From Perkinsus marinus ATCC 50983 (Eukaryota; Perkinsozoa; Perkinsida; Perkinsidae), in NCBI RefSeq assembly GCF_000006405.1, contig NW_003204474.1, positions 29,346 through 81,497 of the forward strand: DNA of 52,152 bases. The letters are read 5' to 3'. Shown here one piece after another: positions 1-52,152 of the stretch (within the stretch, counting starts at the first letter, position 1; each line of letters starts with the position of its first letter). The translations under genes and the position numbers were made by a program. The notes under the pieces were generated by a model, which saw nothing but the letters and a program-made list of their open reading frames with translations, was not told the DNA's origin and did no database searches.

Positions 1-797
1 GCTAGTGCTAATTGCTGTACTGCCGATAGAGGAAGTATGGCACCCATTAGGAGTGCAAGGAATCATTCCCCTAAACACAGCCTCATACACTCAGACTACC
101 ACCAACGAGTTCGTGACAACAACTCAAGATAAGTAGGTAGGGAGAGCTCCAGCATCACCATATCACACGAGTAATAATAACTATAGGGGGAATCCCCCTG
201 GGGGACGATGATAGCAGCAGGATGGATATCAACAATGATGGCTTGGAAGCATATAATGATATAAAGGAGAGTATTTGAGGCAAGTGTACAACAGAAATGC
301 TACTGCCTAGACCAAGCAATCGGGTAATAATATCAGGTGGATGAGGATATTCAAACTGCTTCTCTTCAAGTTGTCTCATCGGGGGATGCTGAGGTGTCCG
401 AATGACCACCAGCCGAAGAAGGAGGAGGAGGCGGCGGAGGCAATGAGAGCAACAAGCGGTGTGAAGGTGTAGTTGTAGTAGGCTGATGATGACCTTCTCG
501 ATGGTGGAGCTGATCCATGACGACCTGACACATACATACAATATCTCATCTGGTGGATTCATTAGGCAAATAGACCGAAGCCTGACTCGACTTGGTAGTA
601 GTGAGAGAGGATATTACTACAGACTCTTTTGAGGACATACCATGTTGATTTGATCGGTATGGCACACCCGGACTCTCTGTCTAGATATACCCTCATTTAC
701 GATGAACTCAGTTGTTATCAAGACCACTCGGGGAGCAGATATGGGGTGCATGAGTATACCAGTCAGTATCAATCAGTTACAGTTTAATCCACTCACT
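1..797 (-). other. Unresolved minus-strand segment, possibly exons of a truncated gene
   Basis: No confident gene. On the minus strand a short open stretch opens with ATG near 644 (serine/threonine-rich), another follows at about 527-372 with a run of six prolines and many His/Ser/Thr codons, and a third open stretch runs off the window start (about 85-1). Together they look like short, low-complexity exons of a gene continuing beyond the left edge, on the same strand as its neighbours. I could not join them with convincing splice sites. The frame that is open longest (562-155) becomes hydrophobic and unprotein-like after about 25 residues, so I do not call it as a CDS. Confidence 0.25.
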
Positions 798-2431
798 CTA
801 TGGACTTACATCATGGCCGTTGCTCCCTTGTCTATCTTGGCCACTATCCCTCCTCCATCCTATGGGTGGTAACTCCCTGACTGTTGGCTCTATTTGAGAG
901 CTACTCTCATCCGTTGAAGGGATTACAGTTGAGGTAGTGTGATAGAATGCCTCGACTGCCCTCCTCATCCTCTCATAGTTATATAAAGACTCTCTAAGCC
1001 CATCTAACATACGTTCCAAGTCGGCAACATGTTCAGATACATCGCCCTCTTGCTGGGAGGTCTCCCCTTCTGAGGCACTGCTTCGCCGCATTCCACCTTC
1101 TGTAAGCTGATGCTGCTGCTGCTCCGGCGATGATGATGCCTCTTGAGGCGCCTGGAACAAATAGTCGTAGCGGACGTCAATTGGAGTCCTGAGGAGGCGA
1201 GGGGTACTACTACTACCATCATTAACAACAACTAGTCTAAGAATACAACCACTTTCACCACCAATACTACAACCCGACTTACTTGCAGGTTGGACATTGT
1301 TTGTTCCTCTTCAAATGTTTATCGATATCACATGCCTTAGTCTTATGAAATACATGCATGCAGGGTAGTCGTCGAACCAGATCCCCGGGGACGAAACGCT
1401 CAAGACAGATGGGACAGAACTCATCGCCATCCGAACGAGTATATGACGACGATGATAACACTCCGGTGGTGGCGGTTGCCGCATACTCTCGTGAGTCGGC
1501 AGCATTCGATAGGGAGCTACTGCTGCTGTTGGGCTGTTGTTGTTGTTGTATTGCAGAAAGAACAGTATTAGCCTCAAGCATATCCTTAGTAGCGAAGGGC
1601 ATAGAACCATTACGACAGTCCCTTATATGGACCAAACATCTTGTTATTGATGTCATGAATACCTGATGACAATAAGGCATCCTCAGTGGTATACACATAA
1701 TCCTACACTCCTACCTTAGTAAGGCGAGCTAGCCACTCTATAGCATGAGTCTGTGTGGCAAACCATTGTGGGGCAACGGCTACCATATCCAAGTTGAGAC
1801 CATCGGATGGGCCGTTGTTAGTGCCAGCTGGGCCTCCACATTGAGTAAGCCGACAATAACGCATAGTAGTATTCCAAGATGCAGCTGTGTATGCTATTAC
1901 TTCATCAGACAAGTCAGCAGAGGCTAGGTCAAACTTGGATATAAACCTTAGATAACTATCAGCAGGGTCGAAGAATATTTGGAATGCTAGGTCCCCACCA
2001 CCGACAGTGCTAGTAGGTTGGAACTTACACCGCAATACCAGAGTAGTAGAGGCGGGAACATGTGTATCATTGTCTAGTGTACCAAAGCCAACAGCATGGG
2101 CTTCACAAGCCACTACTGCCACCATTAGATCTGATGCATCTAGTACGTATTTACCCCACCATCCATCAGTGTTCACTGCTACATCCATACCCTTGGTATT
2201 TACGGAGGGACCATTCTCATCAGTGCTCCCCGGAATTGCCTTCTTTTTCTGCTTACTTTTCCCAGTAGTGGACTGAGTGTTAGCAGACCAATTAGCAGCA
2301 GCATTGCCTAGAGCATAGCCTGCTAATGCACACCACAGGCCCCCTAGGCCTAGACGGACCCAGCGTCCTATCTCGGGGCTCACAGAAAAGGAGAATGGTG
2401 TGGACGGTGATGAAGGAGCAGGGGGAGGCAT
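798..2431 (-). CDS. RING-H2 finger protein with N-terminal hydrophobic segment (3 exons)
   Basis: Putative E3 ubiquitin ligase. Exons 2431-1715, 1662-1283 and 1188-798 are joined by GT-AG introns of 52 and 94 bp and give a 495-residue frame. The start is the first in-frame ATG (MPPPAPSSPS). A glycine-rich hydrophobic stretch near residues 25-50 could be a membrane segment. Residues about 60-240 match nothing I recognise. A RING-H2 finger follows at about 322-365: CPIC, then CMHVFH, then CPTC. The second intron splits the codon just after CPTC and restores the usual post-RING context, CPTCKTPI. Between the second zinc His and the next Cys there are four residues instead of the usual two, and the next interval has eleven. 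A Q/S/T-rich tail follows. Alternative: exon 1 could be a separate gene, because it also reads to a stop six codons beyond the donor. The RING assignment is firm; the one-gene model is likely. Confidence 0.72.
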
Positions 2432-2589
2432 GTACTGAATACACCAGGCGTTAACAACAACTGAGAAAGTGTACAGGCTAGCACTACGAATATCCCAACC
2501 AAAGTGGTAGGTAATGAGAAAAAGAGTACACTGGTATGATAAGAAAATCACACAATCATAGGAGTATCAAATGCTCGTCTATGGCCCTT

Positions 2590-4384
2590 TTATTGCAGCT
2601 GTAGGCGTTTAAGCTCCATTTCCATATTACAACGAGCTTGGGCCTCGCTGGGGCCTCCACAGAAGGCGAACATTACTCTCTTACTATTGCACACCGACGA
2701 TAAGAACTCGCACCGTTGTTGGGCATATATGCTAGAGCCTCCTACCACAGGCTCGTACTCTTGTCGTATACCTTCAGCATACTCTCTATACCGGTCCTCA
2801 TCCGCAGCTAGGATTAGTAGGTCCAGGTCTAGAAAGGCATTGAGGGCAGGGTAGACCTCCTTCGGGTATATACTTCTACTAGACACATGGTCCTTGGTAG
2901 CTAGGATTATATCAGACACCTCATCCCTAAGCTCAGAGGCTACTGCTGCATCTAGACAGAACTTGAGCCACAACTGCTGACTAGCCTCCTCATTGCCATC
3001 CAGGCCTGGTACATATATCGCATCATGAAACCATGCAGTGAGTTGTAGGGTGGTTGTGGCGTGGGCTGAAGACGCTACTGTTATTGGCAAAGGACCTTCA
3101 CCCACACAAGAGGACTCAATGTTGCCCAATATCTCCCCCACCTGCCATCATGAACAGCGTTAATAGTTACTACTAGTAGTAACAGCAGTGGTATTACGTG
3201 ATTGAGTGTGTGATAGTAGCGCCAAGGCTGGAGGTATAGATCCCTTAGTGTAGACCACCATTCATCGACCTTCAATTGAAGCTGTTCATGCTTATCATCA
3301 TCAACAACACCATCGACTGCGCAAGCCTTTGCTATCAACTGGTACCATTTATCGTACCTACCGATACACTAGAACGACGGTCGAGAGCCTCCATGCCGCC
3401 TTACATGGCGTTCAAGGCTTCCTCTCCCCCTGCCTTATCACTCATATACTCCCTAACATCAGTAGAGCTCACCTTACCACCATGCTGTGACCCTTGACTC
3501 CTCAAAGCAACCTCCACTATAGCGACCTCAGGGCAGCCAGCCTCCTTCCGCGCCTCATTCACCACAACACCACCTTTAGCTGTCTCCGTAGTGACCACTA
3601 GACAGTCGAAGTCTCGAAGGGTCCGGGCTGGCCCTATAGGGTCTCTAGTGATGTCAGGTATTATCACTACATCACAGTGCCAGTCAGTAGGACGTATGTC
3701 TTGGACGAATTGTAGGACCCCCCTCTCCCTCACATGGAAAGGCTGTAGTGCCTTGGCCAGCCTCTTGTGTTGTAGTAGCTCCCCTGCTACCAGTGCTAGC
3801 CGTAGAGTCTTCCTAGCCATAAGTAAGCTACGGGTTATGACAGCTCGATGCCCAACATGGAGGTGGTCGAACGTACCAGCAAAGAGGACATGATCGTAGT
3901 GGGGTAGCGGAGAGCTGTGGTGGCCCGCATGATGGACAGGTGTAGTAACAGGAAGCAATAGGTCGACCTCATGACCATCCATAAGGCCCATTGCCCCTAC
4001 TAAGACGCATTGAGGCCCTCTAACCTCCAAGGTCTCGTTAAGGCGTACTTGGACATCCAACAAGGGATGAGCATTCTCACCAGCAGCTTGGTATACATCA
4101 TCTATTACTTCGCATAAGGTGCTTGAGTCATACTTCAGGCCAAAGCGATGAGGGGATAGGCTCACTACCAATCTACTACGGGCTAGAGGGGCTGCCACTC
4201 CAGCAAGAGAGGCCAATGACCGCAAGGCTGGTAGCGACCTATCCAATAGGGTAGAGGATGATATAAGGACCGTATCTAGGGTGGGTAGGGAGTTTATCGC
4301 TGTACTAGACAGAGGCATACTACCATATTGGTACTGCCTGCCTCCTGCTGCTGGATCGACCGAAGCACCATCTGTTGACGCCAT
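2590..4384 (-). CDS. Fused phosphopantetheine adenylyltransferase - HD-superfamily phosphohydrolase
   Basis: Exons 4384-3405, 3357-3198 and 3141-2590 with introns of 47 and 56 bp give 563 residues. Residues about 160-325 form a nucleotidyltransferase domain: GTFDHLHVGH is the (T/H)xGH adenylyl-transfer motif and KVSSTDVRE the later substrate-binding motif, as in the phosphopantetheine adenylyltransferase half of eukaryotic CoA synthase, which makes dephospho-CoA from 4'-phosphopantetheine and ATP. Residues about 330-563 match the predicted metal-dependent HD phosphohydrolase family (COG4339): RYYHTLNH, WFHDAIY, and a C-terminal acidic helix with ADEDRYREYAEG. The HD part has no ATG of its own. 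A phase-2 intron (GTAAGG...GGTAG) joins the two parts in frame exactly where the first would otherwise stop, so I infer one polypeptide. No dephospho-CoA kinase domain is present. The substrate of the HD half is unknown. Confidence 0.85.
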
Positions 4385-4897
4385 AAGTGGGATGAAGGGA
4401 CTACAGTAGGGTACAAGAGGCTAATTTAACACAGAGCTAGCTCACGATGAAGAGGCTACTAATGCAAAGTGACTATACAATCGATAGTAGGGGTAAGTAG
4501 GAACAACCGCTATGAGAAAGGAGGATAGTTGGTAGGATTATAGTTAAATATGCAATCATGTCATCCACGGAAGGAGGGGCCTTGCATCCATCATGGCTCA
4601 TCCCTTTCCTATACCAGGTGAAGAGGACCATGCATGCTCAACCCCCGTGTGGCCCCCTAAAGTGATGGAGGGCCTCCTCTTGCGGTACACCCCCCATCAG
4701 AGTCCTGCTCGCCTCATTACACTTACACCATACCTGGGCTGAAGTGAGCTTCTCCTGAATTCGACATAATGGTGATGGACTACAGTGAGGTGTGTATTAC
4801 ATAACCCAATACCTCCCCAGTAAGGCGTGATCCTTCCGTTAGGGCATGGCAACAGAGGCAAGGATACCATACTCTCCTTGAGCTATCTTGCCCTGGA
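4385..4897. other. Intergenic spacer
   Basis: About 510 bp between the adenylyltransferase-HD start and the end of the F-box gene. I see no coding stretch, tRNA or clear repeat. It should contain the promoter of the adenylyltransferase gene, but no TATA-like or other defined element stands out. Confidence 0.5.
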
Positions 4898-5916
4898 CTA
4901 GCACCTACCAGTGGCGTGAAGGGCGCTAACACATATACTATTATTACCCGTAAAGGAGGTGCTTTGTATAGGTACGCTCCCTTCCCATGATACTGCTGTA
5001 CCAGACACTCTCCTTAGGAAGATTACGTCTCCGGTTGCCAAGGACATACATAGCCCCACATCCATACTACTACCCCCAGGATCTTCTATGGGCACAGGCC
5101 TAGCCATGCTGCCCATTACAGGTGTTCCAGTGTGGTATACAATACCAGATATTGGCTCCATAGCAATACCCTTACCACATACTCTACTACGGGATCGATC
5201 AACAGTGAGATTCTCACTAGTGATGGAATCACAGAAACCCAATGAGAAGTTACCAGCAGCTTCCCTATTGAAGCGTATCCTCATTAATACCTGTACCCAA
5301 TGCTCATCGTCACTGGGTTGTGATAGTAGTTCAGGACGTATACCCAGTAACTGAGGGAGATTGCAAGAACACTGAGGAAGCAGTACCCTCCCCACCGTAG
5401 TCGCTGTGAAGGTCAACCGTTTGCCTGCTATCCTAGCAGACCTGTGGTCAAAGGAGAATGCTGCATCTCGCCTTCCCTCAACTGTTGAATTGATAATCAA
5501 CCGCTTAGAGCACTCTCCCATAGCATACGACACTGAGGAGAGGGACGAATGCTCGGGCTCGCAATGATGATAACGACTATGGCCCTACATGAACGCATCC
5601 GATTCGCTTTATCCCTCCATGATGTTCGAAGAGAGTGGTATCGCTGCTCCCGAGTATTACCCCAGCAACAAAATGATGACCCCCAAAAGCTGATAGGAGC
5701 AATACAAAGGCCACTGCAGATCCTCCTACAGATGCTCTCTATCAGAGCATCACTCACTACACGTAGTCTTCGACAAGTGAGCTGCAACGTGCATAGAGAC
5801 GAGGTGTCCAGCCATAGTAGTATAACCCTGAGGACCTCGGCAGGTAGTGCAGTGAGTCGTAGTAGCCTATTCGGGACAGATGGTAGTGCCGCTAGAGGGG
5901 TATAGTCATAAGCCAT
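4898..5916 (-). CDS. F-box protein (2 exons)
   Basis: Exons 5916-5589 and 5532-4898 with a 56-bp intron (GTAGGG...CTCAG) give 320 residues from ATG (MAYDYTPLAAL). Residues about 18-62 form an F-box: LPAEVLRVILLWLD, then LQLTCRRLRVVSD. This would bind Skp1 in an SCF ubiquitin ligase. The rest (about 110-320) contains several WxxxxxRI and GFCDS-like strands and could be a SPRY-like substrate-binding domain, but I cannot identify it with confidence. The intron removes a stretch of Ile/Val codons atypical of coding sequence and brings the two exons into one frame. Confidence 0.72.
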
Positions 5917-6047
5917 AGAGAGAGTACTGCATTCCTACTAACAAGAAGTATACTGGGTCTAGATCCCACACACGAGGCTTTTGATAGGAGAATGCATTTA
6001 TGGTACAGGAAGAGGAAATGGTGAGAAGCAATGGTAGAATGGTATTA

Positions 6048-7142
6048 TTAAGAGGAAGGTGCTGGTTCGGGGTTGTCGAAGTAATTATTAGGTGCTGCGA
6101 AGTCGGAATCATCATCATCATCATCATTATCCTTTTCATCATCATCACTACTGCTACTACTACTCTCATCGTCACCATCCTTGAGAGTATCCTCACACTC
6201 AGGCTGAGGATACACCATAGCATTGGCTATTCTAGTGAATGGGCATCGGTATGGGTCACCGAATAGCAAGTCCAATGCGCCCATAGGTAGCCATCCTCTT
6301 CCACTAGATGTAGCAGCATATACCCATCCCGTATAGGTAGTATACCCTATTGACACTAGCATACCCTCTTCAGTCCGGATTGGTGATACACTCCCTGGTG
6401 GTAGAGCATCTGATAGGGTATACCCTGGTAGCAACACTTTTATATCATGTAGCGGTGGCCTCACACGTTGGGCTACACCTATCGAGGCAGTACTTGCCTC
6501 ATCCAAGCGTACCCATAGCATACCAATACAGGGGCCTAGCTGAGGAGGGATGTACTTCTGCCAATGCTCACCATAATGCCTCTTCAAGGTCGGCTCTGGT
6601 ATTAATGCTCCGGACTCGAAGTGACAGATCCTAGCTAGACTTAGTTGTACAGCGAGATGATGTGATGGTGCGGCTGAGTAGACTAAGAAGCTTATTGAGG
6701 GCCCCCCAGTGGGTGGATGATGATCATACCGGACAGGTACAGGGTCCTCAGGGTGGGGTAAACAGGGCTCTGCAGCACGAAAACAAAAGGCAGTGGTAAA
6801 TGATACAGGGTCTAGAGGGCCAACACTGAAGCCCTCTAGGAGGTATGGTACACGATACGATATAGCAGACTCGAAGACACCACCATCACTGCTGCTGCTG
6901 CTGCCTTTTATCAGTGCACTACTGCTCTTGAGCCTGTGGGTTACGAAGAGCAAAGGGGCTGATGATGGATAGACCATTGACTCCTCCTCCTCTCCCTCTT
7001 CTGTCCTGACATCCTCCTCTGGCTCGGTGGTCGACTCTGGGTCACTAGGGGACACACTGGTCCCATTTGGTGGAGAGGCTATTTCTAGTGAAGTGTTGCT
7101 GGGATGGGGTATAATGAATAAAATATGACAAACTGATGACAT
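6048..7142 (-). CDS. Unknown protein with acidic serine-rich C-terminal tail
   Basis: Open from ATG at 7142 (MSSVCHILF) to 6048, about 364 residues; a GTG-initiated extension of 21 residues upstream is less likely. I do not recognise a domain. Visible features: an acidic N-terminal linker rich in Glu around residues 35-55, a central region with SISFLVYSAAPSHHLAVQL and GMLVSIGYTTYTGWVYAA, and a tail around 315-350 with runs of six serines and about ten aspartates, encoded by tandem TCA/TCD and GAY codons. The first 20 residues are hydrophobic and could instead be an unspliced intron or a signal anchor. It sits in the same minus-strand array as its neighbours. Confidence 0.55.
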   Translation of the reverse strand: MSSVCHILFIIPHPSNTSLEIASPPNGTSVSPSDPESTTEPEEDVRTEEGEEEESMVYPSSAPLLFVTHRLKSSSALIKGSSSSSDGGVFESAISYRVPYLLEGFSVGPLDPVSFTTAFCFRAAEPCLPHPEDPVPVRYDHHPPTGGPSISFLVYSAAPSHHLAVQLSLARICHFESGALIPEPTLKRHYGEHWQKYIPPQLGPCIGMLWVRLDEASTASIGVAQRVRPPLHDIKVLLPGYTLSDALPPGSVSPIRTEEGMLVSIGYTTYTGWVYAATSSGRGWLPMGALDLLFGDPYRCPFTRIANAMVYPQPECEDTLKDGDDESSSSSSDDDEKDNDDDDDDSDFAAPNNYFDNPEPAPSS

Positions 7143-7248
7143 GATGCGATGTTGAACGATATCCCGAACTAGAACATTAAGAAATATGTTCTTGAAAAAT
7201 ATCACACCAACATGCCCTAAGAATCTACTTCCCGGACGGTTTAGAGGT

Positions 7249-7655
7249 TCACGACAGTTCGGAGAGCGATGGGATAATCAAGGGTGTTGCATTTTTACTC
7301 GATTCAATGGCGATGCTGATGATATAAGTATAGAGTGAGCGTATCGTGGTATTTGTCTCAAACGTTGGACCATTACCTTTATCCCACTCTGTATTACATC
7401 TCATTTTCCCACGACCATCTCCTATCTCTATCTTGTAGTCTCCTATCACCCACGCCATTGGAGTCCTGAGTAATTCTCCACTCGTAGGGACCATCAGAGC
7501 AGCGGACCAACCCCAAGCAGTGTAGGAGAGGGATCCTCCTGGATCACTTATTCCATATATTCCTAGGGTATAGTACCAACGCTGTAATCGCGGTCTGGTG
7601 ATGATGATCGATCTCCTAGGTATGCACGGTAGAGCAACAACCCTTTATCGTCTCC
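7249..7655 (-). CDS. Unrecognised open segment, possible terminal exon
   Basis: A 135-codon minus-strand frame without an obvious ATG start, ending in a stop at 7249. It has protein-like composition (for example YYTLGIYGISDPGGSLSY, and WVIGDYKIEIGDGRGKMRC) and could be the last exon of a gene starting upstream. The upstream minus-strand frame (8102-7563) overlaps a dispersed non-coding repeat, so I did not join them. I do not know the family. Confidence 0.3.
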
Positions 7656-7824
7656 ACGTGCAGAGGGCGCCGAATACTTGAGGTAACATGAGATTCGCAA
7701 GTGTGCGCAAGATTCGTTCCCACCCCTTCCTAGGAATGTTCTCGTTGAGTGAAGAAGGTGGTGTTGGCGCGGCAGAAATCTCAGCGCATATTCGAAAGTC
7801 AGAAGCCACAGCCAGCCCTTTACA

Positions 7825-7955
7825 TTGTGGAATTCCACCGTTAGAAGCACCAATGCCGCTGACCCGAGAATTCCATCTCGGCGGTATGACTGGGGTGGCC
7901 TATCCCCAGTGGCAAACTGAATACATGCTGGAGTTTCTCCTGACAACGTAGTACG
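7825..7955 (-). repeat. Dispersed repeat, copy 1 (related copy at about 25075-25205)
   Basis: Read on the minus strand this segment matches the plus strand near 25075-25205 over roughly 120 bp, with shared strings such as CCAGCATGTATTCAGTT, CACTGGGGATAGGCCAC and GCATTGGTGCTT. The copies differ by substitutions and by a single-base indel inside the most conserved part. Such an indel would break any shared reading frame, so it looks like a non-coding repeat rather than a gene family. Confidence 0.7.
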
Positions 7956-8136
7956 GCGGAATAACCGGATCCCAGCATAGCCGATATAGATCCTAGATAG
8001 TGGTAAACAGGTACTCCCAGGTGTACACTGGGCCCCATCGACACAACACAATACGTGGCACATCATAACATCCTCAACTAACGATTGTCGTTCTCGCTCC
8101 AATTAGCCAAACTATCAAAAATGACCGAAAAACATG

Positions 8137-9695
8137 TCAGGTAGAGGTCAGAACCAGCCTCTCTGTCGGCCCAATTCCTTCACGATGAGGACCTACCCAG
8201 GAACTCTTCTGAATATACAATTCAAGCCAACTCACAGCATTCAAGGCAGCCCCTCGTAACAACTGATCTCCACACACGAATAGTTCAATACTCTTCCCTT
8301 GGGGGAATGCAATGGACTCTCTTATACGTCCAACGGACACCTCGAACTTACTAGTGCAATTGAGAGGGGTTGGATACCTACGATGATATAGTAGAGATGA
8401 TGACGACGATGGCAACCTACACATCATTCTGTGGATCGTCCTCGACCACCACCATGGGGGCAGCCTTTAGGGCATCAGTAGCCTAAGCGGGACTTCACTG
8501 AAACACTTACCACAAGAAGGGCAACCTACTTTATTGATATCTATTGTATTCTCGAACTCTATCGTGATGGACTCAGCATGGGCCCTCGTAGTCGCCACGC
8601 GTACCTGAGCCTCGATCACGATAGGGAGTGGTCAAAGATACTCACAGCAGTGCAGCTGATGAGGAGGTCTGGCTGATCAAATATCTTTCGAGTCTCCCAC
8701 ACAACCTTCATCTCCTCCTTAGTGTACCTGAAAGGTATTACCGGCCACCATCCTTGCCGGGAACAGGAATGAGCTACCGAGTACCCATTAGACTGGACTG
8801 AATCTATCCTTGGTATCACATTACCGAGCAGTTGGTGAGGGAAGACGGTGGGAGTCTGAGGAAATTAGTCATACGACCACACAGTCACCGTGTGATTACC
8901 TTCAACGGTCTCGTACCGTAGTCACACAACTGGGTCTCCAACTCCTCCAAGGCGGCGTCCCCACCCCCTGATGCTGCCTGGTATCTATCATCCTCATAGT
9001 AGAGATGATTGACAGTGAGGATACGCACGTCGACATTATTATCCGTCTAATTTGGAAGGCTTTATGTAATGGCCATAAGACCATAGCTGCTATTGCTGTG
9101 GTGCAGTTAGGGTTCGCTATGAGCATGCCTGAATGGGTGGTCTTAGTGTTCATCCCATCATCAACCTCTTGCTGCTCACTTGTTCCCCGCATTGCCTGTG
9201 GATTAATCTCGGGTATAACTAGGGGGACCGAGTTATCGTATCGGAATGCGCTACTGTTGTCCACTACAACGATACCAGCCTCAGCAAGTTTGGGCGCAAC
9301 CTGACAGGAATGGCATTGATGGGATTACGACAAGCATTACCTCTTGAGCAAACGTGCCGCTAACGGCAAGGAGAGCTACGGTGAAGGCTTCCTGTATCAC
9401 AGTGGATAACGAGAACTCCTGGACCTCTACATCGCCCCATGATGTGGTGATAGTAGTCCCGGCACTCCTCTCTGAAGAGAGTGATGTAGGGGACTAGACA
9501 GGATGTGTGGATGCTACTAGAGGCATACAAGGCCAGCCTTTTGACAGGTATGTGCACATCAGCTAAGCATTGTATCATGCATTTACCAACAGCACCTGTG
9601 GCACCCACCACACAGATCGATATACCACCCGAAGGGGGGATGGCTGAGGGGTCGAGCGACATAGCCAGAACCTGTCCCAACCAGCGTCCACTCAT
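8137..9695 (-). CDS. asd: Aspartate-semialdehyde dehydrogenase (10 exons)
   Basis: Catalyses NADPH-dependent reduction of aspartyl phosphate to aspartate semialdehyde, the branch point for Lys, Thr, Met and Ile synthesis. Exons: 9695-9518, 9471-9341, 9300-9180, 9128-9029, 8984-8900, 8855-8785, 8727-8646, 8604-8530, 8482-8421, 8377-8137. The nine GT-AG introns are 40-57 bp and the product is 381 residues. Motifs in order: Rossmann [19 protein letters not shown], the active-site cysteine in [22 protein letters not shown], and GRIRES near the C-terminus with [13 protein letters not shown]. The 51-bp intron at 9129-9179 is a multiple of three and has no stop, so it could be retained; removing it fits the family length better. 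The start is ATG of MSGRWLG; a second ATG (MSLDPS) lies ten codons in. It shows that this organism makes its own aspartate-family amino acids, unlike an animal host. Confidence 0.95.
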
Positions 9696-9909
9696 GCTCT
9701 TATTAACACTACTAGTACAACGATGATGATGAAACTGAAGTATCACACTGGAGTGGGTAATTACAATAGTGGGAGTAGCTCATTCTAACATCACAGTATC
9801 TCCATCTCTCTCTTTGGGCTCCGCTGTAGATGATGATGATGACGATGAAGACGACGACGATTGTTGTTGTTGTTTCTGGGTCGTATTCAAATTGAAATGC
9901 CATCGCCTC

Positions 9910-11895
9910 TTAGTCTACCTTGTTGGTCTTGAACTTGGACAAGATCCCTTTAGTCCTCTCCTTCCTATACCTCTTCCTATCCTCCTCACTCACCCCTTCA
10001 GCCCCATCTGCTACAAGAGCCTCTGCTTCTGGTGGGGGCACCTGCTTCAACCTCCCCACCATTATCATAGCAGACTATTCTTATACTACCATCTTCTCCT
10101 CCAAAAAAGGTCCTTGAACGGTCCCAGAGAAGCCTTCATATCCCCATCTGATAAGTGCACTCGGGACTAGATCCTCATCAGCCAGCAGCTTCTTGCCATC
10201 ACGGTGTATTCTATGCATAGGAGGTGTCTGGTACAAGTACCTACCCAACAGCATATCGATGTTCGGACCCCATCAGCCCATACCATTCCTTTTCCTTATA
10301 CTCTGGGCTGAGGAAGCGGCCCACTGCATCGTAGAGGGATGCTAGAGTATCAGCAGGCCGGAACTGGAGCTGTAGTACGAGACGGTCGGGGAAGGCCACA
10401 CGGACAACGCACTACGACAAGGCTAGCGGTCTAAGGTGGCCCTAGGCGAGTGGCACTGACTGCTGTGTGGATAGTCCTGGTCTTCAGCTTCTCCATCTCC
10501 TTCTTCTCTCGACTCTGGAAGGCTCTATCGGCGCTGGTCAGAGAGTCCTTTAGGCTACTAAGTTGGGCTTTAATCTGATGTGATACCTCCATGCTGTGAT
10601 CGAGATGTGGTAAGGTCCTCACAAGTTCGAAGTCGTCATCCTGGTCGAGGAGTTCACTACGTCCATTGAGCTCTTTCACAACATCCTCTATCCTAGGCAC
10701 GCCACCACTAGCCGAGCCTTGCCGGAACACCTACAATACTATCATTAGGAGGGTGGGATGATGCAATAACACCACCTTAGGATTGAGGTCCATAGTGCCG
10801 GGCTTGGTCCCACCTGTCTTAAGTAGCTCCTTATGACGCTCCAACTCCTTTGCGAATGCCTCCTTCTCGGCGAGCCCCTACACACATCATCAGCAGAGGG
10901 CGCAATGTGCAGAGGTACCTTCTCAGTGAGCCTCGGGGCACTTGCCACTTGTCCAGCAGCTCCAATAGAGGATACGAAGGGATTGAATACTCCTACGATA
11001 CCAAGATGATGATGATGATGATGATCCTAAGGCCTGCAGTACCTGGTGTGTTGGGTAAGGAAGCCTTAGTCCCACCAAGGGCATAGTGAGCATCAGTGAA
11101 TCTTGATATGTATACTATTGGGCAGGCTATATACTCAGGCTCCGACGATGGATACAAACAGAAGCCGAGCTGAAGAGGGATGAGCTTGAACTCCTCTTAA
11201 GACAGCTAGCAGCAGTTGGGTACTACATTCATCAGGAAGTCCATGGCAGCGGTGCATTTACCGACAGCGGGGTCGAACTTATCATTACTGAGCCTTATCC
11301 GTCGCCTCTTGGGGTTGGAGGGCTGTGCTAGTATATTATCCACTATGTGTAGGAGTAGAGCTAAGGTCTCAGTTGCCGCTTCGCCCTTCGCGGTACGACT
11401 ATGCTCGATCTGAAAACCTTTCTGGTACCCTAGACCAACTACTCCAACTACTAGCATCACCTTCCTTGCCATATCGAACAGGTTATCTGCACTCTGTAGG
11501 AAGGTGGCTGGAGGCATCACTTCGACTTCAGTGTAGGTAGGAGTAGTAGTAGCCTCCCTAGAGACCGATGAGCTCTGCCCCGATGTGGATGATGATGAGA
11601 TGCTCTGTGTGGTGGTGGTAGCGGCGGAAGGTCTAGTGATGGTGTTAGGGGAGAGGAGCCTAGCCTGCAGGGCCATCTCCAACCTCTTGGGCAACTTCAG
11701 CTCAGCCCATTCCTCGGTGTCTAGAGCCCGTAAGGAATCTATCGTATCGAACCATGCTTCATTAACAACCCTACAGGAGACCCAATGATGCCGTAGGGTA
11801 ATTGGGTATTACTTATTGATGATAGGCTTCATCTGTTCTGGCGTCCGGCCCATTTCCTTACCAACCTCTAATAGCAATGCCTCTACTTCGGACAT
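9910..11895 (-). CDS. UBXN6/UBXD1-like PUB- and UBX-domain protein (9 exons)
   Basis: Likely p97/VCP (Cdc48) cofactor in ubiquitin-dependent sorting or degradation. Exons: 11895-11813, 11770-11227, about 11190-11043, 10992-10919, 10877-10776, 10730-10461, 10411-10284, 10240-10090, 10041-9910; about 543 residues. N-terminal part ends EEWAELKLPKRLEMAL. A PUB domain follows at about 150-225 (ILAQPSNPKRRRIRLSNDKF, then a helix with AAMDFL). A charged linker precedes a UBX domain at about 400-480 (VVRVAFPDRLVLQLQFRP, then PPMHRIHRDGKKL and DEDLVPSALIRWG). The C-terminal basic tail is KRYRKERTKGILSKFKTNK. Most introns are 41-50 bp; the one after the PUB domain would be only 33-36 bp, so that junction is less certain. 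PUB plus UBX in this order is diagnostic of the UBXN6 family. Confidence 0.85.
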
Positions 11896-11988
11896 CCTGT
11901 TATGGACAAACTCTGATAATGAGGCTGATGGCTATCTTAACACAACTGTAGACATCCAGAAACATGAATTACACCGTCATCACCATCA

Positions 11989-14118
11989 TCAGCTGTGGTT
12001 GTTGATGAGCCTTCGCAGCATAGCCACCTTCCCAGCAGCATCCTTACAGTTCTTCCATGCAGCTACCGATACCCTGATGACCTTCCATCCAGCATTTATA
12101 AACACCTTATCCCTAATAACACTAGAGCCTATAAGAATATCACTACACCCTGAGTCTGGGGAATAGAGATAGTGCACATCACCATCACACTCTATAACGA
12201 TGCCCAAGTCATCGATAACGACGTCGGCCCTATAGATGCCACATATCTCCACTTCATCCCGCACATTACCATACCCCATGGACCGTAATGTTTGGCTAAT
12301 ATTGGTATGTAGAGAGCTCGAGGCTGGGTTCTCAGTGAGTGTCCCAGCAGGATATGCTCCTATCAACTGCTGGGCCTCAGTAACCATTCCACGGGCCCAC
12401 AAGCCTGCTATGGCTTGCCTAGCGAAAGGTAGAGAAGGGAGATCACCCTCCTTAGCAATACAAGCTAGGACCCTTTCCATGATACTCTCTACACCATCAA
12501 TGTCCAATACTACCCCTGTCCATAGTATACTACAAGCCTGGTCAATAGTAAGACTCTCATTACAGGGCGGCAGACGGTGCCCAGTCTGATGTAGCTGTGC
12601 TAACGCTATTGCATACATACAGTAGGTATTAGGGTAGAAACTAGAGGCACCCTCCAAGGCTATGTCCATCAGTTTAGTGAGGATGGTATGGCTAGGTAGA
12701 TAGGACAGGTTTGAAAAGGCTGCTACTAGTCTAGCCGCATCCACTGCTGATGGCGTGATAGCATTAAGACGACTGCCTAGGTACGAGTGAAGGGCATGTG
12801 CAGTCTCTAGAGTAGACTGTAGAGAGCCTCGACTGAGGTAGAGGCAGACTTGAGGTAGGCTATGGGTCCAGGGCACAGGCTGGGGACTAGCAGCAAGGCG
12901 CTGGAGGAACTCAGGACCTAGACATGCTGTGATGGAAGGATCCATCCAGGTAAACTGTAATATTGACTTCAAGTTATCCATATCGAACGCATGGGCATTG
13001 TTCTCTACTACCACTACTACTTGGTGAGGCAGCAAAGTCTCCTGTATCATACCCAATGCTCCTAGACCCCATATAGAGCTAGCTATACAGGGAGGGTCCA
13101 TCAAGTAAAGGGAGGATAACGTAGAATGGTAGAGGCCCTTGATTACCTCCAATGGAGGGCCCTCACCTATAGCATTGAGCCTAACCCCAGCAGCCCATAC
13201 AATACTACTAATAGCAGTAGGAGAGATGGATGTAGAAAGGTGTGTAGCCTGTGCCAGCAGAGTCGTAAACACCGGGGTGAAGTGACGAAGCCTTGCTAAT
13301 GCCCATATCACGTTGGCTAGCTCAACACCAGTGAAGGCATGATGGGCCTTTGGCAAGTAGTCATCGACCATCCGAGAGATTGGTGCTTCTACTAATGACT
13401 CTCCCTTATCCAGTGATGATGCCATCTTGGCCCAGCCCCAAAGGACCATGGCCACATCCTTAGGTGACAGCTGGGTCATACTGCCCACCAATGGTGCCAA
13501 CTCCCCCCTCAGGTCTATTCCCAACTTACCACAACCCCATACCAACGTTGCGACGTCCCTAGAGGACCCCTTAGGACCATCAAGGGCATTGGATATGAGC
13601 CGTGTAAGGTTAGCCCGGTCCAGTGTCGTACACCCCTCCTCACTAGACCGACTGATGAGAGTGGAGACTTCATGTGCTGCCATGCGTGTAGGGGTCGAGG
13701 GCTTCCTCCATGAAATTGCAATAGTAGGTACCGGTACTTTTACCTACCCCAACAGTTAACGGCGAGCTTCCTTGGATGCCCTTACCTACACCTAGCCTAT
13801 TCAAAGCCTCTTTACTCTCTGACAGCTCCAACTGCGAGAAACCTCTACCTCCATTCTCTACGAAGGCCCTCTTCAAAGCTAACTGGAACTTCTCATCCTC
13901 CTGAGTCCAGTAAAAGTACAAAAAGTACCGCCACCAATAGGTAGTATTACCGTCCACGTCCCCGGTCCAAGGCTACGGGCCAGACCAGTGATCATAGCGT
14001 GGACCAAGGCCCCCCTTACTGGACCCTTGGGTGGTACTGCTATCTCAACTGCCCGCTTATAACTACCTCTAACACATAGCTCTTGTATTCGTTGCAACTT
14101 GCTGGTTGACAGAGACAT
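11989..14118 (-). CDS. RAP-domain helical-repeat protein (3 exons)
   Basis: Exons 14118-13951, 13900-13748 and 13701-11989 with introns of 50 and 46 bp give 677 residues. The C-terminal ~70 residues form a RAP domain: YRADVVIDDLGIVIECDG, then SSVIRDKVFINAGWKVIRV. The middle contains degenerate helical repeats with a recurring W(G/A) core: TLVWGCGKLG, MVLWGWAKM, NVIWALARLR, SIVWAAGVR, SIWGLGALG. This architecture is expanded in alveolates and usually acts in organelle (mitochondrial or plastid) rRNA/mRNA metabolism; whether this protein is imported cannot be seen. The second junction uses an AAG acceptor and is less certain than the first. The stop lies 93 bp upstream of the UBXN6-like start, in the same orientation. 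Confidence 0.85.
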
Positions 14119-14592
14119 GTAAATTATTGCATATTATTATACCCCATAATAGTAATACTGATGATAACACAACGCCGACAAAACACTATGTAGGGGCAGC
14201 ATTAGGTAGTAGACATGGGTCATGCTTTAGACCTCCATCTCACAGCCACTAATACACCTGAAACATACTCAGCAGACACTACACTGAAGATAACTATATA
14301 TGTAGATGTAGAACATCAAAGTATTATCTCTGAACTTAGTGACCACATCATTGCATGTGTACTTGACCTAAGGATAGGTTACGTATCACACCATGCCTAT
14401 AAGATCTGGGTCCAACAGTGCTATGGTAGTCCCGTCAAGGAGGAATCATGTGGAGTATGATAAGGATGGGGTCGAGCACCTCAGATATCATAGAAGACCA
14501 ACAGCAACCCAATGCAACCTCATCCCACCCCAACACTTTAACGTGGCAGTAATTCGAACTAAGGATACCACTTTTAAAAGTGGGTCTGTAAC
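14119..14592. other. Spacer between RAP gene and MULE; contains a 16-bp palindrome
   Basis: No convincing gene. A plus-strand ORF at 14215-14460 (81 codons) starts MGHALDLHLT but resembles nothing I know. A perfect palindrome (CCACTTTTAAAAGTGG) lies at about 14566-14581. This spacer may contain the promoter of the RAP gene and one end of the neighbouring transposon, but I could not find a matching terminal inverted repeat. Confidence 0.4.
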
Positions 14593-16186
14593 TTAGGAAC
14601 TGCTCCTTAAGGCGCACCTTAAAAATAGGAAGGAAACCCATAAACTCGGTTGAGGAAACCCAACATATATATTCCCATACTTGATTCCCATTTTTGAGTT
14701 TCCAAATCGGTTAATTGAACAACTCCAGAGATCTTCATTCTTTACATGCACCGTTGTTGAGATTCTAGGTATAAACCCAGGCACACCGTGCACTCCTATA
14801 TACCATGTAGCTTTCTGACATAGCCAGGTATCCTTGAAATAGTTGAGTAGGCTCGGGTGGCTTCCTCCCCACTTCGCCACAAAGGCTTCTACGGCATCCT
14901 CGAACATAGAGTCGCTAGTACAACGGTGGAGAGCATATATGTCGCGCTTGAAATCTTTCCTGGTAGCCTGCACGATATCCGATGCTTCTTCTGTGGTCAG
15001 GTTGACGTAAGTTGGGAGATTATCGGTGACAGCACGGAGCATGTGGACCCAGCAGTATAGCCTATTAGATTGCCCGATCTTATCTCGATCCCATTTCAGG
15101 TTCTTCTCGAGAGCCTCCGAACTTATTGGGCCGAATACCTGAATGGAGACTCCCTGGGCGACAGTTTCTTGTATGCTACTCGTTCATATGCCTTGGTGAA
15201 GTATTCTGCGCCATCGGCGACGATGGTCCTAGGCTCCATATTCCCACCAACTTGGTGGCCCTTGGTGGCACCAAGGGCCACTACTGCCAGCTTCACACAG
15301 TCGAATATGGCAGCAGTCGACTTGGTCTTCTTATTGGTGGTGAGAGCGAAGCAGACAGTCTTGAATTCTCCTTTAGGATTAATGCTCCCTATGATGAGGG
15401 TTACTAGGCCGAGCCAACAGAGACCATCTGTGTGGTCGCAAGTTATCACCAATTCGGGACCTTGGGCATTGGCTAGTAGAAGCGACGGACAGGAAAATGC
15501 GAAGTAAGTGAGATCGCCAGTATCGAAGCCGATGCAGTATGCAGTTCCTTCGTCCCTCGGTATTGATGAGTGCTCCTCGCAGAATTTTCTTATAGTAGCC
15601 GTGCTCTTACCAGTAGTAGCTCTGTCGAGAGTTTGGGGTAGCCGATCTCGCGTATTATATATGGCCTTCATGACAGACTTACGACTCCTGGAGTCCGGGA
15701 GCAGTTTGCGCTTCCTCAAGCTGCGGAAAGTCACTTTCCGAAAGTGTCAAGGGGAGTAGCTCGGCCTTCACGATGCAGCTCCACCACAACTCTAGAGGCC
15801 GCTTTGCTGAGAACCGTCGGTCTAGACTTCCCTCCACTCTGTTGCTCGTGACTGTGAGTGCGGTGGTGAACATCGGGCAGCATTATCTCGTACCTCAGGC
15901 CCTCGGGAGAGTCGAGCTGTTGGATTCGTGCAACATACGGGCAATTGTAACCAGACCGCCTCCCACGACCATAACAGCAGACATACTTATGTATAAGGCT
16001 CCCATCCCTTCTCAAGTAAGTACCTTTACTTAGTAAAGGTACTAAGTCGGACGATTCGAGCTGCAGGGCTCGACTCGACTCGACATTTCTCCGCCACCGG
16101 GCTCGACCGAGTTCGACTCGTCGAAAATCAGACGAGCCTCCACTCGACTCGCCGGACTCGACATGCCGGAAGGTGGTCAATACCAT
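14593..16186 (-). mobile_element. MULE (Mutator-like) transposase gene, frame restored by two short introns
   Basis: Exons 16186-15735, 15687-15180 and 15138-14593, with GT-AG introns of 47 and 41 bp, give an uninterrupted 501-codon frame. Order of features: an N-terminal zinc finger of FLYWCH/WRKY-GCM type (YVCCYGRGRRSGYNCPY...HHRTHSH, about 65-115); the DDE transposase core (about 180-330) with the lead strand ending VITCDHTDGL and later TIVADGAEYFTKAYER; then WVHMLRAV and the helical tail with HPSLLNYFKDTWL. The first acidic residues of a DDE triad are plausibly the D in ITCDHTDG and the D in VADGAE. Without the introns it would look like three dead fragments. The first ~45 codons run through a CTCGA-rich low-complexity stretch, so the true start may lie further in. 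The C-terminal ~60 residues look degenerate. Terminal inverted repeats were not found. Confidence 0.8.
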
Positions 16187-16239
16187 TGACTCAATAGGTA
16201 CTAACTGTGACTGATGCCAACTAGGTTCAACCAGGTCTA

Positions 16240-16998
16240 TGGAAGTCTCCCATTGGAAGACTTCAGCTGTCAGGTACGCATCTGTGAATGAACGTTATGT
16301 TCACAGACTGTGAGCATAACGTTCACAGATACCGCTCAATTTGAACGGTTCAAACTTGCAATGTTCGAATAATAGAAAGGTTCGCTTAGATTTGATTCCA
16401 TTTATCCAAGGAAACACTCTTGAATCAAGAATCTTGATTACCGACACATTCATTGAATGAATTTCTCGGAATGAATTTCATTCCGAGCTTCATGTGTATT
16501 TAACTGCATTCAAAACATATGAATGTTCCGAGTTATGATGCTCGACCGCCGAGGATTCTCTTCCCCATAATCTGAGAAAGACACCACAAGTCCGTCGCTA
16601 GACACGCTGTCAGCGTGTGAGTGCCTAGCCACTCAGCCACACAGCGTGACACTGAGTGACTAGCATGACGCTAATAGGTCGATAGTCCAGCAGCCCGACT
16701 ATCGAACTATTAGCGTCATGCTAGCCCGACTCCGGCTCGGCCGATCCGGTACTTTGAGTCAGGTTTGTAGTAAAGTTTACTACAAACCTTGAATCCCGAT
16801 AGCGTTTCTAGGGCTTCCTTCGCTGCTTTTAGGGTATCATATCTCGTACCATCAGAGTACTACTTAGAGAGTAGTACTGAGAGTAGTACTGACTCATCTC
16901 CCGCTCAGATTCGGCAGAGCCCTCCCCGTCACCATTGAGCCCATCCATCGATACGAGGGAATCACGCATCGCCACGTGACGTGGCCCACGTCGCGTGC
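16240..16998. repeat. Cluster of at least eight unrelated hairpins
   Basis: A 760-bp non-coding stretch packed with inverted repeats of different sequence. Clear examples: 16280-16329 (about 22-bp arms, one mismatch and a 4-nt insert), 16465-16487 (11-bp perfect arms, 1-nt spacer), 16660-16724 (28-bp arms, one mismatch, 9-nt loop), 16761-16789 (14-bp perfect arms, 1-nt spacer), 16856-16878 (9-bp arms) and 16973-16997 (palindrome around GACGTGGCCCACGTC), plus shorter ones at 16242-16264 and around 16430. It lies between the MULE transposase start and the gag fragment. Confidence 0.8.
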
Positions 16999-17189
16999 GT
17001 CATTGTAGTGGAGTCCAGCGGAGCGACGCACATATAAGTGTCTGATCGATATTAGCTGTGGCGTACGCATGTGCATTCTAGTTCTGTGCACACTGCTACC
17101 GCATTCATCAGTCCCGTCTCGACTGATACCGTACTAGCAGTCCTTATCGCCTTGTGTTCATAGTGGGCATTCCCGAGTGAGTCACAACA

Positions 17190-17207
17190 TGGTGCCCAGA
17201 CCCAGGA
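17190..17207 (+). other. Possible primer-binding site of an LTR retrotransposon
   Basis: The string TGGTGCCCAGACCCAGGA follows ...CAACA and precedes gag. Almost the same string (first G changed to A) lies at 50154-50171, after ...CCACA and before the second gag remnant. The two are in different reading frames relative to their gag ORFs, so conservation is at nucleotide level. A sequence starting TGG just after a CA end is what an LTR end plus a tRNA primer-binding site would look like. The LTR itself was not delimited. Confidence 0.45.
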
Positions 17208-17245
17208 ACATTCTTTCAGTGGGTTCTACCCCTTCTTGTGGCTCC

Positions 17246-17935
17246 ATGAGTGCCCCCTCTGACTCCCCCGCATTCGAGGAGGTCCCTGGCTCTTGGAGTG
17301 AGACTGAGGAGTATGTCCTCGCCCTTGGCGGCTATGATCAGGAGGAGGGTCCGTCCCCCTCTCCCACGGGATCGGCTCCACCGATTCCTCCTGCAGCCCG
17401 AGAAGGGGGGCCAGAGGCCGCCCCAGCTGTAGGTGACGAGAGCGGTAGGCCACCGGTTCCAACAACTGGCCCAACCGTTCCCTCAGGGCCCGCTCCTGCC
17501 CCACTTTCTATTTCACCCCTTGGGAACGAGCCCCACCGTACCATTAAGTCTTATGATTTGGGCGAGAAGTTCACGGGGACCGACAAGCAGGCCCACAGCC
17601 TTGAGGTATTCGAGTTCATCTCCCGTGTCAAGGCTCATTTGAAACTCCTCAATATCGCCCCGTCTCATCATTATCAATATCTCCTCTTGAACACTCGCCT
17701 AGCTGCCTACAATGCTTTGACTAACAATGTTCGACTCCCCATAAATGATCCTCAAGCGTTCCACGTTGGTGTCTCCGTATTGCAGGAACGCTTCGGGGTT
17801 AGCCGCCACGATCTGTGGGCCCTGGCCCGCAATCGCCGCTTAAATGTTGGCGAGACGACCTCCGATCTGATCGGTGACTTACAGAAGTACCTGTCGTACA
17901 GTCTTCCTGAAGTGTTGTCGTTGTCACGCCAGTGC
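17246..17935 (+). pseudogene. LTR-retrotransposon gag fragment
   Basis: Plus-strand frame from ATG (MSAPSDSPAF) with a proline/acidic N-terminal linker, then a capsid-like helical region: KFTGTDKQAHSLEVFEFISR, LLNTRLAAYNALTN, and a tail ENVxTTSDLIGDL-like segment ending LPEVLSL. The pattern of FTG...EF plus later LxDLxxxL is typical of Ty3/copia-type Gag. There is no zinc knuckle, protease or polymerase downstream: homology stops near 17935, where an antisense integrase fragment begins. An in-frame upstream ATG at 17189 lies within the candidate primer-binding site and is probably not used. Confidence 0.6.
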
Positions 17936-17939
17936 TTGG

Positions 17940-18235
17940 ACTGGGTAGTGGCGATGTCCTTCTGGCACTGTCGATGGCGGAGATGAGATAGAAGCGAGTC
18001 GGCCCATCGACTGACCTGAGATAAGGACCTGCAATGTCACTGTGCAAGCGAACGAATGGGAATGGAGCTCGGGGGGTAGAACTGCTTGGGAAGAGGTCCG
18101 GTCTGTCCACGTGCAATGACATCGGATAGTCGGTACGACCCTGGCGATGACCGAGATGTAGACGTTGTTGGTGGATATTCCGATGAGGGGTATCTGCGGA
18201 TGAAGCTGACGTATGACTGCTGATCGATAACACTG
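17940..18235 (-). pseudogene. Antisense retrotransposon integrase fragment
   Basis: On the minus strand, HSDIAGPYLRSVDGPTRFYL followed by ISAIDSAR matches the start of a retroviral-type integrase catalytic core: the first catalytic Asp in the DxxGP context, then a beta hairpin with the G-x-R-(F/Y) pattern. The frame is disrupted around it. Because it faces the upstream gag fragment, this is a rearranged (inverted or co-inserted) piece rather than the continuation of that element. Confidence 0.6.
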
Positions 18236-18558
18236 ATGGTGGTGCGATTAAGGAGCTCGCAATAGACTAACCTGCTGAGATGCCCTATCGATTCCGCTGA
18301 TGGCGTCGGTTAAACACCCAGATCCATGAGAAATTGATGATTTAAAGAATCTGGGATGTGTCGCGTTCAGGCATGGCACAAATTGACTTTCGAACTCCCA
18401 ACCCAACAAATTGTTAATAGCAATCTCCTTTCCCGCGTGCGATGCTTGCAAATCTTCCGTGCAGTCGCGGCTGGGCCGCCTCTTAGTCGGAAAAATCACA
18501 TCAGTCCGTGAAAGACGATTCTCCAACACATGAGTGCGTGAATTTCGTTCAACCCCCA

Positions 18559-19112
18559 CTAGTAGTGACTACTAGGACTACTACAACTACGGCTATGACT
18601 ACTACAACCACGACTACGACTATGACTACTACAACCACGATTGCGACCACTATAACCACGACTACGACTATGACTACTACAACCACGACTACGGCTATGA
18701 CTACTACAACCGCGACTATGAATATGACTACTACAACTACGGATATGACTACTACAACCACAACTACGACTATGACTACTACAACCACGACTATGACTAC
18801 TACAACTACGGCTATGACTACTACAACCACGACTACGACTATGACTACTACAACTACGGCTATGACTACTACAACCACGACTACGACTATGACTACTACA
18901 ACTACGGCTATGACTACTACAACCACGGCTATGACTACTACAACCACAACTACGACTATGACTACTACAACCACGACTACGACTATGACTACTACTACGG
19001 CTACGACTACTACAACCGCGACTATGACTATGATTACTACAACCACGACTATGACTATGACTTCTACACGCAAGACTACGATTATGACTACTACGACTAC
19101 GACTACTATTGT
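18559..19112. repeat. Trinucleotide-based satellite, (AC/AT)-rich ACN units
   Basis: About 550 bp built almost wholly from ACT, ACA, ACC, ACG and ATG triplets. Recurrent longer words such as ACTACTACAACCACGACTAC and CTATGACTACTACAAC show a higher-order periodicity near 27 bp. Read forward it gives a long Thr/Met frame and read backward a Val/Ile frame, both artefacts of the repeat. No start context or domain supports a protein. Confidence 0.9.
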
Positions 19113-19666
19113 CCAGATAACAATGGATTTACAACTCAACTTCGGGTCAATTGGGGATATGAGATTTTGATGAGTTGCCTTGAGTGTTTAATTGAGTCAA
19201 TACTGACAGCATACTGAATTCGCGAGAGGCTACATTCTTCAAGGCCACGACGTGATCGAGACCGAGAACAGCATCATCGATACCAAAGTCGTCTACTCTG
19301 AAAGCAATATCCATCTCGATAGTCCACTCTCCAGCAGTGAGTTCTGTAAGCGGTCTTATCCGGGTAAATTGCGCTTTTTAGTGTAGCAGCCACTGTGGCT
19401 TATCCCTGACTACTCTGACCTGGGCTACCAAGAGTTCCAACTTCCTTACCTGTCATTCCATATCGAGAGAGTGATCAGCATGCCAGTATTCCTGATAAAA
19501 AATAGTACTGTATATATGAGTACCTAGGCAAGCCTCACACCTGGCTTGCATCTATATGGCGATATCAATCAAAGCGAATCGCAATTGGACGTGGAAGCTC
19601 TGTAGAATGTTCATGCGTGCACGGTGCACGGTGCACCAATGGCAATGATAAACTGCACGGATGCAC

Positions 19667-19755
19667 GATGTTTAGACGCAACGATGTTTAGACGCAAACT
19701 ATCTTAACTACTACCTAACTTCTCTTAGAGAAGTTAGGTAGTAGTTAAGATAGTT
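19667..19755. repeat. Short tandem duplication followed by a 59-bp near-perfect palindrome
   Basis: ACGATGTTTAGACGCA is repeated head to tail at 19667-19698. Immediately after, 19697-19755 is an inverted repeat with two perfectly complementary 29-nt arms separated by one base (19726). The arms contain TTAACTACTACCTAACTT. A CTACTACT-rich stretch follows. Upstream (19600-19650) GTGCACGGTGCAC motifs form further short palindromes. Confidence 0.9.
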
Positions 19756-19859
19756 CTCTACTACTACGTCACACTACTACTGCTACTTATATACACAATT
19801 TATGTCGTACGTGTTCTGCAGACTGCAATAGCAATACCCATTATAGAACATTGGCTCAT

Positions 19860-20267
19860 TCATATGCGGCATATGATATGCTGTTGAGTTTTGTACCGCT
19901 TTATCTGAAGCAGTGTGACCCGTGTTCGTGATTTTGTTATGTCCAGTGGCGAAGTCATTCTCAAGTTCCAATGCGGAACGCTTTTCTTCAGAAGAGTTGT
20001 AGCTCTCGCCGATTGCACCGAATATTCCAAATATGAGGGATATGCGCGCGAGGGAAGAGGAGCGCGGCTCCGTTTCGATGGTGGAGAAGATCTTCGGTGT
20101 GGTTTATTATCTCGCCAGTGAAGATTATCTTCGCCACTCTCAGAGTATTTTGACTTCCGAAAGGGCTCCTTCATGCCCGGCGACAGCCGAGCGGGAGGAC
20201 GCCCTTTGGCGAAGCTCGGCAAGGAGCGTCTCAATGAGCTTATGAATAGATTTTTCAATAAAACCAT
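19860..20267 (-). CDS. Unrecognised ORF, doubtful
   Basis: A 135-codon minus-strand frame rich in Arg, Ser and Pro (for example RDNKPHRRSSPPSKRSRAPL). The opposite strand is also open over much of this stretch. No domain is recognised. It lies between repeats and could be a transposon remnant. Kept only as a low-confidence possibility. Confidence 0.15.
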   Translation of the reverse strand: MVLLKNLFISSLRRSLPSFAKGRPPARLSPGMKEPFRKSKYSESGEDNLHWRDNKPHRRSSPPSKRSRAPLPSRAYPSYLEYSVQSARATTLLKKSVPHWNLRMTSPLDITKSRTRVTLLQIKRYKTQQHIICRI

Positions 20268-20543
20268 TATCGTTTATCATTACAATTTTCCGTATCAAAC
20301 AATGAGTTTGCTTTAGTACTATGTCAATTCGGGGGAAGTTTCAATCTGTACTACAATGTAGTACAATCCGGGTATCCTCCGTTCATAGAGTAATTTCTTT
20401 TTACCAGGTAGGCTCGCAAGGTGTTTAGAGGAGAATCGCCTATGCGGAAGGCGAATCCGGTGGAGGTTGGTGAACTATGGGCATGTGGTCTACGACATGG
20501 CAAGAGGACGTATGTTGTCATGACAGTTCTCCTCATAACATTA

Positions 20544-22397
20544 ATGTCCATCGCCAACCGCGACGAAGCCAAGCGGTGCCGGGATATAGCCGTGCATGCT
20601 CTGGAGAGGTAATAGAGGCTTCGGGAGGCAGCAGTTGGTCATGATGGTATCATGAGTGGGGATCGGGATAAGTGTATACGCTTTCTAGAGAAGTCTTTGC
20701 GGATGTATGACGATTCCCACACTCAAAGCCTCTTACAAAAGGTAGCCATGTATATCAACATGAGGGTAGTAATGGGAACTTCCCATTGGGAAGTAGTAGG
20801 TACGGGAGGGTACGGATACTCCTAGTAGCGATGCCGAGGAGACATCTTCCGAGGTGACTACTGCCTCCACTGCGGGTATACGGCATCGGAAAGGAGATGA
20901 GTCTGTAGGGGATGGGGCTGAGCCACAACGTACCAATAGGGATGGGAAGTCGTAAGACAGGGTTGGGAATTTGGCGGACGACGCCCATCGACCTTGGAGA
21001 GATACACTGAGGACCAGAACCATTTAGTGCAGCGTGTTTTACGCACTCAGGATTACTATCAAATCTTACAAATAGATAGAAATGACGGCTCTGATGACCT
21101 TGATGGAAAAGTGAAGAAAGCGTAGTGAACGAGAGCAGTCTCCCATACTCGTGATGGAGAGGATTAAGGTATCGTAAATTGGCTCTCAAGTTGCACCCGG
21201 ATAAGAACGGTGCTCCAGGGGCCGAGGAAGCCTTCAAAAAGGTCTCCAAGGCATTCCAGTGGTTATCAGGTAATTCATTGCCTCTCATCACTTCACCCTC
21301 GCTCACCGATCCTCTTTAGACGAGACTAAGCGTCGCACATACGACCGGACGGGCAAGGATCCTGAGCAGTCAGCATCCTCCTCCTCTACGAGGAGAACTG
21401 GACGAGGAGTAGGGCAGTTGTCGGTACCTTGGGAGTATCTTTCCTCTTAGGATGATTTTATGACAGCACAGGATATCTTTGGTGCATTTTTTGGCGTACC
21501 ACGACAAGAATCCCCAGTAATATAACCATTCTACAACGATCGACATATATGTTTCTGATCAGTTTTATGCTCAACATGCCCAGCCGCAACACCGTGAGAA
21601 CCACACCAGTGGTATGTACGGCAATCGGTGTAGAGTGGTTAGGTTCCTAGTCTCAGGTTTCACCATTCTACAGTTCCTACCCATAATCATGCTATTAATC
21701 GTTACTCTATTGGCTAATTTCAATGCGGATAATTCCTATAGTCATCAGAGGTAATGCCACAGAACGTCCTACTTCTCGTTGTCCATCTCAATCATCTCCC
21801 TCCCCTGTTACCTCGTCGGAACACAACTATATTAACGCCGATTAGAGAAAGTAGATAGGTAGGATGACGTGAAGTGGAGGAAATGCGTTATAGTGTGCCA
21901 CGTTCTGGTCTTGTATGCCCTCATTATATCACATGTTACCATCCTCCCGATCAGGCCAAAGTTTTCACTCCTACTAAGGCATACACAGTCCGAGAGAGTA
22001 CTCCAGATATGCATATCAGCTACTACGTGACACCTAGTCATGCCGCTAAGTATCCATTAGGCTCTGTTGAGCAAGAGTAAAATCATTCAATGCTACTCTT
22101 CCTGATATGGGAGTGCTCCTCAGGAGGTTCCAGACGACTGTGGAGACGTCATATGTAAATAACCTGTTGGCAGACTGTGACTTCGAAGAGCGGACGATGG
22201 TACGGGACATTCAGCTGGCTAAGCGTCACCGTTCGGTGAAGCAGTTAGAGCAAGCAAAGAACACACCACGTCCATCATGCGATAAATTAAATCGATTGAA
22301 GGTGGGTTATGGTATAACGAATGGGCAGTTGAGGATGTTGTGGTATCAGGAGGAGTACCCTCGCCAGTACCGACGAAGTGTTCAGTACTGGTACTAG
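20544..22397 (+). CDS. DNAJB12/DNAJB14-like membrane J-domain protein
   Basis: ER-membrane Hsp70 co-chaperone family. Exons: 20544-20608, 20657-20741, 20800-20951, 21002-21121, 21169-21269, 21320-21408, 21451-21516, 21563-21750, about 21894-22076, 22124-22397; introns mostly 42-58 bp. The N-terminus [18 protein letters not shown] plus [17 protein letters not shown] is the characteristic helical region of this family. The J domain follows ([18 protein letters not shown], then [20 protein letters not shown] with the HPD catalytic motif). Then come an F-rich linker ([15 protein letters not shown]), a transmembrane segment ([16 protein letters not shown]) and a C-terminal DUF1977-like part ([17 protein letters not shown]). 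The junction after 21750 is weak: it needs a 143-bp intron. A 48-bp GT-AG segment at 22289-22336 has no stop and may or may not be an intron. Confidence 0.85.
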
Positions 22398-22419
22398 GCC
22401 TTCTCGGAGAAGGGGCGGA

Positions 22420-22456
22420 GCTCGGCATCCGGGTTCGATTCCCATGCCTGGCGTTT
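22420..22456 (+). other. tRNA-T-arm-like sequence followed by T5
   Basis: GGGTTCGATTCCC, a B-box-like core flanked by GGCAT and ATGCC, then GCCTGGCG and TTTTT (a possible Pol III terminator). A full cloverleaf is not convincing: only a 5-bp acceptor pairing can be drawn with a site 90 nt upstream, and that site lies in the J-protein coding exon. Best read as a tRNA-derived or tRNA-like remnant. Confidence 0.4.
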
Positions 22457-23201
22457 TTCTGCAAAAATATGTTTTTTGCACGGAAATCTACATGGTCCGG
22501 GCGGAACCCTAATTTCGTATTTTTCCTAGTATCCCCAGAGCGAGAGCTATCGAGTGGTGTATAGCATGTGATCATAACCTCTCTAGATCGAGCTGGATAA
22601 TTTGTTCGCACGCACGCACGCACAAAGTGTTAGTAAAGTGAGAGAATACGCTCCGCTCGCTTCGCTCGCTCCGCAATTGATTCTCACCATCGTCCTCCCA
22701 AGTGATTGTACTGTCTACCGAAGCAACCTCATTTGTGAATATTGCTATTCACCAGGTGTTACCTGGGTAGTATTAATACTACGAAGAGTTGGGTTGTTAC
22801 TATTAACACAAGGGATACATTGACACAGGAAAGCGATGCTCGTTATCAATGGACAACTAATAACCAGGAAACAACACTATATCTCGTATCATGACGGCCT
22901 TTAAGGAAGATGACAATATGAGAATACAGGTAATTACCAGACGTTGCCCACTATTGGAACTGCTATAGATTATTTGAGGGCTGGGGGTAATGATATTACC
23001 TCTAACTGTCATCTAGATTATTGATACAGTACGGAAAAAGGATTAGACAACAATGACCACACATCAAAAAAAGTGCAAGTACAAACAGACCCATCATACT
23101 TCTCGCTCATACTTCGCTCTAGCTCTCACCGCCATCAGTGATGACTCATCACCAACACCCATAGGAAAGCCGTCGATCGGTGAAAACCTGAGATATCCGT
23201 A
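22457..23201. other. Spacer with short palindromes
   Basis: About 745 bp with no gene that I can support. It contains a (CGCA)n microsatellite near 22607, a GCTCGCTTCGCTCGC stem near 22655, ACCAGGTGTTACCTGG near 22750, and the perfect 16-bp palindrome GTAGTATTAATACTAC near 22770. Another simple AT-rich stretch runs to the end of the next gene. Confidence 0.5.
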
Positions 23202-24563
23202 TTAGTGGTAATGCACTGCAACGGATTGATGTTTATTGATGATACCGCTCTGATTGCCATAGAGAGAGTTACGCCCATTATGACAAGACCACGACGGCGA
23301 TGAGTATGATCTCGATGGTGGTGAGGATGAGCCCGGCAAATGTGATGAAGGAGTAGGAAACGAGCTAATCGAGTGTCGAGGTAGCAAGCTAGAGTTTGCA
23401 CCGACACCACTCAGAATACCACTACCATCAATGGTCGGTGTAGATGCCAAGACGGTATCAACCCCGGTGTCAACTTTACGCTTGTTCTGGAAGGAAGTAG
23501 TCTCACATAGGTTACCTTGAATATTATGTTCAGGGTCATGGAGAATCCTCCTGACAGCATCGGGATCACTCATAACCACAAATCCCATGTTAGGGGGCAA
23601 TGTGGATGTATGAGATCGAGTCTTCCTTTGCAACAATAGAATGGTCACAACGTGACCGTAAGAAGAAAAATATTTATTAAGAACAGTAGAGACATTAGCT
23701 TTAATCAATTGGATCTTCTTGACACATACAACCTGCTCATCAGGGATGCAGGACAACATGTCCAAAATACGCCACAACGGCCAAGGACCACTACCATCAT
23801 GATCATTATCCACACTACCATATCCCTTGTCAAAACTGTCACGCTTCTTGTCGCTTTCCGCGCCCACGGTAGGAAAAACATCGACCGGGATAGTAGGAGT
23901 AGCAGTATGGTCATTCTTAGTGGGAGGGGTTGTATCAGTAAACACACCCTTCACGACAGATGACCAAGGAATCGTGAAGTTACTTTCAGGATTAGTGGAA
24001 TCAGTGGACCTTGGCGAAGATGTTGTTCCATTATTGGCATTAGCAGAGCTAGCCATGATAAAATCAGTCTCCCTTGCACCAACAGGAGAAGGATATCCAC
24101 CGCCATTACCATCACCATTAGTTGTACCACGAACAGCGTCATCCACAATCTCCTGTTCAGTATCAACAGGAATAGCAGTAGAATCTGCCTCGCCAGTGGT
24201 AGTAGTAGTGGGTGATACAGTAGTAGATGTTGTTTCTAATAGTTTACGAGCGGTAAGATCTCTGAGATTCTCCCTCGTTCTGTCCAACTGTTGCTCTAGT
24301 ATACCAAGCTGCATACGAAGCTCAGAATTCTCCTCTCGAACCGATCGCAATAAGGTCTCGGAACGCTGCAAGGTTTGAAGTATATCACCCAAAATCATGT
24401 TGTTGTTGGTCTCGGGAGTGACAAGAGAAGCATCATCATCACTTGAACAATCACCATGACGACCCACTGCCGCCACTGCCCCACCTTCATGCTGCTCTGC
24501 CGCTGCCACAAACTCCTTGAGAAAAAGTTCGTCGTCCTCAGTGGTCGAAATAGGAGGGTTCAT
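23202..24563 (-). CDS. Coiled-coil protein with RRM-like domain
   Basis: Single-exon frame of 453 residues from ATG (MNPPISTTEDDE). Residues about 55-110 form a coiled coil (ILQTLQRSETLLRSVREENS, then LGILEQQLDRTRENLRDL). A long Ser/Thr/Gly/Asn-rich linker follows. Residues about 275-350 look like an RRM: VVCVKKIQLIKANVSTVL, then KYFSSYGHVVTILLL (beta2) and NMGFVVMSDPDAVRRIL (RNP1-like GFVVM). The pattern 'KYFxxYGxVxxILL...GFVVM' is that of RNA-recognition motifs seen in many protist proteins of unknown role. The C-terminal ~90 residues are Ser/Pro-rich. RNA binding is an inference; the substrate is unknown. Confidence 0.65.
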   Translation of the reverse strand: MNPPISTTEDDELFLKEFVAAAEQHEGGAVAAVGRHGDCSSDDDASLVTPETNNNMILGDILQTLQRSETLLRSVREENSELRMQLGILEQQLDRTRENLRDLTARKLLETTSTTVSPTTTTTGEADSTAIPVDTEQEIVDDAVRGTTNGDGNGGGYPSPVGARETDFIMASSANANNGTTSSPRSTDSTNPESNFTIPWSSVVKGVFTDTTPPTKNDHTATPTIPVDVFPTVGAESDKKRDSFDKGYGSVDNDHDGSGPWPLWRILDMLSCIPDEQVVCVKKIQLIKANVSTVLNKYFSSYGHVVTILLLQRKTRSHTSTLPPNMGFVVMSDPDAVRRILHDPEHNIQGNLCETTSFQNKRKVDTGVDTVLASTPTIDGSGILSGVGANSSLLPRHSISSFPTPSSHLPGSSSPPSRSYSSPSWSCHNGRNSLYGNQSGIINKHQSVAVHYH

Positions 24564-24624
24564 TCATTCACAGTAAAACTACCACACACCTCGATGCACA
24601 CTCTACTAACCATAACCATGCGAA

Positions 24625-24712
24625 ACTACTGACAGGTAGATTTCCGCTAAAAGGCGGTCACATCTCATCAAAAGTGAAATTGCTGACTGGTAGATTTCCG
24701 CTAAAAGGCGCT
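24625..24712. repeat. Direct repeat upstream of the RRM-like gene
   Basis: GGTAGATTTCCGCTAAAAGG occurs twice, about 49 bp apart (near 24636 and 24686), each preceded by a GAAA(C/T)T(A/G)CTGAC word and followed by GCG and a TCACATC element. It lies 60-150 bp upstream of the minus-strand start at 24563, so it could be promoter or 5'UTR sequence of that gene. A function is not shown by the sequence. Confidence 0.55.
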
Positions 24713-25047
24713 TTGTGATCACATCGCTCCGCCGGGAGAGCGCAAAAATATAAAATAAGACCGTCATTGTGCGGATGGATCCCGGTAAGCAGTGTAAAGG
24801 TATAGATGGAGGGAAGGGATGGAAAAGGATACTATTATTGGGTAGGTCGGGTCGCTACATTTCCTCGCTCTAAGTACGTCAATTCTATTGGTCGGGGTGC
24901 CTATGCCACCACTCCAAGATATGCCTCAGTTCGATTCGTTCCGTAAGGGGGGAGGTGGGACGATCAACATTTCACCTTCTGATCCGAACTGACTTCCTTT
25001 TCGACGAATTGTGGAAAGCAGTTCCGCCGTGAATAAATCCGATTCTA

Positions 25048-25205
25048 CTCGAGGGGCAGATATGCCACCCTCCAACTACGTTGTCAAGAGAACGCAACTC
25101 CAGCATGTATTCAGTTGCCACTGGGGATAGGCCACACCAGTCATGCCGCCGAGATGGCATATCTGCCCCTCGAGCGGCATTGGTGCTTTTAATGGTGGAA
25201 TCGAT
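25048..25205 (+). repeat. Dispersed repeat, copy 2, with 20-bp perfect inverted repeats
   Basis: The central part matches 7825-7955 in inverted orientation. In this copy the perfect 20-nt inverted repeat CTCGAGGGGCAGATATGCCA lies at 25048-25067 with its complement at 25155-25174, framing a 127-bp unit. Homology to copy 1 continues beyond the right inverted repeat (GCGGCATTGGTGCTT...GGTGGAAT), so these repeats are not simply the element ends. It may be a MITE-like insertion inside an older repeat. Confidence 0.65.
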
Positions 25206-25468
25206 TGTACTGAGGCATATCCTGTGGTGATGGTGGTAGTGGCATAGCGGCCCCACCCTACGGAGTTAATAGCGACTAGGCATTTACAACGTGCATATTG
25301 GTAGTGTTATCTGAGTGTAGGAAGTCTGGCTGGTATGAGCACCATCGTGGTGATCCGACAACTAGTGCCCAAAGTACTCTACTATCGACGCCGATATAGT
25401 GACCAACCTGAGTAGTGTGGCCGGTAATGCTACGACGGAGGCTTATAAAGATCATCAGATACTATAAC

Positions 25469-26535
25469 ATGATAACCGCGAAGTTTACTGCATCGTATGA
25501 AATGCCATATCTTGTCGAATGGCAGGATAGTCATTATAAGCAAGTGAGTATTGTGGTCGAATGGTGATCGCAGTGAGTGCTTGGATATTAGGTGGCTTAT
25601 GTAGTTCCTCCTGTAGCTGATAGACCACCTTCGAGAGCAGTGTGGTTGTTATTAGGAGGAAATGCAATGCTGGCCAAAGACTGGCTACCCTTCGTATACG
25701 GCGTACGACGGAGTGATTCAACTGGCGAACTCAATGTGAGCATGCCGGACACAAGTGGTTGAGTAGTTGGAGATTGATAGAGGGCCACCTTCCTACTTGT
25801 GGACTACCCTGAGTACGGCGAGTCCAGGGGTCCGTCGCCCTGTCCTGACTCAATGAATGTTGTGGTCAATGCTGCAGTGGAAGCGTTAGTCAGTCGAGCG
25901 CCGCAAGAGTGAGAACTGGGTTACTCGTATGCTACAGGGGAGCCCCCTGAGGGAGCTATCTGCTGCAGACTCGAGTCATTACACATACTTGGGCACTCGC
26001 TGGGCGGAGCTGTAGCTCTGCGGTTTGCAAGAGAAGAGATACATAAGGTCAATCCTGGGTTACGCCTTGTGCAGGATGTCCTCTCTAGTCTCAGAGCTCT
26101 CTCCCAGTCAAGAGTGTGATAACCTCATCTACTTTCACTTCAATAGCTGCCATGATACGCTCAATTACCGGCATACCACAATTAGTGGGGAAACTTTTAG
26201 CGGTTAGTGAACCCGCCACGATGATACAGCTGAACAGTTCTGCTTGTCAGAGTCACGAATGGTTGTCGACAGAGAATATGATCTATCTCAAAACAGCGGG
26301 GGTCAAAGTCGCCATGGTCCATGGACAACAAGACGAAATAGTATGCGAATATTTTATCGGAACGGTGCATCGTGAGTTTATGGGACAGGTACCGTATTCA
26401 CAAGGTGAAGAGCTTTCGGAAGCAGCTAATGTCACTCTATTTACTCACCCCTCAGCCGAGCATAATGATATACTTAGCATTTGGGTCCCCAAGTATGCTC
26501 AGCTAATGGCCAATCTTAGTGGAGCTAAGTTGTGA
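25469..26535 (+). CDS. Alpha/beta hydrolase (5 exons)
   Basis: Serine hydrolase-fold enzyme of unknown substrate. Exons 25469-25543, 25592-25735, 25781-25908, 25969-26087, 26147-26535; introns 45-60 bp; 284 residues. Motifs in order: oxyanion strand WLLLGGNAMLAKDW, FLLVDYPEYGES, the nucleophile elbow GHSLGG (catalytic Ser), a candidate catalytic Asp in VHGQQDEIV, and His in PSAEHNDI. The spacing is that of the family with a DYPGYG-type strand beta4 region, as in ABHD-like and bem46-like hydrolases. The fourth intron uses a GTCTCA donor and is the weakest junction. No signal peptide is obvious. Confidence 0.82.
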
Positions 26536-26823
26536 GTTTCATGAAGTTTTAGACTTTCGTTCAAAAGTCTGTAAACGGGTCTGTCAACCCATGCTATCGT
26601 CGCACAGCAGTACCTTATGAATGGGAACATTTAGCAAGTATGCCACAACATGTCCCTCCCGCGGAGCTGCGTTAATTTAGCTCGTGAATCTTACTGCTAG
26701 TCGCAGTGTATGGTAAGCAGTGTTCTATATATTGTTAGCTGACGATTGGCTTTAATATTATGTTGATTGTTCTACCTTCAGTCATCTCAGTTCTTGTTTA
26801 TTTGAATTCTCATTATTATTAGT

Positions 26824-27888
26824 ATGGCTGAGAAGCAGAACCTTCCTATTATCCTTTCGATGGGTGCTTACCCGTTCAATTTCATGGAGTGGGTTTGCAT
26901 GATCTTGATAATGCTTTTATGTACTCCTATTATTCTTATCGGCCTGTTATTAAACTTGCTAGTCCACCTCATCCAGCGGCCGCTCTTCAATATGGGTTAT
27001 CCTTACAAGCTCAAGCCAGTGAGGGCTACTCGTCAAGAGTATGCTGTTGTTACTGGTGCGTCCAAAGGTTTGGGCCATCAAATCGCAATGAAGCTAGCCA
27101 AGGCAGGTTGGAGTCTTGTGATCTCTGCCCGTAGCGAGAAGTTGTTAAACGAGTTGAAGGATACCCTGGTGAAGACCTACGGTCCGAGTTGCAAGGTTGT
27201 CGTCGTCGCCTGTGATCTGTCCTGTGACGAGGGTCTCGCCAAACTCCGTGCTGCTGTTGATGATCTTCCAGTCACCCTTGCTGTTCTAAATGCAGGTGGT
27301 ATGTATTCATGTGATATCGTCAACCTCGAGCCGGAGAAGTTGGAAACTCAGATTCGTCTGAATGTTATCCAACAAGTGATGCTCTCACAGTACTTCATGG
27401 CCCATCACTTCGTTCCTCGTGGAAAGGGTCGTGTCTGCATCATCAGCTCTATCGTTGCACATGCTCTTGGCAGTGGTAACGCCTTTTACTATAGTTCGAA
27501 GTGCTTCCTAACCCAGTGGGGTAAATGCCTTGACCATGAGTGCCGTACTCTCGGTACTGGTGTTCTTACTATCCAGCCTGGTGCCATGAATGATACTAAC
27601 TTCAGTGTTGCTGCTGGTTGCAAGGCATCTCCTTTGTTCACCCTGTTCGACATGCCCTCCGAGAAGTGCACTGATGAGGTCGTCTGGAGGCTCCAGAATG
27701 ATGATCCTCGTATTGCTACTGGCGTACACACTATCGGCTTTAAGAATCAGTTCTTGGTTGCTCTCGAGTCTTGGCTCAGTGATAGCTTCGCTGCCTGGGT
27801 CGGTAGAATGGAAATGCTTCAACCTAATACTCCCTACCTCCGCAGTATGGATGCGAGAGAGAGCAAGCTCGCTATCCACTCGCAGTAG
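26824..27888 (+). CDS. Membrane-anchored short-chain dehydrogenase/reductase, intronless
   Basis: 354 residues from ATG, no intron. A hydrophobic segment lies at about 22-47. The Rossmann motif TGASKGLG is at 77-84, NAGG at 156-159, the catalytic Ser in IISSI (about 208-209) and the YxxxK pair at 222-226 (YYSSK). This N-terminal membrane anchor plus classical SDR resembles HSD17B12 / very-long-chain 3-oxoacyl-CoA reductase and related ER steroid/fatty-acyl reductases, but substrate specificity cannot be read off. It differs from its neighbours in lacking introns and in preferring C- and T-ending codons such as CTC, GTC and CGT. That would fit high expression or a retrocopy. A broken partial copy lies about 440 bp downstream. 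Confidence 0.85.
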   Translation: MAEKQNLPIILSMGAYPFNFMEWVCMILIMLLCTPIILIGLLLNLLVHLIQRPLFNMGYPYKLKPVRATRQEYAVVTGASKGLGHQIAMKLAKAGWSLVISARSEKLLNELKDTLVKTYGPSCKVVVVACDLSCDEGLAKLRAAVDDLPVTLAVLNAGGMYSCDIVNLEPEKLETQIRLNVIQQVMLSQYFMAHHFVPRGKGRVCIISSIVAHALGSGNAFYYSSKCFLTQWGKCLDHECRTLGTGVLTIQPGAMNDTNFSVAAGCKASPLFTLFDMPSEKCTDEVVWRLQNDDPRIATGVHTIGFKNQFLVALESWLSDSFAAWVGRMEMLQPNTPYLRSMDARESKLAIHSQ

Positions 27889-28319
27889 GCAAGTACATCC
27901 TTTCAGTTCCATCATCTCATCGTTGTACATCCTGTGAGTATCTGTCTTAATGGGGCATGCGGGTGTATGTCTTATGCGCCGCCCTACCTTAGATGTTTCT
28001 GAACTATCCCTCTCGGTAAGTGACAGCTACCGCTTCACTCTGCACGAGATTTCAATCTAACTTCTCACAACCATTTGTCGCGAGTTTGAGTTCTATATCT
28101 CAACAGCAATCCATGCGTATGGCTGGGAGGTTATGGTTCACTCCGAATTATCTGGCGTTGTTCTGGTACTAGAGTATCATTCTTGCATCACGTGAGTTTG
28201 CTTTGGGCATTGTAGGCTTAGAAAATATTCACGTGTCAACGGAGTGACAATACAATCGGGTGTAGGTCGGAATACAATATGCGTCAATTGGAGAACTTGT
28301 AATGCTTGTATCGCGGATC

Positions 28320-28490
28320 TCATCTTGGCACGATGATCTTGCTACATGTGTTCACACCATCGGCTTCATGAATCAGCTCGCTGCTGCTTTACAGCCATGG
28401 TTCAGTGACAGCATGAGTACCTGGCTAATCCTTGGCCGCATGATTGTATTGAAGCTTGACGGGCCATATCTTCGCAGTATGGGTGCATGA
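28320..28490 (+). pseudogene. Truncated copy of the SDR C-terminus
   Basis: The frame reads HTIGFMNQLAAALQPWFSDS, then YLRSMGA and a stop, paralleling VHTIGFKNQFLVALESWLSDS...YLRSMDA in the intact SDR (27720-27860). Just past that, GAAAGCAAGCTTGCT matches the SDR's GAGAGCAAGCTCGCT, but a TGA has replaced the in-frame codon. The N-terminal three quarters of the gene are absent. A tandem duplicate that has decayed is the simplest reading. Confidence 0.8.
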
Positions 28491-29165
28491 GAAAGCAAGC
28501 TTGCTGCGTGCTACTGAGCTTACTGAGTGTGCTTGCTCTGCTTACTGAGGATTTACTCTTGCCCTACTACATCCGTGCGTGTTCCTCAAGCGCATGCGTG
28601 CAGACGTTCTTGACCGTATACGCGAGTGATCAGAAAGGAACTGTTCCATATCCATGTTGCTCTTCTGGCGTTGTCAATGATCAATCTGAGCGCATAGGTA
28701 GGCGTGGTGGTTTTCCGATCAGTGCGTAGTGCTGAGCCGTCAGTGTTGACTCAGTAGTGCTTGGTCATCGGAGCGCGTCATCGAATGAATGAGCAGAAAT
28801 CTGCGTAACCATTTGGGCATGCGTGCAACGGCGTATGTGTCTCTCTCGACAATGGTATCAAGTGTTTGGGCTTTTCGAATTGGAGGTTTAAGGAGTAACC
28901 ATGAAACTGATACTACCAATGATACGACTTCAATCATGTGAATTTCATATAATTCTTCGCTGTGCGCACCTGTATAATTGTGAATCATCACAGTTACGTA
29001 CCGCACAGGAGCATGCAGGTCGTCGTTATTTCGGGAACTCCTTCAGAATGCCGCACTATGGCAAGCATCGCCCATCATGTCCTCCCGATGTGTGCTACTT
29101 GGAATGATAGGAAACCTGATCATGTATCTTCACCTTGTTGAGCAGCCGCTTTTGCGTAAGGCCTT
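28491..29165. other. Spacer, no gene seen
   Basis: About 675 bp between the SDR remnant and the amine-oxidase-like gene. Short ORFs on both strands show no family features. It presumably carries the promoter of the downstream gene. Confidence 0.4.
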
Positions 29166-32100
29166 ATGACCTCTCGAAACGGGCGACGGATCAGCGACGA
29201 GAAGCTTGGTGGTCGTTGGGATCCCACTCGCGATGGCATAAAACCAATCGATCTGAACAGGCTCAATCCTGATACAACAGGAGCGTCGACTAAGTTCTGG
29301 GCAGAACTAAGAGGTGCTCCCAACTGGTAATGAGCTGTCCTATACGTCTCTCAGGACGTCGAGTTCTTCTGGATGGCCGATGGCATGGCTTTATACATGG
29401 TATCACCCAACTGGGCGACGAACCTGCTGATGGAGGATCTCCTGCCCACTCGATTTCTATACGGTGAGAACCTTCAGCTTCTCTTTGTTCCCTTCTCGAC
29501 TCGTGGTCTTACCTCAGTCTAGTATCTCAAGACTCTGAAGTGAAGATCGATCCCACGACAGCTTTGAAACACACACTGAAGGCCTTCCCCAGCCAAGGCA
29601 GTCGACTTGATGCATCGGATCATGAGTATTGCTATGGTACGCTCCCCTGGGCTCGGGACGGTCGAGCTGCGAATTACTCCTCTCAGGGAAGTTCGACTTG
29701 GTCATCGTCGGTGGTGGGACCGCGGGATTGGCAGCAGCGACTGCTTTCACTGATATCGCCAGGCCGGACAGCAATGCTCTCTTGTTGGAGGCAAACCCAA
29801 CGGAATTGGGAGGGAGGGCAACTCGTAGCGTTCCGATTGATGTAAGGCAATCTGCGCGGGTTCGAATCCTGGCGACTGTATTACACATTGAATTATTTCC
29901 CTCAGAATATCAACACGGTGAACACCTGCGCTTGGTTCGCTACTTCATCTCCCGAAGATTCCGAACTTACTAACTTGTTGCACAATAGCCTCAAGATCAA
30001 ATGTGATAAGAAATTCCGTTGGGAGAACCTCACGGCTGGCGATACCGGTTTCTTCTTTGGCACCTCTCCCGTTAGTCGGGATATGGTCGACGCTTGTTTC
30101 GCATTCCATCAAGCATGCGTGGTCGGGTCCTTTCTACTCCTATGCCAAGATGACGCCTTCCTCCCCCTATACGATCGATTCCGGTCTCATTACATGTCAA
30201 TGGTCCGGGATGGTATCGTGAAGGAAAATCAATTCTTAATTTTTGTCACCGAGAAGACGAGTGATGGAGCGTCAAAGACCTCTGAAGCTGAGGCGGTTCT
30301 CGACTACATGCGTTCTGCGGAGTTCACGCATACAGGGGCTCCAGACTTGTCCCGTGCTATGACTGAATCAGAGTATCTCACTCGTAAGATAATCATGAAT
30401 ATGAGAAGTGCTGCGAAAGAGGAAGCCAGCAGCAGCAGCCCCAAGGCTCTCGACTTTGCATTCAGAGACGTCCTCACGGTTGTGTCCGCCTTGCGGCAAG
30501 TTGACCATGGGCAGCTGGCGACGTGGATCGCAAAAGGTTTGGACGAGAAGGAGCAGCAGCTCGGTGATGGCGTTCCCGAGGACCTGGCCTGTACACTTCG
30601 AGATTGGGCTCAATTTGCGAAGGATGACAAGAAGGGAAAAGGTCGACCCCGCGGGTACGGTGGATTCATCCACGATGGCCGTCAAATCGGCTGGGGCGTT
30701 ATGATGTCAGAAGTGGTGAACATGGTGAAAACCCACCAGTCTCGACTCGAGGTCATCTGCGGCGCTCGAGTAAGGAAGATCGATGGCCCTCACGGTGTCA
30801 ATGATTGGACCTCTGTTGTGTGGTTTACCCTACCCGGTCTTGGTTCCAACGTGAGGTTTGTTCTGTGTAAGAATGTCATCATTTGTTTACCTCTACCGAT
30901 CGTTCAAAGGGCTGATCCAGTGTCTGTCCTTCCCTCACCAATGGGTGCTACTGCCCTTCAAATATCGGGAATTCCCGAGGAGGAGCTCACTCGTCTGAGG
31001 GCATCGTTGTCGAAACTCTGGGCCGGCTTCGACGAACGTCTTATCTACACCTTCAAGGTCGCACCATGGGCCCAAGGAGAGCCGACTCCGTTTCCTGAGG
31101 AGTGGAAATCACCAGAGTGTCAAGGCTGGGACGACCTCGAAGTCCTCAAGATTGCGAGTATGAGTTGCTTACGGTTCGTCAATATTACGAAGTATTATCC
31201 GCGAGCATATCAGTTCAAGGCAGTATTGGTCGCATGTATCTCCTCGGCGACGTCTCGAAGTCCCCAAGGCTGGCATGCATTCGTTAAAGTGGCACTGACA
31301 AGTCTATTCAAAGGCTGCACTACTGTCCCTGAGCCTCTGGCCAAGCATTTGATCACCGACAATCTCATTCAAACTGCCTTCTGCAAGATACTTCCCGGTT
31401 TTTCAGAAGATCAGCATAGTCTGGATAGGCCTTTGGGAGCATTCAAGGGAGCTCTCAGACTTGCTGGTGAGTACACGAGTATCAATGCTTTTGGAACGGT
31501 CGATGGAGCGTGGCAATCTGGTCGCCACCATGCCGTTGAGATCATCAGAGAGCATGTTGAGAATCATCAAGCATCTCTGGACGCTGAGTCAACTCACAAT
31601 GAGACGGAGACCGACCTTGTCAAAGTTGGCGAAGACGAGAGCTCGATTGCTCAGACTAGTATTCCGGCCTCGGCTGCTGACGATGGAGTAGTAGATTCTT
31701 GCCCCCCTCGAATCGTCATTCAGCCAACTATGCGAGACATCGATTGTTTCTCTTACGGCTTCCGGTATGTCAAGAGGACCCCTGAGTTTGACCTTGTGTG
31801 CCCAGCACGGAAGAACGTCCGAGATGCCCAACTCGACCGTGAAGTGATTGAGGCATGGGTAAAGCGAGTTCAGCCTACGTACGAGGACTTGAACAAATTC
31901 ATAAATGCAATAGTCGAAGAGAGCTCCAGAGGAAGGAACTCCGACGTCTGTGGCCTTGCTGATTTCTATGCGGAGGCGGTACTCAAGGCGCGTCGGATGA
32001 TCGTTCGACCATGGGAGACGAGCGACTATCCAGATCTCGGCACTATGAAAGTGAAACGGCTAAAGATCGAGCCTGACGACGCAGTCGACCAACGGGCAAC

Positions 32101-32302
32101 ATCAAGCCGATCAAGCGATGGCATCGAAGCTGTGGCCGAGGGAGGGTTCAGATATTACGTACACTGGGAGGGACAGAAATGGTACCTTCCACTTCGGGCA
32201 AGCGAAGAACAGTGTGTGACGGATGGAAGGAGGTGGTCCACTTTGATGGAAGGTCATTGCAGTCACGGCCACATCAAGAGAGCTCTGGCTACGTGGCGAT
32301 GA
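29166..32302 (+). CDS. Flavin amine-oxidase-like protein with large C-terminal extension (5 exons)
   Basis: Exons 29166-29313, 29355-29463, 29518-29636, 29687-29841 and 29906-32302; introns 41, 54, 50 and 64 bp; 975 residues. The FAD-binding motif is at about residues 125-170 (LVIVGGGTAGLAAA, then ELGGRATR, the DBM and GG doublet region). Near residue 665 lies GEYTSINAFGTVDGAWQSG, the C-terminal FAD-contact motif of monoamine/polyamine oxidases. The part between is diverged. The protein continues about 300 residues beyond the oxidase fold, ending in FRYYVHWEGQKWYLPL, which I cannot place. The N-terminal ~120 residues are also unassigned. Exon 5 is 2.4 kb, unusually long here. Amine, L-amino-acid or other substrate is unknown. 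Its last intron contains a tRNA-T-arm-like core. Confidence 0.8.
29842..29905 (+). other. Intron with tRNA-T-arm-like core (amine-oxidase gene, 64 bp)
   Basis: GT-AG intron (GTAAGG...CCCTCAG), phase 0. It contains GCGCGGGTTCGAATCCTGGC, a B-box-like sequence (consensus GGTTCGANNCC). Removing it joins GGRATRSVPID to NINTVNTCAWF in one frame. Confidence 0.7.
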
Positions 32303-33153
32303 TTCTGTGGTCATCACATTTGTGATTTGTACACTGACGATTCCATCAAATTGTTATTGCGTTGACTATACAAGCTGACGTGGTCGGCATAGGGCTTGAG
32401 ACTTGCATACAATCGTCTAGGGATGAACGATTTCAACAATTTTTCGACTATCAGTTGGTCTTTCCCAGCTAGATGGTCCTGCTTCAGTGTGGCATAGTTC
32501 AGTTAGGCAACGAGTTACTTCAGTTGGGATGCTCGTGCTGTTATGACTGGTGATCGTCATTGAGTGTGCTATTGAGTGTTGGGCAATGCAGCAGAGACTG
32601 GTAGAGTACTCATTGCTGCTCTCTTAAATGACATATGTTTCTACCAACCAGTATTCATACAGACTCGAGAGAAAGCAACAGGTTCGATTTCCAATTCGCA
32701 AACACTCTCCACTGAGCACTCAACAACAAATGGTGGCGGCAATTGCAGTGAGACTTTAGTTATCGTAGAAATAACGTCACTATTGCCATAATGATACACG
32801 CTAGCGACACGTACGCACTCAATCGCTCTCCTAGGACTGCAAAACGACCGAAGAAGCCTGGAAACAAAGACGGCGATGACGTAAGGAAGCTTTACAATTG
32901 TATTACTTACCTACGAAACCGGGCTTGTGATTATCAATAAACGAAGGAAACTTGGGTCTCAGCAATGTACATGTGCAGATGGTGAGGAGAATGACCGTTA
33001 GCAGTGACTGGAAGTTGAACAAGGCGCTCATTGTTTATTGAGTCTTTGGAGTCGACGAAAAAACTTCAGTGGCTCGAGAGTTAGAAATGAACCAAACAGG
33101 GATGGAAATTCACAATGAGACACGCTCTTGCTTGGTGCGTTGAAAAAATGTTG
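32303..33153. other. Convergent 3' spacer
   Basis: About 850 bp between the ends of the plus-strand amine-oxidase gene and the minus-strand HID1 gene. It should hold both 3' UTRs. No gene, tRNA or clear terminator motif is seen. Confidence 0.4.
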
Positions 33154-36100
33154 CTACTGATTGATCAAAATAAGCTGAATCTTCTTCCAGTCGTACAACG
33201 GCAATGCCTGGGACCTCGTAAAAATGACACCCCAAAGATAGCTCGTGAACCAGAGCTGTGTATAGGCATTCTGCTGGTAGGTTCTGATGACTATTGGATG
33301 TGGCACGGGGAGGATCCCGACCATGGTCGTATCCTTAAGCAGCTCTAACACACCATTCTGGTCCGTTACACCTTCAGATTCGCATTCCGAAGCAATCTGT
33401 TGAAAACTACATACTGTAGTTACGAAAGAATAACCAAGACCGACCTTGGGATACAGAGCGTTGAAAAGACGATAAATAGCTTCCATTTTCTGCATCAATT
33501 TGTTCTTCCATTCTTCTAGCCACGCATCTGTCGGGACCCACTTGTCCTCGGCAACAGAAGGATCGCCTATATAAAGATATAACCCCAGCTCATTTAGGGT
33601 GGGATCGGGTTCATACCACTAGCGCCTGCTGCCTGATGCATCAGCGCTGTCTGTTTCTTTACTCGTGATTCTGGGCTGCCAACAGCTCTGCCATACTCGT
33701 CGAATTCATTCACTGATTGTTGTGCGCCTAGGCCATGTACTGTGAACGAGAGGGGGGCGACCGTACAGGACTCACTAGTCTCCTGTGAGCTCTTTTCCTG
33801 ACCTGCAGCAGCATTGTCGCTTTCCATCGACGATTCTTCAACGATAGAGGGCACTGTAGAGGTTGAAGGGCTCGACTTAGGCAGCTGACAGAAGCATGTT
33901 GAGCTCCACTCGAGTCGAGACATGAACGGCTCACCCTCAACTGCTTGAGCGAGTCGAAGACCTCTTTATGTCGGAGGACCGAGTACACCAGTTGGTGGTT
34001 CCCCTCGTATTGGTATTGGATCTGATATCATTATTAGAGAACTTAATCAGCACATGGGCTGAGCCCTACCACATTGTTGAGGCTCTCGACGAGGAAGAAT
34101 ATAGCGTTGTGGTTGAGAGGCCCTTTGAACAACCAGTGGGGCTTCGAAAACCGTTCCACAAGATTGAGGATCTTTATACATGACTCGAGGCAGAAGATCC
34201 TCACATACGCCGAGCTGAAAGGGTGAATTGAACCAACAATCTCGAGAATGAGAGCAACACAGACTATCTACTGAACCACATTCCCATCCAAGCGGGACCA
34301 ATTCCAAGCGTAGAGCCTACATGTTGCAGAGGGAAGTGAGCATCATATCTATCAAACTCTCAGCCCCTGTTGTCGGGGACTTAGCCGTGGCAGCGACAAA
34401 CAACGCGTCCGACACGACTCGATAAATACTCAAAGTCATCAGATCCGCCCAAGTGCCGGTGAACTGATCCGAAAACAATGGCGAGGGGGGTGGGGGGGGG
34501 CGAGGCGGGCCAAATGAACTCACCACGGGAACATCCTGGATGCGGCTACCCCTGAAGGGCGCATTCAAAGCAACTGCAAAGTCGCGATCTAAGAAAGGTA
34601 TTCTCCACGTAACCGGATGGGACGGCAGTAACCTACCGCTGCTCAGAACAAGTATGATAAAACTGCACATATGAAGGAGACCTATTTTGGCTTGAGAGTT
34701 TCGAGATGACACTAGAAGGTCCAGGAGGGGATGGAGAATCTGGGGAGCTTGGGCATAACATGATCCCATGAACAACAACATTGGACATTTTGCAGTGACG
34801 AGTGTCACAGAAGACTCCTCATCACGACAATACAATGAGACTATGAATAGGTCCGCCTCACAGAACAGACTCCTACGTCTTCAGTATGGCGAATACAGAG
34901 CCTCTTCCTGTAGGTTGAGTTGATGGTAATCAAGTGCCACAACAATATGAGAGCCTCCTGGTAGAATGGCACCTAGCAGTGGTAACTGATCACTGATGCC
35001 ATGTGTGAAGTGGCCTTACAACTTTCTGCTACTCGGGAGGTATGTNNNNNNNNNNNNNNNNNNNNNNNNNNNNNNNNNNNNNNNNNNNNNNNNNNNNNNN
35101 NNNNNNNNNNNNNNNNNNNNNNNNNNNNNNNNNNNNNNNNNNNNNCGATTCGGACCAAACCATCAGCCTGAGTGCGGCAAAATGGAGGTACCAGGGATCG
35201 AACCGGGGACCTCCTCGCTACCATGAAGTCCAGTTCACCAGTCTTCTGAACTCCTCTAGCCATTATTCTATAAACGTTACGAGGCTTGGAAGCATCATCA
35301 TCCGGACCAGCTAGAGGGAAGGCACACGAGGAAAACCCTGAAACCATGCATACTGCTAAGCTCTATGATAGTGATGGTCCAGAAAAGCTCAAGATCAGAA
35401 TGAACTAGAGAATCCTACTTCTGCGTGCAGCCGACTCCTCTTGGTTGGAGCTCTCGGATATCGAGTTGTTACTGTCATCCTCAGAGCCAGTCCCGGTACG
35501 ATGGGTTTTCACCATCTCCGATCCAGTATTCTCCGGTGAGGGATTGAAGTCTAACAATGCGCATAAGACCTGCACAGTACAAGTGCCCGCACCAGGGTTC
35601 GAACCTGGGACCTTCACCTGTAAGGACAGATCCACCAAAGCCTCCTGACTTCCACTAGAGAACGCCGAGCCGTATGGGACGCCCTGAGCTAACTTATCAC
35701 TGTCGATGAACAATCGAGAGTATCACATATCCTCTCGGATCGTAGGCCACCACAGTGCTCATAAGACTGCAGTATAGATTCGCTGTATAAGGCAGGTCGC
35801 CGCTGCAGAATGTGAGAAGCACTCTGGAAGGATTCGAGGAGTAGGATGATATGGGCTGAAAAATAAGGCGATCAACGAGAAACATGCTGACCAGTATAGT
35901 TTTTTATGCTATTAATACGGCTACAATTTATCCACAAGAGTGTTCTAAGCTTACCTGGAAAAGAGGTTCACTGAGCACAGTGAGGAGACACTTGAGGACC
36001 TCACAGCGAGCACTCATGATCTCATCTGTCGTATCATATGACAAGTAGCAGTAACAACATCCTACTATTCTGATTCACTGGTAGCTCCTTAGCAGTTCCG

Positions 36101-37411
36101 ATTCCCCCTCTCCAAACGAATCTTGAGTCCACTCTGTGAGTCGGTAGAGGCAAGGAAGCACCTACTCTTAGTGACATCAGGCCACAACGAATCGGTCAAT
36201 CACAGGGAAGTTCGAGTGAGCAAAACCCTGACCTTGTGGTATGAGGACGGTGAAGTCCTTGAGAAACAACGACCATTGCAGAGCCCTGAGCATCCTATAC
36301 ATAAGCGGTGCCCTCCCAAGATCAGCCACATCCTCCACACTCGACGTCACGCTACTTCCATCATCCCCCGCCGCTAAAGGAAAGGCATACACAACTAACT
36401 ACTACACTACTCTACCTTCCTCGACTGATGGAGATGCAGGCTCGACTACTACCGACTCTCCCCTGTTCCTCACGACTAACCTAAAACAACACCCAATGAG
36501 CGGCCCAAGCACTGCTACCCCCTCACCCTCCCGAATGCCATAGCAAGGCCAAGCAGCTCTCAGCATCAACATCTTCCAATAGGAATGGGGCTATCCTTGT
36601 TAACAGCCGAACACACTGTAAGGCCTCACTCCGTTGGCCTTGGGTCAGCTCATGGGACCCTACGGGACCACTTACACAAGCATTCATAGCCCGACTTTCA
36701 CCTTCGTCCACCTCTTCCGATTGCACCAATCCCGTCGCACATACCTAGCTTGGTAATCATCACCACTCAATCGATAGTACGCTTACCTCCTCCAACTTCT
36801 CTATTATCTTCCTCAATAAGAACTGCATATTATAAGGCTTCTCATCTCTGAGGTTCCTCACCCACTCCGGAGTGATGATTTCAAAGATTTCCTCGATGCT
36901 CAAGGGCGTACCTTGCCACCAACACATTGCCCAACAAATTACCGATAACCCCATCGCTACTATACGATACATCATACTGTAACAGTACAACATAAGCGAA
37001 TGCTACGCTTCCAAGGAATATCTCTATCGAGATAGTCACCACACTAACTGCACCAAACCGTGCCAACACGCTCAACACTGAGATTTTGTCGCTAGGAAAG
37101 CATTCCCAAGGAGAAGCTCATCGTATGACTTCCTACTAACTACCAACAAATGAATGAATACTCCTTCCGGTGCCCTACAAATAGTGATGCCGAATAAACT
37201 CTAGAGTTGTCACTAACCTCAGAGGATAGTGACAGAGCATCTCGGTCGATTATACAAAACAGCGTGTTATAGCGGGCCTACTACTACTACCAAATATAGT
37301 AGTCCAAAACTCCTCCTTCATAGGTGCAGCTTCAGCATCCACCGCAAGGTCACACTGACCGAGCTCATCCAAGTAGTCTGATACCAACGCCCTGCTCTCC
37401 GAATTTCCCAT
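33154..37411 (-). CDS. HID1: HID1-family protein (multi-exon; contains an assembly gap)
   Basis: HID1/dymeclin-like Golgi-associated peripheral protein. It begins MGNSES, a plausible N-myristoylation start. Well-delimited exons: 37411-37291, 36911-36787, 36744-36527, 36480-36416, 36373 onward; later coding blocks lie around 36170-35950, 35880-35700, 35700-35618, 35570-35420, 35345-35222, 35167-35146 (into the N gap), 34835-34321, 34214-34080, 34000-33600 and 33560-33154. Recognisable segments: EEFWTTIF and EWVRNLRDEKPYN; LQCVRLLTRIAPFLLED; VAYDPRGY; RGVQKTGELDFM; IGLLHMCSFIILVLSSGR; FTGTWADLM; CNISAYVRIFCLESCIKILN; QYEGNHQLVYSVLRHKEVF; TMVGILPVPHPIVIRTYQ; and FTSYLWGVIFTR at the C-terminus. 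The first intron is 379 bp, much longer than the rest. Three introns carry tRNA-like cores. A 48-bp C-terminal intron lacks stops. Confidence 0.88.
34215..34320 (-). other. HID1 intron with tRNA-like sequence (106 bp)
   Basis: GT-AG intron, phase 2. Read on the minus strand, GAATGTGGTTCAGTAGATAG (A-box/D-arm-like) is followed 32 nt later by TTGGTTCAATTCACCC (B-box/T-arm-like), the order and approximate spacing of a tRNA. Removal joins SLCN to ISAYVRIF, matching the HID1 family without a gap. Confidence 0.7.
35046..35145. other. Assembly gap (100 N)
   Basis: A run of exactly 100 N, typical of a scaffold gap of unknown size. It interrupts the HID1 coding region between the RTGEL/ADGLVRI segment and the exon ending at 34835, so part of one or more exons is missing. 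Confidence 0.98.
35168..35221 (-). other. HID1 intron with tRNA-3'-half-like core (54 bp)
   Basis: GT-AG intron, phase 0 (GTAGCGAGG...CACTCAG). It contains AGGTCCCCGGTTCGATCCCT, like a tRNA variable loop plus T arm. Removal joins TGELDFM to ADGLVRI as expected for HID1. Confidence 0.75.
35571..35617 (-). other. HID1 intron with tRNA-3'-half-like core (47 bp)
   Basis: GT-AG intron, phase 0 (GTGAAGG...TGTGCAG). It contains AAGGTCCCAGGTTCGAACCC; CCAGG...CCTGG forms a perfect 5-bp T-stem. Removal joins ALVDLSLQ to VLCALLDF, matching the HID1 family (its EEAAQVL-type helix) exactly. Confidence 0.8.
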
Positions 37412-37549
37412 GATACAAATTACACTACAACCACCAGCAAAGATACCATTACGCACAGCGAAGAATTTCCCTAACCAAACTAGACCAAACACATGAGCTC
37501 GATGCGAGAAACCACAAGGAACGGTTCAGTACATTCATCACGTTGATGA

Positions 37550-39053
37550 CTATATACGGTATTGCTCAACAAACTCCTCCTCCATCTCCTGGAGCCCTTC
37601 CATGCCCTGAACATGGTAAAAAGGGAATAAAATCCTACTACCAACACCACTACCTGTGCACAGACGACGAGTGAGTGCAGAGGACCACCGAGCTTCTCCG
37701 AAGCCTTATCCGAAGCAACATCTTCCGCTCGGCCGAATACGATAGATTGGTTTTGGCAATCAACACGTGCCACACCCTGAGGGGACGACTAAGTGGAGTC
37801 GTTGCTGCTGAATGCTTCTGCTACTACCACAACAAGGGAGTCCTTCCCGACGATTCCGGGACTGCCTCGATCCTCATCAATTTCCATCAACTGCTCTAGG
37901 GCTGTCTGCACTGACATAAACCTGTGAAAACTTTCGTCACGCGCCACGAAACTAAACCTACGGCATGAATACCTAGGAGGCTCATAGATCTCGTTGCCTT
38001 TCATGAGATTGACAACACTCTGCTCCTTGACCTTGATATCAAGCAAACACAAGGTGTGCAACCCGCGTTTGGCGTTGTCTGCTATTTTGTCAAAGTAGCT
38101 GTCGGGCTTCCACGAATCATCCCAGAAGCATATCGATACTGTCTCCCCGAAGCGGTAACTGCGGGAACGCGCATCTCAGAATTCACAGCTGACCTAGGAG
38201 GCAATGGACCCTCAACCAACGATTCAAACCATACATGACGTCACTTCAAACATGTAAATTGATAGACCTCGATAAAGCGCGGTATTGCTGAGTGCAACCT
38301 TAGCATAGGATGATGTACGTTTAAAACAGTAGCAGAATCAGCGCTACTCAAGCTCTCGTACGAGACAAACATTGCCGAACCTAGAAGTCTCACAAGGACA
38401 CAACTTAACATAGAAAGTCATTTTCTAATCACTTCAAAGTAACCCTCAGACTAATGCGGTATTATAAATACCCACAACCCCCTATTACAGATGTAGACCA
38501 CAACATGCAATGGCGTTCATGATACTGGCATTATGGACGACCGATACCTGTTAGTGATCATACTCCAGGGATAATCATCAAGAGGCGAACCTCGATGCCC
38601 TTAGCTCGGGCCCGCAGGAAGAGATCAGTATGTGTAGTGGCGCACAGGGCATCTCCAACGACACAGAAGCATACGTTGTTTTCTGTAGCCTGCAGTCACC
38701 AACCTTCATACGACTCTGACGCATAAGCCTGCTACCCTTCCCAGCATTTCCTCACAACCCCCTTCCACTAGATGTCGGTCCGCCTCTATGAATGGAACTT
38801 CAATACCGTACCTAACACCTACATGCAGATGCCATTATATCCCCAACAGTTACTACGCTTCTCTCAAGTCATCAGGTTTCTGGCCAACCAGAATGCTAGT
38901 GTAACTCTCGAGGTAAACATAGTCGGCCTCACGCAGAGCTTCCAACCCTGTTGTGTAACAGATGACCAACAAACTGTGAAAGCTAGCACTACCTTTCAGA
39001 GTGATGTCCTTCGGGTCACCAAGCCCTAGACCGATGAATGTCAGTTTCCCCAT
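37550..39053 (-). CDS. DPH5: Diphthine (methyl ester) synthase
   Basis: SAM-dependent methyltransferase of diphthamide synthesis on elongation factor 2. First exon 39053-38993 ([20 protein letters not shown]), then 38947 onward ([18 protein letters not shown]). Further blocks: [119 protein letters not shown]. The last exon ends [11 protein letters not shown] and a stop at 37550. All segments are in the family order. Short introns separate most; the one before the FGET exon is about 300 bp. It is 138 bp upstream of HID1 in the same orientation. Confidence 0.93.
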
Positions 39054-39368
39054 CAACCTAATCTCGTCACGCACAAGGGAGGCGATACAAGGAGTAACGA
39101 CTGCTCAGGCGCGCGCTACTGCGTTTCCACAAGTTCGTCGAGGAGGGCGGCATCTCCCGAGATTTGAGCGGAGCGCTCTGGCTGGCACATGTGGAGTAGC
39201 TCTACTAGAGCTTGATCCTAGGGGCGCAGTTGGAACTCGGAAGAGGTTTATTGAACACCCATCGCCTCTCATGTAGTTTGTAATTATTACGGGTAAATTA
39301 CAAAATCCAAGGTTGAGGTTTGTCGCTCGCTCTCAAGAGTTCGGGTTTCTGGTTGCCTTCGGTTACAG

Positions 39369-39546
39369 CTTCCACTCGTATAACAGCTCTGGTTTCTGGT
39401 TGCTTTGATAACATATTTCATCTGTATAACAGTTCGGGTTTCTGGTTGCTTTGATAACGGCTTCCACTCGTATAACAGCTCTGGTTTCTGGTTGCTTTGA
39501 TAACAGATTTCATCTGTATAACAGTTCGGGTTTCTGGTTGCTTTGC
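39369..39546. repeat. Minisatellite, 92-bp unit of two 46-bp half-units
   Basis: Almost two copies of a 92-bp unit. CTTCCACTCGTATAACAGCT starts at 39369 and 39461; ATTTCATCTGTATAACAGTT starts near 39414 and 39506. The two half-units are themselves related through GGTTTCTGGTTGCTTTGATAAC. Upstream (39320-39365) there are further degenerate half-units. Confidence 0.85.
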
Positions 39547-40115
39547 CGCCGGCGAGTTGCCGGGTTTCGGGTGGGGTTTCGGGTTAACCACCCTTCGACT
39601 TGTCGTCTTCCTTGGATTTTGTATATCGCCCAATGATTACACTGGACTTCCAGATTTCGACTTCAGGAAGGACAATGGTCGCAAGGCAGAGGCTTATTTC
39701 ACGGGAGTTCCACTCTTCGTAGGGGGGTGTGTATGTCTCTGCTCGAATTTCGAGGAGATATGTCGTTCCGACCAGGTCAGGGTCTACTGAGTTGCTAGGC
39801 ACACTGGACTCCGAATACCAGAGTCTAAAACATCTCATGAGGCAAGCGAACTAGTTTTTATGGTTCGAATTGAACTTCACGCCGAATAATCCTGCTACAG
39901 CGTTAAACATCTAGCTGAGAATGAGCACTCAGTGCTCACCTCTGTCGGAGGTGCGATAATCCTGAATATGGAAATCAGGAGCAAAAGCGAGGCTTTATGC
40001 ACGACCATCAGGTGGTTGAGAGGGGGTAAATGTGGTGAAAGATCCATAAATACTCGATTCTCTAATTGGTCAAATTGGCCGAGCCAATCTCAATGTAACA
40101 ATATCAGCGTAGATG

Positions 40116-40197
40116 GCTCAGGCCGCGCCCGCAGCGCGGCAGTTACAGCGGTAGACTAAAGACCTGGAGGGCGACAGTTCGATACTGAGTCTGGGCA
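40116..40197 (+). other. tRNA-like sequence
   Basis: An 82-nt stretch in which GCTCAGG can pair with TCTGGGC at the 3' end (7 bp with two G-U), followed by A. Inside are an A-box-like CAGCGGTAGAC and a T-loop-like AGTTCGATACT. The D- and T-stems are imperfect, so a functional tRNA is doubtful; a tRNA-derived (SINE-like) element is likelier. Its 3' end GAGTCTGGGCA resembles the complement of the candidate primer-binding sites. Confidence 0.35.
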
Positions 40198-40958
40198 TTT
40201 CGAAGTGAGATCGCTTTCTATTGCGAGGCTTTTCGCAATCGAGATCGCTGACGATCGTAGAGCGAACTTACGAGATTTCTGAAACTCATTTTCAGTCCCA
40301 ATTTGAGGCATGCTTCTGCCCTCGGAATTCGTGAACCGTTGGAGACATTCTGTTGAAAACTCAGCTACGGACAGAAAGTGTGTGAAAGGGACAAGCACTG
40401 GCTAGAGATACCGGCAGAACGACAAGGACTGTTCATCTTCACGAGAGAATCTCACTAGAGGTCGGGGCCACCTGCAGCGAAAGTGATACAACTCGTGGTT
40501 AGGACTTGGTCGCCCGTAAGTGCCTCAGTTGTTTGATGATCCTTGGCTGAAGGCTACGCGAAACTGGAGTGAATTCCCTCTTCGTCAACGGACTGGGACA
40601 TGGAACAGACCTGTGAGATGGGTGAACCACGGTCCGTGGTCCACGGAGCCATATGGGACCTGTTCGGTGACCTGGGGTTAGGCAGCTCCAATACAGCATC
40701 CAGTCGAATTACAATATAAGCAAGACTGACACTGAACGGACGAGACTGACAAGTGCACAGCCAAGTTAGACGACGAATTGTGAGCAACCCTCATAATCAA
40801 CACAATCACTCTTGGTCCAACGTTCTGAATATCCAACACGTAACGACCGTGAGCAGTCACTGTTGCCCAAACGTGGCTTGTGATTTCATGGCTGCTAGAG
40901 TCATATGCGCTTCGATCACTTCACGACGCCTGGACAATGGCTATAATGACGAGAATTC

Positions 40959-42029
40959 TTAGAAACCACCACTGACCTCTGTTCGGATCGTCGGTCGGTT
41001 GCTCTCTGTCGGAGAACTAGCACCATTGTCAAAACCAAAGCTAACCCATAGGGTACCAGGGATGACACCTGACCCAAATGGCGCGATATTTCGAGATGAT
41101 CGGGAATATCCAGCGGTGAGTCTAACTACCGGACCTACCACGCATGACACCAGAAGCCCAGCCATAGTCGGATCCACGAAGGGGGCGACTTCGGAGAAGA
41201 CAACCAATGCAAAGGCTACTCCTGTACTCGATGAGCTCGGGAACGGGTTGATAACACAGGTGCCACCAGGCAGCGGAAGAAGATGTGTTGTTGGGAATCC
41301 ATCAACCTCATTATATACATCGGAATAATCATATACAGTGAGCTCCTCAAAATGGGACGAAACCTGAGCTCAACAGCGGTCTCGTGACGCAGCCATAATC
41401 TCCTCAGTACAATTAGACTAATGAACAGCGTCTCACCTCCCATACGGACTTGAACCTCGCAGTGCTGTCAGAAGCGCTGATTTCAACATAAGAGGTCAAA
41501 GGCTGTCTGGCCGAGATCACTGTACCTTGCCTTGTGGTGAGATACATACGGTTGTTTCCTTCCTCGATAAGAGCAGCGTCACCCACAAAGCTCGATAACG
41601 CTCGAATGTCTATTATAGCACGACCGACCAAGAACGGCTCATCCACAATGCTGGGGAAAATGCTTTTCCATATTATCTGTGGAGGGATCAATGAGAACAA
41701 GCGACCACACTGGTCCCACAGTGAAGACCGGAATCAGGAATTGACTGCTGGCATCCGGCCGAATAGTCGGACCAACCCAGAGGGTAGGAGCCTCGGTTGA
41801 ACCAGATGGAATGTCGGAATCGTTTAGGGAAGAACCTGCTTCGGCTGCTCATGTTAAGACAGGGTGTATAGAGCTCACCAATTTCATACCATGCAGTTGA
41901 ATGAGAGTTGAACGCCTCACTCCTCTGTAAACACCCGAGAGAGCCGATCGAGAAGCACGAGGGCGCGTCGCTTTGCAACAGTATGCTTTCAACGTCACCA
42001 TTGGTATCCTGGATAGAGTTCACCTGCAA
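40959..42029 (-). CDS. Unresolved minus-strand gene, unknown protein
   Basis: Several protein-like minus-strand blocks in different frames suggest a multi-exon gene: 42029-41850 (ESILLQSDAPSCFSIGSL), 41700-41435 (DEPFLVGRAIIDIRALSSFV, then TSYVEISASDSTARFKSVWE before a GTGAG donor) and about 41290-40959 (GVAFALVVFSEVAPF, IPGTLWVSFGFDNG, ending at a stop). I recognise no family. The hydrophobic block may be a membrane segment. Exact exon borders are not given because I could not join the phases with confidence. Confidence 0.4.
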
Positions 42030-44422
42030 GACGATATTGACCTATTTGCACGTAGCACAGATTCAATACTGAGACTATGTGAGGGGAAGTCGAGAAGGCC
42101 AGGTCGAGGGAGATGAGACCTTCAATCCTTCCGAATGCTGGTTCTACTAGTTGTCTGATAGTCCCTGAGATGGTGAATTCTCCATACGAAGTCTGCTGAT
42201 CAATAACGTGACACTAATTGTTATAAAGACCACCATCACACACGAGGTCAGAAAACACCTCAATAACAACATGGGACAGAGCCAAATAGAGCCATGGCCA
42301 TAGGTTCGATCAGCAACAGTAGGAGTGGTAACATTGGCAACACTGTCATAACTGCATTACCGTAATCGAACTCTTCAGCGTACACTTGTGTCCTAACCCC
42401 CCAATGGACCGTATCGCGGACTTGCATAGCAGCTTGCAGCCAAGCCTGACCAAGTGTCTCTCATGCAGAGATAATCTCAACAGGAACGGCGGAGTCTAAT
42501 TCGATAGTCTCAGCTCATTGAGAGCGTCTGAGCACTGACTGCCCAAATCATCACACGCATGCTGTTACACCTGTATTTCAGTGGTCACTCGTGGAGCAAT
42601 GCCGTCACGAAGGAATTCGTCTCGTTGTTTCTCTGCTGTACTAGAATAGTGCAGATTCGCAGCTATGATGAATCCACTGCCCACCATCATGCATAACACC
42701 TAAGGTTCCCATTCTAACCATTCACCATGCGTGAATCACAGAAAATGACAAGCTGAGGTAAAACTGGAGGAATGTCCTCTCAATGGTTTATACACGTGTT
42801 GGGATATGCCGGGGGAAACCTCACCAAGATGAATCCCGTCATTCGTAGCATCCTCATGCCGAGAGTTCCCGACTGTGCCGGCTAAGGGGAGGAGTGCACG
42901 ACGAGGTGGAGTCAGAGGCCGCCTACTTTAAAGAATCGCTCAGCCACTCCTTCCGACAGACGACGGTCTTGGTACACATCTCCAACCACTCTCGCAGCTG
43001 CAGCCCGATGACTGAGGAACTATCTTCCCACCTCCCATCCTATGCCGTCGCTCTACGCCAGTTGAGCTCCAACGGAGCCTCTGAAATGCCGTTCTCTCAG
43101 TTCTCTACTGTCTTCATTCCCTGGACCCGAACCGAAGATCATCGTACTCAGGCCGGTCGAGCGTGATACAGGTATAATCTGAATAATATACAAGTGTATA
43201 TAATAGTCCATGAGGGACTCTTACAGCTCTTCGATTCTTCACTTCAACTTGTGAGAATCTGCGACCACCTTTCTGAACTTGTACATCAGCAGTGGTAGTG
43301 TCATCAAGCGACATATTCTTTTGCCCTCGGGGCACTCCTACACCGTTCAACTGAGGTTCGTACTGTACAGGAGTTTTCTTACCTTCGATGCCGGCGTCAG
43401 CGTCGGTCGCCTGATAGCGATGACGCTCTTAATAACACAGCAAATGCTAGTGGTTCACCTGTGATGAATCTCCACGCTTGAACGCTTGGAAGGCTTGAGA
43501 GAGTCTCTTCATAGAACTTAGGCTTTGTATGCCCTCCACTACTACACGCAACCCTTTTGGACCAGGACGCAAGCAATGGTGATGATGATGCAGAATGTGT
43601 CAATAATGATACGATCGGTCCACGAGGCACAGGAGCCTCTTCAAGAAAGCTGCTCCGCTCTCACTCGGCCCTCCTATAGCCGAAACTTTCAAGAAGAACC
43701 TTTCCAGAATTTATTCTGTCCGCCAGCCACATTGGCGAATTCGAAACAACATTTTTAAGAGAGCTGAGTCGAGCAAACGTTCCGTTTGACCTGCTCCAGA
43801 AATTAGCGCATATTCAAGCGAAACACCACTCCAAGCATTCTGCGATGAGGTGCCCAGTCTGACACGTGTAACATTGTTAACACGTGCATCGCAACTCAGA
43901 ACGTACACACCCTAACATCCAAGGTGCTGAGAAGGAGTTCGCTGCTGTTGCAGGCGAGAGAATGGTGCGACTCGACGGGTATGCGAGGAAAAACAAGAGA
44001 ATTGCTTCATTGATATCAGTGCAAGTTGCACTGTTCAACTTCGTTGAACATCACGGTTATAGCAAATGCCTACACAAGCGGCGGATAATCAGTTCCCTAC
44101 TCAGGCTCACTAGCGCATGAGGAGACCCCTCCGCATTGATAGAATATCTCTCTCTTCTATTCTCTCTTCCGTTTCTAGCCGCTCGGACACCTATTCAGAC
44201 CCACTAGCGGTAGCCAATGGTAATGATTCTCACGACTTCGGGTACCATTGCTTTTTGTAAACTGGGCCCCGTTCACCATTCTCGGATGGGGAACACCCGA
44301 ACTCCGGAATAAACCTTACTTCGGATTGGCAGGGCCACTGTACCGTACTTGTCTCGCCCAGTTGAAGGAAAAGAGTGAGCGAGGTCGAGACAGGAGTTTT
44401 CCTACTCAGAAAGCCAGTGTTT
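42030..44422 (-). other. Region with scattered possible exons, no confident gene
   Basis: Minus-strand blocks at about 43908-43760 (VNNVTRVRLGTSSQNAWSG), 43760-43680 (SPMWLADRINSGKVLLESF) and 43350-43230 look coding and may be upstream exons of the 40959-42029 gene, or of another. 42900-43160 on the plus strand is open but low in signal. I could not assemble a gene. Confidence 0.25.
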
Positions 44423-44513
44423 TGTTGAATCAGAAGTCACTGCTGATTCAACACCATTGCTTTTGCTGAGTCAGCACTGTGCTGATTCAGCACCAGATCA
44501 TCCGATTCGGATG
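44423..44513. repeat. Three consecutive unrelated hairpins
   Basis: 44423-44453 (TGTTGAATCAG ... CTGATTCAACA, 9-nt loop), 44465-44491 (12-bp arms, one mismatch) and 44499-44513 (CATCCGATTCGGATG). They follow one another within 91 bp in non-coding DNA. Confidence 0.8.
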
Positions 44514-45400
44514 TGGTTTGCCTTTCCTCCGCAGATAATGGGCTCTCGAAGTTCCAGAAGAGGAGCTCCCATCCTACATCAAACAATGTCATTAGAGGTT
44601 TTCATGCGGTATCGCAAGCAATAGATTGCAGGTTGCAATTTGCAGTGAAAAACAGCTCTAGGCCCTGATGGGGCGAGTCATGATTGGCTCGGAAATTATT
44701 GACATCAATTCGATGTTCTTATCAGCAAAATCGACTTGATCATGAAATTGAGGACCTATTCGTAAGAAATCGCTTGAATTGGAATCTATAGTAAGGGGTC
44801 GTCGCTGAAGTCCAGCGGCCGAACTAAACCCCGCGTTCGGCAGTATGATGCACCCATGACGAACTCATGTTGCGTGTTTAAGTTGCCTCCTAACTAAAGC
44901 TTATCCAAGGCGCAGAAAAGCCTTTGTGTATGCGTGTAACTGTGTAAGGGCATAGCTAATGGCTTAAGGGCACAAATAGCTTCAAGAGTGCAAGGATAAC
45001 CATTCTCAGTTACTTACACTAAATAGATGAGGAGAAATGAGAGTGACTCAGAGTGATAAGATCACAATGGTGCACACAGAGTGACTCAGCTGAAGAGACA
45101 TAATGCTCAACTACTGCCTGATTACAGTATATAACACTCAAGAAGCTCCAATGTCTTCACACGTCAAGATGAGTCCTAATCTGCGGACTTTGCGTGCTCA
45201 TAAACCCAAAAAGTAATCTCTCGATGGAACGAACGATTCGCCGAATGGCATTCTTCATAATTGTTTTGTAGAACCGTGCTACTAGAATGGCAAATCTAGG
45301 TGAAGGTCTTCTCATGGAGCGCTCATAGAATGACAAATGATAATGAAGACCATTCTGCTGTAGACCGTGGATTCAAAAGATCACAAAATATTGGAATAGT
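44514..45400. other. Spacer, no gene seen
   Basis: Non-coding on both strands as far as I can tell. Contains short A/T-rich stretches and imperfect inverted words only. It lies downstream of the protease gene. Confidence 0.4.
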
Positions 45401-46531
45401 TTATCGAGATCGCGGTTTCAACTTGGCGATCCCGACTCGTTTATGGATAGGGTCGAACTCAAGATAATTACTGATTAGCATACGATCGGGCAAACTCCAA
45501 TCATTCCTTTCGTTTTCCGCGATAATGAGTATACAGGTGCCATATTGATTCCTGGCATAGTTCACGTAAGCCATCGAGAATGGAAATGTGCCTTTAGGAC
45601 CCAAGCCAAACCTCAAAAATGGCAACCTGCTCATATATTGGCAAGGGAAGTACCATAACTTCTTTTCTGGATAGAACTTGAAGTCAACATGCGTACCCGC
45701 AGCCTTGTCAGTTTGATCTTTAATATCCTTGATAAGATTGTCGTAGTATGACGTTGGAACGTATAGATAGTCGGCGCCGGTGTCAAGATCAAGGTTCATA
45801 TTGATTCCAGAAGTTATTTGTCCATCACCGACTTGTACCTTGCCAATATTCACCGTATAAGATTTGTCCGTAGAGAAGTCGACATACCTCAATTCTCCCT
45901 CATATAATGCAGCATCGCCTCCACCCAGGAGTAGGCCTCCATCAGCGGAAGCCTCCTTGGGATCAGCGGGAGGATACAAGTAGAGAGCAATGATCCCGGT
46001 CGTTATAGCTTTTGATGCTTGCAACTGCGTCATCAGAGACGGGAAGTTCACATCACCTTTATCATAGCCAAGACCCATCGAGTTAGTCGGAGGAACTTCA
46101 CTTGCGGGAGGTTTCTGGGCGAATATCAGCCCGAAAGTGAGGATCTCCGACACCTGACCCATGGTTAATCTCGATTTGTGCTGAAAAATGTTCACCATGT
46201 ATTTGTCCTCGAAAGTGAGAGTTCTCGTCACTTTACCCACAGAGCAAGGCTCCGAGCAGTAGTAACACCCCATGGGCCAAGTACTGCAGGAGTGTCCAGT
46301 GGTTTTCTCGTACCAATCTTTCCAGATGAAGAAAGTGAAACCCGATCCAGTGTCAACGTGAGCATGTAGTTTCTGGCCATGCTCGTAGACCAGAGTGTGA
46401 TACAATCCGAAGCCCTGTTGAGGTATATCTTCGTACTTCACATCGAGCTTGAGAGTTGCTCCTCGGGAGACCTTCAACACGTCAACTACATAAACCAAGG
46501 CGAGCAGTCGGACGGGCATAGGAGAACGCAT
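45401..46531 (-). CDS. Pepsin-family (A1-like) aspartyl protease, secreted or membrane-routed
   Basis: Single exon, 376 residues from ATG. Residues 1-25 are a likely signal peptide (MRSPMPVRLLALVYVVDV). Two catalytic loops: HVDTGSG near residue 59 and LDTGADYLYVP near 255, spaced as in a two-lobe pepsin-like enzyme. The N-lobe has a cysteine-rich loop (CSTWPMGCYYCSEPC). GLLLGGGD near 200 matches the strand that in pepsins reads LxFGGxD. The C-lobe is shorter and diverged: the usual ILGDxF motif is not evident. The family is often expanded in protist parasites. Activity and substrate are not established. Confidence 0.82.
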   Translation of the reverse strand: MRSPMPVRLLALVYVVDVLKVSRGATLKLDVKYEDIPQQGFGLYHTLVYEHGQKLHAHVDTGSGFTFFIWKDWYEKTTGHSCSTWPMGCYYCSEPCSVGKVTRTLTFEDKYMVNIFQHKSRLTMGQVSEILTFGLIFAQKPPASEVPPTNSMGLGYDKGDVNFPSLMTQLQASKAITTGIIALYLYPPADPKEASADGGLLLGGGDAALYEGELRYVDFSTDKSYTVNIGKVQVGDGQITSGINMNLDLDTGADYLYVPTSYYDNLIKDIKDQTDKAAGTHVDFKFYPEKKLWYFPCQYMSRLPFLRFGLGPKGTFPFSMAYVNYARNQYGTCILIIAENERNDWSLPDRMLISNYLEFDPIHKRVGIAKLKPRSR

Positions 46532-49500
46532 TCTGGTATTGACTCAATATTTTGGATCTCAATATAGCTGAGTGACACGTTCTTGTCTCGCGGCTCGAAC
46601 GCACCTGATGAATCGCAGCGGCAAGCCTCGGCAACAGAAACCATCAAGAGAAAATTTACCGCTTCAATTCGGTCTGAACCGGCTAACCGACCGAAATGGT
46701 GCGATTCATCTACCGCTCGAAACCGAAAACCCAGGGATTGTTCGGTTTTTGGATTTTTTCCTCAGGACAGTATATGTATGCGCATTGTCCCGCACATTTT
46801 GTTCCGCACAAAGTGGTGTGACACAACGCGGTATAGGATGAAACAGTGTTAGTAGTAACACCCCCACTGGTTGAACCAGTGCGGGTGTTGGCTCACTCAA
46901 CGACACTAGAGACAGCCATAATAGGTAGTAAAACTTCTGATCTTATTCATTACAGCTCGAGGGCTTTGAGCCGTTTATGTAATGAATGAAGGTCGAGAGA
47001 GATTCGTGCATACGTGCGCGAACAAACAGCATATCATGTTGTTCCACGAGCAGTAACTTCAACCAGACTCAGCTATGGCTCGCAGCATTTGACCCTCTGC
47101 GGCACGATGCATCGAAGAATGGCAGCAGTCCAAGCACCCTATCAATTAATGACTAGTTCGAGTCAGTACGAATCATTGTTTTGTGGGAGGTCTGCGCCAT
47201 CGAAATCGCTGGAGCCATAGCCGTCCTCTTCAATGTCCAAGCGCTCGTGCTCGAACCCCGCGAGCTCGCTGAGCTCGTCACCGACAAGAGTGGATGCGGT
47301 CGCTGCAGTTTTCCAACCCGCGTTGAGGGGCCCAGCGACCTCATGATTGTAGTAGCCCTACCCAAACCTCACCTTGGTGCCTGGTTCCGAAGCTAAATTA
47401 GCTTAGCTAGTCCAATTAGCCTGATTGCCACTCAGGATACTCCTCGGCCATCCCCAGCTCTTGATGGAGTGGTGCTTCTCTCGGGCCCAATTCAATATGT
47501 GGCTATAAATACAGCGCCAGACTGAAGACCTGGGGCCATATGCAGATCCTGATGCAAGAGTCAGATCTTTGAGTAAAGGCCCCATTTCCTTCGCTTTTTT
47601 CTATACCACGCAAGTGCCCACCAGAGCGCTCGGCAGTCGAACAGCTGACGGCCCAGGCCACGGACGCTGAATAACAGTCTATGGATAGAGGAGTTCATCG
47701 ATTCCACCATACTTGTTTATCGTAAACTTGCCCAGGAGGTAATACCCAGATGGACGATAGTTCACACGGCCTCGGGGAAGGTAGGGATTCCCTACTAGGA
47801 AAGCAGTAGCTGACTCTGATCTCCCCCTCGAGATGGATGATCACTCATACAACAATTGCGTACATGTACTAATTGCGATCGGAACACGGATAGGAATCTT
47901 GACCCAAGATCCTTAAGTTGATGATCCTATAGGCCGGATTTGTAGGAGCCTTTTACTAGGAGGTAGTGGTGTCGATGTGTCCCGGCCCAGCTGTTCAGCG
48001 ATGACGGCCTGCTTATCGTCAACAGCCCGGTGAGCTCGCACCACGGCCATCAATCGGTTCTCCAGGGTAATGGGGTCCGCCACTCGGCGCCTCATGAAAC
48101 GACCTCGTTCTGTGTCACTCGGCTGAGCCGAGTCGGCTCATTCTTGGGGTCCATACCGGCCGTTGCGCAAGCTTCGTTCGGGGTCAAGACATCCGCCGGC
48201 AGCGCACTGTACAAACTTCGGGATTAATCCCGGAGAAAAGCCTTCTTCCAAGGCCATTCAGAGTTCTGAACTCCGAGTTCACGGTCATGCCCAATCTGAG
48301 CAGAACATGGAAATTATCTAACACAACTTGCGCTCCAAAGGAGCCTTCTTTAGCTGGACTCCCTCAATCGAGTTCTTTCCCGGAGCAACAGCAAGAATCG
48401 ACAAATTGAGTATGAGACCGAGCCACCCCTGCTTCGTCGTGCCTGCGCCCTATCTCATTGATGCTGCATAACAACGATCGCTCAGTCATGGCGGTAAATG
48501 ATTGCAACCCAGAGTCCCTATGCTGACCCAACTGTTTCGCAGCAGCGCTGTCAGCGCCCCCATGTGTTTCACAGAAAGACTCCGACCAGCCAATATCGAC
48601 CGAATCTCTTTTACAACGTTTGTTTCGAGTATCCGAAGTCTTCGACGAGTGATGGGACTGACACATCATCGTCTCATCCGATTATCTATGAGTTGCCCAG
48701 TCTTATCGGCGTGAGATTCAGAGGCCTGTATGGTGTACTTTGCCCTCAACGTCGACGACCCGCGCGCCAATGGTTCAAGGGGACAGTACGTGATATGCGT
48801 GCCTCGGGTCGGGTTGACGTTGAACGGGATGGTGAGCCCGGTAAAAATGAGCGGCTCAATTTGAGCCTCTCGATCTCTGGGGCCCAGAGTCTGGGCATGC
48901 CAACATAAGTCGGTGCTATGAGGTTTGTTCTTCATTACCTAGAGTAATCAGTTCAAGTTCATAACCTTTACAATTTATAGTATGGTAGGTTTCGCACAGG
49001 TGACGCCACTGACTTGTGCATGCGTACGGATACTTTACGCTCTAGTAGAACACAACGTGCGGGCTCAGTGCAATCAGTTCGTGTTAACTTAACACTGTTA
49101 AGTATCGAGAATTTCTCCGTAGCCATCTTGACCCAAGTTCGAGCTGTGTTGTGGTAACCCTCGTTAATCCTATCAGAGCATTCGACAGAAAAACTCCAGC
49201 GTGGGTACCATACTTAATGGAAATTTCGGAACAGTGGCATGCGATGGAGCGAAGCGCTCCCGACCCGGTCGTAGCCCGGTTGCGAGAGATACAACGGCTG
49301 CATTTCACCTTCTACATATCGATTCGAAGCATATGATTTCATAGCACCCCTTAAGAACCATAATATCGAGTTATCCAAGGCATTGGATTTCTCAGAAGTG
49401 ATGTAGCAATATTGTAGCTGGTTTTTAGTAGACCAGCTACATTGTAGCTGCTACAGTAGACCGTCTACTGCAGGCAAGGTCCGAATGTGGTTGATGGCTG

Positions 49501-50100
49501 GAGAAGAAGATCTCGCAATCCGTGCACTCCAGAGTAATGCCTTAGGTTAGATATACCCAAGGGACGCAGGAAATGAGCTGAGGAAGTGGCACTGCAAAAT
49601 GGGGTCATAAACCTTGGCAAAAGGTCATAGCCCGTTCCACACCCTGACTCAGGGCTTCTGTCAGAAGCCCCTGTCCGCACCTGGCTAAGGGTACCTGAGC
49701 ACTCGGGAGTCCCGAGTCGGGACATGGCCTAAAGGTTATGCAAATGAGGTTATTCCACTTGCGGTTTTGGTCTACTGCACCAAGTCATCGGAAGGGCCCC
49801 TTTATTGCAAGTAGTGCCTTTTCCACAAACATGATATCGATCGCTCCGCTGGCACGCATAGGCTAAGTGCACAACGCTTGGTACACATGCCGGGCACGTC
49901 GTGTCCCTGTTCGCGCACGTATGCACGACTCTCGCTCGCCCATTATTTGCTGCATGAAACGGCTCGCAGCCCCCAGGCTGAAATGGATAAGGTAAGTGTA
50001 GTCTGTGAAGTCTATGAAGGAGACAACTTCGCAGTCGCGCACATGTGTATGCGTGCACCTCATTAGCTATACGGTGGTTCCCCTTACCTCTCTCTTTCCC
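46532..50100. other. Gene-poor, repeat-bearing region
   Basis: No gene that I can support. Short ORFs (for example 48498-48908 plus, with RFRGLYGVLC and QWFKGTVRD) might be transposon remnants. Hairpins: 46853-46886 (about 15-bp arms, one mismatch, in the AACACCCCCACTGGTT context), about 46942-46984 (ATTCATTACA ... TGTAATGAAT), 48112-48140 (overlapping ACTCGGCTGAGCCGAGT palindromes) and GGGCTTCTGTCAGAAGCCC near 49651. A region with a Cys/His-rich minus-strand ORF near 49863-50063 is unconvincing. Confidence 0.4.
49414..49470. repeat. Three abutting short hairpins
   Basis: 49414-49440 (GTAGCTGGT ... ACCAGCTAC), 49444-49454 (GTAGCTGCTAC) and 49454-49470 (CAGTAGACCGTCTACTG) follow almost without gaps. 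Same style as the clusters at 16.2-17.0, 44.4 and 51.5 kb. Confidence 0.75.
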
Positions 50101-50153
50101 TCTCCTCTCCTTATGTCGAGTTCAGAGACACATCACGTCATAGGACAACCACA

Positions 50154-51060
50154 TAGTGCCCAGACCCAGGAGATTCTACCAGCGACTTCACTTGCACCTG
50201 CTACAGCTCATGCTACAGCCTCTCGTTCTAGTTACAGATGAGGAAGCTGAGAGATTGATCATAGAGAAGCTACATTTGGTATATGGCGCCACGGAGCGCA
50301 AAGCTTTTCAAAAGCTTATTGCTTTAACTTTTCAACCTGGTGAAGCAAATGCTAATATTTATCCTCATGCCACTGAAATTCGTGAGCTTGTTGCCATCTC
50401 TCTGCCCAAACTTGATAGTTTGGCATCAGAGATTGTTGCATGCAAGTTCTTCTGGAATTCTATTCCTTGGACTGCTGTGGCTAAACAGTTATATTGTACA
50501 TGACAAGCAGGTCCTCAACACCTAACACAGGCGTTAGACCTCTGCCGAACTTTGTGTGATGATGATGTACCCATTGAGGGCTCAACATCATCTCCTGCCA
50601 CAGCTGCTCTTGCCTATACCCAAAAGGGTGGCAAAGGGTCCAGAGGAGAAGGAAAATCTTCTAAAGGAGGATTCCTTAAAGGTGGCGGCAAAGGAAAAGG
50701 CCAAGGCCTTGTTAGAGGTGGTCAAGGTCAATATAGACGACCATATGAGGGATTTCGAGATTATCCTCCTAATAAGCCGCAAAGAACTGCGAGAGTGCCC
50801 TAATGTTGGACTTGTAAAGGATGGGGCCATACCGGGCATGTGTGTCCCAATAATCCAGTCTATTCACGTGGTAACACTTCACGTGAGGATAGTGAGAAGG
50901 TGAGACCTTCGCTGTCCAGACGAGCTCTCCTCGTTCGGTCTGGGGAGTATCGTTATTTAATCGATACTGGATGTACTCAATCACTTCTGAGTAAAGATGT
51001 GTATATGTCAGGTAAATCAATAAATGGCTCTTATGAGTCTCGGTCTGCCCAAGACCTTCA
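50154..51060 (+). pseudogene. Decayed LTR-retrotransposon gag-protease
   Basis: After the candidate primer-binding site (50154-50171), a plus-strand capsid-like stretch reads ATERKAFQKLIALTF and FFWNSIPWTAVAKQL (about 50240-50500). After a frame change comes a Lys/Gly-rich nucleocapsid-like stretch, and in a third frame (from about 50812) a CX2CX4HX4C zinc knuckle (CWTCKGWGHTGHVC). Then YLIDTGCTQSLLS follows, the retropepsin active site (DTG). At least two frame breaks and one stop separate the parts, and no reverse transcriptase or integrase follows before the window changes character at about 51060. Confidence 0.7.
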
Positions 51061-51101
51061 AGATACCCTTATTTACAGTATTTTCGGAAAACCCTATCAA
51101 A

Positions 51102-51150
51102 CGAAAAAGATTTATAATGTTTTGAGTCAGGACATTATAAATCTTTTTCG
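51102..51150. repeat. Perfect 19-bp inverted repeat, 11-nt loop
   Basis: 51102-51120 (CGAAAAAGATTTATAATGT) and 51132-51150 are exactly complementary. Because of it, both strands appear to encode similar peptides here, which is an artefact. Confidence 0.85.
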
Positions 51151-51163
51151 GACAATGGGACAA

Positions 51164-52152
51164 TGGAATCAGGGGCGGCTCCAGGCCTACCAGTAGAGGG
51201 GGGCTCAGGGGGAGCGGGAATTTTCTCTTGGGGGGCACTTCGATTATACATAACAACATGCCTCGAAGACGAAACCTCAAAGTCTAGCGGCTATATCGTC
51301 GTCGGATTCTCCGTCAATGACGGTTGATGACGGACCGTCATCAACTGTCTAATCTACCGCTGTCTGTCCCATGAGGTTTTTTTACGGAATCATAATCAAG
51401 AGTGAAAAATTAGGGAGCAATAGTTATTCACTTACAATAAATATCATTATAAATGATATATGTCATAGCAACAGCAACAAAAGCGCAACTGATTCTCACC
51501 TATTTCAACAAACACAAATTTCGCTCAGCGAAGCGATGATCAGCGATCATTGATCACCCGGTGATCAGCGTTTGTCGGTTCGATAATGTCGATTCGCTAG
51601 AGTCGGTTTGACTCTAGCGGTGAGCACCACCACTGGAGATACGCAGATAGTTCACAATCCCGCGTATGGTCGAGAAGGTACGTTTACTGGTAGAGCGAGA
51701 GCTAGTGTAAGAGATTCATGAAAGCCAAACCATTTCCTCAGGCTCTCCCTCCTGTGGGCCGCAGACTGTGGCCTCAGGAATTCATACAATTATTGTATTA
51801 CGTTAGTGAGTCAGTACTACTGACTCAGTAGGTGTGTCATTTCTTTCCCTTTCCAGAAATCTCGTAGTAAAACAATATCTAGTTTTGGCGGTCTCATTTT
51901 CGTTGCCTCGTTGAAATATTTACGATGGAACGTTCCGACCAAAACGTCCACGCCGAGAAAGCTGGCATTGATAGCTTCCCGGCGTCATAGCAAGAAAACC
52001 TTTGTAGAGACGACGTAGAGGCTGCGTGACACGGTATGCGTGCCCCTGATGTGTGGCGCAAATTCGATGCGCGCAAGTGTCGGAACTTCTAACGATTCAT
52101 GAGAGTCCAAAGTGAGCCCACAATACACACAAGATATGCATGGATCTCGCCC
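51164..52152. other. Repeat-rich right end; hAT-like end sequence and hairpins
   Basis: CAGGGGCGGCTCCAGG near 51168 resembles terminal inverted repeats of some hAT-type DNA transposons (from memory; partner not found). Hairpins: 51319-51349 (15-bp arms, one mismatch), 51536-51550, 51551-51567 (TGATCACC/GGTGATCA), 51595-51619 (10-bp arms), 51784-51798 (ATACAAT/ATTGTAT) and 51807-51827 (TGAGTCAGTA/TACTGACTCA). I see no gene. Confidence 0.55.

What the first reader, a model, noticed from the sequence alone, without database searches (positions are those of the whole stretch)
29842..35617. Introns carrying a tRNA T-arm/B-box core: possible tRNA- or SINE-derived introns
Four GT-AG introns in two genes contain GGTTCGANNCC-type cores: 29842-29905 (amine-oxidase gene, plus), 34215-34320, 35168-35221 and 35571-35617 (HID1, minus). 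Each core is in the sense orientation of the host gene. Two share the wider context GGTCCC-n-GGTTCGA-n-CCCTGG, like a tRNA variable loop plus T arm, and the 106-bp intron also has an A-box/D-arm-like word upstream at tRNA-like spacing. Excision restores the HID1 alignment with no extra or missing residues, so these are introns and not exonic insertions. None of the roughly 30 introns I delimited in the 0-14 kb gene array has the core. This fits an introner-like family born from tRNA-related elements. I do not know of a described tRNA-3'-half-derived spliceosomal intron family.
Basis: partly seen in the sequence, partly recalled or inferred. Interest (0 to 1): 0.85.

Follow-up and report, generated by a model that had tools for sequence, protein, structure and literature searches.

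The report
tRNA-end-like core in short introns
The oyster parasite Perkinsus marinus appears to carry well over a thousand copies of a 35-letter sequence resembling the tail end of a tRNA gene, and many copies seem to make up most of a very short intron, facing either way, which hints at an unusual source of introns.

Summary
The fourth, 34215-34320, is not a family member. The genome is Perkinsus marinus. GGTTCGANNCC occurs 1266+1330 times against 152+162 for the reversed pattern. Of 94 non-tRNA hits read, 69 share a sharply bounded ~35-nt element matching tRNA positions 44-73 plus a T-run. Splice-site pairs bracket 33 of 66 elements within 25 nt, against 12.8% for elements grafted into random flanks (P 7e-13), in BOTH orientations; sense-only does not hold. 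Removal leaves no alignment gap at the join in six of seven homology-tested introns. In 36 called introns (median 51 nt) the part outside the element is below 39 nt in 33. Against recent insertion: no target-site repeat, no T-stem covariation, no empty site among 13 second copies. Best reading: an old introner-like family descended from a tRNA-related (SINE-type) sequence. Rival: a selected B-box-type site. No transcript evidence was available.

The parts
35570..35617 (-). 48-nt GT-AG intron in the HID1 gene; element at 35579-35613 (-), score 40.5
   Evidence: removal restores alignment to relatives; score; partial tRNA covariance hit; my gene finder labelled it exon
35168..35221 (-). 54-nt GT-AG intron in the HID1 gene; element at 35178-35212 (-), score 39.0
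   Evidence: my gene finder labelled it exon
29842..29905 (+). 64-nt GT-AG intron in an amine-oxidase-like gene; element at 29851-29885 (+), weaker match, score 25.2; length not a multiple of three
   Evidence: no homology test was run on this intron
34215..34320 (-). 106-nt HID1 intron with a looser tRNA-like layout (TGGTTCAGTAGATAG 44 nt before GGTTCAATTC, counted by eye); NOT a member of the element family
   Evidence: predicted intron; family score -0.4; no tRNA hit in Rfam
22393..22678 (+). interspersed repeat of about 287 bp carrying a relative of the element near its 5' end (22424-22458); 28 long copies listed including this one, 92-100% identity
   Evidence: (40 of 50 candidates scored, so a lower bound)
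40168..40202 (+). degenerate copy of the element (two core mismatches, score 16.3)

Best explanation
The reported cores are part of a dispersed family of ~35-nt elements in Perkinsus marinus. Consensus AGGTCSC-R-GGTTCGATCCC-YGG-NNNN-GRC-A-TTTYT equals tRNA positions 44-73 plus a pol III-type T-run. Up to half of the sampled copies form most of a very short spliceosomal intron, in either orientation. Proposed working: (1) a tRNA-related, SINE-type element supplied the 3' tRNA-like module [inferred from sequence layout]; (2) copies landed in genes in both orientations [both orientations shown; insertion inferred]; (3) splice sites arose just outside the element, GT 4-9 nt before it in 9 of 12 sense calls and AG after its T-run, or AG after the reversed AGGTC end in antisense calls, so the piece is spliced out and the protein is unchanged [positions shown; splicing inferred from protein homology]; (4) later divergence erased everything but the core [inferred]. 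The copies examined are old enough to be shared by second genomic copies.
For: Genome-wide count 2596 against 314 for the reversed pattern. 69 of 94 non-tRNA hits carry the bounded element. Splice-pair bracketing 33 of 66 against 12.8% of 3184 grafted controls; 32 of 69 against 10% of 533 shifted positions. No gap at the join in HID1 x2 (36), GCH1 (43), DIM1-type dimethylase (44, 84), CBS (45, 85) and AK8 (47, a short 25-residue match). The part of the called introns outside tRNA positions 44-73 is below 39 nt in 33 of 36; 39 nt is the shortest P. marinus intron reported in PMC3101222 (passages read), so insertion into a pre-existing intron does not by itself explain them. 20 of the 36 are not multiples of three.
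Against: No RNA evidence. No target-site repeat (longest direct repeat 4.81 vs 4.84 permuted). Splice sites are not at a fixed offset from the element. No empty site among 13 second copies. T-stem pairing at chance, and four near-random positions between conserved ones look more like a constrained bipartite site than simple descent. AAA alignment has a 2-residue gap beside the join. Pfam found no family in the joined CBS and AAA peptides, and the HID1 peptide stayed below cut-off (19.3 vs 22.5 bits). Homology cases were picked by eye. One of the 69 (L088 +285) is probably Sec24 coding sequence (judged by eye; motif recalled). The 36 called introns include doubtful ones: on random positions the caller's 75th and 90th percentiles per strand were 7.9 and 15.2, the cut-off 9.5. 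The HID1 48- and 54-nt pieces are multiples of three without in-frame stops, so translation is not formally excluded.
Confidence: 0.55

Rival explanations
1. The core is a selected nucleic-acid site (a B-box-like TFIIIC site of the ETC kind, or an unknown splicing or chromatin signal) kept inside short introns; the tRNA likeness reflects shared B-box function, and no insertion made the introns.
For: Core positions stay intact while neighbours vary: at score above 16 in 249 kb, 4 non-tRNA copies have 1-2 core mismatches and 22 are intact. T-stem pairing is not kept. A four-base near-random stretch lies between conserved blocks. A second unrelated core, TTTCGTGGCGCGYGA, also sits in short predicted introns. 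2 of 117 core bases changed between second copies against 17 of 519 other intron bases, same direction but not significant, P 0.55.
Against: A B-box site needs only ~11 bp (recalled), yet tRNA positions 44-48, the discriminator A and the T-run are also conserved at tRNA spacing. The loci used to count decayed cores were mostly chosen for intact cores.
Confidence: 0.25
2. A SINE-type element inserted into pre-existing introns, which later shrank back to the usual ~45-60 nt under length selection.
For: Other predicted introns have median 59.5 nt and 56% are at most 80 nt, so length selection is plausible. Longer related repeats exist.
Against: The part outside the element is 10-46 nt in 35 of 36 called introns and below 39 nt in 33, shorter than the shortest P. 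marinus intron reported (39 nt, PMC3101222), so repeated deletions sparing the core would be needed.
Confidence: 0.13
3. The segments are in-frame exonic insertions that are translated.
For: P. marinus model P0002 translates the 48-nt HID1 piece and P0001 its first part; 16 of 36 called introns are multiples of three.
Against: 20 of 36 are not multiples of three; GT-AG brackets far exceed control; the P. marinus CBS model P0140 omits the segment; insertions would fall inside conserved enzyme segments.
Confidence: 0.04

Closest known systems
Introners (548 families in 175 genomes, PMC9860276; section 7 and passages read)
   Same: Introns sharing sequence at unrelated sites, 5 to more than 2,000 per family; some families co-opt both splice sites from the surroundings and some lack TSD and TIR.
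   Different: Here only a ~35-nt core is shared, it resembles a tRNA 3' end, both orientations form introns, and splice sites are at variable offsets. The words tRNA, SINE and Perkinsus have 0 occurrences in that paper's main text.
Single SINE-born introns: rice catalase A, and four Alu-made 3'UTR introns in human (as told in PMC2394776; passages read)
   Same: A SINE-type sequence giving rise to an intron.
   Different: One-off cases; here a genome-wide family with a tRNA 3'-part core inside coding regions.
Amoebophrya introner elements (PMC7789003; passages read)
   Same: Repeated introns in an alveolate relative.
   Different: Those have inverted and direct repeats and are mostly described among introns with non-canonical splice sites; here GT-AG, and no direct repeats found.
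Extra TFIIIC (ETC) sites (recalled; only a listing seen)
   Same: B-box without a recognisable A-box at many places.
   Different: Extra conserved tRNA positions and a tight link to short introns.

Membership tests
Introner | similar introns at many unrelated positions | tested here: met
   shared over a ~35-nt core only
Introner | element ends coincide with, or lie at a fixed offset from, the splice sites | tested here: not met
   donor-to-element 4 to 35 nt (sense), -1 to 29 nt (antisense); element-to-acceptor 6-25 and 1-38 nt
Introner | target-site duplication (present in some families only) | tested here: not met
   longest direct repeat 4.81 vs 4.84 permuted, P 0.60
Introner | presence/absence at orthologous or allelic sites | tested here: inconclusive
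   13 of 13 second genomic copies keep the segment; no DNA of other Perkinsus species could be searched
Introner | spliced from mRNA | tested here: inconclusive
   protein homology only; no transcript data
tRNA gene | complete cloverleaf with anticodon | tested here: not met
   ARAGORN: none in the window; in L009-L088 no tRNA at any of the 69 element hits
tRNA gene | paired T stem | tested here: not met
   49:65, 50:64, 51:63 pair no more often than permuted
tRNA-derived SINE | A-box and B-box at tRNA spacing | tested here: not met
   at most 0.15 bit at any position from -60 to -9 across 70 hits; no dedicated A-box scan was run
tRNA-derived SINE | interspersed copies of a longer unit | tested here: inconclusive
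   true for the 287-bp repeat at 22393-22678, not shown for the intron copies
ETC / TFIIIC site | B-box occupancy by TFIIIC | not testable with these tools
   no binding data

The most novel reading that the evidence does not exclude
A tRNA-3'-half-derived mobile element acted as an orientation-independent intron maker in Perkinsus, founding on the order of a thousand spliceosomal introns, and a second unrelated core (AATTTCGTGGCGCGYGA) marks another such family in the same genome.
Probability: 0.35. Interest if true: 0.85.

Novelty: new variant of a known kind. Interest (0 to 1): 0.68.

Why it matters
Many described introner families look like DNA transposons (TSDs in 49 of 130 and TIRs in 72 of 177 families that could be judged; PMC9860276). 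A family built round a tRNA 3' end that works in both directions would add a pol III-related source for introns, and would make intron birth testable by comparing Perkinsus genomes. If the core is instead selected, it points to an unknown signal inside minimal introns. Either way, P. marinus gene models that translate such segments may need correcting.

Tried and rejected
Rejected: chance; intact tRNA genes; a 5' acceptor partner upstream (no excess over swapped controls); T-stem covariation; target-site repeats; stronger core constraint between second copies (2 of 117 vs 17 of 519, P 0.55). Whole-genome donor tests were only modest: GTAG 64 vs GATG 44 (sense); GTGAG 48 vs GAGTG 23 (antisense; 9 of the 23 lie at places that are also in the GTGAG list). 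A coding-strand test of flanks gave sense better in 33 of 70, that is, no strand bias. The first home-made coding model failed and was replaced; the second labels the 48- and 54-nt introns as exon. The intron caller at its 95% control level flags 13 of 69, about twice the roughly 10% expected for two strands. Rfam on seven loci gave no RF00005 hit, though L049 drew a weak tmRNA-clan match there (15.8 bits, below gathering). Pfam on three joined peptides passed no cut-off. Rows dropped: 10 tRNAs and 6 rows of the L054 tRNA array (110 to 94 hits); 25 hits below the flank threshold (94 to 69); two near-identical repeat copies and L088 +285 (69 to 66). For one search, of 69 elements 3 had no candidate, 28 scored below 9.5 and 3 above it were dropped by name (L062, L064, L088 +285), leaving 35; the window 54-nt intron, one of the 28, was put back by hand, giving 36 (recount). 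Of 30 loci prepared for the second-copy test, 28 were searched.

Searches for earlier reports. I saw no report of this family in their listings, most of which were capped; the library is open-access only. PMC9860276 was seen as passages plus its section 7, PMC3101222, PMC7789003 and PMC2394776 as passages; the rest as listings only.
Full report
WHAT WAS CHECKED. The window is 52,152 bases at 48.6% GC with one 100-N gap and lies on contig C56 of a 54.5-Mb assembly. The assembled HID1 protein is, where aligned, 100% and 98% identical to two P. marinus ATCC 50983 models and 77% to P. olseni (found), so the organism is Perkinsus marinus. Three of the four introns carry the stated core. The 106-nt intron does not carry the stated pattern and is no member by the family model, although it shows a loose tRNA-like layout of its own that Rfam does not recognise.

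THE FAMILY. GGTTCGANNCC occurs 1266+1330 times, against 152+162 for the pattern read backwards. I read the surroundings of about the first 100 listed places plus the window. This sample follows contig order, not gene content. Of 110 motif hits (104 exact, 6 with GGTTCAA), 16 are tRNAs or lie in a tRNA array. Of the other 94, 69 exceed the 99% background in their flanks. Aligned, the hits show a block beginning and ending abruptly: tRNA positions 44-48 (AGGTC), 49-65, a near-random stretch 66-69, then 70-73 (GRC-A), then T's; upstream of -9 there is almost nothing. At 69 of 104 exact hits, the genome would hold roughly 1,700 copies with an intact core (extrapolation), fewer as loci because the assembly holds second copies.

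IS IT tRNA-LIKE? The layout fits a tRNA 3' end position by position, including the seven-base acceptor strand, the discriminator and the T-run (tRNA numbering recalled). The tRNA covariance model gives a weak partial hit on the 48-nt intron (15.4 bits, E 0.37 on 71 bases, model 30-71), ending on the discriminator; a scan of seven other loci gave no such RF00005 hit, though L049 drew a weak match to another family of the same clan. Against a functional tRNA: outer T-stem pairs are at permuted level, no upstream partner of the acceptor strand exists above control, and there is no A-box-like conservation. I conclude tRNA-related in sequence, not in fold.

INTRONS. Within 25 nt, donor-acceptor pairs above threshold bracket 33 of 66 elements, against 12.8% of 3,184 controls in which the same elements were set into random flanks (P 7e-13; sense 21% vs 7.8%, antisense 30% vs 5.1%). 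Shifted positions gave 10% against 46%. The splice matrices came from my own gene model trained on about 249 kb, which may contain some of these introns. Homology gives independent support in cases I picked by eye. Without the segment there is no gap at the join in HID1 twice, GTP cyclohydrolase I (62 nt, sense), the DIM1-type rRNA dimethylase (48 nt, antisense), cystathionine beta-synthase (49 nt, antisense; against solved structures a 2-residue gap lies four residues further on) and adenylate kinase 8 (54 nt, antisense; short match, domain E-values 0.055 and 0.024). A VCP-type AAA ATPase (51 nt, sense) has a 2-residue gap beside the join. So six of seven homology-tested introns join without a gap there. 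Pfam on three of these peptides passed no cut-off.

ANATOMY. In 36 called introns (12 sense, 24 antisense; not all secure) the median is 51 nt, 16 are multiples of three, and the part outside tRNA positions 44-73 is at most 30 nt in 28 and below 39 nt in 33. Other predicted introns have median 59.5 nt; PMC3101222 reports 39-1622 bp with the majority under 100. The introns are thus mostly element, yet splice sites sit at variable distance and no target-site repeat is seen.

AGE. Second genomic copies covering both flanks were found for 13 of 28 tested loci (7 of 14, 6 of 14). I read all 13 and each keeps the segment. One diverged pair (L016 and L091) keeps the intron with a core mismatch and many flank changes. 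No empty site was seen, so recent mobility is not supported. Decayed cores are scarce in 249 kb (4 against 22 intact at score above 16), which hints at constraint, but most of those loci were chosen by intact cores.

SOURCE. Window 22393-22678 is an interspersed repeat (28 long copies listed including this one, 92-100% identity) holding a relative of the element. Other repeat copies share the module with different 3' parts. This favours a SINE-type source, but I have not shown descent of the intron copies from it.

CONCLUSION. I favour an old introner-like family of tRNA-related origin (0.55) over a selected B-box-type site (0.25) or insertion into existing introns (0.13). It is not filed as a proven introner family, because fixed element ends and target-site repeats were tested and not met, and splicing and gain remain inferred.

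Noticed in passing
window 37922-37961 (-); also L014, L021, L022, L023, L024, L025, L060, L066: A second dispersed core, AATTTCGTGGCGCGYGA: of 9 copies with the fuller core in held loci, 7 lie in predicted introns and 7 are sense (read). TTTCGTGGCGCGYGA occurs 272+238 times genome-wide against 0 for the reversed pattern (first seen).
   Followed up: partly
window 22393-22678: Interspersed repeat of about 287 bp; 28 long copies listed including this one, 92-100% identity.
   Followed up: partly
L057, 867-888 (-): Another GCH1 intron seems to hold a decayed antisense copy of the element (GGGAGAATTGAACTCGGGACCT), read by eye, placed.
   Followed up: no
window 35570-35617: P. marinus gene model P0002 translates this likely intron (VKVPGSNPGAGTCTVQ) and P0001 its first part: probable annotation error.
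   Followed up: partly
window 34215-34320: Intron with a D-arm-like word 44 nt before a T-arm-like word, tRNA spacing, but no Rfam or family-model support.
   Followed up: partly
L054 (contig C9 about 90900-91900): Tandem array with 188-bp spacing containing tRNA-Leu genes.
   Followed up: no
L013 and P0077/P0078: Two P. olseni proteins named DNA polymerase epsilon subunit 2 match the dimethylase; in L013 an exon that looks POLE2-like by eye and the dimethylase lie a few kb apart, so neighbouring genes may have been fused in annotation.
   Followed up: no
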